NCBI RefSeq assembly: GCF_010730575.1
Contig: NZ_AP022614.1
Location: 3,534,001-3,598,000 of the forward strand
DNA: 64,000 nucleotides
Direction of reading: 5' to 3'
Source: Mycobacterium parmense
GTDB taxonomy: Bacteria > Actinomycetota > Actinomycetes > Mycobacteriales > Mycobacteriaceae
Positions 1 to 64,000 of this stretch are shown here, piece by piece. Position 1 is the stretch's first letter; each line of letters starts with the position of its first letter. A program made the translations under genes and the position numbers. The notes beneath the pieces are model-generated. The model had not been told where the DNA came from, made no database searches, and saw only the letters and a list, made by a program, of their open reading frames with translations.

Positions 1-42
1 ATACGGAGAAGTGCTTGCTATTGCAAGCAGTCGCTGGCGCCG

Positions 43-1476
43 CTAGAAGAACAGCTGCGCGACGGCGTAGATGGCCAGGCCGGCCAGCGAGCCCACCACA
101 GTGCCGTTGATCCGGATGAACTGCAGGTCACGTCCGACGTGGAGTTCGATCCGCCGACTGGCCTCTTCGGCGTCCCAGCGCTCGATCGTGTCGGTGATGA
201 TCGCCGTGATCTCCACCCCGTACTGCGAGACCAGGTGCTGGGCGGCGCGCACGATCCAGTTGTCCACCTTGTCGCGGAGCTCGGCGTCGTCGCGCAGGGA
301 CTCCCCGATGTGCATGACGGTGTCGGCGATGCGGGTTCGCAGCGCGCTCGACGGGTCGTCCACCCCCTCGAGCACCAGCCTCTTCAATGTCGTCCACGCC
401 GTCGCGGCGGCGTTCGCGATCTCCTCCCGGGCCATCAGCTGCTCCTTGACCGCGTCCGCGCGAGCGATCGTTTCCGGGTCGTGCTGCAGATCGTCGGCGA
501 ATTCGAACAGGAACCGGGTCGCCGAACGCCGCAGCTCGTGGTCGGGACTGCGGCGCACCTTGTCGGTGAAGTCCATCAGCTCGCGGTGGATGCGATCTCC
601 CACCAAGTGGTCGATGAATCGCGGCGACCAGCTCGGAGAGTCACGCTCGACCACCCTCTGAATGACCTCCCCGGCGTTCAGCGACCACTGGAAGGCCCGG
701 TCGGCCAGCAATTGGATCAGCGCCTCCTGCCGGTTCTCGGCCAGCAGGCTGCCCAGCACGCGGCCCACCGGAGGGCCCCACTGGGGTTCGGCGATGCGGC
801 GCACGATCATCCGGTCGATGACGTGCTGGACGTCTTCGTCCCGCAAGAGCTCCACCAGCACCCGCAGCACGGTGGCCGTCTCGCCGGCGACCCGGTTCGC
901 GTGGGAGGTGTCCGAGAGCCACTTGCCGAGCCTGCCCGGCACTTGCGCGTCGCGCAGCTTGGCCTCGACGACGGCCGGCGACAGGAAGTTCTCCCGCACG
1001 AACGTTCCCAGGCCCTCACCCAGCTGGTCCTTCTTGCGTTTGATGATCGCGGTGTGCGGGATGGGGATGCCGAGCGGATGCTTGAACAGCGCGGTCACGG
1101 CGAACCAGTCCGCCAGAGCCCCCACCATGCCCGCCTCCGCGGCCGCGCCCACGTAGCCCACCCAGACACCCACGTGGCCGTGCGCCTGCGCCCAGCGGCA
1201 GGCGAGGAACACGACGCTGGCCCCGATCAGGAAGCCGAGCGCCACCGTCTTCATCCGGCGCAACGCCACCCGCCGCTGGGCGTCGGCTTCGGGATCGGCC
1301 CCCGCGAAAGATTCCGCAAAGGACACCGGTGTGGGCCGGGAGCCGTTGGGGGAGGTCACTGCGCTCGGCCGCGGTTTCGCCGGTCCCGACGCGTCGGAAG
1401 AACCTGCCTGCGTATCCAGGGCTCTGTGTGCCACCACACCATCATCTATCGCCGCGTCCGGTTGGTGTGCCGACAT
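43..1476 (-). CDS. DUF445 family membrane protein (Rv0473-like)
   Basis: Predicted 477-residue membrane protein of the DUF445 (YjiN-like) family; no biochemical role is established. Hydrophobic segments lie near residues 78-96 and 100-132, where the family's conserved glycine-rich stretch with ALADWFAVTALF appears, and over the last 20 residues. The long region between is charged and probably helical. I start at the ATG at 1476, which has GGTGGG about eight bases upstream; a GTG at 1509 would add 11 residues. The divergent neighbour is a TetR gene. The gene order matches Rv0473/Rv0472c, so orthology is likely; function is unknown. Confidence 0.85.
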   Translation of the reverse strand: MSAHQPDAAIDDGVVAHRALDTQAGSSDASGPAKPRPSAVTSPNGSRPTPVSFAESFAGADPEADAQRRVALRRMKTVALGFLIGASVVFLACRWAQAHGHVGVWVGYVGAAAEAGMVGALADWFAVTALFKHPLGIPIPHTAIIKRKKDQLGEGLGTFVRENFLSPAVVEAKLRDAQVPGRLGKWLSDTSHANRVAGETATVLRVLVELLRDEDVQHVIDRMIVRRIAEPQWGPPVGRVLGSLLAENRQEALIQLLADRAFQWSLNAGEVIQRVVERDSPSWSPRFIDHLVGDRIHRELMDFTDKVRRSPDHELRRSATRFLFEFADDLQHDPETIARADAVKEQLMAREEIANAAATAWTTLKRLVLEGVDDPSSALRTRIADTVMHIGESLRDDAELRDKVDNWIVRAAQHLVSQYGVEITAIITDTIERWDAEEASRRIELHVGRDLQFIRINGTVVGSLAGLAIYAVAQLFF

Positions 1477-1570
1477 GGCCCACCGGGTAATTCGACTACG
1501 CAGACTCACCGCCTGTCAGGCACCCATACGCCGTAGTATTGCGGGGTCTAGTGAATGGGAATTGGCGACA

Positions 1571-2278
1571 GTGGCAGAGCGAATCCCGGCTGTGACCGCG
1601 AGGACTGACGGCCGCAAGCGGCGATGGCATCAACACAAGGTGGACCGCCGCAACGAGTTGGTCGACGGCACCATCGATGCGATCCGCCGACACGGCCGCT
1701 ACCTGAGCATGGACGAAATCGCCGCGGAGATCGGCGTTTCCAAAACGGTGCTCTACCGCTACTTCGTCGACAAGAACGATCTGACGACCGCGGTGATGAT
1801 GCGATTCACGCAGACCACGCTGATTCCCAACATGGCCGCCGCCCTGTCGTCGAACCTGGACGGAATCGATCTGACCCGCGAAGTGATCCGCGTGTACGTC
1901 GAGACCGTGGCGGCCGAACCCGAGCCGTACCGGTTCGTGATGGCGAACAGCTCGGCCAGCAAGAGCAAGGTGATCGCCGACTCCGAGCGCATCATCGCGC
2001 GCATGCTCGCCGTGATGATGCGCCGACGCATGGTGCAGGCCGGGATGGACACGGGCGGCGCGGAACCGTGGTCCTACCTGATCGTCGGCGGGGTGCAGCT
2101 GGCGACCCACTCGTGGATGTCGGATCCGCGCATGACCAGCGACGAGCTGATCGACTACCTGACCATGCTGAGCTGGAGCGCCCTGTGCGGGATCGTCGAG
2201 GTCGGCGGCTCGCTGGACAAGTTCCGCGAAGAGCCGCATCCCTCTCCGATCGTGCCGCCGCGGGGCGGCGACGGCTGA
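1571..2278 (+). CDS. TetR family regulator (Rv0472c-like)
   Basis: 235-residue TetR-type repressor. The N-terminal helix-turn-helix lies near residues 35-75 (MDEIAAEIGVSKTVLYRYF) and is followed by an all-helical ligand domain. The GTG at 1571 is chosen because the protein then begins like M. tuberculosis Rv0472c (about 234 residues). The frame is open further upstream, but that part overlaps the divergent DUF445 gene. It faces the DUF445 gene and lies 195 bp before pcaA on the same strand, so either could be a target. The ligand is unknown; an acyl-CoA or lipid effector would be inference only. Confidence 0.88.
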   Translation: MAERIPAVTARTDGRKRRWHQHKVDRRNELVDGTIDAIRRHGRYLSMDEIAAEIGVSKTVLYRYFVDKNDLTTAVMMRFTQTTLIPNMAAALSSNLDGIDLTREVIRVYVETVAAEPEPYRFVMANSSASKSKVIADSERIIARMLAVMMRRRMVQAGMDTGGAEPWSYLIVGGVQLATHSWMSDPRMTSDELIDYLTMLSWSALCGIVEVGGSLDKFREEPHPSPIVPPRGGDG

Positions 2279-2473
2279 TCGCGGCGGCGCAGCGCGCGAT
2301 TGCGGTGCGCGTTTTGTGATTCGAACTCGCGGCATGTGACCCTATGAGCCGGTCACGGAAGGCGACTTGGACCGCCGTAACGGATAGCATGCAGAGGGTG
2401 CATCGGGGGTAACCGGCGGGTGCGCCGGTTGGCTGACCACCACGCCCCCGCGTAACGAAAGGCGTATTTTCTT

Positions 2474-3337
2474 ATGTCTGTGCAGCTCACGCCACATTTT
2501 GGCGACGTGCAAGCCCACTACGACTTGTCGGACGACTTCTTCCGGTTGTTCTTGGACCCGACTCAGACGTACAGCTGCGCGTACTTCGAGCGTGACGACA
2601 TGACGCTGGAGGAAGCGCAGATCGCCAAGATCGACCTCGCGCTGGGAAAGCTGAAGCTCGAGCCGGGGATGACGTTGCTCGACATCGGCTGCGGCTGGGG
2701 CGCCACGCTGCGCCGCGCGGTGGAGAAGTACGACGTGAACGTGATCGGTCTCACGCTGTCGGAGAACCAGGCCGCGCACGTGCAGAAGATGTTCGATCAG
2801 ATGGACAGCCCCCGCACCCGCCAGGTCCTCCTGGAGGGCTGGGAGAAGTTCCACGAGCCCGTCGACCGCATCGTCTCGATCGGCGCCTTCGAGCACTTCG
2901 GCCGCCAGCGCTACGGCCGCTTCTTCAAGATGGCCTATAGTGCGTTGCCACCCGGCGGTGTGATGTTGCTGCACACGATCGTTCGCCCCAGCTTCAAGGA
3001 TGCCCGCGCCAAGGGCAAGAAGCTGACCCACGAGATCGTGCACTTCTCGCAGTTCATCCTCGCCGAGATCTTCCCGGGCGGCTGGCTGCCCACACCTCAG
3101 ACCGTCGGGGAGCACGCCGTCACGGCCGGCTTCGAGCTGACCCGGGTGCAGTCGCTGCAGCTGCACTACGCCCGGACGCTGGAGACGTGGGCGGCCGCAC
3201 TCGAGGCCAACAGGGACCAGGCCATCGAGATCCAGTCGCAGGTCGTCTACGACCGTTACATGAAGTACCTGACGGGTTGCGCGAAGCTTTTTCGCGAGGG
3301 CTACACCGACGTCGACCAGTTCACCCTCGAGAAGTGA
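2474..3337 (+). CDS. pcaA: Cyclopropane mycolic acid synthase PcaA
   Basis: SAM-dependent methyltransferase of 287 residues that adds cyclopropane rings to mycolic acids; in M. tuberculosis PcaA makes the proximal cis-cyclopropane of alpha-mycolates. The SAM-binding motif DIGCGWG is at 70-76. Residues that line the bicarbonate/lipid active site in CmaA1 and PcaA structures are present: Cys35, Glu140-His141, His167, Tyr232 and Cys269. The length is exactly that of the family, and the N- and C-termini (MSVQLTPHFG, DQFTLEK) are nearly identical to Rv0470c. It is convergent with umaA and separated from it by a shared hairpin. The middle third (residues about 155-215) diverges most from the M. tuberculosis protein as I recall it. 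Confidence 0.95.
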   Translation: MSVQLTPHFGDVQAHYDLSDDFFRLFLDPTQTYSCAYFERDDMTLEEAQIAKIDLALGKLKLEPGMTLLDIGCGWGATLRRAVEKYDVNVIGLTLSENQAAHVQKMFDQMDSPRTRQVLLEGWEKFHEPVDRIVSIGAFEHFGRQRYGRFFKMAYSALPPGGVMLLHTIVRPSFKDARAKGKKLTHEIVHFSQFILAEIFPGGWLPTPQTVGEHAVTAGFELTRVQSLQLHYARTLETWAAALEANRDQAIEIQSQVVYDRYMKYLTGCAKLFREGYTDVDQFTLEK

Positions 3338-3348
3338 GGGAGAAGTGA

Positions 3349-3374
3349 GCGCCGGCCCGCGTTGAGGCCGGCGC
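3349..3374. terminator. Hairpin between convergent pcaA and umaA
   Basis: Nine-base perfect arms (3349-3357 and 3366-3374) flank an 8-base loop in the 61-bp gap between the two convergent stop codons. It can fold in either transcript, so it may act as a bidirectional terminator. There is no U-run, as is usual for mycobacterial terminators. Confidence 0.6.
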
Positions 3375-3398
3375 CACCTCTCCGCCGGCCTCGGGCCG

Positions 3399-4280
<882 letters not shown>

Positions 4281-4437
4281 TCATCAGACGCGAGTATAGT
4301 AACCGACGGATATGAGCACTGCCACACCGACTGGCAAACGGCTCCGCTGCGGCCACAAGCGATCGCGATTCAGATGAGAAGTTTGCTGATCACGGTCCGG
4401 GCGGCGTGGGGTATCGCCGCAGTGACACCTGGCGCTG

Positions 4438-5301
4438 TCAGTAGGCGTAGAAGCCCTGCCCGGACTTCTTGCCCAGCCGGCCGGCCTCGACCATGCGCAA
4501 CAGCAGCGGCGGCGGCCCGTATTGCGGCTCCTTGAATTCCTCGAACATCTTGTCCGCGATCAGCTTCAGGGTGTCCAGGCCGACGAGGTCGGACAGGCGC
4601 AGCGGGCCCATCGGATGCGACAGCCCGGCGACGGCCGCTTTGTCCACGTCCTCGACGGTGGCGAAGCCGCCCTCGACCATGCGGATCGCCGACAGCAGGT
4701 AGGGCACCAGCAACGCGTTGACGACGAAGCCCGACCGGTCGGAGCAGCGCACCACCTGTTTGCCGAGGACGGCGCCGGCGAACTCCTCGGTGCGGGCGGC
4801 GGCGGCCTCGTCGGTGACCAGCGTGCTGACCAACTCGACGAGGGGCAGCACCGGAACCGGGTTGAAGAAATGCAGGCCCAGCACCCGCTGAGGATTCTTG
4901 GTGGCCGCAGCGATCTTCATGATCGGGATGCTCGACGTGTTGGACGCCAGCACGGCGTCAGGGTCGGCGATGACGCGGTCGAGTTCGGCGAACACCGAAG
5001 CCTTGATGGCGTCGTCTTCGACGATCGCCTCGATGACCAGCTGCCGGTCGGCGAGGTCCTTCAGATCCGTGGTGAAGGTCAGCTTGCTCAGAGCGCGGTC
5101 ACGCTCGCGTTCGGTCACCTTGCCCGCGCTGACGCCGCGCTCCAGCGACTTCACGATCCGGTTGCGCCCGGCCGTGATCAGCGCGTCGGTGGTCTCGAAC
5201 ACCGTCACGTCGACGCCGGCGCGAACAGAGACCTCGGCGATGCCGGATCCCATCTGGCCGGCCCCGACCACCCCTACCCGCTGGATCGCTGCGTCGCTCA
5301 C
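4438..5301 (-). CDS. fadB2: 3-hydroxybutyryl-CoA dehydrogenase FadB2
   Basis: 287-residue NAD(P)-dependent 3-hydroxyacyl-CoA dehydrogenase that interconverts acetoacetyl-CoA and 3-hydroxybutyryl-CoA. The Rossmann motif GAGQMGSG is at 13-20. The family block LGLHFFNPVPVLPLVE carries the catalytic histidine, and the helical C-terminal dimerisation domain is complete. I use the GTG at 5301, which gives the start known for Rv0468 (286 residues); an in-frame extension to 5340 would run into the icl terminator hairpin. It lies downstream of icl1 on the same strand, separated by that hairpin, so it is probably transcribed partly independently. Confidence 0.93.
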   Translation of the reverse strand: MSDAAIQRVGVVGAGQMGSGIAEVSVRAGVDVTVFETTDALITAGRNRIVKSLERGVSAGKVTERERDRALSKLTFTTDLKDLADRQLVIEAIVEDDAIKASVFAELDRVIADPDAVLASNTSSIPIMKIAAATKNPQRVLGLHFFNPVPVLPLVELVSTLVTDEAAAARTEEFAGAVLGKQVVRCSDRSGFVVNALLVPYLLSAIRMVEGGFATVEDVDKAAVAGLSHPMGPLRLSDLVGLDTLKLIADKMFEEFKEPQYGPPPLLLRMVEAGRLGKKSGQGFYAY

Positions 5302-5341
5302 CCTGGTCCTCTTTCGATGTCGTATCGTCTTGCACCGCAAA

Positions 5342-5370
5342 GGCCCCGCCCAGGATCGCTGGGCGGGGCC
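5342..5370 (-). terminator. Intrinsic terminator hairpin downstream of icl1
   Basis: A perfect 12-bp GC-only-type stem (5342-5353 with 5359-5370) and a 5-base loop lie between the icl1 stop and the fadB2 start. Read on the minus strand the stem is followed by TTTGC, a short U-run. The position and strength support termination of icl1 transcripts. Confidence 0.8.
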
Positions 5371-5409
5371 AATGCTACTTCAGCCGGATCTACGGCCTGG
5401 GTTCAGTGG

Positions 5410-5482
5410 CTCGTCCTCAGTGGCTCAAGCCTGTCGGTTCCACCTCGTCCTCGCGGGCCCGAGGCCCGCTCGTCCTCAGTGG
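5410..5482. repeat. 14-bp direct repeat around the icl1 stop codon
   Basis: The same 14 bases (CTCGTCCTCAGTGG) occur at 5410-5423 and 5469-5482. The second copy contains the icl1 stop codon. A degenerate third CTCGTCCTC lies at about 5445. It probably reflects a local duplication just behind the gene; no function is evident. Confidence 0.5.
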
Positions 5483-6762
5483 AACTGACCCTCTTCGGTG
5501 GAGCCGGTCAGCGCGGTGGTCGACGACGTGGGGTCGACCGTGGTGGCGATCCGGTCGAAGTAACCGGCACCGACCTCGCGCTGGTGGCGGGTCGCGGTGT
5601 ATCCGCGCTCCTCGGCGGCGAACTCGCGCTCCTGCAGCTCGACGTAGGCGCTCATCTGGTTGCGGGCATAGCCGTAGGCCAGGTCGAACATCGAGTAGTT
5701 GAGCGCGTGGAAGCCGGCCAGGGTGATGAACTGGAACTTGAAGCCCATCGCGGCCAGCTCCTTCTGGAACTTCGCGATCGTCGAATCGTCGAGGTGCTTG
5801 CGCCAGTTGAACGACGGCGAGCAGTTGTAGGCCAGCATCTGGTCCGGGAACTCGGCCTTGACGCCCTCGGCGAACTTGGCCGCCAGCTCGAGGTCGGGGG
5901 TGCCGGTCTCCATCCAGATCAGGTCCGAGTACGGCGCGTAGGCCCGGGCCCGCGCGATGCACGGTTCGAGACCGTTCTTGACCCGGTAGAAGCCCTCCTT
6001 GGTCCGCTCGCCGGTGATGAACGGCTGATCCCGCTCGTCGACGTCCGAGGTGATCAGCGTCGCGGCCTCCGCGTCCGTACGGGCGATGACGACGGTCGGC
6101 ACGTCGCAGACGTCGGCGGCCAGGCGCGCCGAGGTCAGCGTCCGGATGTGCTGCTGAGTCGGGATGAGCACCTTGCCACCGAGGTGGCCGCACTTCTTCT
6201 CCGAGGCCAGCTGGTCCTCCCAGTGCGAGCCCGCGACGCCCGCGGCGATCATGGCCTTCTGCAGCTCGAAGACGTTCAGCGCGCCACCGAAGCCGGCCTC
6301 ACCGTCGGCCACGATCGGTGCCAGCCAGTTCTCGACCGAGGTGTCGCCCTCGACCTTGGCGATCTCGTCGGCGCGCAGCAGCGCGTTGTTGATCCGGCGA
6401 ACCACCTGCGGCACCGAGTTGGCCGGGTAGAGGCTCTGGTCGGGGTAGGTGTGCCCGGACAGGTTGGCGTCACCGGCGACCTGCCAGCCCGACAGGTAGA
6501 TGGCCTTCAGGCCGGCGCGCACCTGCTGGACGGCCATGTTTCCGGTCAGCGCGCCCAGCGCGTTGATCCACTCCAGGTCGTGCAGCTGGTCCCACAGCAC
6601 CTCGGCGCCCCGGCGGGCCAGCGTGTGCTCCTCGACCACGCTGCCCTGCAGCGCGACGACGTCCGCGGCGGAGTAGGTACGGTTGACGTTCTTCCAGCGG
6701 GGGTTGGTGTCCCAGTCGTGCTGGATCTGCTCGGCGCTCTTCGGGGTGCCAACGACAGACAT
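5476..6762 (-). CDS. icl1: Isocitrate lyase 1
   Basis: 428-residue isocitrate lyase, cleaving isocitrate to glyoxylate and succinate in the glyoxylate shunt. In mycobacteria the enzyme also acts as methylisocitrate lyase for propionyl-CoA disposal. The catalytic signature KKCGHLGGK carries Cys191. The Mg-binding and substrate motifs [19 protein letters not shown] and YNCSPSFNW are all present. The length equals that of Icl1 of M. tuberculosis (Rv0467). The 276-bp upstream region carries direct repeats resembling RamB sites, and ramB itself lies 1.2 kb away, fitting acetate/fatty-acid-dependent control. Confidence 0.97.
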
Positions 6763-6900
6763 CGGATCTCGCTCCTTAACAGTCTTTCCATGCTGATTGG
6801 TTGCGGCCGATACCGCGGTCCCGCGGCGGCTACAGCCTCAACTTCACTGATGTGCTAACACGACGATGGCACAGCGTATCGGCGCTGGCCACCCGTTTCA

Positions 6901-6948
6901 TTTGCCAATTTCAGCAACGGCTCCGCCGGAAATTGCGAATCTTGCGAA
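6901..6948 (-). promoter_or_regulatory. Candidate RamB sites upstream of icl1
   Basis: In the 276-bp region upstream of icl1 the plus strand reads TTGCGAA at 6933-6939 and again at 6942-6948, and TTTGCCAA at 6901-6908. On the minus strand these are tandem TTCGCAA words nine bases apart plus TTGGCAAA. RamB of corynebacteria is known to bind TTTGCAA-type words, and RamB of M. tuberculosis binds the icl1 promoter. The assignment here rests on similarity and position; no clear -10/-35 pair could be fixed. Confidence 0.5.
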
Positions 6949-7038
6949 GCGCTTGATTAACTTGACCGTTTAAGAAGCTACCCGTCGGTAACGTTAAATC
7001 CGCAGGTCATCCCGGTAAAGAGCGGGGTGCCGGTTTCG

Positions 7039-7833
7039 CTACAGGGCGAAGAGCGCGGCGACGGCTTTCGTCTCGTCGCCGACGGCGTATGTGAGCGTTG
7101 TAACAGTCCGATCGGCGAGGTCGGCGCCGAACTGGTCGGTCGATCCGGCCGGATGCACGTGCGAGATGATCTCCAGCTTGTCGCCCAGCGCGACCGGCGC
7201 CTCGTGTTCGATCGTCGTGCGCAGCGGCGCCTGCAACAGCTCCGGATGCGAAGCCAAGTAGTCCTCGACCACGCTCCAGTAGACCGAGTTGTTCATGTGG
7301 TCGAACAGGTCGATGTCGGTGACCCGAACCGGGAACTCGTGGATCTCCGCCGCATCCTCGCGGCTCCCCGGCTTCAGGTAGCCCTTCCACCGCAACCGCT
7401 GCACCGACGTGGTCTTGTGCAAACCCGCCAGAAAATCGTCGGCGATGCGCGACGGCATCTGCGTCTCTCGGTTGATGTTGATCCAGAACGCCTCCGACTC
7501 GATCAGTCCGCCCTTGCGCCCGTCGATGCGGACCCGCATCTCGCACCACCTGTTGGAGGTGCCCGAGCACCACCGCCGGCATCGCAACATGTCCTGGAAT
7601 TCGATCGGGCGGATCAGGTCGACCATGGTGCGACGCACGATCCACAGCGGATGGGTCTCCTCGAACCCCATCTCCCGCAACTGATCTTGCCCGATGTCTT
7701 GGATGTGCCGGGCCGCGGCGTCCAGGCGCAGCCGGCCCGTCCTGTCGATGTCGCCGACCCGCAGCGGCCACTCCCGGCCGAAAACATCGGGATGGCCTTC
7801 GGGCACCGGCATCAGCGTCTTGTCCAGGCTCAC
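7039..7833 (-). CDS. Acyl-ACP/acyl-CoA thioesterase, FatA-like double hotdog (Rv0466)
   Basis: 264-residue protein of the acyl-ACP thioesterase (FAT/TesA-like) family, predicted to hydrolyse fatty acyl thioesters. Two hotdog repeats are visible: residues about 1-130, with the long helix segment AARHIQDIGQDQLREMG, and about 150-264, containing DIDLFDHMNNSVYW, which holds the family's catalytic-region Asn/His. The GTG at 7833 gives exactly the length of Rv0466; the frame is open far upstream, but only as a shadow of ramB. It is divergent from ramB across 168 bp and lies upstream of icl1 on the same strand, so RamB may control it too. Confidence 0.88.
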   Translation of the reverse strand: MSLDKTLMPVPEGHPDVFGREWPLRVGDIDRTGRLRLDAAARHIQDIGQDQLREMGFEETHPLWIVRRTMVDLIRPIEFQDMLRCRRWCSGTSNRWCEMRVRIDGRKGGLIESEAFWININRETQMPSRIADDFLAGLHKTTSVQRLRWKGYLKPGSREDAAEIHEFPVRVTDIDLFDHMNNSVYWSVVEDYLASHPELLQAPLRTTIEHEAPVALGDKLEIISHVHPAGSTDQFGADLADRTVTTLTYAVGDETKAVAALFAL

Positions 7834-7891
7834 GGCGTCCCCGTCTTCTCCTCGTCGATATCCCAGGTTAACCGGGACCCTCGCGCGAATT

Positions 7892-7981
7892 GTGCCAAAC
7901 GAGGCGCGTCGACCGCCGACTTTGGCACCACCCGCAACGAGCGCGAGGCCGTGTGCCAACTCTGCGAACCGCGCCTTCGCA
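7892..7981. promoter_or_regulatory. Inverted repeats in the Rv0466/ramB divergent promoter
   Basis: A perfect 8-bp inverted repeat GTGCCAAA (7892-7899) and TTTGGCAC (7921-7928) is separated by 21 bases, with a further GTGTGCCAAC at 7951. Nearer ramB an inverted pair TGCGAA-N7-TTCGCA spans 7963-7981, ending 20 bases before the ramB start. The TGCGAA word is shared with the icl1 upstream region. This supports RamB autoregulation, which is known in M. tuberculosis; the specific boxes are inference. Confidence 0.5.
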
Positions 7982-8001
7982 GCACAGGTACCCTGAGCGA
8001 A

Positions 8002-9417
8002 ATGGCCAAAACCTTCGTCGGCTCCCGCGTCCGCCAGCTTCGCAACGAGCGCGGGTTCAGCCAGGCCGCCCTGGCCCAGATGCTCGAGATCTCGCCGAGC
8101 TACCTCAACCAGATCGAGCACGACGTCAGGCCGCTGACGGTGGCCGTGTTGCTGCGCATCACCGAGGTGTTCGGCGTGGACGCGACCTTCTTCGCCTCGC
8201 AGGACGACACCCGCCTGGTCGCGGAGCTGCGCGAGGTGACGATGGACCGGGATCTGGACATCGATGTCGACCCCACCGAGGTTGCCGAGATGGTCAGCGC
8301 CCATCCCGGCCTGGCCCGCGCTGTCGTCAATCTGCACCGGCGCTACCGGATCACCACCGCGCAGCTGGCCGCCGCCACCGAGGAGCGGTTCTTCGACGGC
8401 AGCGGCAGCGGCTCGATCACCATGCCGCACGAGGAGGTGCGCGACTACTTCTACCAACGCCAGAACTACCTGCACGAGCTGGACACCGCGGCCGAAGACC
8501 TCACCGTGCACATGCGCCTGCACCACGGCGACTTGGCGCGCGAGCTGACCCGCCGGCTCACCGAGGTGCACGGGGTGCACATCAACCGGCGGATCGATCT
8601 CGGTGACACGGTGCTGCACCGCTTCGACCCAGCCACCAAGACGCTGGAGATCAACAACCACCTGTCGCTGGGCCAGCAGGTGTTCAAGATGGCCGCCGAG
8701 TTGGCCTACCTCGAATTCGGCGACCTGATCGACGGCATGGTCGAGGAGGCGAAGTTCACCAGCGACGAGTCGAACACCCTGCTGCGGCTGGGTTTGGCCA
8801 ATTACTTCGCCGCCGCGGCGGTCCTGCCCTACCGCCAGTTCCACGACGTCGCCGAGAACTTCCGCTACGACGTCGAGCGGCTGTCCTCGTTCTACTCGGT
8901 GAGCTACGAGACCATCGCGCACCGGTTGTCCACGCTGCAGCGGCCCTCGATGCGCGGGGTGCCGTTCTCCTTCGTCCGGGTGGACCGGGCGGGCAACATG
9001 TCGAAACGTCAGTCCGCCACGGGTTTTCACTTCTCGTCGAGCGGCGGCACCTGCCCGCTGTGGAACGTCTACGAGACATTCGCCAACCCGGGCAAGATCC
9101 TGGTCCAGATCGCCCAGATGCCCGACGGCCGCAACTACATGTGGGTGGCCCGCACCGTGGAACGCCGGGCCGCCCGGTATGGTCAGCCCGGTAAGACCTT
9201 CGCGATCGGGCTGGGTTGCGAACTCCGACATGCCCACCGGCTCGTCTACTCGGAAGGACTCGACTTGTCGGGCGATATCGCCACACCGATCGGCGCCGGT
9301 TGCCGTGTCTGCGAACGCGACAACTGCCCACAACGGGCGTTCCCGGCTTTGGGCCGGGCGCTCGACCTCGACGAGCACCGCAGCACCGTCTCGCCGTATC
9401 TGGTGCAGCAACCGTGA
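8002..9417 (+). CDS. ramB: Transcriptional regulator RamB
   Basis: 471-residue regulator of acetate and glyoxylate metabolism. An N-terminal XRE-type helix-turn-helix (residues about 9-64, FSQAALAQMLEISPSYLNQIE) is followed by a central domain containing a DUF955/ImmA-like segment (residues about 155-330). The C-terminal short-chain-fatty-acyl regulator domain ends in the cysteine cluster CRVCERDNC. M. tuberculosis RamB (Rv0465c) represses icl1 and its own gene. The start at ATG 8002 matches MSKTYVGSRVRQL of Rv0465c; the much longer open frame upstream is the antisense of the thioesterase gene. It overlaps the next gene by 4 bases (GTGA), so the two are co-translated. Confidence 0.95.
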   Translation: MAKTFVGSRVRQLRNERGFSQAALAQMLEISPSYLNQIEHDVRPLTVAVLLRITEVFGVDATFFASQDDTRLVAELREVTMDRDLDIDVDPTEVAEMVSAHPGLARAVVNLHRRYRITTAQLAAATEERFFDGSGSGSITMPHEEVRDYFYQRQNYLHELDTAAEDLTVHMRLHHGDLARELTRRLTEVHGVHINRRIDLGDTVLHRFDPATKTLEINNHLSLGQQVFKMAAELAYLEFGDLIDGMVEEAKFTSDESNTLLRLGLANYFAAAAVLPYRQFHDVAENFRYDVERLSSFYSVSYETIAHRLSTLQRPSMRGVPFSFVRVDRAGNMSKRQSATGFHFSSSGGTCPLWNVYETFANPGKILVQIAQMPDGRNYMWVARTVERRAARYGQPGKTFAIGLGCELRHAHRLVYSEGLDLSGDIATPIGAGCRVCERDNCPQRAFPALGRALDLDEHRSTVSPYLVQQP

Positions 9418-9980
9418 GCGGGGCGCACAACGGTCAAGCCGGCATCGGCCGCATCCCGTCGGGCGGGCTGCGCCAGTTGGGACCGATCAACTGGGTGGTG
9501 GCCCGCGCGGCCGCGCGCACCATGCGCGTGCCCGAGATGCACCTGTTCACCACCCTGGGCCAGCGCCGGCTGCTGTTCTGGGCGTGGGCCTTCTACGGCG
9601 GCCGGCTACTGCAGGGACGGTTGCCGCGCGCCGACACCGAGCTGGTGATCCTGCGCGTCGGCCACCTCCGCTCGTGCGAATACGAGCTGCAGCACCATCG
9701 CCGCATGGCGCGCGCGGCGGGTCTGGGCCCCGACGTTCAGGAGGCGATCTTCGCCTGGCCCGAGGGCGCCGCGGACAAACTCGACGCTCGCCAGGTCGCG
9801 CTGCTGGCGGCCACCGACGAGTTCGTGAAGGACCGTACGGTCACCAGCGACACCTGGCAGCAGCTGGCGGTCTACCTGGACCGGCGGCAGCTCATCGAGT
9901 TCTGTCTGCTGGCAAGCCAATACGACGGGCTGGCCGCCACGATCACCGCGCTGCACATCCCGCTGGACAATCCCCGGTAG
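9414..9980 (+). CDS. Carboxymuconolactone decarboxylase/AhpD-like protein (Rv0464c)
   Basis: 188-residue protein of the CMD/AhpD fold. The core ELVILRVGHLRSCEYELQHH (residues about 78-97) is the family's helix pair. A single cysteine followed by a histidine pair is present, not the CxxC of true AhpD, so alkylhydroperoxidase activity is doubtful. The GTG start at 9414 overlaps the ramB stop by 4 bases, arguing for translational coupling and a shared physiological role. It is the ortholog of Rv0464c by position. The second CMD gene in this window (30410) is a distant relative. Confidence 0.85.
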   Translation: MSGAHNGQAGIGRIPSGGLRQLGPINWVVARAAARTMRVPEMHLFTTLGQRRLLFWAWAFYGGRLLQGRLPRADTELVILRVGHLRSCEYELQHHRRMARAAGLGPDVQEAIFAWPEGAADKLDARQVALLAATDEFVKDRTVTSDTWQQLAVYLDRRQLIEFCLLASQYDGLAATITALHIPLDNPR

Positions 9981-9989
9981 CCCGGGAGC

Positions 9990-10265
9990 TCAGAAGTAGA
10001 CGTCGGCCAGCACGGCCAGGGTCAACGCCACCGGAAGCACCGGCAGGCCGAAGGCCAGCGCGGACCACGCGTGTCGGCCGCGGCGGCGCAGCATCAGTCC
10101 CCCCACCGCGGCGGCGATCCCGAGCACCACCGACAGCAACAGCACCGTCGGGGCCCACCGGCCCACCGCCGCGTTGTCGTCCACGATCGAAAAAGCGGCC
10201 AGCCACAGGAGGTAACCCGCGACGAGCCCGCCGGCGGCGCCCAGAGCGGTCTGACTTCTGATCAT
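9990..10265 (-). CDS. Small membrane protein (Rv0463-like)
   Basis: 91 residues with three hydrophobic segments (about 8-27, 40-58 and 70-89) and short polar loops (RRRGRH between the second and third). No catalytic motif is present. It starts 4 bases after the lpdC stop on the same strand, so it is almost certainly the last gene of the lpdC operon. By position it is the ortholog of Rv0463. Function unknown. Confidence 0.75.
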   Translation of the reverse strand: MIRSQTALGAAGGLVAGYLLWLAAFSIVDDNAAVGRWAPTVLLLSVVLGIAAAVGGLMLRRRGRHAWSALAFGLPVLPVALTLAVLADVYF

Positions 10266-10269
10266 CTGG

Positions 10270-11664
<1,395 letters not shown>

Positions 11665-11697
11665 GGCCCCTACCCTAATGGGCTGCTCGACGGCCCG

Positions 11698-12267
11698 TTA
11701 ATACGGAATGACACCCGCCAGGCATTCCCCAACCCGCTCACAGTGGTAGTAGCCGTAGAGGGGCGCCGCGGCGAGGACGGACCCGAACGGCGCGGACATC
11801 ACACCGAGCGAGAGCGCCGAGATCAACGGCCTGCCCTGGACCATCGCCAGCATGACGCCCGCGACCACGCACGCCACGACATAGACCAGGACCACGTACA
11901 CCGCCGCCGTCTTGTCGTTCGTGTGATACCACCAATAGAACAGGCTCAGGCCCACCTCGGCCGCCGCGACCCACACGCCGAGAACCACCAGCAGCAGCTT
12001 CCACCACCGCAGGTACACGTAACGACCGGGAACGGTAACCGATTGCACCTGGGCGCCAGTGGATTCGGTCTCGGGCAGTTGGCCGGCCGCGGGCTCGGCC
12101 GGTTTCTCGGGTTCGGTCGCGACGGGTACCGGCTTCGCGCCGCCGGCGTCATCGTCGGATTCGTCCGAGAAGTCCGGGACCCAGGAGTGCGTGCCGGTGT
12201 CGTCGTCGTCGAAATCCGGCGTGAACGCCTGCGTCCCGGGGTTCGACGGGTGGTCGTCGTCAGCCAC
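11698..12267 (-). CDS. Transmembrane protein with acidic N-terminus (Rv0461-like)
   Basis: 189 residues. The first about 75 are disordered and strongly acidic (runs of Asp/Glu, many Pro). Three hydrophobic segments follow at about 88-110, 122-142 and 150-170. Two cysteines sit near the C-terminus in YYHCERVGEC. It overlaps the preceding membrane-protein gene by 8 bases and precedes lpdC by 33 bases. It is the ortholog of Rv0461 by position; function unknown. Confidence 0.78.
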   Translation of the reverse strand: MADDDHPSNPGTQAFTPDFDDDDTGTHSWVPDFSDESDDDAGGAKPVPVATEPEKPAEPAAGQLPETESTGAQVQSVTVPGRYVYLRWWKLLLVVLGVWVAAAEVGLSLFYWWYHTNDKTAAVYVVLVYVVACVVAGVMLAMVQGRPLISALSLGVMSAPFGSVLAAAPLYGYYHCERVGECLAGVIPY

Positions 12268-12538
12268 GCGACGTCACCTGCAGCGCCAGGAGCGCGCCGA
12301 ACCAGCCCGGCGCAACGGCCAGCACGAAAGCCCCGGCCGTCGTGACCCAGCGGCGTCCGGAGAACAGAATGGTCGTCAACCCGATCACGCTGGGCAGCCC
12401 GAGCACCAGGGCGATGACGAGTTCGGGGCGCAGCCTTGCGTGGAAGAGGACGACGAAGGCCACCGCGGCGAGAAACCCGACAGCGCTGCCGATCAGCATG
12501 GCGCCGGCCAACAGCCAGGGACGCGGAAGCGGAACCAC
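12260..12538 (-). CDS. Small hydrophobic protein (Rv0460-like)
   Basis: 92 residues from the GTG at 12538 (VVPLPRPWLLAGAM), with three hydrophobic segments and few polar residues. The frame is open to 12595, but the extra 19 residues are Arg-rich and look like upstream sequence, so I prefer the shorter form, which is nearer the length of Rv0460 (about 79). Its 3' end overlaps the next membrane-protein gene by 8 bases. Function unknown. Confidence 0.65.
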   Translation of the reverse strand: MVPLPRPWLLAGAMLIGSAVGFLAAVAFVVLFHARLRPELVIALVLGLPSVIGLTTILFSGRRWVTTAGAFVLAVAPGWFGALLALQVTSRG

Positions 12539-12591
12539 GATGACGACTGTACTGCGGTCACCTGGGAGGAGGGCATGTTGACGGCGCCGCG

Positions 12592-12689
12592 TCACCCACC
12601 CCCGGGCCGCGCGTCGAGGGTCGTTCGCCGCGCCCGTCGCCGGCGCCGGACGTCGGCATCGCTGCGCGGTGCGTCGTCGGCGGCCCGCA

Positions 12690-12690
<1 letters not shown>
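12592..12690 (-). pseudogene. 32-codon stub at the position of the DUF779 gene (Rv0459)
   Basis: The aldehyde dehydrogenase stop codon overlaps an ATG (TGATG at 12692-12688), which opens a 32-codon, Arg/Asp-rich reading frame ending at 12592. In M. tuberculosis a DUF779 protein of about 163 residues (Rv0459) follows this dehydrogenase. None of the three minus-strand frames here shows the DUF779 cysteine motif HQSGGCCDGSSPMC. The stub may be the 5' remnant of that gene after deletion, or a chance frame. Confidence 0.35.
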
Positions 12691-14213
<1,523 letters not shown>

Positions 14214-14281
14214 CTGCTCGACCCTCGTCCTCTGTGTCATTTCCGATGTGTAATACACCTCACAGTACCGCCGGGGCCAGA

Positions 14282-16324
14282 ATGGCTGCCATGACATCCG
14301 GGGCTTTCCACGACACCGTCGACCCGTACCTGTGGCTCGAGGAGGTCACCGCCGAGGATGCGCTGGACTGGGTGCGCGCCCACAACGAGCCGACACTCGC
14401 CCGGTTCTGTGACGCGGACTTCGACCGGATGCGGGCCGAGGCACTCGAGGTGCTCGACACCGACGCCCGCATCCCGTATGTGGTCCGTCGCGGCGAGCAC
14501 CTGTACAACTTCTGGCGCGACGCGGCCAACCCGCGCGGGCTGTGGCGGCGCACCACGCTGCAGAGCTACCGCACCGAATCCCCCGAGTGGGACGTGCTGA
14601 TCGACGTCGACGAGCTGGGCCGGGCCGACGGCGAGAACTGGGTGTGGGCGGGCGCGGGCGTCATCGAACCGGAGTACACGCGCGCGTTGGTCGGCCTGTC
14701 CCGCGGCGGCTCCGACGCGTCGATCGTGCGCGAATTCGACATGGCGACAAGGAAATTCGTGGTCGACGGATTCGAGTTGCCGGAGGCCAAGTCACAGGTC
14801 GCGTGGGCGGACCCGGACACCGTGCTGGTGGGCACGGATTTCGGCGAAGGCTCGCTCACCGAGTCGGGCTACCCGCGGGTGATCAAGCGGTGGCGCCGGG
14901 GCACGCCGCTGGCCGACGCCGAAACCGTGTTCGAGGGGGCCCGCGACGACGTCCGGGTGTCCGCGTCGGTCGACCGCACGCCCGGCTTCGAGCGCACGCT
15001 GCTGGGCCGCGCGATCGACTTCTGGAACGAGGAGATCTACGAGCTGCGGGGCACGGAGCTGATCCGCATCGACGCGCCCACCGACGCCGGGGTGTCGGTA
15101 CACAGGCAGTGGCTGCTCATCGAGTTGCGCACCGACTGGAACCTGGGATCGGCGACCTATGCCGCGGGTTCGCTGCTTGCCGCCGATTACGACGAATTTC
15201 TCGACGGCACAGCGCAATTGGCGGTGGTGTTCGAACCCGACGAACACACCGCGCTGAACCACTACGCGTGGACCCGGGATCGCCTGCTGATGGTAACGCT
15301 CGCCGACGTGGCCAGCCGGGTCGAGATCGTCACGCCCGGCAGCTGGAAACGCGAGCACGTCGCGGGAATCCCGGCCGCCACCAACACCGTCGTCGTCGCC
15401 GCCGACGAGCACGGTGACGAGTTCTTCCTCGATTCGAGCGGATTCGTCACGCCGTCGCGGCTGATGCGTGGCGTCGGCGAGGGGCCACCGGAGCAGGTCA
15501 AGTCCGCGCCGTCGTTCTTCGACGCCGAGAACTTCTCGGTCGCGCAACATTTCGTCGATTCCGAGGACGGCACGTCCATCCCCTACTTCGTCGTGCGACC
15601 CGCCGATGCCACGGGGCCGGGGCCGACCATGCTGTATGGGTACGGCGGGTTCGAAACCGCCAACACGCCCGCCTACAGCGGGGTATTGGGCCGGTTGTGG
15701 CTGTCGCGCGGGGGTACCTACGTGCTGGCCAACATTCGCGGCGGCGGCGAATACGGGCCCGAATGGCACACCCGGGCGATGCGTGAGGGCCGGCACAAGG
15801 TGGCCGAGGACTTCGCCGCCGTGGCAACCGATCTGGTGAAGCGGGGCATCACCACCGTGGACCAGCTCGGCGCGCAGGGCGGCAGCAACGGCGGCCTGCT
15901 GATGGGCATCATGCTGACCAAGTACCCGGAGCGATTCGGCGCGCTGGTGTGCAGCGTGCCGCTGCTGGACATGAAGCGCTATCACCTGCTGCTGGCCGGC
16001 GCCTCCTGGATGGCAGAGTACGGCGACCCGGACAATCCCGACGACTGGGCGTTCATCTCCGAATACTCTCCCTACCAGAACATTTCGGCGGCCCGCCACT
16101 ACCCTCCGGTGCTGTTCACCACGTCCACCCGCGACGACAGGGTCCACCCCGGGCACGCCCGCAAGATGGCGGCGGCCCTGGAGGCCGCGGGTCACCCGGT
16201 GTTCTACTACGAGAACATCGAGGGCGGGCACGCCGGCGCGGCCGACAACGGACAGGTGGCCTTCAAGTCCGCGCTCACCTATTCCTTCCTCTGGCGGATG
16301 CTGGCCCCGCAGCCCCCGCGATGA
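14282..16324 (+). CDS. Prolyl oligopeptidase family serine peptidase (Rv0457c-like)
   Basis: 680-residue S9 family peptidase. The N-terminal beta-propeller (residues about 5-400) carries the family block DPYLWLEEV, and the C-terminal alpha/beta hydrolase domain holds the triad: Ser in [10 protein letters not shown], Asp in [11 protein letters not shown] and His in EGGHAGAAD. Family members cut short peptides after proline. I start at ATG 14282, which has GGGG five bases upstream; ATG 14291 is an alternative. It is divergent from the aldehyde dehydrogenase, and its stop overlaps the next gene's start by 4 bases (ATGA). Confidence 0.92.
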
Positions 16325-17406
16325 GCCCGCGCGCGATCGCGGCGGTCCTTGTCCCCCTGGCACTGATGGTCACGCCGCTGAGCGCGTGTGGACAGCATGG
16401 CGGCGGGTCCGCCGGGCCGGCTACCACCACCGGCATCCTGCCGCCGGGCGTGCCCACCGAAGGCACCCGGCCGCCGGCTGCGATGCTGCCCCCCGCGGCC
16501 GAGCCGCTGCAGGCGCCGCCGCCGCGCGGCACGCCGCCCGGGCGCCTCGTGCCGGTCGGCGGGCACCCGGAGGGCGTCGCCGTCGACGACAAGACGGGCG
16601 TCGTCGCCGTCGCGTGTCACGACCCCGACGAACTGGTGTTGCTCGACGCCGGCTCGCTGGCCGTGCTGCGGCGGGTTCCGCTGCCCGGCTCGGTGCGCCA
16701 CCTCGCGCTCGCGGCCCCGGGCGGCCCGCTGTTGGTGCCCGTCGAATCCGCTGACGCGCTGGTGGAAGTCCAGCTGCCGGACGGAGTCGCGTCGGCGCCG
16801 ATCGTCACCGGCACCTCGCCGCACGACGCGGCGGCGGCCTCCAACGGCACGGTCTTCGTCGGGAACGAACTCGGCGGCACCGTGAGCGTCCTGCGCGGCG
16901 GGCGCATCGTGAAGGTCTTCACCGACAGCGTGCAACCCGCAGGCCTGGCGGCGTCCGGCACCACCGTCGGCATGCTCGACGCGCGCCGGAACACCCTGAC
17001 CGTCTACGACGCCGCCGCGCTGTCCATCGTCGGCTTCGCCCCGGCCGGGGCGGGCCCCACCCATCTGGTCGCCGACCGGCACGGCCGGCTGATCGCCGCG
17101 GACACCCGCGGCGACACCGTCCGCGTGTTCGAACCGCTGCCCGCACCCCGCGAGGTCGCCAGCGCCGTGCAGCCCGGCGGCCCCTACGGCATCGCCTACG
17201 ACGGGGCGCGAGACCGCCTTTGGGTCGCCTCCTCGGGCACCAACGAAGTCGTCGGCTATGACATGACCCAGCCCGCGCCGCGGGAGATCGGGCGAGTGGC
17301 GACGGTGCAGAACCCCTACACCGTCGGCGCGGACGCGCGGACCGGGCGGCTCTTCGTCGCCGGGGTCACCGCCGGGGTGGTGCAGGTCGTCGACCCGGCC
17401 TTCTGA
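16321..17406 (+). CDS. Lipoprotein with YncE-like beta-propeller
   Basis: 361 residues. A signal peptide with lipobox (LSAC, Cys near residue 22) indicates lipid anchoring outside the membrane. After a Pro-rich linker (to about residue 70) come repeated about 40-residue units of the form VAVDDKTGVVAVACHD / LVADRHGRLIAADTRGDT, typical of YVTN/YncE-type propellers that bind proteins or ligands. No enzymatic motif is seen. The start codon lies inside the stop of the prolyl oligopeptidase gene, so the two are co-translated and may work together on extracellular peptides (inference). I know of no clear ortholog at this place in M. tuberculosis. Confidence 0.82.
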   Translation: MSPRAIAAVLVPLALMVTPLSACGQHGGGSAGPATTTGILPPGVPTEGTRPPAAMLPPAAEPLQAPPPRGTPPGRLVPVGGHPEGVAVDDKTGVVAVACHDPDELVLLDAGSLAVLRRVPLPGSVRHLALAAPGGPLLVPVESADALVEVQLPDGVASAPIVTGTSPHDAAAASNGTVFVGNELGGTVSVLRGGRIVKVFTDSVQPAGLAASGTTVGMLDARRNTLTVYDAAALSIVGFAPAGAGPTHLVADRHGRLIAADTRGDTVRVFEPLPAPREVASAVQPGGPYGIAYDGARDRLWVASSGTNEVVGYDMTQPAPREIGRVATVQNPYTVGADARTGRLFVAGVTAGVVQVVDPAF

Positions 17407-17438
17407 GCCGGTCAGCGGCCGGCCATAAGATCGTCGAT

Positions 17439-17750
17439 GTGTCTGTGACCGAACGGATCGAACTCACCCTGCTGGTGACGGGACTGATCCTGATCGCCGC
17501 GGGCGCGACGCAGGCGCGCTTCCGTTACATCGCGCACCGCCGCGCGGGTCGGCGGTACTACTGGACCACCTCCTTGCTGGGCATCGTCTGCTTCGCGTTC
17601 GGGGTCGGCAAGATCTGGCCGAACGCCGTCCTCGCCGCGCTGTTCTTCGTGGGGATCATCGTGGGCTCCGCATACCTGATGACGCCGTACCTCAAGATCG
17701 GCGGACGCATCTATGCGTCGAGCCCGGAGAATCGTCAGCCCGACCCCTAG
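17439..17750 (+). CDS. Small membrane protein
   Basis: 103 residues from a GTG at 17439, with three hydrophobic stretches (about 9-24, 44-62 and 64-82) and an Arg-rich loop RYIAHRRAGRRYYW between the first and second. No recognised family. It lies 32 bases after the lipoprotein gene and 8 bases before echA2, whose ribosome site overlaps its stop, so it is inside the same operon. Function unknown. Confidence 0.72.
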   Translation: MSVTERIELTLLVTGLILIAAGATQARFRYIAHRRAGRRYYWTTSLLGIVCFAFGVGKIWPNAVLAALFFVGIIVGSAYLMTPYLKIGGRIYASSPENRQPDP

Positions 17751-17758
17751 GAGTGGGC

Positions 17759-18668
17759 ATGCCCGCTTTCGAGACCCTGCTCTACACGACGCGCGGCCCG
17801 GTCGCGACGATCACGCTGAACCGCCCCGAGCAGCTCAACACCATCGTCCCGCCCATGCCCGACGAGATCGAGGCGGCGGTCGGCCTGGCCGAGCGCGATG
17901 CGGACGTCAAGGTCATCGTGCTGCGCGGCGCCGGCCGGGCCTTCTCCGGTGGGTACGACTTCGGCGGCGGCTTCCAGCACTGGGGCGAAGCGATGATGAC
18001 CGACGGGCAGTGGGACCCCGGCAAGGACTTCGCGATGGTCACCGCGCGCGAGACCGGCCCGACGCAGAAGTTCATGGCCATCTGGCGCGCCTCCAAGCCG
18101 GTGATCGCGCAGGTGCACGGCTGGTGCGTCGGCGGGGCCAGCGACTACGCGCTGTGCGCCGACCTGGTGATCGCCAGCGACGACGCCGTCATCGGCACCC
18201 CGTACGTCGAGCAGGATGTGGGGCGCCTACCTGACCGGGATGTGGCTCTACCGGCTGAGCCTGGCGAAGGCGAAGTGGCACTCGTTGACCGGCCGGCCGC
18301 TGACCGGCGTTCAGGCAGCGGAGATCGAGCTGATCAACGAGGCGGTGCCCTTCGAGCGCCTCGAGGCACGGGTCGCCGAGGTCGCGGCCGAGCTGGCATC
18401 GATCCCGTTGTCCCAGTTGCGGGCACAGAAACTGATCGTGAACCAGGCCTACGAGAACATGGGATTGGCGTCGACGCAGATGCTCGGCGGCATCCTCGAC
18501 GGGCTGATGCGCAACACCCCCGATGCGATCGACTTCATCCGGACCGCCCGGGATCAGGGCGTGCGGGCGGCCGTGGAGCGCCGCGACGGCCCGTTCGGCG
18601 ACTACAGCCAGGCGCCGCCGGAGCTGCGGCCGGACCCCACGCACATCATCGTCCCTGATCGCGACTGA
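17759..18668 (+). pseudogene. echA2: echA2, enoyl-CoA hydratase, broken by a 4-base insertion
   Basis: Crotonase-family gene orthologous to Rv0456c (304 residues). The frame from ATG 17759 (AGGAG five bases upstream) encodes residues 1-149, with the oxyanion-hole blocks GAGRAFSGGYDF and HGWCVGGASDYALCAD, up to IGTPY. There the frame is lost. The C-terminal half (MWGAYLTGMWLYRL to the end) continues in another frame from 18216. Removing the four bases GTCG at 18206-18209 restores Y-S-R-M-W, as expected, and a 301-residue protein. The shifted frame happens to stay open to 18658, giving an unrelated tail. Either a real recent mutation or a sequencing/assembly error; there is no slippery site to suggest programmed shifting. 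Confidence 0.85.
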
Positions 18669-18736
18669 TAGTGAGATGGGCTATTGATTCGGGTGCGGAA
18701 CGCCATCCGGGCGTGGAAAGTGCTACGGTAACAACT

Positions 18737-19189
18737 ATGTCTCGGCTGAGTTCCGGCCTGCGTGCAGGCGCCATCTTCACTGCTCTGGGTATCGCCGCAA
18801 CGATTTTCCCGAACATCGCGGCGGCCGACTCCACGGAGGACTTTCCGATCCCCCGCCGCATGATCGCCACCGACTGCGACGCCGAGCAGATCCTGGCCGC
18901 GACCCGGGACACCAGCCCGGTGTACTACCAGCGGTACATGATCGACTTCAACAACCACCCGAATGTCCAGCAGGCGACCATCGACAAGGCCCACTGGTTC
19001 TACGCGCTGTCGCCGGCGGACCGCCGGACCTATTCGGAGAACTTCTACACTTCGCAGGCCGACCCGCTGTGGCTGGCCTGGCCGAACCACATGAAGATCT
19101 TCTTCAACAACAAGGGCGTCGTCGCCAAGTCCACCGACGCGTGCGACCAGTACCCCAAGGGCGACATGTCCGTGTGGAACTGGGCGTAG
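18737..19189 (+). CDS. Secreted siderophore-export factor (Rv0455c-like)
   Basis: 150-residue secreted protein. A Sec signal peptide (residues 1-30, cleavage after AAA before DSTED) leads a small mature domain with two cysteines (in ATDCDAEQ and TDACDQYP) that can form a disulfide. The ortholog Rv0455c has been reported as needed for siderophore secretion together with MmpL4/MmpL5. Its place just before the mmpS4-mmpL4 locus agrees. ATG 18737 is preferred over the upstream GTG/TTG extension because it places the signal peptide at the N-terminus. It stands alone, 68 bp after echA2. Confidence 0.9.
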
Positions 19190-19322
19190 CACCGCCCGTC
19201 CACTGCCTCACCCGCGCGGTCGTGAATTCGACTGTGTTTTCACGGGTTTGACTGTGCGCGGACGGCGGCGACACCCCGCCGCGGCCGCACGCTCGACGCC
19301 ATGGAAGCACCCTCGGGTCTGC

Positions 19323-19991
19323 TCATGACGATCCGGATTCCAGACCGATGCAGGTGGCCGTGAGCACCCGCGTGAGGGCCGACGCGAAATCGATGTTCCA
19401 TTCGGGCGGCAGGGCCCCGGGCTCGTCGGCGTAGGCGTCGGTGAGCCGCTCGGGCGGGTTGGCGATGTGCCAGAACGCGGCGGCCAGCGAATAGGCGGCG
19501 ATCACGATGTCGAAGGCGCCGGACCGGCCGAGCGTAGGCAGCGCGCGCTCGATCGCGTCCGCGATCGCGACCGCGGCGGCGGAGATGGTCCGCCTGATGT
19601 CGACGACCCTGTCGGCGTCGACCTCGTGCTCGAGGTGCAGGTGCAGGTTGGCGAGCAGGTCGCAGAACAACGGGTCGGCCGCCAGTCCGTTGGCCAGGGT
19701 CTCGGCCACCCGCGTCGGCGACGTCGGACCCGGTTCGCCGAGATCCGCGCAGACCCTTTCCGACCACCTCACCCACCCCTCGGCGGTGAGGTGCAGCAGC
19801 ACCTCCTTGTGCGAGGTGAAGTAGCGGCGCACCGCGGAATAGTGAATGCCCGCGCGCCTGGCGACGGCGGTCAAGGTGACCGACGCGACGCCGGTCTCGA
19901 CGGACAGCGAGCGCGCGGCTTCGACGAGCGCCGCCGCACGTTGACGCTTGTTCTCCTCCGTGCGAGCGCGTTTGAACGTGAGTTGCGCCAC
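19323..19991 (-). CDS. TetR family regulator of mmpS4/mmpL4 (Rv0452-like)
   Basis: 222-residue TetR repressor. The helix-turn-helix lies at about 30-65 (SVTLTAVARRAGIHYSAVRRYF), followed by a TetR C-terminal ligand domain. The GTG at 19991 is chosen to match Rv0452; the frame is open to 20054 but would then run through the operator repeats. It is divergent from mmpS4 across 342 bp that contains three ACGCACG-type repeats, the natural candidate operator. By position it should repress the exporter genes and itself. Confidence 0.88.
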   Translation of the reverse strand: MAQLTFKRARTEENKRQRAAALVEAARSLSVETGVASVTLTAVARRAGIHYSAVRRYFTSHKEVLLHLTAEGWVRWSERVCADLGEPGPTSPTRVAETLANGLAADPLFCDLLANLHLHLEHEVDADRVVDIRRTISAAAVAIADAIERALPTLGRSGAFDIVIAAYSLAAAFWHIANPPERLTDAYADEPGALPPEWNIDFASALTRVLTATCIGLESGSS

Positions 19992-20000
19992 GCGCAGAGG

Positions 20001-20094
20001 GTAACGCACGTAGCGTGACTTGTATAACGCACGGCACGTGATTTGCGAGCGCACCCAAACACTCGGTTGTTACGCACGTGATATGCGTTACACT
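20001..20094. promoter_or_regulatory. Repeated TetR operator and mmpS4 promoter
   Basis: Three copies of TAACGCACG/TTACGCACG occur at 20002-20010, 20025-20033 and 20070-20078. The last is part of an imperfect palindrome (8-base arms, 7-base centre, one mismatch) at 20069-20091. A plus-strand promoter TTGTTA (20067-20072), 16-base spacer, TACACT (20089-20094) would be covered by it. The other two copies lie by the start of the divergent TetR gene. Apart from this block and the IdeR-like box, the 342-bp gap holds nothing I recognise. Confidence 0.55.
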
Positions 20095-20139
20095 TTCGTG
20101 GACGAAGGGGAAGGAGTCCGGGCTCCGGCGCCACCATGC

Positions 20140-20158
20140 ATTGCTTAGGCTAGCCTTG
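20140..20158 (+). promoter_or_regulatory. IdeR-like iron box upstream of mmpS4
   Basis: The perfect 10-bp palindrome AGGCTAGCCT (20147-20156), preceded by TT, matches the right two-thirds of the 19-bp IdeR consensus; I count 13 of 19 positions. It lies about 45 bases downstream of the proposed start point, so bound IdeR-iron could block elongation. mmpS4/mmpL4 are known to be iron-repressed in M. tuberculosis. Confidence 0.55.
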
Positions 20159-20333
20159 GTTGCGCTACCATCACGGCGCCGCCGGGTTGGAGAGACCGCC
20201 AAGCCGCGGAGCCACCGAATCGACGCGCGAGCGCCGGCCGCGGCGCGGCGATCGGAAGTCGAAGCCGAAAACCGGGCGCCCGAACCGTCCGTCGCGCAAT
20301 GCCTACCGGTGAAGGGGATTCGAGATTCTCAAG

Positions 20334-20756
20334 GTGCTGTCGCGGACCTGGATCCCGCTCGTCATCGCCGTCGCGCTGGTGGTGGGGGGCTTCGTGGTCT
20401 ACCGGGTGCACGGCCTGTTCGGCTCCCAGAAGCGGGAGTCCTACGCCGACAGCAACATGGAGAGCGCCAAACCCTTCAACCCCAAGCGGATCGTCTACGA
20501 GGTGTGGGGGCCGCCCGGTACGACCGCCGACATCAGCTATTTCGACGTCAACGCCGACCCGCAGCGGATCGACGGGGCGCAGCTGCCCTGGCGGCTGCAG
20601 ATCACGACCACCAAGGCCGCGGTCATGGGAAACCTTTCGGCACAGGGTGACAGCAACAGCCTCGGGTGCCGCATCACCGTCGACGACGTGGTCAAGGCGG
20701 AACGGGTCTCCAACGAGGTGCACGCCTTCACCTTCTGCCTGGTGAAGTCCGCGTGA
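20334..20756 (+). CDS. mmpS4: MmpS4, accessory protein of siderophore export
   Basis: 140-residue MmpS protein, exactly the length of Rv0451c. One N-terminal membrane helix (residues about 5-24) anchors a periplasmic beta domain with the family blocks [17 protein letters not shown] and [19 protein letters not shown] and the C-terminal CLVKSA. MmpS4 works with MmpL4 in exporting carboxymycobactin/mycobactin. The GTG at 20334 is chosen by homology; the ribosome site is weak. Its stop overlaps the mmpL4 start by 4 bases (GTGA). Confidence 0.93.
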
Positions 20757-23629
20757 ACACCCGGACCACCGTCACCGCGCACGCGACACGGCCGTTCATC
20801 GCGCGGATGATCCGCCGATTCGCTGTGCCGATCATCCTGTTCTGGCTGGGCGTCGTCGTCGTGTTCAGCGCGTTCGTGCCGTCGCTGGAGAAGGTGGGCG
20901 AACAACGCTCGGTGTCCCTGAGCCCCAGCGACGCACCGTCGTTCCAGGCGATGAAGCGCATCGGCCGGGTGTTCAAGGAAGGCGATACCGACAGCTCGGC
21001 GATGATCGTGCTGGAAAGCGACAAGCCCCTCGGTGACGACGCCCACAAGTACTACGACACCCTCGTTCGCAAGCTGCGCGCCGACAAGCACGTCCTGAGC
21101 GTCCAGGATTTCTGGGGCGATCCGCTGACCGCCTCGGGAGCGCAGAGCAACGACGGCAAAGCCACCTCCGTCCAGGTGAACCTCGCCGGCAATCAGGGGG
21201 AATTGCTGGCCAACGAGTCCGTCGAGGCGGTCCGCAAAATCGTCGACAGCACCCCGGCGCCGCCCGGGCTCAAGACGTACGTGACCGGGGCGTCGGCGAT
21301 GGCGGCCGATTTGCACCACAGCGGCGACAAATCGCTGATCACGATCACCCTGACCACCATCGCCGTGATCTTCACGACGATGCTGCTGGTCTATCGCTCG
21401 ATCGTCACCGTGGTCATCCTGTTGGCCACGGTGTTCGTCGAATTGTCGGTCGCCCGGGGAGTGGTCGCGCTGCTCGGGGCGAACGACATCGTCGGGCTCT
21501 CGACGTTCGCGGTGAACCTGCTCACCTCGTTGGCCATCGCCGCCGGCACCGACTACGGGATCTTCCTGTTCGGCCGCTACCAGGAGGCCCGCCAGGCGGG
21601 CGAGGACCGCGAAACCGCCTTCTACACCACGTATCGCGGCGTGGCCCACGTCGTGCTGGGCTCCGGCCTGACGATCGCCGGTGCGACCTTCTGCCTGCAC
21701 TTCGCCCGAATGCCCTACTTCCAAACACTGGGCATCCCCTGCTCGGTCGGCTTGCTCGTCGCGGTGCTGGTGGCGCTCACGCTCGGCCCGGCGATCCTCA
21801 CCGTCGGAGGGCGTTTCGGCCTGTTCGATCCCAGGCGCCGGCTCAGCACACGCGGCTGGCGGCGGGTGGGCACCGCGGTGGTGCGCTGGCCGTTGCCCAT
21901 CCTGGCGGTGACGTGTGCAATCGCGCTGATCGGTCTGCTCGCGCTGCCGGGATACACACCCAACTACAACGACCGCAGCTACCTGCCCGACTTCATCCCG
22001 TCCAACCAGGGATTCGCGGCCGCCGACCGGCATTTCTCGCAGGCGCGCATGAAACCGGAGATCCTGATGATCGAATCGGATCACGACATGCGCAATCCGG
22101 CGGACTTCCTGGTGCTGGACAGGTTGGCCAAGGGCATCTTCCGCGTGCCGGGAATCTCTCGGGTGCAGGCCATCACGCGCCCGGACGGGACGACGATGGA
22201 TCACACGTCGATCCCGTTCCAGATGAGCATGCAAAACGCCGGTCAGCTGCAGAACATGAAGTACCAGCGCGACCGGATGAACGACATGCTCACCCAGGCC
22301 GAGGAGATGTCGAAGACGATCGCCACGATGCAGCGCATGTACGCGCTGATGTCGCGGCTCGTGGGCATCACCCACAAGATGGTGGGCGACACCGAGGAGA
22401 TGCAGCAGATCACCAACGAGTTACGGGATCAGATCGCGAACTTCGACGACTTCTTCCGGCCGGTGCGCAGCTACTTCTATTGGGAGAAGCACTGTTTCGA
22501 CATCCCGATCTGCTACTCGTTCCGGTCGATCTTCGACGCGCTCGACGGTGTGGACGAGATCAGCGACAAACTGGAGACGCTGGTCGGTGACATCAAGCAG
22601 CTCGACACCCTGATGCCGCAGATGATCGCCCAGTTCCCGCCGATGATCGAGACCATGGTGAACATGCGGACCATGATGCTGACGATGCACAGCACCATGT
22701 CGGGCATCTTCGACGAGATGGACCAGATGAGCGACAACGCGACGGCCATGGGCCACGCGTTCGACCAGGCAAAGAACGACGACTCGTTCTATCTGCCCCC
22801 GGAGGTGTTCAAGAACGCCGACTTCAAGCGCGCCATGAAGAACTTCCTCTCACCCGACGGCCACGCCGCCCGCTTCATGATCCTGCACCGCGGGGATCCC
22901 GCGTCGGCGCAGGGCATCAAGAGCATCGACGCCATCCGCACCGCGGCCGAGGAGTCGCTCAAGGGAACACCTCTGGAAGACGCGAAGATCTATCTGGGCG
23001 GCACCGCGGCGGTTTTCAAAGACCTCTCCGAGGGCGCGGACTACGACCTGATCATCGCCGGGGTCTCCTCGCTCACCCTGATCTTCATCATCATGCTGCT
23101 CATCACCCGGGCGTTCGTCGCCGCGGCGGTCATCGTCGGCACGGTCGCGCTCTCACTGGGCGCGTCGTTCGGCCTGTCGGTGTTGGTGTGGCAGTACATC
23201 CTCGGGATCCAACTGCACTGGCTGGTGCTGGTGATGTCCGTCATCGTGCTGCTGGCGGTGGGGTCGGACTACAACCTGTTGCTGGTCTCGCGCTTCAAGG
23301 AGGAGATACACGCGGGGTTGAAGACGGGCATCATCCGATCGATGGGCGGCACCGGCAAGGTCGTCACGTCGGCGGGCCTGGTCTTCGCCTTCACGATGGG
23401 CTCGATGGTGGTCAGCGACGTGCGGGTGATCGGCCAGATCGGCACCACGATCGGGCTGGGCCTGTTGTTCGACACGTTGATCGTGCGCTCGTTCATGACG
23501 CCGTCGATCGCCGCGCTGCTGGGACGCTGGTTCTGGTGGCCGATGCGCGTGCGCTCGCGGCCGCTGCGTGTTCCGGCCAAACCCGTTGGGCCGCAACCGC
23601 ACGATGAGTCCTTTGCTTACAGCGACTAG
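20753..23629 (+). CDS. mmpL4: MmpL4, RND-family siderophore exporter
   Basis: 958-residue RND transporter. A first helix (about 20-40) and periplasmic domain are followed by a membrane bundle containing [15 protein letters not shown] second periplasmic domain includes the long coiled-coil segment (about 500-690, Met-rich, [18 protein letters not shown]), and the second bundle contains [15 protein letters not shown]. The two Asp-Tyr pairs form the proton relay of MmpL proteins. It exports siderophores with MmpS4 and Rv0455c. The stop is only 9 bases before dipZ, so a three-gene operon is likely. Confidence 0.95.
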
Positions 23630-23638
23630 GCGCGGTCC

Positions 23639-25312
23639 ATGCTCACCATCGCGCTGATCGGGTTCCTCGGCGGCCTGATCACCGGCATCTCGCCGTGCAT
23701 CGTCCCGGTGCTGCCGGTGGTGTTCTTCTCCGGTGTGCACACTTCGCGCGAAACCTCCGCCGCCCGGCCGTATCTGGTGATCGCGGGCCTGGTCTGCAGC
23801 TTCAGCGTGGTGACCCTGGCCGGTTCCGCCCTGCTCTCGGCTCTCCACCTGCCGCAGGACGCGATCCGCTGGGCCGCGCTGGTGGCGCTCACGCTCATCG
23901 GCCTGGGCTTGATCTTCCCGCCCCTGCAGCACCTGATCGAGCGGCCCTTCTCCCGACTTCCGCAGCGCCAATTCTCGCCCGGCAGTAGCGGGTTCGTTCT
24001 GGGGCTGACGCTGGGTGCGCTGTATGTGCCGTGCGCGGGACCGGTGCTGGCCGCCATCGTGGTGGCGGGCGGCACCGCGTCCCTCGGCGCGCCGATCATC
24101 GTGCTGACCGGGATGTTCTCGCTCGGTACCGCCCTGCCGCTGCTGGCGTTCGCTCTGGCCGGGCGGGGCGTGGCCGGGCGGGTCACGGCGTTCCGCCGCC
24201 GGCAGCGGCTGATCCAGGCCGCCGCGGGCGTCACGATGATCGTGCTCGCCGTCGCGCTGGTGTTCAACCTGCCCGCCACGCTGCAGCGCGCCATCCCCGA
24301 CTACACCGCCGCCATGCAAAAACAGATCGGGGCCAACGACATTGAGCGCAAGCTGCATCCCGGCGCGGCGAAGGGCCAGCTCGCCGACTGCACCGAGGGC
24401 GCCGCGCAACTTCAGGAGTGCGGGCCCGCGCCGGCCATCGGCGGCATCACCGAATGGCTCAACACCCCGGGCGGAAGGCCTGTCGACCTGGCGTCGCTGC
24501 GCGGCAAGGTGGTGCTGATCGACTTCTGGGCGTACTCCTGCATCAACTGCCAGCGCGCCATCCCCCACGTCGTCGACTGGTACAACCGTTACCGCGACAG
24601 CGGTTTCATCGCCATCGGCGTGCACACCCCCGAGTACGCGTTCGAACGCGTCCCCGCCAACGTCGCCAGTGGCGCCGCGGCCCTGCACATCACCTACCCG
24701 GTTGCGCTGGACAACGACTACACGACGTGGAACAAGTACCAGAACCTGTACTGGCCGGCCGAATACCTGATCGACGCCGACGGGGTTGTCCGGCACACCA
24801 AGTTCGGCGAGGGCGACTACGACGGCACCGAAAAACTGATCCGCCAACTTCTGGTCGACGCCAACCCGAACCTCCATCTCCCCGCGGCGGTGAACGGGGT
24901 CGACACCACCCCGCGGAGCAAGCTCACCCCCGAGACGTATCTGGGCGTGGACAGGGCCTCCAACTACGCCGGCAACGTCCCGTACCAGGCCGGCACCGCC
25001 ACCTTCGACTACCCGGCCAGCGTGCCCGCCGACCGGTTCGCCCTGCGGGGGCAATGGACCCTCGACGACCAGGGCGCCACGGCCGCCGGTGACGACGCCG
25101 CGATCCGGCTCAACTACACCGGCAAGGACGTCTACGCCGTCGTGGGCGGCACCGGCACCATCACGGTCACCCGGGGCGGCAACACGACGACGACGGTTGT
25201 CGGCGGGGCACCCACCCTGCACCAGATCGTGGCCGACCCCACCGCGCGCCGCGACCAGCTCGACATGCGGGTCAGCAAGGGCCTGCAGGTGTTCTCGTTC
25301 ACGTTCGGCTAG
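23639..25312 (+). CDS. dipZ: DipZ: CcdA-type membrane domain fused to thioredoxin and CBM-like domains
   Basis: 557-residue thiol-redox protein. The CcdA-like membrane domain (residues about 1-215) has six helices and the paired cysteines Cys20 (SPCIVPVLP) and Cys132 (VPCAGPVLA) that carry electrons across the membrane. A TlpA-like thioredoxin domain (about 265-410) has active site Cys301-Ile-Asn-Cys304. A C-terminal carbohydrate-binding-module-like beta domain (about 420-557) follows, as in the DipZ C-terminal structure of M. tuberculosis (Rv2874). It is shorter than Rv2874 (about 695). It follows mmpL4 by 9 bases, an unusual place: in M. tuberculosis dipZ sits with mpt70/mpt83 under SigK. 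A role in folding disulfide-bearing export factors such as Rv0455c is inference. Confidence 0.9.
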
Positions 25313-26162
25313 CCGGTTTCCGCAGGCCGCCCAGCACCGCGACGACGACCCCGGACACCACCAACCCCACACCGGCCATCAATGTCAGGTCCAGCCACTC
25401 GTGCAGGCCGGCCTCGGCGCGGCCGACCATCACGTCGGCGATGCGGCGGACGTCCCCGGCGGTGTGGTTGAGCACGTCGTTGACGCGGCGCCTCCCGACC
25501 TCGATGGCCGCATAGCCGCTCGCTCCCACGAGCAGCGCGGAGACCCCGAGGCTGGTCAGCGCCTGGCCGCGGCGGCGCGCCGCGGCCAGCGTCAGCAGCG
25601 CGCACCACCCCGTCACCGCGACCGCGCCGACGCTCAGCCAGGGGCCCCAGGCGGCGAGCCGGCTCAGCTCGCCCCGCCGCAACGAGGCCGGGACCGAGAC
25701 GGCCACCGGCACAGCCACATTCGCAGGAACGTTGACGTGATAGCCGCTCAGCAGGGGCTGAATCGAGCTGTCCTCGAGCATCGGTGCGACGTCAACCACC
25801 CATTGATCGCCGCCCTGGCCGGGCCCGGCAGCGTCGAACAACCAGTCGTGCGCCGAGCGGTTCGCCTGGGCGAACAGGGGCGGGAAGCCCGGGCCCGCAG
25901 TGAACGCGGCGGCCGCGGCGTGCAGCTGCGAGCTGTCGACGGGGTAGCGTCCGGCGCCCCGCGCGGCGATCAGCGCCATTGCCCGCGTGGTCAAGTCGGC
26001 CGCCATCGCGGATTGCAGAGCCGGGTCGCCCGCGGCTTCGGTGGCCATCGCGGCATAACCGTCGGCGTCGACGAGGTGCAGCTGCGTCCACGCCGCGGGA
26101 ACGGCCACCGCCAGCGCGACCGTGGTGGCCAGCCACAGCGCCACCGTCACAGCGAATCGCAC
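25299..26162 (-). CDS. Membrane protein with extracytoplasmic domain
   Basis: 287 residues from a GTG at 26162. One N-terminal helix (about 5-22), an outward domain rich in Ala/Asp (about 25-160), then three hydrophobic segments (about 180-198, 212-232 and 257-278). I recognise no family. It overlaps the convergent dipZ gene by 14 bases at the 3' end and starts 6 bases after the DinB-like gene on the same strand, so the two form an operon. No ortholog is known to me at this position in M. tuberculosis. Confidence 0.72.
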
Positions 26163-26168
26163 GCGGCC

Positions 26169-26681
26169 CTACTGAATGCCCCGCAGGTAGGCAGCCTGCC
26201 CGAGGTGCTGGGCGCAGTCGTCGATGATGCTCACCAGCCGCGCGCTGGCCGTCACCGGCGGGTCCCAATTCGTGTCCACGACCCGGGCCAGCTCGTCGGC
26301 GGTCACCCGGGCGACGTATTCGAGGGTCAGCTCGTGCACCGCGTGGTAGTAGCCGGACAGCAAGTCCGCGGACGCCCGCACCTTCGCCACCTCCTCGGGG
26401 CCGTGACCGTAGCCGGTGTCGTTTCGCGGCAGGTCCAGCCCGAAGCGATCCACCCAGCCGTCGCGCAGCCACACCTGCTCGACGCCGGCCACGCCGGCCA
26501 GCTGGATGTCCTGCACCCGCGCGCTGTGCCAGAGCAGCCAGGCGATGCTGTTCGCGCCGGGGGTGGGCCGGTAGTTCGAGACGTCGTCGGTCAACCCGTC
26601 GGTCAGCTCGTCGACGTGTTCGATCAGCCGGGTGAAGGCGTCGCGGAGCAGTTCGGACACGGCTTCGTCGGTGCTGGCCAT
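26169..26681 (-). CDS. DinB/DUF664 family protein (Rv0443-like)
   Basis: 170-residue four-helix DinB-fold protein. It has the family's WLLWHSARVQD motif (His near residue 52) and a C-terminal DDCAQHLGQAAYLRG motif. These histidines make the metal site in DinB/YfiT proteins, including mycothiol-dependent enzymes. The sequence follows Rv0443 closely. Catalytic role unknown; thiol transfer is possible. It is divergent from the amidohydrolase gene (65 bp). Confidence 0.85.
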   Translation of the reverse strand: MASTDEAVSELLRDAFTRLIEHVDELTDGLTDDVSNYRPTPGANSIAWLLWHSARVQDIQLAGVAGVEQVWLRDGWVDRFGLDLPRNDTGYGHGPEEVAKVRASADLLSGYYHAVHELTLEYVARVTADELARVVDTNWDPPVTASARLVSIIDDCAQHLGQAAYLRGIQ

Positions 26682-26746
26682 ATCTGCGAGATTACGGGAG
26701 GCGTTTTCCCTGGCACGACCCCCGGACGCGGTCGTAGATTAGTTAG

Positions 26747-28486
26747 ATGTCCTACGACCTCGTCATCCGCAACGGCACCATCGTCGACGGGCTGGGGGGT
26801 GAGCCGTACGTCGGCGATGTCGCGGTGGCAGGCGGCGTCATCGCGGAAGTGGGGGCGGCCGGCTCGGTCGACGGCTCCGGCGCCGTGCGGGAGATCGATG
26901 CGACGGGGCTGCTCGTGACGCCCGGATTCGTCGACCTGCACACCCACTACGACGGCCAGTCCATCTGGTCGGAACGCCTCACGCCGTCCTCGGCGCACGG
27001 GGTGACCACGGTGGTGATGGGCAACTGCGGCGTCGGATTCGCGCCGTGCCGCCAGTCCGACCACGACGTGCTCGTCGACGTTATGGCGGGGGTCGAGGAC
27101 ATTCCCGGCGTCGTCATGACCGACGGCCTGCCCTGGACGTGGGAGACCTTCCCCGAATACATGGACGCCCTGGAAGCGGGCCGGCGTGACATCGACGTCG
27201 CCGTCTACCTGCCGCACTCCCCGCTGCGGGTGTACGTGATGGGCCGGCGCGGCGCCGACCGCGAGCCGGCCACCGCCGAGGACCTGGCCAAGATGCGGGC
27301 ACTGGCCAAGGAGGCCATCGAGGTCGGGGCGCTGGGATTCGCGTCGTCGCGGCTGACGATCCACAAGACCGAGAGCGGCTCACCGATCCCCAGCTACGAC
27401 GCCGCCCGAGAGGAGATCGAGGAGATCGCCCGGGGCGTCGTGGACGGCGGCGGCGGGCTGCTGCAGTTCGTGCCCGACATCCCCGCCGGCGGCTACCAGC
27501 CCGTCCTGCAGACGGTGTTCGACGTCGCCGAGGACGTCGGACTGCCCGTCACCTTCACCCTGGTGGTCGCCAACTCCGGCGACCCCACCTGGGAAGACGC
27601 GATCACCATGATCGAGAAGGCGAATGCGGCGGGCGGAGACATCACCGCGCAGCTGCTGCCCCGCCCGATCGGTCTGATCATCGGGCTGCAGCTCACCGCC
27701 AACCCGTTCGTGCTCTACCCCAGCTACCGCGAGATTGCGCACCTGCCGCTGGCCGAACGCGTCGCCGAGATGCGCAAACCCGAGGTTCGCGCCCGCATCC
27801 TGGCCGACAAGCCCGGCCAGGGACACCCGATCCTCTACGTCGCCCAAATGTGGGATTGGATCTTCCCGCTGGGCGACCAGCCCGACTACGAGCCCGACCC
27901 GGCGACCAGCATCGGCGCCCGCGCCCGGGCCCGCGGGGTGCACCCGATGGAGGAGGCCTACGACCGCCTGCTCGACGACGAGGGCCGCGCCATGCTGCTG
28001 GTCGCCACCAGCAACCTCGCGAACAACTCGCTGGACACCGTCGGCGGGCTGCTGCACCGCGACGACGTGGTGCTCGGCCTCGGCGACGGCGGCGCCCACT
28101 ACGGCATGATCTGCGACGCCAGCTACTCGACGTACTTCCTGGCGCACTGGGCGCGCGACCGCAAGAGCGGGCGGTTCACCGTGCCCGAGGCCGTCCGCGA
28201 ACTCACTTCGGTGCCCGCCCGGGTGGCCGGGCTGGGCGACCGCGGCCGCATCGCCGTGGGCTACAAGGCCGACCTGAACGTCATCGACCACGCGGCGCTG
28301 CGGCTGCACAAGCCGATCATCAGCTTCGACCTGCCCGCCGGCGGCCGCCGGCTGGACCAGACGGCGGAAGGATACGTCGCGACGGTGGTGTCCGGGGCCG
28401 TAATCGCCGAGAACGGCGTCCCGACCGGCGCGCGTCCTGGCAAGTTGGTGAGAGGTCGTCAGCGTATTCCGGTACCCGCGCAATAA
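26747..28486 (+). CDS. N-acyl-D-amino-acid deacylase-type amidohydrolase
   Basis: 579-residue metal-dependent amidohydrolase. The metal-binding HTHYDGQ is at about 64-70, after the usual small beta-domain (VIRNGTIVDGLGGEP). The core holds GNCGVGFAPC and an Asp in GLGDGGAHYGM, and the C-terminal PARVAGLGDRGRIAVGYKADLNV returns to the beta domain. This pattern is that of the D-aminoacylase/dihydroorotase-like subgroup; the substrate is not known. ATG at 26747. It lies 38 bp before the PPE gene on the same strand. Confidence 0.88.
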   Translation: MSYDLVIRNGTIVDGLGGEPYVGDVAVAGGVIAEVGAAGSVDGSGAVREIDATGLLVTPGFVDLHTHYDGQSIWSERLTPSSAHGVTTVVMGNCGVGFAPCRQSDHDVLVDVMAGVEDIPGVVMTDGLPWTWETFPEYMDALEAGRRDIDVAVYLPHSPLRVYVMGRRGADREPATAEDLAKMRALAKEAIEVGALGFASSRLTIHKTESGSPIPSYDAAREEIEEIARGVVDGGGGLLQFVPDIPAGGYQPVLQTVFDVAEDVGLPVTFTLVVANSGDPTWEDAITMIEKANAAGGDITAQLLPRPIGLIIGLQLTANPFVLYPSYREIAHLPLAERVAEMRKPEVRARILADKPGQGHPILYVAQMWDWIFPLGDQPDYEPDPATSIGARARARGVHPMEEAYDRLLDDEGRAMLLVATSNLANNSLDTVGGLLHRDDVVLGLGDGGAHYGMICDASYSTYFLAHWARDRKSGRFTVPEAVRELTSVPARVAGLGDRGRIAVGYKADLNVIDHAALRLHKPIISFDLPAGGRRLDQTAEGYVATVVSGAVIAENGVPTGARPGKLVRGRQRIPVPAQ

Positions 28487-28524
28487 CGCCACGAAGGGCA
28501 CCCCCTCTTAGTTAAGTTGGGTCA

Positions 28525-29952
28525 GTGACGAGCCCGCATTTTGCGTGGTTGCCGCCTGAAATCAATTCGGCACTACTGTTCGCCGGTCCTGGCGCCGGGC
28601 CGCTTATTGCTGCGGCCGAGGCGTGGGACGGGCTTGCCGAAGAGCTGGCTTCGTCGGCGTCGTCGTTTTTTTCGGTGACGTCAGATCTGGCTAACGGGTC
28701 GTGGCAGGGCGCGTCGTCGGCGGCGATGCTGGCCGTCGCCACCCAGTACGTGAGCTGGCTCAGCGCCGCGGCGGCGCAGGCCGAGGCGGCGTCCAGCCAG
28801 GCCGCCGCGATTGCGACCGCGTTCGAGACGGCGCTGGCGGCCACCATTCAACCGGCCCTGGTGGCCGCCAACCGCGGACTGGTGCAGGCGCTGGCGTCGA
28901 CGAACTGGTTCGGGCTCAACACCCCGGCCATCATGGACACCGAGGCCGCATACGAGGCCATGTGGGCGGCCGACGTGGCGGCGATGTTCGGTTATCACGC
29001 CGACGCGTCGGCGGCCGCCGCGCAATTGGCGCCTTGGCAGGCGGTGCTGCAGAAGCTCGGCATCAGCTTCAACAACGGGCAGCTCAGCCTCAACATGTTC
29101 GGTTCGCAGGGCAATTTCAACGTCGGATTCGGCAACAGCGGTACGGCGAATGTCGGCTCGGGGAACTCCGGCAGCAACAACATCGGTTGGGGCAACCTCG
29201 GCAGCAACAACATCGGGTTCGGCAATACCGGCAACAACGACTTCGGAATCGGCCTGACCGGTAACAATCAGTTCGGATTCGGCGGCTTCAACTCGGGTAC
29301 CGGCAACATCGGATTGTTTAATTCTGGCAATAACAATATCGGCTTCTTCAATTCCGGCAACGGAAACTTCGGTATCGGTAATTCGGGTGTTTCAAATACC
29401 GGTTTCGCGAATGCCGGCAGCATGAATATGGGTTTCTTCAATAATGGCGCCGCCAATACCGGAATGTTCCAGGACAACGCCCTGGGAGCCGCCGGATCGG
29501 ACCCCGGCACGTTCAGCTCCGGGCGCTACGTCACGGGCGGCCTGAGCGCGGCCGGCGCCTCGGGATTGCTCGGCTCGACGGGCGCGGCCACCGGCGGCAT
29601 CAACCCGGGCGTCGCGGCCCCCAGCCTGATCAGCAGCGCGGCGGCCCACGCGGACTTCGCGTCCGCGGCCACGTCGGCGCCGTCGCTCGCCGGCAGCGTC
29701 GAATCCGGCGCGAACAGCAGCCTGGCCAGCGCGGTGACCGGGACGACCGCCACGCCGCCGGCGCTGCGGACGACCACAACGGCGGGCCCGCAGGGCTTCT
29801 TCACCACGGCCGCGGCCGGCGACTCGGGCCTGCGCGGCGCCGCCACCCGCGACTCGGGCATTCCCAGCTCCGGGTTCTTCAAGGGCGACCGCGGCGTCGT
29901 CGACCCCACCCCCGGCGAGGGCGAGCCGGGCCTGCCGGGCTCGCCGAGCTGA
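28525..29952 (+). CDS. PPE family protein, MPTR type (PPE10-like)
   Basis: 475-residue PPE protein, secreted through a type VII (ESX) system. The PPE domain (residues 1-175) starts [18 protein letters not shown] and contains the WxG-type turn [10 protein letters not shown]. The MPTR region (about 193-320) is made of NxGxGNxG pentapeptides, and the tail is rich in Ala/Ser/Thr/Gly and ends in acidic Pro-Gly repeats. The start and position match PPE10 (Rv0442c). GTG 28525. The MPTR DNA, especially 29310-29465, is visibly richer in AT (many AAT codons) than its surroundings. No PE partner is adjacent. Confidence 0.93.
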
Positions 29953-29986
29953 AACGGCGCCGGGGCGCCGCCTACCCTGGGACATC

Positions 29987-30394
29987 ATGCGCACGAAGAA
30001 GCAGGTGGACATCGAGCGGCTGGCCGCTGCGCTGCCCGACTACCCGTTCGCGTACCTGATCACCGTCGACGACTCCTACCGTGTGCACACCGTGACGGTG
30101 CAACCCGCGCTGCGTGAGGCGACCCTCGATGTCGGGCTCATCGGCGGGCGCACGCGCGAAAACCTGGCCCACCGCGGCGACGTCACCCTGTTGTGGCCGC
30201 CGACCGAACCGGGCGGTTACTCGCTGATCGTCGACGGCCGGGCCGAGGTGAGCGTCGAAAACCGAGGCGAAGACGCCGTCCGCCTGGGCGTCGTACCCAC
30301 CCGTGCGCTGCTGCATCGCGAGGCGGAGCCCGACTCCCCCGGCGCCGCGAAGGGCTGCCTACACGACTGCGTGGTGTTCTCGCTTCCCGCCTGA
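29987..30394 (+). CDS. Pyridoxamine-phosphate-oxidase-like split-barrel protein (Rv0441c-like)
   Basis: 135 residues with the split-barrel pattern of flavin/F420-binding PNPOx-like proteins ([18 protein letters not shown], then [14 protein letters not shown], then [10 protein letters not shown]). Specific cofactor residues cannot be judged by eye. ATG 29987. It sits 34 bp after the PPE gene, as Rv0441c does after PPE10. Function unknown. Confidence 0.78.
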
Positions 30395-30409
30395 CGTACA
30401 GTCGGATCC

Positions 30410-30970
30410 GTGAGCCGCGTCGCACCGCTCGCCCCGCCCTGGAGCGAGGAAGATGCCACGGCCATCAATAGCTGGGGCCATCCCGACCGCACGTACGAGC
30501 CGCTGCTGCTGGTGCGCTGCCTGCAACGCCATCCGGCGCTGGCCATGCGATTGCGCAAGCTCGGCGAATCCCTGTACGTCGCAGCGCTTTTGCCGCCCCG
30601 GACGCGGACCATCGCGATCCTGCGGATCTGCGCGCTGCTGCGGTGCGAGTACGAGTGGGGCGGGCAGGCGGCGTTCTGGGGCCCGATCGCGGGTGTCAGC
30701 GACGACGAGTGCGACGCGCTGGTCACCGGCGGGGCCTCCGACCCGCGGTGGAGCGCGAGCGAGCGGACCCTGATCGAGGCGGTGGACGAACTGGAGCGCA
30801 CCGGCTCGTGGTCGGAGCCGACCTGGGCGGCCCTGGGGCGCTTCCTGGATGACGAGCAGCGGATCGAATTGCTGACCGCCGTGGGCTGGTACCGCACGAT
30901 CTGCACGCTGTGCAACGCCCTGGCCCTGCCGGTCGAGGGCTGGATGCGGCGGTGGCCCTCAGGCCGGTGA
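30410..30970 (+). CDS. Carboxymuconolactone decarboxylase-like protein
   Basis: 186 residues from a GTG at 30410. The core TIAILRICALLRCEYEWGGQ (about 64-83) is the CMD/AhpD helix pair, with the same single-cysteine CEYE signature as the gene at 9414 but otherwise divergent. No CxxC is present, so peroxidase activity is doubtful. It lies 15 bp after the PNPOx-like gene, with a 12-base convergent overlap with the SDR gene. It is not present between Rv0441c and Rv0440 in M. tuberculosis as I recall. Confidence 0.82.
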   Translation: MSRVAPLAPPWSEEDATAINSWGHPDRTYEPLLLVRCLQRHPALAMRLRKLGESLYVAALLPPRTRTIAILRICALLRCEYEWGGQAAFWGPIAGVSDDECDALVTGGASDPRWSASERTLIEAVDELERTGSWSEPTWAALGRFLDDEQRIELLTAVGWYRTICTLCNALALPVEGWMRRWPSGR

Positions 30971-31786
30971 CCTGTCCCTTTTGAGACCCGGGTGCTGGCT
31001 CTTGAGCAGCGGCAGGAGCAGCCGCCGCGGCATGAACTGGAAAACCCGGGTGCTCACCCGGCTCGGCAGCCCGGCGATCACCGTTCCGCGGTCGTGCTCG
31101 AGCGCGTCGACGCCCACGCGCGCCACGTCCCGCGACGGCATCCACATGAACTTCGGAAACGCGCTGGCGAAGTCCCGCTCGTCCATGCCCGCGTTCTGCA
31201 GGAACTCGGTGCGCACCGGCCCCGGGCACAGCAGCGCGACGGTGACGCCGGTGCCGGCGAGCTCGGAGCGCACTCCTTCGGTGTAGGTGTTCACGAACGC
31301 CTTGGTGGCGGAATAGCCGGACTGGCCCGGGATTGGGTGGAAGCCCGCGGTGGATCCGACGTTGAGGATCGCGCCGCGTCCGCGCGGCACCATCTGCTGG
31401 ACCGCTCGGGTGGTCAGGTCGATGACGGCCTCGACGTTGACCCGCACCTGGGCGATCTCGTCGTCCACGTCGGTCTTCGTCACCGAGCCGATGGTCCCGA
31501 TGCCGGCGTTGTTGACCAGGATGTCGGCTGTCAGGCCGCGCCGGGCGACCTCGTCGAGGAGCGCGGCGCGGGCGGCCGCATCCGCGACGTCGCAGGCGAT
31601 CACCTCGACTTTCACGCCGCGCCGCGCGAGTTCTTCGGCCAGTTCGCGCAGCTTGTCTTCGCGGCGGGCGACGAGGGTGACGCCGTGGCCGCGGTCGGCC
31701 AGCTCGCGGGCGATGTCGGCGCCGATTCCCGACGACGCGCCGGTCACGACGGCGGTGCTGACGGGTGAGGGAGTTGGGAGGGCCAC
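30959..31786 (-). CDS. Short-chain dehydrogenase/reductase
   Basis: 275-residue classical SDR. The cofactor motif TGASSGIG (about 14-21) with Ala-Arg-Arg after the second strand suggests NADP(H). NNAG is present, and the catalytic Ser (NVGSTAG), Tyr and Lys (YSATK) are intact. The C-terminal basic tail (PRRLLLPLLKSQHPGLKRDR) may bind membranes. It resembles mycobacterial lipid-type SDRs such as Rv2509/Rv1544, so a keto-lipid substrate is plausible. GTG 31786. It lies downstream of groEL2 but behind a strong terminator. Confidence 0.87.
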   Translation of the reverse strand: MALPTPSPVSTAVVTGASSGIGADIARELADRGHGVTLVARREDKLRELAEELARRGVKVEVIACDVADAAARAALLDEVARRGLTADILVNNAGIGTIGSVTKTDVDDEIAQVRVNVEAVIDLTTRAVQQMVPRGRGAILNVGSTAGFHPIPGQSGYSATKAFVNTYTEGVRSELAGTGVTVALLCPGPVRTEFLQNAGMDERDFASAFPKFMWMPSRDVARVGVDALEHDRGTVIAGLPSRVSTRVFQFMPRRLLLPLLKSQHPGLKRDRSPA

Positions 31787-31801
31787 GGCTCGAACCTACC
31801 C

Positions 31802-31863
31802 CGCCGAGTGTGCGGCCTGCCGCACGCTCGGCACCCAGGGTGCGGCAGGCCGCACACTCGGCG
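31802..31863. repeat. 24-bp perfect inverted repeat
   Basis: Arms 31802-31825 and 31840-31863 are perfect reverse complements and flank a 14-base loop. They lie just upstream of the SDR start and next to the groEL2 terminator. There is no U-run. The length suggests a dispersed palindromic element or a strong RNA hairpin in the SDR leader. Confidence 0.75.
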
Positions 31864-31882
31864 AAGGGGGCGCACGCGAAGA

Positions 31883-31922
31883 CGAAAAAGCCCGGCCTGC
31901 ACAAGCAGGCCGGGCTTTTTCG
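31883..31922 (-). terminator. groEL2 transcription terminator
   Basis: A perfect 18-bp stem (31883-31900 with 31905-31922) and a 4-base loop start 10 bases after the groEL2 stop codon. The stem's own five A/T pairs give TTTTT on the minus strand, a classic rho-independent terminator. Confidence 0.9.
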
Positions 31923-31932
31923 TTCTACGGAC

Positions 31933-33618
<1,686 letters not shown>

Positions 33619-33682
33619 TTACTTACGCTGGCCGGGCTCAGTGCCCGCGACGGACGACCAGAGTGGCCTCACCGTCCCGACC

Positions 33683-33709
33683 TAGCACTCACGGGTCGCG
33701 AGTGCCAAC
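33683..33709 (-). promoter_or_regulatory. CIRCE element 2 (groEL2)
   Basis: CTAGCACTC-N9-GAGTGCCAA, a 9-9-9 HrcA operator with mismatches only at the outer bases. It lies immediately downstream of the proposed transcription start. Confidence 0.85.
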
Positions 33710-33714
33710 GTCAT

Positions 33715-33744
33715 TCTTAGCACTCGCCCATGCCGAGTGCAAGA
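33715..33744 (-). promoter_or_regulatory. groEL2 promoter overlapped by CIRCE element 1
   Basis: TTAGCACTC-N9-GAGTGCAAG spans 33718-33744. On the minus strand TTGCAC (33743-33738), a 17-base spacer and TAAGAA (33720-33715) form a good housekeeping promoter lying inside the same element. HrcA binding here would block RNA polymerase directly. Confidence 0.85.
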
Positions 33745-33790
33745 AGGGTCACCGGTTATCGCGCACGGCGCAACGCCACCGGCCGGCGGC

Positions 33791-34492
33791 TCAGGCCAGG
33801 TCGAGCAGCTGCTCGTGGAACCCGCCGAAGCCACGTGCCCGGTCGACCAGATGGATCTCCAAGATCCAGTGACAGAGGCGGCCGGTCGGGTCCGTGCGCC
33901 GCATCGGCTTGCCCGAGCCGGGCATGATGTACCACTCGACACCGGGACCGGCGATCTTGCGGTGCGGGAACTCCCCGACCAGATGGCCGGCGATGGAACT
34001 GCCGAACTCGAACCCTTCGGCGTGGGCGACCCCGACGACGAACTCGAACAGTTCGGCGCCGGTGACGTCCGGGTGGCCGTCGAAGTAGTCCCTGCCCGCC
34101 TGCCACACGCGGGGCAGAGCGTCGCGCAAGGCCTTCTTGTGTGGATCGTCGCCGAGCACGAACGTGCGCCCGAAGTCGGCCTCCCACTCCTCGAAGATCG
34201 GCCCGAGGTCCAGGAAGACGATGTCGCCGTCGGCGATCACCCGGTCCGGGGGCCGATCGGAGAAGGGCCGCAGCGTGTTCTCGCCGGCCCGCACGATCCG
34301 CCGGTGCCAGTGCCGGGTGACGCCGAACATCTGCGCGGCGAGGTCGTGGATGTCGCCGGACAGCTCGTGCTCGCCGACGCCGGCCCGGATCATGGTGCGC
34401 CGCTCGATCTCCGCGAACAGTTGCGCCGCCTTCTCCTGGGCGTCGAGAAGCCGTTCGGCGCGGACGTCCTCGGCGGCAGTCAACCCCTCCAC
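33791..34492 (-). CDS. M24-type (creatinase/aminopeptidase P fold) metallohydrolase, catalytic domain only
   Basis: 233 residues covering just the pita-bread catalytic domain, much shorter than Xaa-Pro aminopeptidases (about 350-440). The five metal ligands can be placed: Asp in FLDLG, Asp eleven residues later in EADFGRTF, His in IAGHLVG, Glu in WILEIHLV and Glu in GGFHEQLL. It could be a small M24 peptidase or a non-peptidase member. GTG 34492. It lies 10 bp after the TetR gene on the same strand, so the pair is probably co-transcribed. It is absent between groEL2 and Rv0439c in M. tuberculosis. Confidence 0.82.
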   Translation of the reverse strand: MEGLTAAEDVRAERLLDAQEKAAQLFAEIERRTMIRAGVGEHELSGDIHDLAAQMFGVTRHWHRRIVRAGENTLRPFSDRPPDRVIADGDIVFLDLGPIFEEWEADFGRTFVLGDDPHKKALRDALPRVWQAGRDYFDGHPDVTGAELFEFVVGVAHAEGFEFGSSIAGHLVGEFPHRKIAGPGVEWYIMPGSGKPMRRTDPTGRLCHWILEIHLVDRARGFGGFHEQLLDLA

Positions 34493-34502
34493 CCCCGCGA
34501 TG

Positions 34503-35072
34503 CTAGCCGGGCTTCGCGCGCAGACCGTCGATGACGACGTCGGTGACCCGCTCGGCCAGTTCGGGGTTGTAGGACTCCATCGCCTGGCAGCCGACCAGGA
34601 TCGACTTCACTTCGCGCACGCCGACGTCCGGGCGTGCCGTGCCCGCCCGCTGCGCGGCGCGCAACAGCTCGTCGAGCACGGCAAGGAAAGCGTCCTCGGC
34701 CTCGGGCGCGGCGTTGGTGATGTCGATGCCGAGCCCCGCCAGCGCGTCCACCAGGCCGCGGTCCGCCGCGCCCCACTGCAACACCATGGAGCGCAGGAAA
34801 GTGAACAGCGCCTCGCCGGGCCGGTCGGAGCCCAGCAGCGCGTAGCCGTCGTCGACGATGTGCTGCAGCCGGTCCGCGATGACGGCGTGAAACAGCGCCT
34901 CCTTGGTCGGGAAGTGCCGGTAGACGGTCCCGGCGCCGACGCCGGCGCGGCGGGCGATCTCGTCGACCGGCACCGACAGGCCCTCGGCCGCAAACGTTTC
35001 GTAGGCGACTTGCAGGACGCGCATTCGATTGCGCGCCGCGTCGGCGCGCAGCGGCCGCGCGGGTTGCGCCAT
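34503..35072 (-). CDS. TetR family regulator
   Basis: 189-residue TetR protein. The helix-turn-helix lies at about 33-67 (PVDEIARRAGVGAGTVYRHFPTKEALF) and a helical ligand domain follows. ATG 35072 is preferred; ATG 35087 is possible, and longer forms run through the promoter. It is divergent from the SDR at 35176 across 103 bp carrying a near-consensus promoter and two similar operator-like repeats, so it most likely represses the SDR and itself. Confidence 0.88.
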   Translation of the reverse strand: MAQPARPLRADAARNRMRVLQVAYETFAAEGLSVPVDEIARRAGVGAGTVYRHFPTKEALFHAVIADRLQHIVDDGYALLGSDRPGEALFTFLRSMVLQWGAADRGLVDALAGLGIDITNAAPEAEDAFLAVLDELLRAAQRAGTARPDVGVREVKSILVGCQAMESYNPELAERVTDVVIDGLRAKPG

Positions 35073-35090
35073 CTGTTCACCACCCATCGG

Positions 35091-35148
35091 TTGACAAAGC
35101 GGGGCGCACGTTCCGTATAGTGGACGATCAACCGGGGCGCACGCCCCG
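35091..35148 (+). promoter_or_regulatory. SDR promoter with paired TetR-operator repeats
   Basis: TTGACA (35091-35096), a 19-base spacer and TATAGT (35116-35121) make a near-consensus promoter for the SDR at 35176. Two copies of CGGGGCGCACG(T/C)(T/C)CCG lie at 35100-35115 and 35133-35148. The second is a perfect 7-2-7 palindrome (CGGGGCG-CA-CGCCCCG). One copy covers the spacer and the other lies past the start point. Confidence 0.7.
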
Positions 35149-35175
35149 TTTACCGTACTCGATGAGGAGTTTCTC

Positions 35176-36090
35176 ATGGCCAAGTGGACCGCCGCGGACA
35201 TCCCCGACCAGACGGGCCGGGTCGCCGTCGTCACCGGAGCCAACACCGGCCTGGGCTACGAAACCGCCCTGGCGCTGGCCGATCACGGCGCCCACGTGGT
35301 GCTGGCGGTGCGCAATCTCGACAAGGGCAAGGACGCCGCCGCCCGCATCGCCGCCAAGAGCGCGACGGCGGACGTCAAACTGCAGGAGCTCGATCTGACG
35401 TCGCTGGACTCCGTCCGTGCCGCCGCCGACCAGTTGCGGTCCGACTACGACCGCATCGACCTGCTGATCAACAACGCCGGCGTCATGTACACGCCGAAAG
35501 AGACCACCAAAGACGGCTTCGAGATGCAGTTCGGCACCAACCATCTGGGCCACTTCGCTTTGACCGGGCTGCTGCTGGATCGCCTGCTGCCGGTCGCGGG
35601 CTCGCGGGTCGTGACGGTGAGCAGCATGGGGCACCGCATCCTCGCCGACATCCACTTCGACGACCTGCAGTGGGAACGCCGCTACAACCGCGTCGCGGCG
35701 TACGGCCAGGCCAAGCTGGCGAACCTGCTGTTCACCTACGAACTGCAGCGCCGGCTCGCCCCGCAGGGCACGACGATCGCGGCCGCCGCCCATCCCGGCG
35801 GGTCGAACACCGAGCTGGGCCGCTACACGCCCAGGGCGGTGCGGCCGCTCGTCGACGTGTTCTTCTCGGTGATCGCGCAGGACGCCGCGATGGGCGCGCT
35901 GCCGACACTGCGCGCCGCCACCGACCCGGCCGTGCTCGGCGGGCAGTACTACGGCCCCGACGGCTTCGCCGAGACCCGGGGCTATCCGAAGGTTGTCTCG
36001 TCGAGCGCCAAGTCCCACGACCCCGACCGGCAGCGCCGGCTGTGGGCGGTGTCCGAGGAACTGACCGGCGTCGTCTACCCCTTCGACTGA
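35176..36090 (+). CDS. Short-chain dehydrogenase, retinol-dehydrogenase-like
   Basis: 304-residue SDR of the WWOX/retinol-dehydrogenase-like subfamily. TGANTGLG lies at about 20-27, NNAGVM and FGTNHLGHFALT in the middle, the catalytic Ser in TVSSMGH, and Tyr/Lys in AAYGQAKLANLLF. A good ribosome site (GAGGAG) precedes ATG 35176. It is a close paralog of the SDR at 38429 (long identical stretches such as IHFDDLQWERRY), and the two bracket the monooxygenase/VOC pair, suggesting a duplication. Substrate unknown; lipid alcohols or aldehydes are typical. Confidence 0.9.
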   Translation: MAKWTAADIPDQTGRVAVVTGANTGLGYETALALADHGAHVVLAVRNLDKGKDAAARIAAKSATADVKLQELDLTSLDSVRAAADQLRSDYDRIDLLINNAGVMYTPKETTKDGFEMQFGTNHLGHFALTGLLLDRLLPVAGSRVVTVSSMGHRILADIHFDDLQWERRYNRVAAYGQAKLANLLFTYELQRRLAPQGTTIAAAAHPGGSNTELGRYTPRAVRPLVDVFFSVIAQDAAMGALPTLRAATDPAVLGGQYYGPDGFAETRGYPKVVSSSAKSHDPDRQRRLWAVSEELTGVVYPFD

Positions 36091-36439
36091 CCGAAGGGGC
36101 GGGTGCCATAGCGGACGACGCTGTCGCACTGCCGCGCGACCGGCTCAGGCGTAGGTTGTGGCCGTGCAGGGGAAGAAGCGGCGTGCGGCGAACGCGCGGC
36201 AGAAGATGGACATGGCGATGAGCGCGCCCATCATGGCCGGGCTGCGGATCAGGCGGCCGGCGCGAATCGCGTCGCGGGCGAGGGCCGCGGCCGCGCCCCG
36301 CCCCCGGCGGGGTGGGCGCCGCATTCGCGTAGGCGTGGGGCTGCCCGACAGGCTCGCCGCCAAGCTGCGCGCGCCTCGCCCGCCGCGACGGGGCCAGCTC
36401 AAACGGCTGGCCCCGGGGAGCTGACTCGAGCGGCTCAAC
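36091..36439. other. 349-bp gap, possibly with a small basic ORF
   Basis: Between the SDR and monooxygenase stops. A plus-strand frame from GTG 36158 to 36424 (88 codons) is open but is almost only Arg, Ala, Pro and Gly, with no ribosome site. A similar open frame exists on the minus strand (36438-36145). Both look like by-products of high GC. A C/G-rich patch at 36285-36320 is the only other visible feature. Confidence 0.4.
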
Positions 36440-37888
36440 CTAGGGCCGCAGCTCGTAGTCCTTCTCGACCATGGTGCGCGTTCGCGCGTAGAACGTCTGC
36501 CCGCTGTAGGGCAGCTGGGTGACGACCTTGCCGCTGCGGTGCCGGAAGTAGTTGTCGCAGGCGAGCCACACCTTGCCCGTCATCGCCGCCTGGATCTCGC
36601 CGTTGTACCGCCGCTGCGCGTCGGCGGTGACCTCGACTGTGCGCGCCCCCCGGTTGCCCATCGTGTCGAGGATGTGACGGACGAACGTCGTCTGCGCCTC
36701 GTGGATGTAGATGATCGAGTTCACCCCGTTGGTGTTGGGGCCGTACAGGACAAAGAGATTCGGATACCCCGCCACGAGCGTCCCGAGGTAGGCCTCGGCA
36801 CCCTCACTCCAGTCGTCACGCAGGTGACGCCCGCCCGACCCGAACACGTCGATGCTGGCCAGGTAGTCGGCGGCCTTGAAGCCGGTGCCGTAGATGATCG
36901 TGTCCACGCGGTGTTCGGCGCCCTCGACCGTGCGCAGGCCCCACTCGGTCAGCTCCGCGATCGCGGCCGTCTCCAGGCTGACGTTGGGCAGGGCGAAGGT
37001 CGGATACCACTCCCGCGACATCAGCGGCCGTTTGCAGCCGGCGGGGTAATCCGGCATCAGCTTGGCGCGCAGCTCGGGGTCGGCCACCTTGCGCATCAGA
37101 TACGAGCGGGCGAGTTCCGTCGCCTCGCGGGTCTGCGCGCCGTCGACGTCGAAATTCGCGGTCTCGTAGGCGTCGAAGGCGTCCTCTCGCAGTTTGCGCG
37201 CCGCCGCGGGGTTGCGCGCGAACTCCTCCTGCTGCTCTGCCGTGAACGGAAAGTCGAACCGCGGCGCGATCCAGATCGGCGAGCGCTGGAACACGGTCAG
37301 ACGCGCGGTGTCTCGCGCGATCGCGGGAACGTACTGCACCGCGCTGGCGCCGGTGCCTATCGACGCGACCCGCTCCCCGGCCGTCGACTTGCTGTGATCC
37401 CAACGGGCCGAATGGAATTGGCGGCCCCGAAACCGGCTCGCTCCCGGTATCCGGGGAATGTTGGGCACGTCGAGCATGCCGACGGCGCTCACCACCACGT
37501 CGAACTCGTACTCGCGAGCCTCGTCCGTCGTCAGCGTCCAGCGCCGGTCCGTGTCCGACCAGCGCGCCGCCGATATCGTGGTGGAGCGCCGCAGATGCGC
37601 GCCGAGCCCGTGGTCGACGGCCACCTTCTGCAGGTAGGCGAGGATCTCGGGCTGGTTCGCATACGTCTTGCTCCACCGCGGATTCGGGGCGAACGAGTAC
37701 GAGTAGAGATGCGAAGGGACGTCGCACGCCGCCCCCGGGAAGGTGTTGTGGCGCCACGTCCCGCCGAAGCCGTCGGCGCGGTCGAAAATCGTGAAATCGT
37801 ATCCGCCCGCGGCGAGTTGGATGCCCATCGCGATGCCGCCGGCGCCGGCGCCGATGACACCGACGCGGGTCCGCCCGCCGCTCACCAT
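36440..37888 (-). CDS. Flavin-containing (Baeyer-Villiger-type) monooxygenase
   Basis: 482-residue FAD/NADPH monooxygenase. FAD motif GAGAGGIAMG (about 10-19), the group block DGFGGTWRHNTFPGAACDVPSHLYSYSF, the fingerprint FRGRQFHSARWDHS (FxGxxxHxxxW, with Asp where classical enzymes have Pro), and the NADPH motif GTGASAVQ. Such enzymes oxidise ketones to esters or hydroxylate amines and sulfides; mycobacteria have several (EthA, MymA relatives). ATG 37888 or GTG 37885 overlaps the VOC gene's stop. The convergent SDR could supply ketones from alcohols, a common pairing; this is inference. Confidence 0.9.
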   Translation of the reverse strand: MVSGGRTRVGVIGAGAGGIAMGIQLAAGGYDFTIFDRADGFGGTWRHNTFPGAACDVPSHLYSYSFAPNPRWSKTYANQPEILAYLQKVAVDHGLGAHLRRSTTISAARWSDTDRRWTLTTDEAREYEFDVVVSAVGMLDVPNIPRIPGASRFRGRQFHSARWDHSKSTAGERVASIGTGASAVQYVPAIARDTARLTVFQRSPIWIAPRFDFPFTAEQQEEFARNPAAARKLREDAFDAYETANFDVDGAQTREATELARSYLMRKVADPELRAKLMPDYPAGCKRPLMSREWYPTFALPNVSLETAAIAELTEWGLRTVEGAEHRVDTIIYGTGFKAADYLASIDVFGSGGRHLRDDWSEGAEAYLGTLVAGYPNLFVLYGPNTNGVNSIIYIHEAQTTFVRHILDTMGNRGARTVEVTADAQRRYNGEIQAAMTGKVWLACDNYFRHRSGKVVTQLPYSGQTFYARTRTMVEKDYELRP

Positions 37889-38355
37889 TGCGCGAAGTAC
37901 GGTCGCTGGGGGCGGGTCTTCTCCACCAGGATGAACACCACACCCCACGGGTCGACGAACCAGCTGGTCCGGACCCGCGCGACCTCGGCGATCCCGCTCA
38001 CCAGGAACCGGACCCCCTTGCCCTCCAGCTCCGCCCGGGTGGCGTCGAGATCCACACAGATGAGCCCGACATGGGACAGGCCGTGATCTGTCAGCGCACG
38101 GGGGTGCCGATCGATTCGATCGACGTTGAGGTACTCGATGACCTCGAGCACCCGGTCACCGTCGTCGCCGAACCCCATGATCGCCGCCTTCATCGCGGGA
38201 TCGGCCATCAACTCGCCCATATCCTCGCGGATAGCGTTGTCTGCCATGACATATGGCGGCGAAAGCACGCGCATACCCAGCACGTCGCGGTAGAACGCGA
38301 CCGCCGCCTCGCAATCGGGAACGCACACTGCGGTGTGAGCCAACCCGGTGATCAC
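37882..38355 (-). CDS. Glyoxalase/VOC superfamily protein
   Basis: 157 residues from GTG 38355 (CGAGGAC just upstream). Two beta-alpha-beta-beta-beta VOC modules: TGLAHTAVCVPDCEAAVAFYRDVLGM with its metal-ligand-position His, and LSHVGLICVDLDATRAELE followed by SWFVDPWGVVFILVE, with Glu near the end. This is the pattern of lactoylglutathione-lyase or methylmalonyl-CoA-epimerase-like proteins; the substrate is unknown. Its stop overlaps the monooxygenase start, so the two are co-translated. It is divergent from the SDR at 38429. Confidence 0.85.
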   Translation of the reverse strand: MITGLAHTAVCVPDCEAAVAFYRDVLGMRVLSPPYVMADNAIREDMGELMADPAMKAAIMGFGDDGDRVLEVIEYLNVDRIDRHPRALTDHGLSHVGLICVDLDATRAELEGKGVRFLVSGIAEVARVRTSWFVDPWGVVFILVEKTRPQRPYFAQW

Positions 38356-38428
38356 GTCCTCGACTGTACGGCGCCGCCGCGGGCGCCGCGGCCAGCGGCG
38401 GCCCGTCCGGGTGGGTATGTTCTGGGCC

Positions 38429-39373
38429 ATGGCATCCAACGGCAAGGACACCCGGAAGTGGTCTGAGTCCGACGTGCCGGACCAAAGCGGCCGCGTCGCC
38501 GTCGTCACGGGCGCGAATACCGGCATCGGATACCAGACGGCCGCCGTCCTGGCCTATCGCGGCGCCCATGTCGTGCTCGCGGTGCGCGATCTGAAGAAAG
38601 GCAACGCCGCCCTGTCGCGCATCGTCGCCGCCACCCCCGGGGCCGACGTCACCCTGCAGGAGCTCGACCTGAGCTCGCTGGACTCGGTGCGCGCGGCCGC
38701 CCGGGCGCTGCGAGCGGCCTACCCGCGGATCGACCTGCTGATCAACAACGCCGGAGTGATGTGGACCCCCAAGCAGGTCACCAAGGACGGCTTCGAATTG
38801 CAGTTCGGCACAAACCATCTCGGCCACTTCGCGCTGACCGGGTTGGTGCTCGAGAGCCTGCTGGGAGTCCGCGGCTCGCGGGTGGTGACCGTGAGCAGTC
38901 TCGGCCACCGGCTGCGGGCCGCAATCCACTTCGACGACCTGCAGTGGGAACGCCGCTACGATCGGGTGGGCGCCTACGGGCAGTCGAAGCTGGCGAATTT
39001 GCTGTTCACCTACGAGCTGCAGCGCAGGCTGGCCGCCCACTCCGCCGCCAACGATGCGACCATCGCCGTCGCCGCGCACCCCGGCGGCTCCAACACCGAG
39101 CTGGCCCGCAACCTGCCGGGCATCTTTCAGCCGGTGAAGGCGGTTCTTGGGCCGGTGCTGTTCCAGAGCGCGGCCATGGGCGCCCTGCCGACGCTGCGGG
39201 CCGCGACCGACCCCGGCGTCGCGGGCGGGCAGTACTACGGCCCGGACGGCTTCCTCGAGCAGCGCGGTCACCCGAAGCTGGTCGAGTCCAGCCGGCAGTC
39301 ACACGACGAGCACCTGCAGCGTCGCCTCTGGACCGTCTCCGAAGAACTCACCGGCGTCAGCTTTCCGATCTGA
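38429..39373 (+). CDS. Short-chain dehydrogenase (Rv0439c-like)
   Basis: 314-residue SDR, the positional ortholog of Rv0439c since moeA follows. TGANTGIG (about 28-35), NNAGVM, FGTNHLGHFALT, catalytic Ser in TVSSLGH and AYGQSKLANLLF are all present. ATG 38429 is used; ATG 38417 with a stronger GGTGGG ribosome site would add four residues. A paralog lies at 35176. Its substrate is unknown. The stop is 18 bp before moeA, so co-transcription is likely. Confidence 0.9.
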   Translation: MASNGKDTRKWSESDVPDQSGRVAVVTGANTGIGYQTAAVLAYRGAHVVLAVRDLKKGNAALSRIVAATPGADVTLQELDLSSLDSVRAAARALRAAYPRIDLLINNAGVMWTPKQVTKDGFELQFGTNHLGHFALTGLVLESLLGVRGSRVVTVSSLGHRLRAAIHFDDLQWERRYDRVGAYGQSKLANLLFTYELQRRLAAHSAANDATIAVAAHPGGSNTELARNLPGIFQPVKAVLGPVLFQSAAMGALPTLRAATDPGVAGGQYYGPDGFLEQRGHPKLVESSRQSHDEHLQRRLWTVSEELTGVSFPI

Positions 39374-39391
39374 CGGGCCGATAATGGCCGG

Positions 39392-40597
39392 ATGCGGTCC
39401 GTCCAGGAACACCAGCGTGTCGTCACCGACCTGATCCGCGCCCGCCCGCCGGGGGCCGTCGCGCTGGCCGCCGCGCAGGGTCTGGTTCTGGCCGACGACG
39501 TGGTCGCGTCGCTGGCGCTGCCGTTGTTCGACAACTCCGCGATGGACGGCTACGCGGTGCGCGCCGAGGACACCGCCGTCGCGACGCCGCAACGCCCGGT
39601 GGTGCTGCCCGTCGCCGAAGACATCCCGGCCGGCCGCACCGACATGCTGACGCTGCAGCCGCACACCGCGCACCGCATCATGACGGGCGCACCGGTGCCC
39701 GCCGGCGCGACCACCATCGTGCCCGTGGAAGACACCGACGGCGGCGTCGAGTCGGTGTCGATCCGGCAGGGCCGTGAACCCGGAAAGCACATCCGCCGGG
39801 CGGGCGAGGACGTCGCGCCCGGCACCACGGTGTTGCGCAGTGGGCAGGTCGTGACGCCGGCCGTGCTCGGGCTGGCCTCGGCGCTGGGACTGGCTGAACT
39901 GCAGGTGATTCCGCGCCAGCGAGTGCTGGTGCTGTCCACCGGCTCGGAGCTGGTGGCGCCCGGCACGCCGCTAAGGCCCGGCCAGATCTACGAGTCCAAC
40001 TCGCTCATGCTGGCCGGCGCGGCGCGGGAGGCCGGAGCCGAAGTCGTCGGCGTCGAGACCGCCGGCGACGACGTCGCGCAGTTCCGTTCGATCCTGGATA
40101 AGCATGCCGGCAATGCCGAAGTGATCATCACCAGCGGCGGGGTCAGCGCCGGCGCCTACGAGGTGGTCAAGGACGTCTTCGGGCGCCAAGGCGATCAGGG
40201 AGTGGAGTTCGTCAAGGTGGCGATGCAGCCGGGCATGCCGCAGGGCGTCGGGCGGGTGGCCGGCGCGACCATCGTCACGCTGCCCGGCAATCCGGTGAGC
40301 GCGCTGGTGTCCTTCGAGGTGTTCATCCGGCCTGCGCTGCGCGCGGCGATGGGCCTGCCCGATCCGCACCGGCCGCACCGGCCCGCCGTCCTCGCCGAAT
40401 CGCTGACGTCGCCGCGCGGCAAGCGCCAGTTCCGGCGCGCCATCTACGACCGCGACGCCGGCAGCGTCACCAGTTACGGCCCCCCGGCGTCGCACCACCT
40501 GCGATGGCTGGCGTCGGCGAACGGGCTGCTCGACATTCCCGAGGACGTCGTCGAGGTGCCGGCCGGGACCCGGCTGGAGGTCTGGGACCTGAGTTGA
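39392..40597 (+). CDS. moeA: Molybdopterin molybdenumtransferase MoeA
   Basis: 401-residue MoeA, inserting molybdate into adenylylated molybdopterin to finish molybdenum cofactor. Family motifs DNSAMDGYA (about 47-55), GRTDML and MTGAPVPAGA (domain III), STGSELV and TSGGVSAGAYE (MoCF-binding domain), and LPGNPVSALVSFEVF are complete. By position it is Rv0438c (moeA2). It is followed by psd after 62 bp. Confidence 0.94.
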   Translation: MRSVQEHQRVVTDLIRARPPGAVALAAAQGLVLADDVVASLALPLFDNSAMDGYAVRAEDTAVATPQRPVVLPVAEDIPAGRTDMLTLQPHTAHRIMTGAPVPAGATTIVPVEDTDGGVESVSIRQGREPGKHIRRAGEDVAPGTTVLRSGQVVTPAVLGLASALGLAELQVIPRQRVLVLSTGSELVAPGTPLRPGQIYESNSLMLAGAAREAGAEVVGVETAGDDVAQFRSILDKHAGNAEVIITSGGVSAGAYEVVKDVFGRQGDQGVEFVKVAMQPGMPQGVGRVAGATIVTLPGNPVSALVSFEVFIRPALRAAMGLPDPHRPHRPAVLAESLTSPRGKRQFRRAIYDRDAGSVTSYGPPASHHLRWLASANGLLDIPEDVVEVPAGTRLEVWDLS

Positions 40598-40659
40598 CCC
40601 GCGGGTGTGGCCGTCTCGCGGCCGAAGACCAACCGGCCCGGGCTCCGTAAGATGGCCGC

Positions 40660-41394
40660 GTGGCAAGACGCCCCCGAACGGTCGGTCCGACAGCCGAGGA
40701 CCCGACCTTCAGCCCGCAACACGCGCTTGAGCTGGTGCGCTCCTCCGTTCCACCGATTCATCGGGCCGGGCGGCCATTCGTCGCCGCCGGGTTGGGCCTG
40801 GCCGTGGTGGGGCGCAACCATCGGTGGATCCGGCGGTCGGGCCTGCTGGCGGCGGGCGCGTGCGCGGCGTTCTTCCGGCACCCCTCGCGCGTTCCGCCCG
40901 ACCGCGCCGGCGCGGTCGTCGCGCCCGCCGACGGCGAGATCTGCGTGATCGACTCCGCGGCCCCGCCCGCCGAACTCGGCATGGGTTCGGAAACGGGGGC
41001 AGCCCCGCTGCCCCGGGTCAGCATCTTCCTTTCGCTGCTGGACGCCCACGTCCAGCGGTCGCCCGTCAGCGGCGAGGTGATTGCCATGCGGCACCGGCCG
41101 GGCCGGTTCGGTTCGGCCGACCTGGCCGCGGCGAGCACCGAGAACGAGCGGACCAGCCTGCGCATCCGGACGGCCGGCGGGGCGGAAGTCGTCGTCGTGC
41201 AGATCGCGGGTCTGCTGGCGCGCCGCATCGTGTGCGACGCCCGCGTCGGGGACACGCTGTCGATCGGCGAGACCTACGGCCTGATCCGCTTCGGCTCCCG
41301 GCTGGACATCTATCTGCCGGCGGACGCGGAAGTGCTGGTGAGGGTCGGGCAGCGCGCGGTCGCCGGCGAGACCGTGCTGGCCGAGCTGCCATGA
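40660..41394 (+). CDS. psd: Phosphatidylserine decarboxylase Psd
   Basis: 244-residue short-type decarboxylase turning phosphatidylserine into phosphatidylethanolamine. A hydrophobic N-terminal segment (about 40-72) anchors it. VAPADGEIC and [20 protein letters not shown] are family blocks. The proenzyme self-cleaves at Gly212-Ser213 in LIRFGSRLD to make the pyruvoyl cofactor. The GTG 40660 start matches Rv0437c (231 residues) with a 13-residue longer N-terminal part. It overlaps pssA by 4 bases (ATGA), joining consecutive steps of one pathway. Confidence 0.95.
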
Positions 41395-42281
41395 TCAGCA
41401 AGCCGCGCACCAGGCGGGGGGTCGACCTGCACATCCTGCCCAGCGCAATGACCGTGCTGTCGATCTGCGCCGGACTGACCGCGATCAAGTTCGCCCTCGA
41501 GCATCAGCCCAAGGCGGCGATGGCGCTGATCGCCGCGGCCGCCATCCTCGACGGGCTCGATGGCCGGGTGGCCCGCATCCTGGACGCCCAATCACGCATG
41601 GGCGAGGAGATCGACTCGCTGGCCGATGCGGTGAACTTCGGCGTGACGCCCGCGATCGTGGTGTATCTGACGCTGTTCGCGCAGTCACCGGCCGGCTGGA
41701 TCGTCGTGCTGCTCTACGCGGTGTGCGTGGTGCTGCGGCTGGCCCGATACAACGCGTTGCTCGACGACGGAACCCAGCCCGCCTACACACACGAGTTCTT
41801 CGTCGGGATGCCCGCGCCGGCGGGCGCCGTCTCGATGATCGGCCTGATCGGGCTGAAGCTTCAGTTCGGCGAGGGCTGGTGGACGTCGCCGGTGTTCCTG
41901 TGCATCTGGATCACCGGAACGTCGATGCTGATGATCAGCAAGATCCCGATGCGCAAGATGCACGCCGCCGCGGTGCCCCCGAACTGGGCGGCGCCGCTGC
42001 TCGCGGTGCTGGCAATCTGCGCGGCGGCCGCGGTGCTGGCGCCCTACCTGCTGATCTGGGTGATCATCGTCGCCTACCTGTGCCACGTGCCGTTCGCGGT
42101 GCGCAACCAGCGCTGGCTGGCCGCGCACCCGGAGGCGTTGGCGGACAAGCCCAAACAACGTCGCGCCGCGCGCCGCGCGATCCGCCGGGCGCGACAGCCC
42201 AGCCGCCGGTCGATGGCGCGGCTCGGGCTGAGAAAGCCGGGCGCCAGACCAGGGGGCAAACCGGGCGGGCGTCTGCGATGA
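41391..42281 (+). CDS. pssA: CDP-diacylglycerol-serine O-phosphatidyltransferase PssA
   Basis: 296-residue membrane enzyme making phosphatidylserine from CDP-diacylglycerol and serine, upstream of Psd. The CDP-alcohol phosphotransferase motif [20 protein letters not shown] runs on to DSLAD (residues about 64-88), with all Asp ligands. About six to eight membrane helices follow, and the C-terminal 50 residues are a basic tail ([17 protein letters not shown]). The start lies in the psd stop, and the stop lies in the next gene's start (ATGA both times). Confidence 0.95.
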
Positions 42282-44467
42282 CGCTCGACCCGGCCGGCAC
42301 ACGTCAGCTCACCCTGACCGCCCGGCTGAACACGTCCGCGGTCGACTCCCGTCGCGGCGTGGTCCGCCTGCACCCCAGCGCCGTTGCCGCGCTGGGGATC
42401 CGGGAGTGGGACGCCGTGTCGCTCACCGGGTCACGCACCACCTCGGCCGTTGCGGCGCTGGCCGGTCCGGGAACCCCCGCCGGCACCGTGCTGCTCGACG
42501 ACGTGACGCTGTCCAACGCCGGACTGCGCGAGGACACCGCGGTGATCGTCGGGGCGGTGACCGTCCACGGCGCGCGGTCGGTCACGCTGTCCGGCTCGCC
42601 CCTGGCCACCCAGTCGCTGACGCCGGTCACCCTGCGACAGGCCTTGCTCGGCAAGGTGATGACCGTCGGCGACGCGGTGTCGCTGTTGCCGCGCGACCTG
42701 GGCCCGGGCACCTCTGCCCCTTCCTCTCACCGGGCCGCCGCGCGGGCGCTGGCCGCCGCCGTCGGGATCAGCTGGACCTCGGAGCTGTTGACCGTCACCG
42801 GCGTCGATCCCGGCGGGCCCGTCAGCGTGCAGCCGAACTCCCTGGTCACCTGGGGCGCCGGTGTTCCCGCGGCGAGCGGCGCTCCCGCTGCCGAGCCGTT
42901 CGAGGTCACCAGCCCGGGGATCCTCGTCGAGGAGCTCAAGGGCTCGGGGCCCCAGGCTGCCAAGCTCTCCGAATGGCTCAAGCTCGCGCTCGACGAGCCG
43001 CACCTGCTCAAGACGCTGGGAGCCGGTGCCAACCTCGGGGTGCTGGTCTCCGGACCCGCCGGGGTGGGCAAGGTCACGCTGGTGCGGGCGGTGTGCGACG
43101 GCCGCAGGCTGGTCGAACTCGACGGCCCGGAGGCCGGCGCGCTGGCCGCCGACGCCCGACTGAGCGCGGTGGCGTCGGCGGTGAAGACGATTCGCGACGG
43201 CGGCGGCGTCTTGCTGATCACCGACGTCGACGCCCTGCTGCCCGCCACCGCCGAGCCGGTCGCCTCGCTCATCCTGGGCGAGCTGCGCACCGCGGTCGCC
43301 ACCGAGGGAGTCGCCCTGATCGCTACGTCCGCACGTCCCGACCAACTCGATCCCCGGCTGCGCGCCCCCGACCTGTGCGACCGCGAACTGGGCCTACCGC
43401 TGCCCGACGCCCCGACCCGCAGGTCGCTACTGGAGGCGCTGCTGAAGCCCGCTCCCACCCGAGACCTCAATCTTGACGAGATCAGCCATCGCACACCGGG
43501 TTTCGTCGTCGCCGACCTGGCCGCGCTGGTGCGCGAAGCGGCGCTGCGGGCGGCGTCGCGGGCCAGCGCCGACGGGGAGTCGCCCGAGCTGCACCAGGAG
43601 GACCTCGTCGGCGCGCTGACCGTCATCCGGCCGCTGTCCCGCTCGGCCGGCGAAGAGTTGACCGTCGGGGACGTGACGCTCGACGATGTCGGCGACATGG
43701 CCGAGGCGCGGCAGGCGCTGACCGAGGCGGTGCTGTGGCCGCTGCAGCATCCCGACACCTTCGCCCGGTTGGGCGTCGAGCCGCCGCGCGGGGTGCTGCT
43801 GTACGGCCCACCCGGCTGCGGCAAGACCTTCGTCGTCCGCGCGCTGGCCAGCACCGGGCAGCTGTCCGTGCACACCGTCAAGGGCTCCGAGTTGATGGAC
43901 AAGTGGGTGGGCAGCTCGGAAAAGGCGGTGCGCGAACTCTTTCGGCGGGCCCGCGACTCGGCCCCGTCGCTGATCTTCCTCGACGAGGTCGACGCGCTGG
44001 CGCCGCGCCGGGGGCAAAGCTTCGACTCGGGCGTGACCGACCGGGTGGTGGCCGCACTGCTGACCGAGCTGGACGGCGTCAACCCCCTGCGCGATGTCGT
44101 GGTGCTGGGCGCCACCAACAGGCCGGACCTGATCGATCCCGCCCTGCTGCGCCCGGGCCGGTTGGAGCGGCTGGTGTTCGTCGAGCCGCCTGACGCCGCG
44201 GCCCGAAGCGAAATCCTGCGCACCGCAGGCAAATCCATTCCGCTGAGCGCCGACGTCGACCTCGAGGGCGTCGCGGCGGCCCTGGACGGCTACAGCGCGG
44301 CCGACTGCGTGGCGCTGCTGCGCGAGGCCGCGCTGACCGCGATGCGGCGCTCCATCGATGCCACCGACGTGACGGCCGCAGACCTCGCGACGGCGCGGCA
44401 GAACGTGCGCCCGTCCCTGGACCCCGCGCTTGTCGAGTCCCTGCGCGCGTTCGCCGGGGCCTTTTAG
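42278..44467 (+). CDS. VCP/Cdc48-like tandem AAA ATPase (Rv0435c-like)
   Basis: 729-residue tandem AAA protein. The N-terminal double-psi-barrel-like domain (about 1-190) is followed by D1 with Walker A GPAGVGK (259-265) but a Walker B reading LLITDVDAL, which lacks the catalytic Glu. D2 has intact Walker A GPPGCGK (510-516), Walker B LIFLDEVDA and sensor GATNRPDLIDPALLRPGR. D1 is thus probably a binding, non-hydrolysing ring. The ATGA overlap with pssA couples it to phospholipid synthesis; M. tuberculosis keeps this arrangement. Substrate unknown. Confidence 0.92.
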   Translation: MTLDPAGTRQLTLTARLNTSAVDSRRGVVRLHPSAVAALGIREWDAVSLTGSRTTSAVAALAGPGTPAGTVLLDDVTLSNAGLREDTAVIVGAVTVHGARSVTLSGSPLATQSLTPVTLRQALLGKVMTVGDAVSLLPRDLGPGTSAPSSHRAAARALAAAVGISWTSELLTVTGVDPGGPVSVQPNSLVTWGAGVPAASGAPAAEPFEVTSPGILVEELKGSGPQAAKLSEWLKLALDEPHLLKTLGAGANLGVLVSGPAGVGKVTLVRAVCDGRRLVELDGPEAGALAADARLSAVASAVKTIRDGGGVLLITDVDALLPATAEPVASLILGELRTAVATEGVALIATSARPDQLDPRLRAPDLCDRELGLPLPDAPTRRSLLEALLKPAPTRDLNLDEISHRTPGFVVADLAALVREAALRAASRASADGESPELHQEDLVGALTVIRPLSRSAGEELTVGDVTLDDVGDMAEARQALTEAVLWPLQHPDTFARLGVEPPRGVLLYGPPGCGKTFVVRALASTGQLSVHTVKGSELMDKWVGSSEKAVRELFRRARDSAPSLIFLDEVDALAPRRGQSFDSGVTDRVVAALLTELDGVNPLRDVVVLGATNRPDLIDPALLRPGRLERLVFVEPPDAAARSEILRTAGKSIPLSADVDLEGVAAALDGYSAADCVALLREAALTAMRRSIDATDVTAADLATARQNVRPSLDPALVESLRAFAGAF

Positions 44468-44519
44468 CGCCGCCCGTGCGCCGACGCCGCGGCGGGGTGG
44501 TTGCTGAACGCATTGCTGC

Positions 44520-44541
44520 GGCCGGGTTTGAACTCCCGGCC
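44520..44541 (+). terminator. Hairpin after the AAA ATPase gene
   Basis: A perfect 7-bp stem (44520-44526 with 44535-44541) and an 8-base loop, 52 bases past the stop codon. It may end the moeA-psd-pssA-ATPase transcript. Its loop resembles a tRNA T-arm, but no tRNA can be built around it. Confidence 0.45.
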
Positions 44542-44611
44542 CGTTCGCCTCGTAACCAAATCACATACATCATTTCGTCGAGGTCGTGGCACGCCGCCGA
44601 GGAGAGAACAC

Positions 44612-44653
44612 ATGAACGATGAGCGGCCCGTCCTCGTGAGGTGGCGGCGATGA
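44612..44653 (+). CDS. 13-codon leader ORF overlapping the MFS gene
   Basis: ATG 44612 is preceded by a strong GAGGAGAG ribosome site with 6-8 base spacing and encodes MNDERPVLVRWRR. Its stop TGA (44651-44653) overlaps the ATG of the MFS gene (44650) as ATGA. The MFS start itself lacks such a site, so translation of the exporter may depend on the leader. The Arg-Trp-Arg-Arg end could be a stalling sequence. It could also simply be a coupling device or chance. Confidence 0.5.
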   Translation: MNDERPVLVRWRR

Positions 44654-46077
44654 TCGCCACCCTGCCGTCCCCGCGCCTGGCCCCCACCCTCGGCGCGCGC
44701 CGGCCCGGCCCGCTCGGAAAGGTTCACGACGCGGCGCCGACGAGCCGGGTCATGGTGGTGGCCGTGATGGTGTCGATGGTCGCCTTCCTCGACAGCACCG
44801 TCGTGAACCTGGCCCTGCCGGCCACCGAGCGCGATCTCGGCGGGGGCATGTGCCTGCAGCAGTGGGTCGTCGACGGCTACCTGCTGGCGCTGGCCGCCAT
44901 GATCCTGCCGGGCGGCGCCATCTCCGACCTGTTCGGGCGGGTTGCGGTGATGCGGTTCGGGCTGTTGGCGTTCGGGACGGGCTCGGCGCTGGCGGCCACC
45001 GCGATCTCGCCGGCGATGCTGATCGCCGGGCGCGTCGTGCAGGGTCTGGGCGCGGCGTTTCTGGTACCTGGATCGCTGGCCTTGATCAATTCCACGTTCG
45101 GCCACGCACGCCGGGCCGCGGCGGTCGGCACCTGGACCGCCTGGACCGGCACCGCGTTCGCGCTCGGCCCGCTGCTGGGCGGCCTGGCGGTCGACCTGCT
45201 GAGCTGGCGATGGATCTACGTGTTGTCGGCCGTTCCGATGGCCGTCGGCTTCGCCCTGACCTTCTGGCTGCGCCCGATTCCGCGACCCGCCCGAAGCGCC
45301 CGCCTCGACGTCGAAGGGGCCGCGCTGGCGGCAATCGGCCTGTCGGGCAGCGTATTCGCGCTCATCGAGGCGGGAAAGCACGGGTGGCACTCGGGTTTCG
45401 TCGCATCGCTGGTGGTGGGGGTCGCGGCGTTGCTGGCGTTCGTGGCATGGCAGCGCCGCGCGCCGCACCCGTTGGTGCCTCCGGACCTGTTCGCGAGCCG
45501 CACGTTCGCGAGCGCCAACCTGATCACCGCCTTCGTTTACGGCGCGCTCACCATGGCCTCGCTTGCCGTCTCGCTCTACATCCAGGAGGTCGCGGGTTAC
45601 GGCGCGACGGTCGCGGGCCTGGTCACCCTGCCCAGTCCCGTCATTTCGTTCCTGTTCGCCAGGCGGGTCGGCGGCCTGGCCGCCCGGATCGGGCATCGGT
45701 TCTTCCTGACGACGGGACCGTTGGTGGCCGCTGCCGGCCTGCTGCTGATCCGGCCGGGGCGCGGGTTCGACATCGCCACGCACCTGCTGCCCGGGGTGAT
45801 CCTGCTGGCCGCCGGCATGGTTCTCACCAGCACCCCGCTGACGGCGCTGAACCTGTCGTCGGTGCAGCCGGCCCGCGGCGGAGTGGCGGCCGCCGTCCAG
45901 AACGCGGTCGGCCGGACGTCGGCGTTGACCTCGGTGGCGTGCCTGGGACTGATCGCCGCCGGCAGGCTGACCGACGCCAGCTTCGCCCGGCTGCTGCAGG
46001 TGGCCGCGGGGTTGTTCGTGATCGGCGCGTTGGTCGGCGGGTTTTCCGTCACCAAGGTGAAGCAAATTTGCAGTTGA
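44650..46077 (+). CDS. MFS drug exporter, EmrB/QacA-like
   Basis: 475-residue major facilitator with about 12-14 membrane helices. Motif D1-like LDSTVVNLALPA in helix 1, motif A-like GGAISDLFGRVAVMRFG, motif C-like GTAFALGPLLGGLAVD (drug antiporter signature). It probably exports a small hydrophobic compound in exchange for protons. ATG 44650 is favoured because it overlaps the leader ORF; GTG 44641 in frame is possible. It ends 77 bp before the luxE-like gene on the same strand and may belong to the same island function. Confidence 0.88.
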   Translation: MIATLPSPRLAPTLGARRPGPLGKVHDAAPTSRVMVVAVMVSMVAFLDSTVVNLALPATERDLGGGMCLQQWVVDGYLLALAAMILPGGAISDLFGRVAVMRFGLLAFGTGSALAATAISPAMLIAGRVVQGLGAAFLVPGSLALINSTFGHARRAAAVGTWTAWTGTAFALGPLLGGLAVDLLSWRWIYVLSAVPMAVGFALTFWLRPIPRPARSARLDVEGAALAAIGLSGSVFALIEAGKHGWHSGFVASLVVGVAALLAFVAWQRRAPHPLVPPDLFASRTFASANLITAFVYGALTMASLAVSLYIQEVAGYGATVAGLVTLPSPVISFLFARRVGGLAARIGHRFFLTTGPLVAAAGLLLIRPGRGFDIATHLLPGVILLAAGMVLTSTPLTALNLSSVQPARGGVAAAVQNAVGRTSALTSVACLGLIAAGRLTDASFARLLQVAAGLFVIGALVGGFSVTKVKQICS

Positions 46078-46106
46078 CTGCACTATTGCTTACAACTGCA
46101 TATACC
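46069..46106 (+). promoter_or_regulatory. Candidate operator/promoter of the luxE-luxC operon
   Basis: A palindrome TGCAGT-TG-ACTGCA (46069-46082) is followed by a second half-site, so TGCAGTTG (46069-46076) and CAACTGCA (46093-46100) also form a perfect 8-bp inverted repeat. TTGACT (46074-46079) and TATACC (46101-46106) may be promoter elements, although the 21-base spacing is long. It lies partly in the end of the MFS gene, directly before the operon whose last gene is a TetR regulator. Confidence 0.5.
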
Positions 46107-46154
46107 GGTTAGGGTGAGGCTGCGACGGGGCCATACTCGAATCGAGGGATGCCA

Positions 46155-47591
46155 ATGGCGGCAACGAAAACGGCAGCGCGGCCGGTGGGTGAATTCATGG
46201 ACGACCCGATCGGCTTCTTCGGCCAGTCCTACACACAGATGCACAGCATCGAACGCGACGAGCTCGAAGCGCTGCAACGCCAGGCGATGGGTATCCGATT
46301 TCACCAGCACTACCGAAGCATCGAGATGCTGCGCAAGCTCGCCGACCGGCTGGGTATCACGGCCATAGATGAGTTCAATGATGTTGTGCCGTTGATGTTC
46401 TCACACACGGCGTTCAAGTCGTACCCCGCGGCGCTGATCGACAGGAAGCGCTTCGACCTGATGACCGGCTGGCTGGACAAGCTGACCAGCTACGACCTGT
46501 CCGCCGTGGACACCGCCGGATGCACCGGCATCGACGACTGGATCGACCGGCTTGACGCGCAGACCCCACTGGAAACCATCACGTCCAGCGGCACCACCGG
46601 CACCATCTCGATCCTTCCCAAGGACAAGCGCGGCGCCGAAGAGGGCATGAGGCTCTGGAAGATCTGCCTCTTCCAGACCTTCGGCCAGGAACCGACGGAC
46701 GCCGAACTCAATCCCTCGGTCGATGTCGTGTGGCCGAACTTCGCCAACGGCAAGCTCGGACATCTGCGTATCGCCAACATGATCAAGCGGGGATTCACCG
46801 GCGGCGACGAACGCAGGTTCCATGCCCTCTACCCGTTCGCGGTCGATACCGATCTGATGTTCCTGGCGTCCAAGATGCGCGCCGCGGCATCCCGCGGGGA
46901 GCTCGATCGGCTCGAGATCGATCCGGCGCTGGCCGCCCGCAAGGACGAGTTCATCGCCATGCAGGCCCGCCAGGCACAGGACATGGACGCGTTCTTTACC
47001 CGCATCACCGACCAGCTGCGGGGGAGGCGGGTCTTCATGCTCGGCACCTACCACCTGATGTACGACATCGCCAAGGCCGGCCTCGACCGGGGCGTGCGCA
47101 ATGTCTTCGCCCCCGACTCGGCGATCCTGACCGGCGGCGGCATGAAAGGCATCGCGCTGCCTGAAGATTTCATGGACGTCATCAAAGACTTTCTCGGCGT
47201 CGACCGCATCCAGCAGGGATACGGGTTTTCCGAGTCCAGCACCTTCCACTGGGGTTGCAGCGCGGGGCGCTACCACGTGGCACCGTGGGTCATCCCGTTC
47301 GTGCTCGACCCCGACACCAGCGAGCCGCTCCCTCGCACCGGTGTGCAGACCGGACGCGCGGCCGTCTACGACATTCTGCTGCGCGCCCACTGGGGCGGCG
47401 TCATTTCCGGTGACGAGGTCACCATTGACTGGGACCTCCGATGTCCGTGCGGGCAGGTCAGCGTCGCCTTCGAGAAGGACATCATTCGCTACAGCGACAA
47501 GCATGGCGTCGAAGACGACCGGATCACCTGCGCCGCAACGCAGGAGGTGCACAACGAAGCCGTGAACTTCATGAAGGGAGTGGATCTCTGA
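46155..47591 (+). CDS. LuxE-like acyl-protein synthetase
   Basis: 478-residue member of the LuxE/AMP-forming acyl-protein synthetase family, predicted to activate a carboxylic acid as acyl-AMP and pass it to a cysteine or partner. The adenylate-forming loop TSSGTTG is at 143-149. Other family blocks are FMLGTYHLMYDIAK and QQGYGFSESSTFHWGCSAGRYHV, and Cys-rich CPCGQ lies near the C-terminus. ATG 46155 has GAGGG six bases upstream; ATG 46149 lies against the ribosome site and is less likely. It is the first gene of a four-gene run with LuxC, SDR and TetR, each junction overlapping by 4 bases. In luminous bacteria LuxE and LuxC form the fatty-acid reductase complex making aldehyde. Confidence 0.88.
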   Translation: MAATKTAARPVGEFMDDPIGFFGQSYTQMHSIERDELEALQRQAMGIRFHQHYRSIEMLRKLADRLGITAIDEFNDVVPLMFSHTAFKSYPAALIDRKRFDLMTGWLDKLTSYDLSAVDTAGCTGIDDWIDRLDAQTPLETITSSGTTGTISILPKDKRGAEEGMRLWKICLFQTFGQEPTDAELNPSVDVVWPNFANGKLGHLRIANMIKRGFTGGDERRFHALYPFAVDTDLMFLASKMRAAASRGELDRLEIDPALAARKDEFIAMQARQAQDMDAFFTRITDQLRGRRVFMLGTYHLMYDIAKAGLDRGVRNVFAPDSAILTGGGMKGIALPEDFMDVIKDFLGVDRIQQGYGFSESSTFHWGCSAGRYHVAPWVIPFVLDPDTSEPLPRTGVQTGRAAVYDILLRAHWGGVISGDEVTIDWDLRCPCGQVSVAFEKDIIRYSDKHGVEDDRITCAATQEVHNEAVNFMKGVDL

Positions 47592-49045
47592 TCGCCTACA
47601 CTGTCCCGCTATTCCTGCGGGGGCAGGTCATCACCGACAACCTTGTTCCGTTCGATAGCCGGATTGGTGCATCGCAGTTCCGGGCGCCTGACATGAGCAA
47701 ATACGTCGACCAACTCCCGCTGGCAAGCCCAGCCGAGATGACCGACCTCTACGAGCTGAGCTTCGGCGAGATCCTCGACGTGCTCGAGTCGCTGGGCAAT
47801 GCCTTGGACTTCGAGTCGAACGCCCACCTGCAGGAGGCCTACGAAGCCTCACTGATCGCCAACGTGTTGCCCGCGGAAATGCTGAGGAATAGCTATCTCG
47901 TACTGCGGCAACTATTTTCGCGGGACAATGTCACCGAGATCGCCGAGACCCAGGTGGGATTGTCCTACCTCAACGGGTGGGTACCCCAGACGCTGCGCGA
48001 CGGCCGCCAACTGCGGGTGCGCGCTTTCGGGTCCCGCACCCTTCACATCCCGGCAGGCAACGGCGGCCTGGTCTCCGCCGTGACGATCCTGCGCTCGGTC
48101 ATCACCCGATCCGATGCCATCATCAAGGCGCCGTCCAACGACCCCCTGACCGCGATTGCGATCGCCCGCACGCTGGCCGATGTGGCACCGGATCACCCGA
48201 TCACCAGGCATCTGACGGCCGGTTACTGGAAGGGTGGCGATCTGGCCGTCGAGGAAGCTTTGTACCAACCCCACCACATCGAGAAGATCGTGGCCTGGGG
48301 CGGCCTGGCATCGGTCAAACATGTGACCCGTTACATCCAACCTGGATTGGAGCTCATCGCGCTGGACCCCAAGCGCAGCGCGACCATCATCGGTCGCGAG
48401 GCGTTCGACGACGACCCCACGATGCGGGAGGTGGCCCGCCGGGCCGCGACCGACATCGGTGTGGCGAACCAGGAGGGTTGTGCCAACGCCCGGGTTATCT
48501 ACGTGCTCAGCGGAACCGACTCCGCGGGTCTCGCCAACGCCAATCGGCTCGGCGAACTCATCTACCAGGAACTGTTGTCGCTGCCCGCGATCGTGAGCAC
48601 CCCACCGCTGTACCCCGACCGTGAGCTCATCGACCACGTCGAGGCCTCGCGAATGACCGAGGACTTCTATCGCGTCATCGGTGGCGAGCGGCGCGAGGGC
48701 GCCATCGTCGTCTCCCAGATGGATGAGCCTGTGGACTATTCGACGATGCTGTCCGGCCGGGTCGCCAACATCGTGCCGGTGGACGACATCGACAAGGTGA
48801 CCGCCGCGGTCAACAGCTACACGCAGACGATCGGCATCTATCCCGAATCCCTGAAGCGCCGATTGCGCAACACGCTGCCGTTGTTCGGCGCCCAGCGAAT
48901 GACCAGCCTGGGCTACGCGTGCAACGTCGCTGTCGCCGCGCCGCAGGATGCCATCGAACCGATCCGCCGCATGTGTAAGTGGATTGTCGACGAGGAATGC
49001 GATCCCGGCGTCGTCACCCCACTGTGGGAACTCGCGCAGGCATGA
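47588..49045 (+). CDS. LuxC-like long-chain acyl reductase
   Basis: 485-residue LuxC-family protein, predicted to reduce an enzyme-bound or CoA-bound fatty acyl group to the aldehyde with NADPH. The cofactor region RTLHIPAGNGGLVSAVTILR and the catalytic Cys298 in NQEGCANAR match LuxC's QQACFS site; YTQTIGIYPESLKRR corresponds to the C-terminal block of LuxC. Homology at the N-terminus (VPLFLRGQVIT, like PLIINGQIVS of LuxC) extends upstream of the first ATG (47693). The only suitable start is CTG 47588, overlapping the luxE-like stop (CTGA) with AAGGGAG seven bases upstream. With LuxE it should form a fatty-acid reductase; no LuxD thioesterase is nearby. Confidence 0.87.
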   Translation: MIAYTVPLFLRGQVITDNLVPFDSRIGASQFRAPDMSKYVDQLPLASPAEMTDLYELSFGEILDVLESLGNALDFESNAHLQEAYEASLIANVLPAEMLRNSYLVLRQLFSRDNVTEIAETQVGLSYLNGWVPQTLRDGRQLRVRAFGSRTLHIPAGNGGLVSAVTILRSVITRSDAIIKAPSNDPLTAIAIARTLADVAPDHPITRHLTAGYWKGGDLAVEEALYQPHHIEKIVAWGGLASVKHVTRYIQPGLELIALDPKRSATIIGREAFDDDPTMREVARRAATDIGVANQEGCANARVIYVLSGTDSAGLANANRLGELIYQELLSLPAIVSTPPLYPDRELIDHVEASRMTEDFYRVIGGERREGAIVVSQMDEPVDYSTMLSGRVANIVPVDDIDKVTAAVNSYTQTIGIYPESLKRRLRNTLPLFGAQRMTSLGYACNVAVAAPQDAIEPIRRMCKWIVDEECDPGVVTPLWELAQA

Positions 49046-49974
49046 CCAGGCGCCTGACCGCCATGGGCGTCGTCGAGGGAATCGACCTGTCCGGCAAGAC
49101 GTGTGTGATCACGGGCGCGTCGTCGGGGCTGGGCCGCGAGTCGGCCCGGGCGCTGGCCGCCGCCGGCGCTCACGTCGTCCTGGCAGCGCGCGACACCGAC
49201 GCGCTCAGGCAAACGGCCAAGTGGGTGTCTGCAGAGGTGCCGGGAGCGCGCACCTCGACGGTACATCTCGACCTTACGTCGCTGGCGAGCGTTCGCACGG
49301 CCGCAACGACCATCCAAGAGATCAGCCCGGTGATCGACGTCTTGATGAACAACGCCGGCGTCATGTTCACCCCATTCGGCCGCACCCGCGACGGCTTCGA
49401 ATTGCAGTTCGGGACAAATCATTTGGGCCACTTCGAACTCACCCGGCTCCTCGTCCAACCGCTGACCGCCGCCGGCGGCGCCCGGGTGGTGATCCTGTCG
49501 TCCGGCGGACACGTCATGGGTGACGTGGACTTTGGCGACCCCAATTGGGAGCGCCGCGAATACGACAAGTTCGCGGCCTACGGCGCGTCCAAGACGGCGA
49601 ACATCCTGCACGCGCTCGACGCCGATCGACGCCTGCGCGAATTCGGAATCCGCGCCTACGCCGTCCATCCGGGAACGGTGGCGACCTCGCTGGCGCGGTA
49701 CATGTCGCGTTCGGATTTTTCACGGTTACGCGAATACGCCGCAGCGAGCACCGCAGCGCACGGCGAACCAACCGATGGCTACCTCGAGTTCACCACCCCC
49801 GACCATGGTGCGGCCACCCAGGTGTGGGCGGCGGTCAGCCCCGAACTGAATGGCAGGGGTGGGCTGTACCTCCTGGATTGCGGAGTCAGCGAAGCGGTCG
49901 CCCCCTACGCATGTGATGAGCGCAGGGCCGCGCAGTTGTGGGCGCTCTCCGAGACATTGTGCGCGGCGCGATGA
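49042..49974 (+). CDS. Short-chain dehydrogenase of the lux-like operon
   Basis: 310-residue SDR of the same retinol-dehydrogenase-like subfamily as those at 35176 and 38429. TGASSGLG (about 24-31), NNAGVMFTPFGRTRDGFELQ in register, Ser in ILSSGGH, and AAYGASKTANILHAL with the catalytic Tyr and Lys. In this operon it could reduce the LuxC aldehyde to the alcohol or oxidise a related substrate (inference). The ATG at 49042 overlaps the LuxC stop by 4 bases, and its own stop overlaps the TetR start. Confidence 0.9.
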   Translation: MTRRLTAMGVVEGIDLSGKTCVITGASSGLGRESARALAAAGAHVVLAARDTDALRQTAKWVSAEVPGARTSTVHLDLTSLASVRTAATTIQEISPVIDVLMNNAGVMFTPFGRTRDGFELQFGTNHLGHFELTRLLVQPLTAAGGARVVILSSGGHVMGDVDFGDPNWERREYDKFAAYGASKTANILHALDADRRLREFGIRAYAVHPGTVATSLARYMSRSDFSRLREYAAASTAAHGEPTDGYLEFTTPDHGAATQVWAAVSPELNGRGGLYLLDCGVSEAVAPYACDERRAAQLWALSETLCAAR

Positions 49975-50543
49975 ACAGGACCGAACGGCGCAAGCGTGAA
50001 GTGCGCGAGAAGATCCTCACTGCTGCCTTTGATCTCTTTCTGGACCAGGGGGTTTCAGCCACCAAGATCGAGGAGATCTGCCAGCGCGCCGACGTCGCCA
50101 ACCGGACGTTCTTCAACCACTTCTCGACCCGGCAGGACATGATCCGGGCGCTGGCGGAGCGCAGACTGGTCAATCTGCACGACGTCGTCTTCGGTCGCGC
50201 CGATGAAGCGGTGCCGGCGCGGCTGGTCGGCGTGTTCGACGACATCGCCGCCGCGCTGGCCGAATCGGGCGACACCTACAGAGAGATGATCGGTGAGATG
50301 CTGGCAATCAGCGGCTACGGCATCCAGCGAGGATCCCACCTGCATGACACTTTCGTCGAGCTGGTCAAAGACGGGGTCGCTCGCGGCGAAGTCAGCACAC
50401 GACACGACGCGGAGACCCTCGCCGACATCGCCGTCGGGGCGTTGTCCGGCGGCATCCTCAACTGGACGCTCGATCCGGGCTATTCGCTGGAAACCAACCT
50501 GCACCGACTCGGCGCCGCGCTCGCCGACCTGTTGGCGGTCTAA
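49971..50543 (+). CDS. TetR family regulator of the lux-like operon
   Basis: 190-residue TetR repressor. The helix-turn-helix lies at about 28-62 (SATKIEEICQRADVANRTFFNHF) and is followed by a helical ligand domain. ATG 49971 overlaps the SDR stop (ATGA), so it is the fourth co-translated gene and probably controls the operon by feedback; the palindrome at 46069 is a candidate operator. The C-terminus overlaps the convergent crotonase gene by 4 bases. A fatty aldehyde or acyl-CoA ligand is a guess. Confidence 0.88.
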   Translation: MNRTERRKREVREKILTAAFDLFLDQGVSATKIEEICQRADVANRTFFNHFSTRQDMIRALAERRLVNLHDVVFGRADEAVPARLVGVFDDIAAALAESGDTYREMIGEMLAISGYGIQRGSHLHDTFVELVKDGVARGEVSTRHDAETLADIAVGALSGGILNWTLDPGYSLETNLHRLGAALADLLAV

Positions 50544-51358
50544 GGCTCCGGCAGCGCCGCCCAGTCGTCCGACACCCGCGCGGTGAACCGCGGCGGGCGC
50601 CGCTCGAGGAACGCCGCGACCCCTTCGCGGGCGTCGGCGCCGCCCATCACCCGTTGGTGCAGTTGGGTTTCCAGCGACGCGACCTGCCGCGGCGTGTAGC
50701 TCTTGATCGCGCTGTCCCAGAGCAGCCGCTTGCACAGCGCCGCCGACATCGGCGCGACGTTGGCCGCGATGTCACTGGCCATCATCACCGCGTGGTCCAG
50801 CACCTGCTCGGCGGACGTTGCGCGACTGGCAATTCCGAGCGCCACCGCCTCGGCGCCGCCGAATGTCCTTCCGGTGAGCAGGATGTCGGCTGCCACCCCA
50901 AGGGTGGTCAGCTGCGCCAGCGTCCAATGCGCCATGCAGTCCGGAAGCACCCCGCGGCGCACCTGCACCACACCGTATTTCGCTTCGTCGGCGACGATGC
51001 GGATGTCGGCCTGCAACGCAATGGTCAGCCCGATCCCGATAGCGTGGCCGTTGACGGCGGCGATCACCGGTTTGCGAAGCTCGAAGGCGGCCGGGGTGAT
51101 GGGCGATGCCGAGAAGGTGCTCGGCTCGTCGGGAGCCTCGAACGGACTTGTGTCGGCGGAGAAGTCGGCCCCGGCGCAGAAGGCCCGGCCCGCCCCGGTC
51201 ACCACGATGACGCGGACGTCGTCGTCCTCGTCGCAGTCCCGGTAGGCCCTGCTCAGCAAGGCACCCATCTCCGCGGTGTAGGCGTTGAGGCGATCGGGGC
51301 GGTTGAGCGTGATCACCGCCACCCCCTGGTCGACGTCGACGGTCACTTCGGCGCTCAC
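50540..51358 (-). CDS. Enoyl-CoA hydratase/isomerase family protein
   Basis: 272-residue crotonase-fold protein. The oxyanion-hole blocks GAGRAFCAGADF and NGHAIGIGLTIALQADIRI are good. At the position of the first catalytic Glu of true hydratases it reads VRRGVLPDCMAH, without Glu, so it may be an isomerase, thioesterase or other crotonase-type enzyme. GTG 51358 overlaps the stop of the luciferase-like gene (GTGA); an open extension upstream is a shadow. It is last in a minus-strand run starting from Rv0430. Confidence 0.85.
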   Translation of the reverse strand: MSAEVTVDVDQGVAVITLNRPDRLNAYTAEMGALLSRAYRDCDEDDDVRVIVVTGAGRAFCAGADFSADTSPFEAPDEPSTFSASPITPAAFELRKPVIAAVNGHAIGIGLTIALQADIRIVADEAKYGVVQVRRGVLPDCMAHWTLAQLTTLGVAADILLTGRTFGGAEAVALGIASRATSAEQVLDHAVMMASDIAANVAPMSAALCKRLLWDSAIKSYTPRQVASLETQLHQRVMGGADAREGVAAFLERRPPRFTARVSDDWAALPEP

Positions 51359-52377
51359 GGGCGGGCCGGGATCCGGTGCAGGGCGGCGACCAGGTCGGCG
51401 ACGTCGGCGCTGCGCGGCCGGTAACCGGGGAAGTAGCAGCACACCTCGGCGGCGTGCTCGCCGAAGCGTGCGCCGATCTGCTCAGCGCATTTCTCGGGGC
51501 TGCCCACGATCCCGATCCGGGCCACCATCTCGTCGGTGATCAGCCGGCGCATCGCGGCGAAGGCGCCCTGCTTGGACAGTGCGTTCAGTTCGGGCTGGGC
51601 GCCGGCCCACCCCTCGACCTCGAGCACGGGCAGATAGGCCGGGGTGGACCCGTAGAACGCGATCAGCGACGCCACCCCGTTCACGGCCGCCGTGAGGTCC
51701 GCGTCGTCACGGCCGACGGCGACCATGGCCTGCGCGACGATGGGGAAACTCTCGCTCGTCCGCTTTGCGCGGCGCAGGCCCTCATGCACCGCCGGGATGG
51801 TGCGCTCGGCGAAATGGCGAGAACTGTTGAACGGCATCACCAGTAACCCGTCGGCCGCCTCGGCGGCCGTGCGGGTCATGATCGGCCCGAGCGCTCCGAG
51901 GAACACCGGCGGTGGGCCGAACGGGTTGGGGCCGGGGTTGAAGTTGGGCGCCATGATCGTGTGGGTGAAGAACTCGCCGCGAAAGTCCAAGCGGCTCTGG
52001 CCTTCCCATGCGGCGAAGATCGCCTTGATCGCGGCGACGGTCTCGGCCATCTTCGCCGCGGGCCTCTCCCACGTGCTGCCGTACCGCTTTTCGATGTGGG
52101 CCTTGATCTGGGAGCCCAGGCCCAGCCGGAACCGGCCGCCGCTGTAGAGCTGCAGGTCGTAGGCGGCGTGCGCCAGGTGCAGCGGGCTGCGCGGCGCGGC
52201 AATCGCCACGTTGGTCATCAGCTGCAGCCCGGTCGCCCCGGCGGCGATCAGCAACGGGAAGAACACGTCGTGCTGGCCCTCGAAGGTGAACAGTCCGTCG
52301 GCGCCGGTGGAGGCGACGTCGCGGGCGCTCGCCGCCGCCTCGGTCGGTGAGCCGTCGATCTGCAGATGCACCTTCAT
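51355..52377 (-). CDS. Luciferase-like (LLM class) F420-dependent oxidoreductase
   Basis: 340-residue protein with the bacterial-luciferase TIM-barrel fold. LFTFEGQHDVFFPLLIAAGAT, the block RSPLHLAHAAYDLQLYSGGRFRLGLGSQ and the C-terminal GSPEKCAEQI are typical of the mycobacterial F420 group (TIGR03617-like). It would use F420H2 on an unknown substrate. It shares the fold of LuxA but in this group is not a light-producing enzyme. The start overlaps the Lon-N gene's stop (ATGA). Its presence 2.3 kb from luxC/luxE homologs, on the opposite strand, is noteworthy. Confidence 0.9.
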   Translation of the reverse strand: MKVHLQIDGSPTEAAASARDVASTGADGLFTFEGQHDVFFPLLIAAGATGLQLMTNVAIAAPRSPLHLAHAAYDLQLYSGGRFRLGLGSQIKAHIEKRYGSTWERPAAKMAETVAAIKAIFAAWEGQSRLDFRGEFFTHTIMAPNFNPGPNPFGPPPVFLGALGPIMTRTAAEAADGLLVMPFNSSRHFAERTIPAVHEGLRRAKRTSESFPIVAQAMVAVGRDDADLTAAVNGVASLIAFYGSTPAYLPVLEVEGWAGAQPELNALSKQGAFAAMRRLITDEMVARIGIVGSPEKCAEQIGARFGEHAAEVCCYFPGYRPRSADVADLVAALHRIPARP

Positions 52378-53027
52378 TCGGAGAGCTGGAACTCCACCAT
52401 CTCGGCGAGGGTTTCCACGGCCTCGCTCAGTGCGGCCAGCCGCTCGGCGGCCGACGGCGCCTCGAGCACCGCGTAGCGGTCGGCCGCGCCGATCGGGAGG
52501 CGAGACGCCAAGGCGAACAGGCGTTGTCCCGCGCTCGCGTCGGGCGCGAGCTCGTCGTGGCCGAGCAGCACGTCACGGTCCGGCAGCACTGCGTCGCGGG
52601 CTTCGGCGATCCTCTCGAACAGGGCCACGATCCGGTCCTCCAGGTCCACCAGCTGGGCGCCCGTCACGGGATCGCCCGGCTCGTCGGGCCACAGCGTCAC
52701 GGTGGCCCGCGGGTAGGGATCGTCAGGCAGCCATTCGCGCACGCGGATCCGTTCGCCCGCTCGGCAGCGCAACGAGTACCGGCCCGCGCCGTGATCGACG
52801 CATTCCTCGATCCTGACCACTACGCCGGTGTCGCAGCGCGCATCGCCGCCGCCGACCTCGCGGCCGCGGGAGATGAGCACCACGCCGAACGGGTCGCCAC
52901 TGTCGAGGCAGTCCCGGACCAGCGCGCCGTAGCGGGGCTCGAAGATCCGCAACGGCAAGTCGACGTCGGGCAGCAGCGCGGACTCCAGCGGAAACATCGG
53001 CAAGCAGGTGAGTTCGAGATCGGCCAT
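52374..53027 (-). CDS. Lon N-terminal (substrate-binding) domain protein (Rv0434-like)
   Basis: 217-residue stand-alone Lon-N/PUA-like domain: CLPMFPLESALLPDVDLPLRIFEPRY at the start, GDPFGVVLI, and a helical C-terminal part. No ATPase or protease domain follows. In cereblon-like and bacterial proteins this domain binds degron or small-molecule ligands. The length agrees with Rv0434. It overlaps the start of the ligase gene by 1 base and that of the LLM gene by 4, so the backbone operon reads straight into the accessory genes. Confidence 0.9.
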   Translation of the reverse strand: MADLELTCLPMFPLESALLPDVDLPLRIFEPRYGALVRDCLDSGDPFGVVLISRGREVGGGDARCDTGVVVRIEECVDHGAGRYSLRCRAGERIRVREWLPDDPYPRATVTLWPDEPGDPVTGAQLVDLEDRIVALFERIAEARDAVLPDRDVLLGHDELAPDASAGQRLFALASRLPIGAADRYAVLEAPSAAERLAALSEAVETLAEMVEFQLSE

Positions 53028-54160
53028 CAGAATTCCAGCTCAGCCACCAGTTCGTCGACGACCGCGCGCAGATCGCCGTCATGTTCCTCGGCAACCCTAC
53101 GCTGGCGTTGGTAGGAGGCGCCCTTCCGGGGGATGTCGGCCACCGCGGCCAGTTCGTCGACACAGTCCAGCGATTTCGCGACCGGTTCCAGCTGGGTCAG
53201 CACGTCGTCGAGGTCCTCGGTCACCAGCCGCTCGTTGCTGTCCGCGTCCAGGATGATGACGGCGTCGAGGCCGTACCTCGCTGCGCGCCACTTGTTCTCC
53301 TGAACGTGCCAGGGCGGCATGTCGGGCAGCGTCTCACCGGCGTCCAGCCGGTGGTCCAGGTCGACGATCAGGCAGTGGGTCAGCGCGACCAGCGCGCCCA
53401 GCTCACGCAGATTGGACACCCCGTCGCAGATGCGCACCTCGAGGGTGCCCAGGTGCGGCGAAGGCCTGATGTCCCAGCGGATTTCGTTCATATGATCGAT
53501 GATGCCGGTCTTCTTCTGGTCGTAGACGAAGCCTTCGAACTCCGCCCAGGTCTGGAACTGGAACGGCAGCCCGGCGGTGGGTAGCTGCTGGAACATCATC
53601 GCGCGGTTGCTGGCGTATCCGGTGTCTTCGCCGCCCCACCACGGCGAGGAGGCCGAGAGCGCCAGCATGTGGGGGTAGTACCTCAGCAACGACGACATGA
53701 TGGGCATCACCTTGTTCGCCGACGAGATGCCCACGTGCACGTGCACCCCCCAGATCAGCATTTGCCTGCCCCACCACTGCGTGCGTTTGATCAGTTCGGC
53801 GTAGCGGGGGGCATCGGTGAGTTTCTGGGTGGACCAGCGGGCGAACGGGTGCGTGCCGGCGGAGAAGAGCTCCATGCCTCGGTCGCGCACAATCCGGCGC
53901 GCCGGGCCCAGAGTCTCGCGCAGGTCGTCCATCGCCTGCCCCGCGCTGTCGCAAACGCCGCTGACCACCTCGACCGTGTTGCGCAGCAACTCCTGGTGCA
54001 CGCGCGGGTTTTCGCCGATCTCGGCGATGACGGCGGCGGCCTCGTTGCTGAGGTCCCGGGTCTTCGCGTCGACCAGGGCGAACTCCCACTCCACGCCGAT
54101 GGTCGGCCGCGGTGAGGGGGCGAAATCGATGTGCGCCCTTTTCCTGTTGTCTTGCGCCAC
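53027..54160 (-). CDS. Glutamate-cysteine ligase-like carboxylate-amine ligase (YbdK type, Rv0433-like)
   Basis: 377-residue ATP-dependent ligase of the GCS2/YbdK family. GVEWEFALVD holds metal-binding Glu residues, WGVHVHVGI the His pair, and RWDIRPSPHLGTLEVRICD the conserved Arg/Asp core. Members have weak glutamate-cysteine ligase activity; the true role in mycobacteria, which make mycothiol, is open. GTG 54160 gives the length of Rv0433 (376) and touches the sodC stop (TAGTG). Confidence 0.92.
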   Translation of the reverse strand: MAQDNRKRAHIDFAPSPRPTIGVEWEFALVDAKTRDLSNEAAAVIAEIGENPRVHQELLRNTVEVVSGVCDSAGQAMDDLRETLGPARRIVRDRGMELFSAGTHPFARWSTQKLTDAPRYAELIKRTQWWGRQMLIWGVHVHVGISSANKVMPIMSSLLRYYPHMLALSASSPWWGGEDTGYASNRAMMFQQLPTAGLPFQFQTWAEFEGFVYDQKKTGIIDHMNEIRWDIRPSPHLGTLEVRICDGVSNLRELGALVALTHCLIVDLDHRLDAGETLPDMPPWHVQENKWRAARYGLDAVIILDADSNERLVTEDLDDVLTQLEPVAKSLDCVDELAAVADIPRKGASYQRQRRVAEEHDGDLRAVVDELVAELEF

Positions 54161-54828
54161 TAGCCCGAACCGATTACACCGCACGCGACGCGCTTGCCGA
54201 CGTCTGCGTTGTTCATCCCCATGCCGGCCATGCCGCCGGCACCCTCGGCGCCGGCGTGGATGATGATGGCGGTCTTCTCGCCGGTGAGCAGGTCGTCCAT
54301 GCCGAATGCGTCCGTGGTCGTCACCAGCATCCCCGCCCCGCCCTTGCGCACGGCGAGCGCGGGCAGGTCGCCGCTGGCGGGTTCGGAGTTATGCCCCGGC
54401 GCCTGGAAGTGTCCGCCGGCGGACAGGAAGTCCCCCGGAGCGCCGCCGGCCGGGTCGACCGAGTTGGGCTCGCACTTACCGACCTTGTGGACGTGGACGT
54501 CGTGGAGGCCCGGCGCGAGCATATTGTTCGCGGTCGTCTCGATGGTGATGGTGGCATAGCCGTTGTTGAAGGCGAACTGCGCGGTCGCCACCTCGGTGCC
54601 GTCGGGCGCCTTGAGGTGCGTGGCGATGATCGACGAATCCCCGGGCGCGGCTTGCGCCTTCGCCATTTGCGACGGCGCGGGCGACCCGGTCCAGATGGGC
54701 GGCGGGGTGCCCTGTGTGGTCGCGGCGTGCTGGGGTGACGAACAGGCCGTCGCCAGCGCGGCACCAACCAGTGCGGACAGGGCGACGGCGGCGACGGCGG
54801 CGTTGCGGGAACCGGGAAGCTTGGGCAT
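54160..54828 (-). CDS. sodC: Lipoprotein Cu superoxide dismutase SodC
   Basis: 222-residue periplasmic superoxide dismutase. Signal peptide with lipobox LATAC (Cys29), then a linker and the beta-barrel with copper-site [18 protein letters not shown], and [13 protein letters not shown]. tuberculosis SodC works with copper but without zinc. It protects against host superoxide at the cell surface. Shorter than Rv0432 (240). A pair of hairpin repeats lies upstream. Confidence 0.94.
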
Positions 54829-54839
54829 AGCCGAAGCCT

Positions 54840-54926
54840 AGCCCGGTGACGAAGCGCGCCGATACGGCGCGCGCAGGAGGCGGGCCATCCTGACCAGCCC
54901 GGTGACGAAGCGCGCCGATACGGCGC
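54840..54926. repeat. Two 33-bp direct repeats, each with a perfect hairpin
   Basis: Copies at 54840-54872 and 54894-54926 are identical over 33 bases. Each contains GCGCGCCG-ATA-CGGCGCGC, an 8-bp stem with a 3-base loop. They fill most of the 104-bp gap between the virR stop and the sodC start, and could act as an attenuator or processing signals in the minus-strand transcript. Confidence 0.8.
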
Positions 54927-54932
54927 GCGGGG

Positions 54933-55412
54933 TCAGCCGGTGACGAGAACGATCACGCCCGGCGGCTGGCTGGTGAGCTCCGGGCTTCGCGGTTCGACGG
55001 GGGCTCCGAGCTTCTGGCCCACCGCGTCGGCGGTGGCGTGCTCGCCGTCGGCGTCGGTGTAATACACCGTGGTCGTCGTCACGTCGGACACCGCCAGGTT
55101 CCCGACGTCGGTGACCTTGAATCCCGCCGAGGTGAGTTCGTCCTTGGTGCGCGCGGCGACGCCCTCTTTGGCGGAGATGTTGTAGACCCGCACCTCGGCG
55201 TCGTTGGCGGAGGGCTTGCCGGTGGGCGAGGGCGACGGCGAGCTGGTGGTGCTCGTGGTGCTCGACATCGCCGAGGCCGAGTCGTCGTCGGAGTTGCCCG
55301 ACGAGCCCAGGGCCTGCCATCCGAGCAGCAGGAAGATGACGCCCAAAAACAACAGCACCATCACCATGGCCCGCAGCGGAAGGCCGGTGGAGTCGGGGAC
55401 TCGCTCTTTCAT
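54933..55412 (-). CDS. virR: VirR, LytR C-terminal domain membrane protein (Rv0431-like)
   Basis: 159-residue envelope protein. One N-terminal membrane helix (about 15-37), a Ser/Thr/Pro linker (about 45-70), and an outward LytR_C domain beginning VRVYNISAKEG and ending PPGVIVLVTG. In M. tuberculosis VirR restrains membrane-vesicle release and cell-envelope remodelling. ATG 55412 is chosen; a GTG three codons earlier exists. It lies 18 bp after the Rv0430-like gene. Confidence 0.92.
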   Translation of the reverse strand: MKERVPDSTGLPLRAMVMVLLFLGVIFLLLGWQALGSSGNSDDDSASAMSSTTSTTSSPSPSPTGKPSANDAEVRVYNISAKEGVAARTKDELTSAGFKVTDVGNLAVSDVTTTTVYYTDADGEHATADAVGQKLGAPVEPRSPELTSQPPGVIVLVTG

Positions 55413-55430
55413 CGAGCCCACTTTAGCCAG

Positions 55431-55739
55431 TTAGGTGACCTCGAAGCCGAGGCGCCGTGCCGCTCGCGCCTTCTGGCGGCTCGCACGCAGCCGTCGCAGC
55501 CGCTTCACCAGCATGGGGTCGGCGGCCAACGCCTCGGGCCGGTCCACGAGAGCGTTGAGCACCTGGTAGTAGCGCGTCGCCGACATCGAGAACAGCTCTT
55601 TGATGGCCTCTTCCTTTACTCCGGCGTACTTCCACCATTGACGTTCGAACGCGAGGATGTCGTGTTCGCGGCGGGTGAGCCCATCTGCAACTTCAGAATC
55701 GTCCCCCGATCGATTTGCCCGCGCCATAGCGCTGTCCAT
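55431..55739 (-). CDS. DUF3263 small DNA-binding-like protein (Rv0430-like)
   Basis: 102 residues, exactly the length of Rv0430. The core EHDILAFERQWWKYAGVKEEAIKELF and SMSATRYYQVLNALVD look like a helix-turn-helix, and the tail is strongly basic (RRLRRLRASRQKARAARRLG). A regulatory role is plausible. ATG 55739 has AGGGGAAG five bases upstream; the longer frame to 55796 lacks a site. It is divergent from def by 194 bp and first gene of the virR-sodC run. Confidence 0.88.
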   Translation of the reverse strand: MDSAMARANRSGDDSEVADGLTRREHDILAFERQWWKYAGVKEEAIKELFSMSATRYYQVLNALVDRPEALAADPMLVKRLRRLRASRQKARAARRLGFEVT

Positions 55740-55933
55740 ATCGCTTCCCCTGGACCCTTCCGGCGGATATCCGAACTGCTCTGATGACTTACCCATGGCC
55801 GTGTTTCGGCGATCATTGAACCACGCCCTTAACCCTCAAGTCGTGATCCAGACCCGCGCGTCGGGCGATTCGCGCCATTGCCGCCCCGGATGGCCGATCT
55901 GCCGCGCGGCCGGGTGCGGTAGCTTAGCCGACC

Positions 55934-56527
55934 ATGGCAGTCGTACCGATCCGCATCGTGGGAGATCCCGTGTTGCACACGCCGACGCAGCCGGTGCAGG
56001 TCGCGGCCGACGGATCGCTGCCCGCGGAACTGCCCGAGCTGATCGCCACGATGTACGAAACCATGGACGCCGCGCACGGGGTCGGCCTGGCCGCGAACCA
56101 GATCGGCTACGGGATACGGCTGTTCGTCTACGACTGCGCGGAGGACCGGGGCGTCGCCGCCCGGCGGCGCGGCGTGGTCATCAACCCGGTCCTGGAAACC
56201 TCCGAGGTGCCCGAGACCATGCCGGACCCGACCCTCGACGACGAGGGCTGTCTGTCCGTTCCGGGTGAGTCGTTCCCCACCGGCCGCGCGAAGTGGGCGC
56301 GGGTAACCGGACTCGACGCCGACGGCGCCCCGGTTTCCATCGAGGGCACCGGCCTGTTCGCGCGGATGCTGCAGCACGAGACCGGACACCTCGATGGCTT
56401 CCTGTACCTGGACCGCCTCATCGGCCGCTACGCCCGCAGCGCCAAACGTGCGGTCAAGTCCAACGGGTGGGGCGTGCCCGGTCTGTCGTGGCTGCCGGGC
56501 GAGGACCCGGACCCGTTCGGTCACTGA
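55934..56527 (+). CDS. def: Peptide deformylase
   Basis: 197-residue metallo-deformylase removing the formyl group from nascent proteins. The three family motifs are complete: [10 protein letters not shown] (49-58), EGCLS with metal ligand Cys106, and HETGHLDG with His148, Glu149 and His152. The mycobacterial insert between motifs 1 and 2 (RGVAARRRG) and the extended C-terminus are present. The length equals Rv0429c. The stop overlaps the GNAT gene by 1 base (TGATG). Confidence 0.97.
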
Positions 56528-57357
56528 TGATCTCGTGGCCGGCCCTGGGCACACGGGTGACGGTTCGCTACCGCCGCCCGGCCGGGTCGGTTCCGCCGCT
56601 GACCGATGCGGTGGGACACCTGCTGGCCGTCGACCCCGTGGTGCGCGTGCGGACGAAGAGCGGCGTGGTCGTGGAGTGTGGGCCCGACGACGTCGTCGCA
56701 CTGCGGGCGCTGACCGACGCGCCGGTCCGTACCGCCGAGATCCGTTCGCTCGAGCATGCGGCCGCCGCCGCGCATCCCGGCGTCGAGCAGATGTGGGTGG
56801 ACGGCTGGCTGCTGCGGGCGGGCGGGGCGGGTTTGGCAACGAATTCTGCTGTACCGCTTGATGTTTCGGCCGGATTGGGCGCTCTGCCTGCTATTGTCGA
56901 CTGGTACGGGCGGCAAGGCCTTCCGCCCCGGCTGGCTGTTCCGGACCGCCTGCTGCGACTGCCGCATCCGTCCGTCGAGCGCACGGAACGAGTGCTGGTG
57001 CGCGCCATCTCGGCCGTGGGCCACCCCGACCCGTCCGTCACGCTGTCGCCGCCCTCCGTCGAATCCGGCCTGATCGACGGCCAGGTGATGTTCGCGAACG
57101 GCCCGGGCGGGGCGGTGGCCCGCGCGGCGCTGACCCGGGGCCCCGAGGGCACGGCGTGGGTCGGCCTGTCGGCGGTGCGGGCTTCCGACGAGGCGGCCGC
57201 CGCGCGGGCGTGCGAAGCTTTGCTGGCCTGGGGCGCGAGCCGCGGCGCGACGCGCGGCTATCTGGTCGCCGACGACGGGCGCGAGACCGCCCCGGCGGCT
57301 GCACTCGGTTTCCGGCTGCACCACCGTCGTCGCTACGTCCTGGCCGATACCGTCTAG
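56527..57357 (+). CDS. GNAT-type acetyltransferase (Rv0428c-like)
   Basis: 276-residue protein. The N-terminal SH3-like beta part (GTRVTVRYRRPAGSVPPLTDAVGHL) is followed by a GNAT fold. The acetyl-CoA-binding loop is weak (VGLSAVRASDEAAAARACEALLAWG), and the C-terminal GYLVADDGRETAPAAALGFRLHHRRRYV is typical. Target unknown. It is co-translated with def (TGATG) and precedes xthA by 2 bases. Slightly shorter than Rv0428c (302). Confidence 0.87.
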   Translation: MISWPALGTRVTVRYRRPAGSVPPLTDAVGHLLAVDPVVRVRTKSGVVVECGPDDVVALRALTDAPVRTAEIRSLEHAAAAAHPGVEQMWVDGWLLRAGGAGLATNSAVPLDVSAGLGALPAIVDWYGRQGLPPRLAVPDRLLRLPHPSVERTERVLVRAISAVGHPDPSVTLSPPSVESGLIDGQVMFANGPGGAVARAALTRGPEGTAWVGLSAVRASDEAAAARACEALLAWGASRGATRGYLVADDGRETAPAAALGFRLHHRRRYVLADTV

Positions 57358-57359
57358 CC

Positions 57360-58238
57360 ATGCCCCACGACCCGGCCGATGACGGCCCCCCTGGCGATGG
57401 CGGCGACCCGGGGCACCGATTGCGTCTGGCCACCTGGAACGTCAACTCGATTCGCAGCCGCCTGCCGCGCGTCCTCGACTGGCTGGCCCGAGCCGACGTG
57501 GACGTGCTGGCCATGCAGGAGACGAAGTGCTCCGACAGCCAATTCCCCACGCTGCCGTTCTTCGAGCTCGGCTACGAGGTCGCCCACGTCGGATTCAACC
57601 AGTGGAACGGCGTGGCCGTCGCCTCCCGGGTGGGTCTCGACGACGTGCAGGTCGGCTTCACCGGCCAGCCCACCTGGAGCCCTAAACCGGACATCGCGGC
57701 CGTCGCGGAGGCCCGCGCGCTGGGCGCCACCTGCGGCGGCATCCGCGTCTGGAGCCTCTACGTGCCCAACGGCCGCGCCCTGGGCGACCCCCACTACACC
57801 TACAAGCTGAAGTGGCTTGCCGCGTTGCGCGATACGGCCGCCGGCTGGTTGCGCGAGGACCCCGCCGCGCAGATCGCGCTGGCCGGCGACTGGAACATCG
57901 CGCCGAGCGACGACGACGTCTGGAGCACCGATTTCTACGCCGGCTCCACCCATGTCTCGGAGCCGGAGCGGGCTGCATTCGGCGCCGTCGTCGACGCCCA
58001 ATTCGCCGATGTCGTCCGGCCGTTCGCGCCCGGCCCGGGCGTATACACCTACTGGGACTACACCCAGCTGCGGTTCCCGAAGGCGCAAGGGATGCGCATC
58101 GACTTCATCCTGGCCTCGCCCGCGCTGGCGTCCCGCGTGACGGCGGCGCAGATCGTGCGCGACGAGCGCAAGGGGAAGGCGGCCAGCGATCACGCGCCGG
58201 TGCTCATCGACGTCCGCCGCGACCACCCCGCAGGTTGA
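57360..58238 (+). CDS. xthA: Exodeoxyribonuclease III, AP endonuclease XthA
   Basis: 292-residue exonuclease III-family enzyme for base-excision repair, cutting at abasic sites. ATWNVNSIRSRLPRVLDWL (Asn ligand), QETKCSD (metal Glu), YVPNGR (catalytic Tyr), AGDWNIAP (Asp, Asn), RIDFILAS and SDHAPVLIDV (catalytic His) are all complete. ATG 57360 matches Rv0427c (291). It is the last of the def-GNAT-xthA run. Confidence 0.96.
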   Translation: MPHDPADDGPPGDGGDPGHRLRLATWNVNSIRSRLPRVLDWLARADVDVLAMQETKCSDSQFPTLPFFELGYEVAHVGFNQWNGVAVASRVGLDDVQVGFTGQPTWSPKPDIAAVAEARALGATCGGIRVWSLYVPNGRALGDPHYTYKLKWLAALRDTAAGWLREDPAAQIALAGDWNIAPSDDDVWSTDFYAGSTHVSEPERAAFGAVVDAQFADVVRPFAPGPGVYTYWDYTQLRFPKAQGMRIDFILASPALASRVTAAQIVRDERKGKAASDHAPVLIDVRRDHPAG

Positions 58239-58329
58239 GCCCCAAATCCGACTCCGCTTCGCGTTGTCAGGGTGGTGCTGACGTGGCAGGCTTTGCTTTG
58301 TTGGACGCGGAAATTAATTTTCTCCGGCT

Positions 58330-58352
58330 GTTAACTTCGCGTTCAGCGGGTA
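58330..58352 (+). promoter_or_regulatory. Possible SigF-type promoter
   Basis: GTT (58330-58332), a 15-base spacer and GGGTA (58348-58352) partly match the SigF/SigB pattern GGTTT-N16-GGGTA, 49 bases before the small membrane protein gene. The -35 part is weak, so this is tentative. Confidence 0.3.
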
Positions 58353-58400
58353 CACAGCACCGCGCGGCGATGCGCGCTGCGGCAGAGCCAGGGAGTGATC

Positions 58401-58847
58401 ATGAGTGTCATCGGCGGAGCGTTCCGGGGGGCGGGTCAAGCGGTGAATCGCGCCGCGACTGCGACAACCGCGGCCGCAGGCGCCGTCGGTGGCGCGGCGG
58501 TGAATGGTCTTGTCGGCGGCGTCACGGGCGCCGCGGAGGGCGTGAAGCGCGGCATCAGCAGCGGCAGTCACTCGGCGCCGGCGGCGGCCCTGGCCTTCGG
58601 CGCGATCGGCGCCGCCGGACTGGTCGAGTGGCCGGTGCTGCTCGCGGTCGGCGGGGGCGCCCTGTTGTTGCAGAGGCTCAGCCGCAAACCGGAACCGTCC
58701 GCGCCGGCGGCCAAGGCGAATCTCAAGCCGGTTCCCGCCGAGCCGGCGGCCGTCGGGGCCGCGCCCCGGAAAGCCGCGAGTAAGCCGCCCGCGAAGAAGG
58801 CGGCCGGGCGCAGGGCAGGTGCCGCCGGGTTGCGCAGCACCAACTGA
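58401..58847 (+). CDS. Small Ala/Gly-rich membrane protein (Rv0426c-like)
   Basis: 148 residues. The Ala/Gly/Val-rich first half (GAFRGAGQAVNRAATATT) resembles a glycine-zipper, a membrane hairpin at about 65-95 contains LVEWPVLLAVGGGALLL, and the tail is Lys/Ala/Pro-rich, resembling a nucleic-acid- or wall-binding tail. ATG 58401 with GGAG five bases upstream. It lies 20 bp before ctpH. A related WPV segment occurs in the gene at 63372 on the other side of ctpH. Function unknown. Confidence 0.82.
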   Translation: MSVIGGAFRGAGQAVNRAATATTAAAGAVGGAAVNGLVGGVTGAAEGVKRGISSGSHSAPAAALAFGAIGAAGLVEWPVLLAVGGGALLLQRLSRKPEPSAPAAKANLKPVPAEPAAVGAAPRKAASKPPAKKAAGRRAGAAGLRSTN

Positions 58848-58867
58848 CGAGGACTTGCCGAACACTT

Positions 58868-61800
58868 TTGAACATTGCCACATCCATTCGACGCTCCGCG
58901 CCGCTGCGCGCCGTCGAGACGGGCCTCAATATCGCCGTCATTCCCGTGCGCGAGGGCGCCCGGGCACTCACGGGGAATTACGCGTACCAGAGGACGCCGC
59001 GCCGGCGCTGTTGGCGCGGCGACGACCGCGCCTGGATCGAGGTCAGAGGCCTCGATCGCGAGCACGGCCGCGATCTGGGGCGCAGCGTGCTCGACGCCGT
59101 CCGCGCCCACCCCGGCGTCGCGTCGGCCGGCCTGAACTACGCGCTGTCGCGCGTCGTGGTCACCGTCGAGGGCCCCGGCACGTCACTGCGCGAACTCTGC
59201 GACATCGTCGATAGCGCCGAAAAAAGTTGCGGCGCAACCAAATTAAAGCCCGCCGAGCGCCCGGCAAGCCTGCCCGGCGACGGTCTGGTGCTGGCGGCCC
59301 GGGCCGCGACGGTGGCCGTCGACGCGGCGGGCCTGACCGTCGCGCTGACCGGCCGCGCGTTGCGCTTGCCGCGCGCGCCCATCGCCGTGCTGGCCGGCGT
59401 GGTGGCGGTCGACTATCAGCCGTGGCTGCGGGGTGTACTCGAGAGCCGCATCGGCCGGCCCGCGACGGACACCGCCATGGCGTTCGCCCTCGCGGCGGCC
59501 GAAACGGTGACGCAATCGCCGGCGTCGCTGTCGGTGGGCCTACTGATCCAGTCGCTGAAGGCCGCCGAAAGCCGCGCGGCGGCGCGGGCCTGGCGCACCC
59601 ACGAGCCGGAGTTGGCGCGCCGCGCCGACCAACCGCAGGCCGACGCGCTACCGCCGAGGCTGCCGCGGGGCCGGCCGCGCGAGCACCACGCGGGACGCTT
59701 CGCCCTGTTCTCGGCGCTGAGCGCAGGGGTGGTGGGAGCCACCACCCGAAACCTCAACACGGCCGCCACGGCGTTGCTGGTGACCACCCCCGCGGCAAAC
59801 CGCACCACCGTGGAGGCCTTCGCCGCGAAACTCGGGCAGGGGCTGGCCGATCGGCACGGGGTGCTGTCGCTGCGGCCCGACGCGCTGCGCCGACTGGACC
59901 GCATCGACGCGATCGTGATCGACCCCCGGGTGTTGTGCACCGACACGGTGCGGGTGGCCCGCATTCGCGGCGCAGACGACGCCGAGCTGGCCGCCGCGTG
60001 GACCCGCGCGCAGCTGGCGCTGGACGGGGACGGCGCCGCGCCCGGCTGGCATCGGGTGCCAGCAAAAGCGGTCGGCCGGCCGAGCGCCAAGATCGAGGCG
60101 CTCTACCGCTTCGCGCACCACCCGCTGGCGTCGGCCGTGGTCGCCGAGGCCCACCGCGCCGGATCCGAACTGGTCTCCGTCGATGCCGAGTCGCTGGGCG
60201 AGTTGCGACCGGCCTTCGACGACATCAGGCCTCTCGACGGCGGGTCCATCGACGACGCCCTGGCCCGCACCGTGACGGACCTGCAGGGCGCCGGCCGCAC
60301 CGTCGTGGTGCTTTCTTCGGTTGCCGCACAGGCCATTTGGTCTGCAGACGTAGCACTGGGTGTGATGCCGCGGTCCGGGGCGGACGCGCCGCCCTGGAAC
60401 GCCGACCTGCTGCTGCCCGACCTGGCCGCCGCATGGCGGGTGCTGCATGCGCTGCCCGCGGCCCGGGCCGCCGCGCAGCGCGGCGTGGCGATCTCAGCCG
60501 GTGCCACCGCAATGGGTTCGCTGCTGATGATCCCCGGCGTCCGCGGCATCGGGCGCGGACCGGTGACCACCGGTGCCGCGGCGGGAGCGTTGTCGGGATA
60601 TCTGTTGGCGCACGGCATCATCGGCGCCGACTCCCCCCGACCGGCCGCCGCCCAGGAGTGGCACGCGATGTCGGTCGAGCAGGCCCGCCGGGCTCTGCCG
60701 TCTTCGGATCAGCCTCCGGACGGCGATCCGGGCCAACTCGCCCTGGCCGCGATCGGCGCCCCCACAGCCGGATCCGCCGGTCACGGGTTCTGGCAGTTCG
60801 TCAAGGCCGTGCGGGCCGAGTTGACCGACCCGCTGACGCCCGTGCTGGCGCTCGGCTCGGCGGCCAGCGCGGTGCTCGGTTCGCCCGTCGACGCGGTGTT
60901 GGTCTTCTCGGTGCTCGCCGGCAACTCCATGCTCGCCGCCAGCCAGCGCTTGCGTGCCGAGAACCGGCTCAATGTTCTTCTGGCGCAGCAGATCCCGCCG
61001 GCCAGGAAGGTGGCGATCGGACCGGGCGGCGAACGCTCCTACACCGACGCCATCGCGGCCCAACTGCAGCCCGGCGACCTGATCGAGGTGCGCACCCATG
61101 AGGTGGTGCCCGCAGATGCCCGCATCGTCGAGGAGGTCGACCTCGAGGTCGACGAGTCGACGCTGACCGGCGAGTCGCTGTCGGTGGAGAAGCAGGTCGA
61201 CGCCACGCCGGGCGCCGACCTCGCCGAGCGCCGCTGCATGCTCTACGCCGGAACCACCGTGGTAGCCGGCACCGCGCTCGCGCTGGTGACGGCGGTGGGC
61301 GCCGACACCCAGGAACGGCGCGCCGCCGAGTTGGTGTCCGCGGACACGGCGTCCGACGTCGGCCTGCAGCATCAGCTCAGCCAGCTGACCAACCGCGCGT
61401 TCCCGGTCAGCATGACCGGGGGCGCGCTGGTCGGCGCGCTGGGGCTGTTGCGGCGCACCCCTTTACGCGAGGCGGTCGCCAGCGGCATCGCCATCGCCGT
61501 CGCCGCGGTCCCGGAGGGCATGCCGCTGGTCGCGACGCTGGCGCAGGCGGCGTCGGCGCGTCGCCTGACGAAGTTCGGCGCGCTGGTGCGTGTTCCGCGT
61601 TCGGTGGAGGCGCTCGGCCGCATCGACGTCGTCTGCTTCGACAAGACCGGAACCCTCAGCCAGAACCGGCTGCGAGTGGCGGAGGTCCGTCCCGCGGCGG
61701 ACCACTCGCGTGAGGAGGTGTTGCGCTGCGCGGCCCACGCCGCCCCGCCGACCAACGGCAACCCCCACATCCACGCCACCGACGCCGCCATCGTCGAGGC

Positions 61801-63310
61801 GGCCGCATCGGTCAACGGCGCGCACTCGGCGGCGCCCGTCGCTCACCTGCCTTTCCGCTCCGGCCGGTCCTTCTCCGCGTCGGCGACTGGTGACGAGCTG
61901 ACCGTCAAGGGCGCGCCCGAGGTGGTGCTGGCGGCGTGCGGCGAGGCGCGCTCCGCCGCGGAACAGACGGTGGCGGACATGGCCGCCGGCGGGCTGCGGG
62001 TGATCGCGGTGGCCCAGCGGCGGCTGACGCCGCAACAGGCCCGGGCGGTCCGGGATAACCCGGACGACATCGCCGGCTTCTGCGGCAGCGGGCTGACGCT
62101 CACCGGCTTCCTCGGCCTGTCGGACACCCCGCGGCCCGAGGCGCTGGGCCTGCTGGCGGATCTGCGGCAGCAGGGTGTCGGCGTCAAGCTGATCACCGGC
62201 GACCACCCCATCACGGCGCTGGCCATCGCCACCGAGCTCGGCCTGCCGGTGACGGCCGACCAGGTGATCAGCGGCGTCGAGTGGGACGCGCTGTCGCGCA
62301 AGGACCAGGAGCGCGTCGTCACCGAGCGGGTGATCTTCGCCCGGATGACCCCGGAGAACAAGGTCCAGGTCGTCCAGACCCTTGAAAGCGCCGGTGTGCG
62401 GACCGCGATGGTGGGCGACGGAGCCAACGACGCCGCCGCCATCCGGGCCGCCACCGTCGGCATCGGCGTGGTGGCCGGCGGCAGCGACCCGGCGCACATG
62501 GCGGCCGACGTGGTGCTCGTCGACGCGCGCATCGAGGCGTTGATACCCGCGATCCTGGAGGGCCGCCAGCTCTGGCAGCGGGTGCAGGCGGCCGTGGCGG
62601 TGCTGCTGGGCGGCAACACCGGCGAGGTGCTGTTCGCCATCGTCGGCAGCGCGATCACCGGAACCTCGCCGCTGAACACCCGCCAGCTGCTGTTGGTGAA
62701 CATGATGACCGACGCGCTGCCGGCCGCGGCCCTGGCGGTCAGCAAGCCCAGCGGCCCGGTCGACCCGGGAATCCGGGGTCCCGATCAACCCGCGTTGTGG
62801 CGCGCGGTCGCCATCCGCGGAGTCACCACAGCCGGCGCGACGACGGCGGCCTGGCTGATGGCGAGCGTGACCGGGCGCCCGCAGCGCGCGTCCACCGTGG
62901 CGCTCATCGCCCTGGTGGGCGCCGAACTGGGCCAGACGCTGTTGGACTCGCACGCCCCGCTGGTGGTGCTCACTGCGGCCGGTTCGCTCGCGGTGATGGG
63001 GACGCTGATCAGCATCCCCGTGGTCAGCCAGTTGCTCGGCTGTACCCCGCTGGGGCCGGTCGGCTGGGCACAGGCTCTGGGGGCAGCCGGCGCGGCGACT
63101 GTGGGGATCGGTGTCCTGAACCGCGTTGCGGAGGGGTTGAGCAGTTCGGACACGCGACCACAGCCGGCCGCGGCGCCTTCGGACGGCGAGGCTGCCGAAC
63201 GTCCACAACCCCGACGCGCCACAACAGCGCATAGAGTTCAACTAACGGCACGCGAAGCACCGAAGCGATCGACGAAACCAGCGGATCGGCATTCTCGGTC
63301 GTCGACATAA
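58868..63310 (+). CDS. ctpH: Large P-type cation ATPase CtpH
   Basis: 1480-residue P-type ATPase. The C-terminal part (about 640-1430) is a complete pump: actuator TGES (767-770), membrane motif PEGMP, phosphorylation site DKTGTLS (Asp925), hinge GDGANDAAA (from 1183) and further helices. The N-terminal about 600 residues are unusual: a heavy-metal-associated-like ferredoxin fold (about 48-120), several hydrophobic segments, and a degenerate phosphorylation-like loop VIDPRVLCTDT (Asp352). This reads as a decayed second P-type ATPase half. Transported ion unknown. The only upstream start is TTG 58868 with weak GAGGAC; slightly shorter than Rv0425c (1539). Confidence 0.93.
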   Translation: MNIATSIRRSAPLRAVETGLNIAVIPVREGARALTGNYAYQRTPRRRCWRGDDRAWIEVRGLDREHGRDLGRSVLDAVRAHPGVASAGLNYALSRVVVTVEGPGTSLRELCDIVDSAEKSCGATKLKPAERPASLPGDGLVLAARAATVAVDAAGLTVALTGRALRLPRAPIAVLAGVVAVDYQPWLRGVLESRIGRPATDTAMAFALAAAETVTQSPASLSVGLLIQSLKAAESRAAARAWRTHEPELARRADQPQADALPPRLPRGRPREHHAGRFALFSALSAGVVGATTRNLNTAATALLVTTPAANRTTVEAFAAKLGQGLADRHGVLSLRPDALRRLDRIDAIVIDPRVLCTDTVRVARIRGADDAELAAAWTRAQLALDGDGAAPGWHRVPAKAVGRPSAKIEALYRFAHHPLASAVVAEAHRAGSELVSVDAESLGELRPAFDDIRPLDGGSIDDALARTVTDLQGAGRTVVVLSSVAAQAIWSADVALGVMPRSGADAPPWNADLLLPDLAAAWRVLHALPAARAAAQRGVAISAGATAMGSLLMIPGVRGIGRGPVTTGAAAGALSGYLLAHGIIGADSPRPAAAQEWHAMSVEQARRALPSSDQPPDGDPGQLALAAIGAPTAGSAGHGFWQFVKAVRAELTDPLTPVLALGSAASAVLGSPVDAVLVFSVLAGNSMLAASQRLRAENRLNVLLAQQIPPARKVAIGPGGERSYTDAIAAQLQPGDLIEVRTHEVVPADARIVEEVDLEVDESTLTGESLSVEKQVDATPGADLAERRCMLYAGTTVVAGTALALVTAVGADTQERRAAELVSADTASDVGLQHQLSQLTNRAFPVSMTGGALVGALGLLRRTPLREAVASGIAIAVAAVPEGMPLVATLAQAASARRLTKFGALVRVPRSVEALGRIDVVCFDKTGTLSQNRLRVAEVRPAADHSREEVLRCAAHAAPPTNGNPHIHATDAAIVEAAASVNGAHSAAPVAHLPFRSGRSFSASATGDELTVKGAPEVVLAACGEARSAAEQTVADMAAGGLRVIAVAQRRLTPQQARAVRDNPDDIAGFCGSGLTLTGFLGLSDTPRPEALGLLADLRQQGVGVKLITGDHPITALAIATELGLPVTADQVISGVEWDALSRKDQERVVTERVIFARMTPENKVQVVQTLESAGVRTAMVGDGANDAAAIRAATVGIGVVAGGSDPAHMAADVVLVDARIEALIPAILEGRQLWQRVQAAVAVLLGGNTGEVLFAIVGSAITGTSPLNTRQLLLVNMMTDALPAAALAVSKPSGPVDPGIRGPDQPALWRAVAIRGVTTAGATTAAWLMASVTGRPQRASTVALIALVGAELGQTLLDSHAPLVVLTAAGSLAVMGTLISIPVVSQLLGCTPLGPVGWAQALGAAGAATVGIGVLNRVAEGLSSSDTRPQPAAAPSDGEAAERPQPRRATTAHRVQLTAREAPKRSTKPADRHSRSST

Positions 63311-63371
63311 CTCCGACGGTGGCCGCGCCACCCGGCGAGTCGGCAAATCCTCCGTTACTGAAAGGCAAATG

Positions 63372-63647
63372 ATGGCGGAAAAGAAGTCGCGCAGGGGGAC
63401 GCCGCAGCGAGACGCGGTACAGAAGATCCGCGAGGGCGAGACCTTCGTGGTGAACCTGCCGGTGCTGGGTCAGGTGGAGATTCCGCGGCCGGAGCAGCTG
63501 GCGTATTTCGGCGGCCTGGCCGCCCTGGCGGCGTTCGAGCTGATCGACTGGCCGGTGGCCGTGGTGATCGCCGCCGGTCATTTCCTGGCGAGCAACCACC
63601 ACAACAAGATTCTCGAGGAACTCGGCGACGCGATGGAAGAGGCCTGA
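63372..63647 (+). CDS. Small membrane protein (Rv0424c-like)
   Basis: 91 residues, equal to Rv0424c. The N-terminal cytoplasmic part (KIREGETFVVNLPVLGQVEIP) is followed by a membrane hairpin (about 43-72) containing FELIDWPVAVVIAAGHFLA, a polar NHHNK and an acidic tail (EELGDAMEEA). ATG 63372 is six bases from AAAGG; ATG 63369 is too close. It lies 61 bp after ctpH. The WPV hairpin resembles the one in the protein at 58401. Confidence 0.85.
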   Translation: MAEKKSRRGTPQRDAVQKIREGETFVVNLPVLGQVEIPRPEQLAYFGGLAALAAFELIDWPVAVVIAAGHFLASNHHNKILEELGDAMEEA

Positions 63648-63678
63648 GCGCCCGACGGGGAGCGATTGGGCCGAGCCG

Positions 63679-64000
63679 TCAGAGCGGCGCCGAGCTGGCC
63701 GACACCGCGCGGTCGAACTGCAGCGTCACGCGGGTGCCCTTGGGGGTGCGGACGGTGTCGACGCGGTCGGCCAGGCCACCGATCAGCGTGAGCCCGCGTC
63801 CCCGCCGCCGGCTGCGCAGGCTGGCCGACGAATCCCCCACCCATCGACCCGAGTCGCTGACGGTGATCGCCACAGTTTCCCGACGCAGGAACGCCTCCAC
63901 GGACACGGTTTTGCGGGGCTCGCTGCCGCTGCCATGCTCGATCGCGTTGGTCACCGCTTCCCCGGTCGCCAGCAGAATGTCCAGCTCGCGGTCCTCGGTC
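63679..64000 (-). CDS. RsbW-like anti-sigma/histidine-kinase ATPase domain (partial)
   Basis: Runs off the right edge; 106 C-terminal residues are visible. GHKL ATPase boxes are clear: N-box EAVTNAIEHG, G1-like VSDSGRW, and G2 GRGLTLIGGLADRV. This is the single-domain pattern of RsbW/SpoIIAB anti-sigma kinases or the output domain of PAS/PP2C-linked regulators common in mycobacteria. It is convergent with the small membrane gene (31 bp apart). In M. tuberculosis thiC follows Rv0424c, so this is a species-variable neighbour. Confidence 0.85.
   Translation of the reverse strand, partial: TEDRELDILLATGEAVTNAIEHGSGSEPRKTVSVEAFLRRETVAITVSDSGRWVGDSSASLRSRRRGRGLTLIGGLADRVDTVRTPKGTRVTLQFDRAVSASSAPL

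Follow-up and report, generated by a model that had tools for sequence, protein, structure and literature searches.

The window analysed here is a stretch of 64,000 nucleotides of the Mycobacterium parmense genome. Four co-directional genes occupy positions 46149–50543 on its plus strand and encode a LuxE-like protein, a LuxC-family acyl reductase, a short-chain dehydrogenase (SDR) and a TetR-family regulator, all four reading frames being open. The features at the locus and beside it are the following.

44641–46077, + strand: MFS efflux-type transporter (PF07690, 1.3e-39), upstream in the same island
46068–46100, no strand assigned: candidate TetR operator, two tandem inverted repeats
46086–46115, + strand: possible promoter, proposed only by eye from the sequence and the alignments
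46149–47591, + strand: LuxE-like acyl-adenylate-forming protein, 480 aa (family profile, motifs, AlphaFold model)
47588–49045, + strand: LuxC-family acyl reductase, 485 aa from CTG, or shorter from ATG 47693 (PF05893)
49042–49974, + strand: short-chain dehydrogenase, 310 aa, PRK06196-like (PF00106)
49971–50543, + strand: TetR-family regulator, 190 aa from ATG (PF00440, TetR_N)
50540–51358, − strand: enoyl-CoA hydratase/isomerase family protein in the same island (PF00378, 3e-51, for the open reading frame 50540–51442)
51355–52377, − strand: luciferase-like (LLM) oxidoreductase (PF00296; TIGR03617 F420 subfamily)

The LuxE-LuxC-SDR-TetR gene set had been proposed in a sequence-only reading of this DNA, and it was confirmed by the open reading frames, by motifs and, for LuxC, SDR and TetR, by Pfam. 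That reading also described an overlap of 4 bases at every junction. This holds for LuxC/SDR and SDR/TetR, where the overlaps are ATGA (49042–49045 and 49971–49974), whereas the LuxE/LuxC overlap (CTGA, 47588–47591) depends on LuxC starting at CTG. At that position the ten nearest public relatives (L070–L079) have GTG (nine) or TTG (one). The operon had been said to begin at 46069, a position that lies 80 bases 5' of the luxE start codon, on the inverted repeat TGCAGTTGACTGCA, which is symmetric at 12 of 14 bases.

The identity of the LuxC protein is well supported. Residues 57–465 match positions 4–401 of the 401 in PF05893 (4.6e-33; 115.1 bits against a cut-off of 21), the solved chain 7xc6_A is matched at 1.8e-29, and the motif QEGCANAR occupies residues 295–302. 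The conserved cysteine of LuxC is catalytic; the corresponding Cys298 is found in all 94 aligned LuxC sequences, that of L065 included, this set and the 92 LuxE sequences used below being without short or broken pieces and holding one locus twice (L110 = L046). An ordinary aldehyde dehydrogenase was considered and rejected, LuxC being the sole Pfam family at E <= 1e-3. The claim of a LuxC-type acyl reductase is thus borne out, although the NCBIfam model for luminous-type LuxC (NF052251) gives 128.1 bits, under its equivalog cut-off of 750. Elsewhere in the genome PF05893 has two more matches over the cut-off (29.6 and 27.5 bits), which we take for putative cross-hits from the aldehyde dehydrogenase superfamily. 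LuxE and LuxC have co-diverged: their distance matrices across 86 loci give a Mantel r of 0.963, as high in 0 of 999 permutations, a value that partly reflects shared species history.

The LuxE-like protein is more distant from its named family. No Pfam family was matched at E <= 1e-3, and up to E = 10 the scan gave AMP-binding (0.22) and no PF04443; a search of the whole genome with the PF04443 profile also gave 0 matches. Of the two Pfam families named in the sequence-only reading, only that of LuxC was matched. The NCBIfam model for luminous-type LuxE (NF052244) scored 19.1 bits against an equivalog cut-off of 550. Within the LuxE-like subfamily, PF04443 is matched at E <= 0.01 by 6 of 15 members, and 24 of the 120 homologues listed carry it as a precomputed annotation, with no other family; most source names among those homologues are hypothetical. 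A profile built from the family, however, matches the solved LuxE chain 7xc6_E at 1.2e-12 and PaaK ligases at 5e-5. By sequence, then, PaaK ligases and ordinary aldehyde dehydrogenases do not score better than the Lux families, the result on which the earlier identification had been made to depend. A TSSGTTG loop lies at residues 145–151 (SSGTTG at 146–151), and Cys461 near the C-terminus is kept in 92 of 92 aligned relatives. The C-terminal cysteine of LuxE is the acyl acceptor, and Cys461 is tied to it in 7xc6_E through L064 and L065, that is, by three alignment steps and not one direct alignment. The proposed LuxE-type acyl-protein synthetase therefore stands as regards loop, profile and cysteine, and falls short at the Pfam and NCBIfam cut-offs. 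Its gene is under purifying selection: in comparisons with five selected near relatives dN/dS was 0.09–0.11, and in four of the five no other gene compared gave a lower value.

LuxE shares the fold of PaaK-type CoA ligases, and structure comparison found a PaaK-type adenylation domain in the AlphaFold model (mean pLDDT 84.8). The best fold matches listed are PaaK-type and other CoA ligases, and the absence of 7xc6_E there carries no weight. The PaaK chains align up to about residue 330–334 of their 425–433, and past residue 450 the model ends in a tail with a mean pLDDT of 56–57 per block.

The SDR matches PF00106 at 4.8e-31 and PRK06196 with 321.2 bits, under the cut-off of 414, and the regulator matches PF00440 at 1.5e-11, in agreement with the earlier assignment of both. 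Before luxE lies a 33-bp double inverted repeat, TTGCA-N5-CTGCA-N3-TTGC-N6-CTGCA, which is new here and which we regard as the candidate operator. It includes the stop codon of the MFS transporter gene (46075–46077). A possible promoter, seen by eye as TTGCTT (46086–46091) and TAGGGT (46110–46115) separated by 18 bp, lies inside and after it. Two alignments were made, one of the window with 15 public and 3 further upstream regions and the other of the window with 18 public loci; over the 19 loci of the latter, identity was 98% in the core, 61% in the spacers, and 46% and 52% in the flanks. At <= 2 mismatches the genome of M. parmense contains one match, and the reversed operator used as a control gave none. 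Among the 80 public loci retained as the best of 313, taking the operator at <= 2 mismatches before luxE and TetR at >= 60% identity, both occurred together in 15, the operator without TetR in the retrieved stretch in 3 (L081, L083 and L097), TetR in 2 whose sequence begins inside luxE (L098 and L104), and neither in 60, including L101, where a TetR match of 40% is preceded by a site. These results show that the operator mostly tracks the TetR of the operon. Against this link, the genome G031 (L052) keeps TetR though luxE and operator are gone. The candidate regulator-operator pair offers a route to the ligand, and hence to the substrate.

The absence of luxD, as previously claimed, is supported by the genes called between 35176 and 54828, none of which matches Acyl_transf_2. 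The operon also contains no luxA or luxB, as had been noted. The setting as a whole, however, is not free of luciferase-like genes: the LLM gene, the only one of this fold noted at the locus, lies on the opposite strand 0.8 kb downstream. It belongs to the F420 subfamily TIGR03617 (446.9 bits against a cut-off of 278.15; PF00296 4.4e-51), and the relatives of known structure that were found are F420-dependent methylene-tetrahydromethanopterin reductases. In some relatives the LLM gene also adjoins, immediately upstream of luxE in L088 and L090 and one or two genes upstream in L081–L083, with 72–74% identity. The island also carries LLM in species that lack luxE/luxC, the nine syntenic loci of this kind having been chosen for carrying it, so that its presence there is by choice. 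The MFS transporter is present in part of the relatives.

Relatives of the LuxE-like/LuxC pair occur in Pseudomonas, Cupriavidus, Paraburkholderia, Sphingobium and other genomes. In the best 80 of the 313 loci found, a set rich in Pseudomonas, the gene 3' of LuxC belongs to the SDR or zinc alcohol dehydrogenase group in 52 (34 in a zinc alcohol dehydrogenase cluster, 18 similar to the SDR of the operon) and is of another kind or not assignable in 28. Genes in the relatives were called with a home-made codon-bias caller, so some starts are surely wrong, and were clustered by single linkage at 28–30% identity, each cluster name resting on one scanned member. Under those names, clusters of 4HBT thioesterases (14 genes) and of iron alcohol dehydrogenases (13 genes) recur near the pair, mostly in Pseudomonas loci. 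Some relatives have as neighbours acyl-CoA dehydrogenases, a P450 whose nearest chains are those of P450terp and CYP125, a Rieske protein resembling KshA, and an SMP-30-like protein. In L080 the four genes stay together away from the usual site. A viral origin was considered and rejected: six stretches in viral contigs match one conserved peptide pattern and none encodes a relative, a weak test.

The SDR is kept in 6 of the 9 retrieved syntenic loci lacking LuxE/LuxC and must therefore have some use without LuxC. Because luxE/luxC copies are broken or lost in G076, G103, G031 and G110, the pair is dispensable, and this patchy loss among close mycobacterial species is a natural experiment on what the operon is needed for. 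The broken copies, together with CTG in place of GTG, TTG or ATG as the start of LuxC, might instead indicate a relic, decaying in the M. parmense lineage and barely expressed. With four open frames, low dN/dS and an intact operator, we consider this extremely unlikely.

Our preferred reading, which we hold to be probable, is that the operon forms a TetR-controlled split carboxylic-acid reductase, dependent on ATP and NADPH and equipped with a dehydrogenase and a switch of its own. In this scheme a hydrophobic carboxylic acid would be adenylated by the LuxE-like protein, which would then pass the acyl group to its own Cys461. Transfer to Cys298 of LuxC and reduction by that enzyme would give the aldehyde, which the SDR would reduce to the alcohol or otherwise process. 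TetR would occupy the double inverted repeat at the luxE promoter and leave it on binding the acid or a product. The analysis shows the gene order, the LuxC family match, the conserved cysteines, the co-divergence, the purifying selection and the conserved operator with its link to TetR; we infer all of these reactions, their direction and the TetR ligand from Lux chemistry. Because the P450, KshA-like, SMP-30-like and acyl-CoA dehydrogenase neighbours point there, the putative substrates are terpenoid- or steroid-like acids, rather than precursors for light production. It counts against the split reductase that our literature search found no biochemistry of the LuxE-like subfamily; so do the missed LuxE cut-offs, the SDR kept at loci lacking LuxC, the 28 loci whose next gene is of another kind or not assignable, the TetR kept in G031, the CTG start of LuxC and the dispensability of the pair. 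Of the earlier interpretation, the LuxE/LuxC-type pair with SDR and TetR is retained; strict LuxE family membership and the luciferase-free setting are not. The wax, signalling lipid and mycolate suggested earlier are hypothetical products.

The same enzymes might run in the oxidative, catabolic direction, the SDR or alcohol dehydrogenase making aldehyde from alcohol, LuxC forming the acyl-enzyme and the LuxE-like protein releasing the acyl group. In Pseudomonas relatives an alkylsulfatase-like cluster (11 genes, one scanned), whose products would be alcohols, lies near LuxE/LuxC and acyl-CoA dehydrogenase-type genes adjoin them, and near some relatives there are beta-oxidation and aldehyde dehydrogenase genes. 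However, an ATP-using activator would be wasteful in this direction, ordinary aldehyde dehydrogenases are already at hand near some relatives, and the recurrent thioesterase fits a supply of free acid to LuxE, which makes it unlikely. Perhaps the nearby LLM uses up the aldehyde, as in luminous bacteria minus the light, with the SDR secondary. Upstream of luxE and on its strand, an LLM 70–74% identical is found in L081, L082, L083, L088 and L090 (<= 2 genes between) and, with five genes between, in L091; at E <= 1e-120, 12 of the 15 genomes with the luxE/luxC type of the operon have LLM, versus 20 of the 183 other genomes searched. This association is confounded by common descent and a common island, the F420 subfamily with its solved reductases points elsewhere, and L040 and L050 have luxC (and luxE) without LLM at the site; we find this use quite unlikely. 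It is very unlikely, too, that the LuxE-like protein is a PaaK-type CoA ligase whose acyl-CoA LuxC reduces without an acyl-protein relay. The C-terminal domain of PaaK, which serves thioester formation, appears unmatched in the model, the tail holds an invariant cysteine, and the sequence profile prefers LuxE.

If the split-reductase reading is correct, lux-type acyl reduction extends to mycobacteria, Pseudomonas, Cupriavidus, Paraburkholderia, Sphingobium and other genomes. A broader and rather doubtful proposal is that LuxE/LuxC chemistry is part of a widespread, unrecognised split carboxylic-acid reductase family of soil and water bacteria, not mainly light-making, which in actinobacteria acts on terpenoid- or steroid-like acids together with an F420-dependent enzyme of luciferase fold. 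If true, actinobacteria would have an F420-based equivalent of the lux pathway that gives no light.

As in luxCDABE of luminous bacteria, a LuxC-family reductase with its catalytic cysteine stands beside an adenylating partner with a C-terminal cysteine. The M. parmense operon differs in lacking luxA, luxB and luxD, in having SDR and TetR, in its E-C order, and in a partner of 480 aa under the family cut-offs, the solved LuxE chain having 373 aa. The LuxE-like model has the adenylation fold in common with PaaK-type CoA ligases and with the phenazine protein 3hgu/3hgv/3l2k, while the former also have a C-terminal domain that appears unmatched in the model. Carboxylic-acid reductases (CAR) convert acid to aldehyde with ATP and NADPH in one multidomain chain of adenylation, carrier and reductase domains. 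If the inferred function is right, the M. parmense system would do the same with two proteins, in which the Pfam scan found no carrier domain, and might serve, in place of CAR enzymes, as a two-protein route from acids to aldehydes and alcohols.

The literature search gave no paper recognisable as describing a LuxE-LuxC-SDR-TetR operon in mycobacteria, in line with the earlier claim of novelty. That claim needs qualifying as regards the M. marinum mel2 locus, which was published as lux-like; the available part of that report gives a luciferase-like first gene and, per its authors, no clear LuxE (PMC1793995). Both are mycobacterial loci compared with lux, and the M. parmense operon, with a LuxE-like and a true LuxC-family protein, is set apart by that description. 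Elsewhere, lux-type reductases have already been described without luciferase. According to the available parts of two reports, flagellin glycosylation islands of Aeromonas and Enterobacteriaceae carry luxC/luxE without luciferase, amid glycosyltransferase, acyl carrier protein and ketoacyl reductase genes (PMC7874193, PMC4875605). Unlike those islands, the M. parmense pair stands with SDR, TetR, crotonase and LLM genes.

The genes of the operon are read in a single direction, and its anatomy, together with a putative regulatory site, can be taken directly from the sequence:

46068-46100: double inverted repeat before luxE, candidate TetR operator, conserved between the window and 18 public loci
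46149-50543, forward strand: operon for a 480-residue LuxE-like protein (P0001), a LuxC-family protein, an SDR (P0003) and a TetR regulator
51355-52377, reverse strand: luciferase-like oxidoreductase gene (LLM); the genome has three genes above the cut-off of its subfamily, TIGR03617

The four-base overlap that the sequence-only reading placed at every junction is present as ATGA at LuxC/SDR and SDR/TetR, and at LuxE/LuxC it is CTGA and requires CTG as the LuxC start (position 47588); at this position L070-L079, the ten nearest public relatives, have GTG (nine) or TTG (one). M. triplex, M. marseillense, M. colombiense and M. sherrisii are among the nearest named LuxE relatives. Two paralogues of the operon SDR lie elsewhere in the window (35176-36090 and 38417-39373), with about 50% identity to it across some 210 residues.

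The assignment of a LuxC-type acyl reductase was borne out, as the operon protein is a clear LuxC family member: it scores 115 bits against PF05893 (cut-off 21), the solved chain 7xc6_A matches it at 1.8e-29, and the catalytic Cys is kept in all 94 relatives. Two further genes of the same genome match PF05893 above the cut-off, far more weakly (29.6 and 27.5 bits).

The LuxE assignment stood only in part. P0001, encoded by a single-copy gene in its genome (one contig, 5.95 Mb), does not reach the curated LuxE cut-offs of Pfam or NCBIfam, but the family profile matches solved LuxE at 1.2e-12 versus 5e-5 for PaaK, and taken as a family these proteins lean to LuxE. PF04443 is matched by 6 of 15 aligned members, the sole other family at E <= 0.01 being a stray glycosidase model, and is a precomputed annotation in 24 of 120 listed homologues. 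In LuxE the acyl group is carried by the C-terminal Cys; Cys461, near the C-terminus of the LuxE-like protein and kept in 92/92 relatives, aligns with it via two intermediates (P0001 to L064, L064 to the LuxE of L065, L065 to the solved chain). The AlphaFold model (mean pLDDT 84.8) has an adenylation fold of CoA-ligase type, and its tail bearing Cys461 is of low confidence. In structure comparison PaaK chains match the model only up to about residue 330-334 of their 425-433, so the domain serving the CoA step in PaaK seems to be absent.

The most likely scheme is an acid to aldehyde to alcohol route with a TetR switch, of which we infer the reactions, direction and substrate. An acid and ATP would give an acyl-adenylate, the acyl group would pass to Cys461 and then to Cys298 of LuxC, reduction with NADPH would release the aldehyde, and the SDR would convert this to the alcohol; TetR would let go of the promoter when a ligand appears.

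LuxE and LuxC travel together: across 86 loci their distances correlate at 0.963 (0 of 999 permutations as high), which is partly due to shared species history. Against five near relatives (L070, L071, L074, L076, L077) the LuxE-like gene has a dN/dS of 0.09-0.11, the lowest among the compared genes in four, with GCS2 lower against L071; the value is 0.15 against L080 and 0.17 against L082, with LuxC lower in both.

The public-genome survey covered the best 80 of 313 places encoding a relative, in mycobacteria, Nocardia, Nocardioides, Marmoricola, Halieaceae, Sphingobium, Pseudomonas, Cupriavidus, Paraburkholderia and others. In 34 of these 80, LuxC is followed by a member of a zinc alcohol dehydrogenase cluster, and in 18 by a P0003-like SDR (two at 35-39% identity); the rest have another gene (13), a gap of >200 bases (6), an opposite-strand gene (6), LuxC not called on that strand (2) or a contig end (1). 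That two unrelated dehydrogenase families occupy the position behind LuxC suggests an aldehyde-alcohol step after the LuxC reaction. The SDR is kept in six of nine syntenic loci without luxE/luxC (L150, L151, L154, L155, L156, L162) and missing in three (L152, L153, L157), the nine having been chosen because LLM is present, and this retention speaks against an SDR serving LuxC alone. Extra genes encode a 4HBT thioesterase, iron alcohol dehydrogenase, alkylsulfatase-like protein and MMPL at Pseudomonas loci, and, at some actinobacterial loci, a P450 (L090; best solved relatives P450terp and CYP125MRCA), a Rieske protein resembling KshA (3 loci, cluster 50) and, in cluster 28 with its 7 genes, an SMP-30-like protein.

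Across the window and 18 public loci the double inverted repeat is 98% identical in its core, 61% in the spacers and 46% and 52% in the flanks. At <=2 mismatches it has one match in its whole genome, and a reversed control has none. Where the TetR ortholog lies apart from the operon (L084, L085, L098; 70-71% identity), a copy of the candidate operator precedes the detached gene too (<=4 mismatches in L084, <=2 in the others). Neither the candidate operator (<=4 mismatches) nor the operon-type TetR was found in the nine loci without luxE/luxC. By this shared presence and absence TetR, site, luxE and luxC behave mostly as one unit, the exception being G031, a genome with only a LuxC remnant, where TetR is kept and the site lost. 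By eye, the sequence allows a possible promoter with its first hexamer inside the candidate operator.

The operon lies in an island with an AAA/CDC48-like gene on one side and a LON-domain gene on the other, whose variable genes are DUF2867, a second TetR, MFS, crotonase and LLM. A search of 198 genomes of the genus gave 15 with high-identity luxE/luxC of the window type; LuxE is full-length without stops in 11 and split across contigs in one (G051), the others being disrupted (G076, G103) or G031. Outside these 15, G110 has a LuxE remnant fused straight to a LuxC remnant with the SDR next, which is a deletion, so that loss of luxE/luxC in the genus is real.

LLM, 0.8 kb downstream of the operon, was not assigned as LuxA because the solved relatives found for it are F420 enzymes. 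In L088 and L090 the gene next to luxE on its upstream side is an LLM of 72-74% identity; in L081, L082 and L083 such an LLM stands one or two genes farther away, and in L091 one of 70% lies six genes upstream. At E <= 1e-120 the LLM is found in 12/15 genomes with window-type luxE/luxC versus 20/183 others of the genus, an association partly explained by shared descent.

More distant LuxE-LuxC types (about 31-44% identity) occur in further mycobacteria. A third mycobacterial type (11 loci, L053-L063; about 31-37%) has recurrent neighbours, named as clusters with one member of each scanned for families: 3-hydroxyisobutyrate-dehydrogenase-like (10/11), CMD protein (9/11), TetR (9/11) and aldehyde dehydrogenase (6/11). 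In Mycolicibacterium xanthum (L110 / L046) the genes behind LuxE-LuxC encode a pyridine-nucleotide-disulphide oxidoreductase that carries Fer4 domains and a 1190-residue pyruvate:ferredoxin-oxidoreductase-like protein. The divergent pair of L064 (G145:C216) is flanked on both sides by APH-type kinase genes, with a DUF7065/DUF7064 protein present. Another Mycobacterium (L065, G033:C7, 7332-10701) groups a LuxC-family gene with a canonical-type luxE (PF04443 8.9e-57) and an acyl transferase of luxD type (PF02273 1.4e-34), close to MMPL transporter and methyltransferase genes; a luciferase-type gene was not found among the scanned neighbours. At L163 (G029, 8072-12840) the gene for a PF04443-matching protein precedes those for a NifU-like protein, a class V aminotransferase and a MacB/FtsX-type permease; L164 and L165 resemble it in gene sizes, the family scan being of L163.

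Among the papers listed in our literature searches, none was recognisable as a description of this LuxE-LuxC-SDR-TetR operon. The M. marinum mel2 locus has been compared with lux (PMC1793995). Luciferase-less LuxC/LuxE genes already have a precedent in flagellin glycosylation islands (PMC7874193, PMC4875605), which share this feature with the operon.
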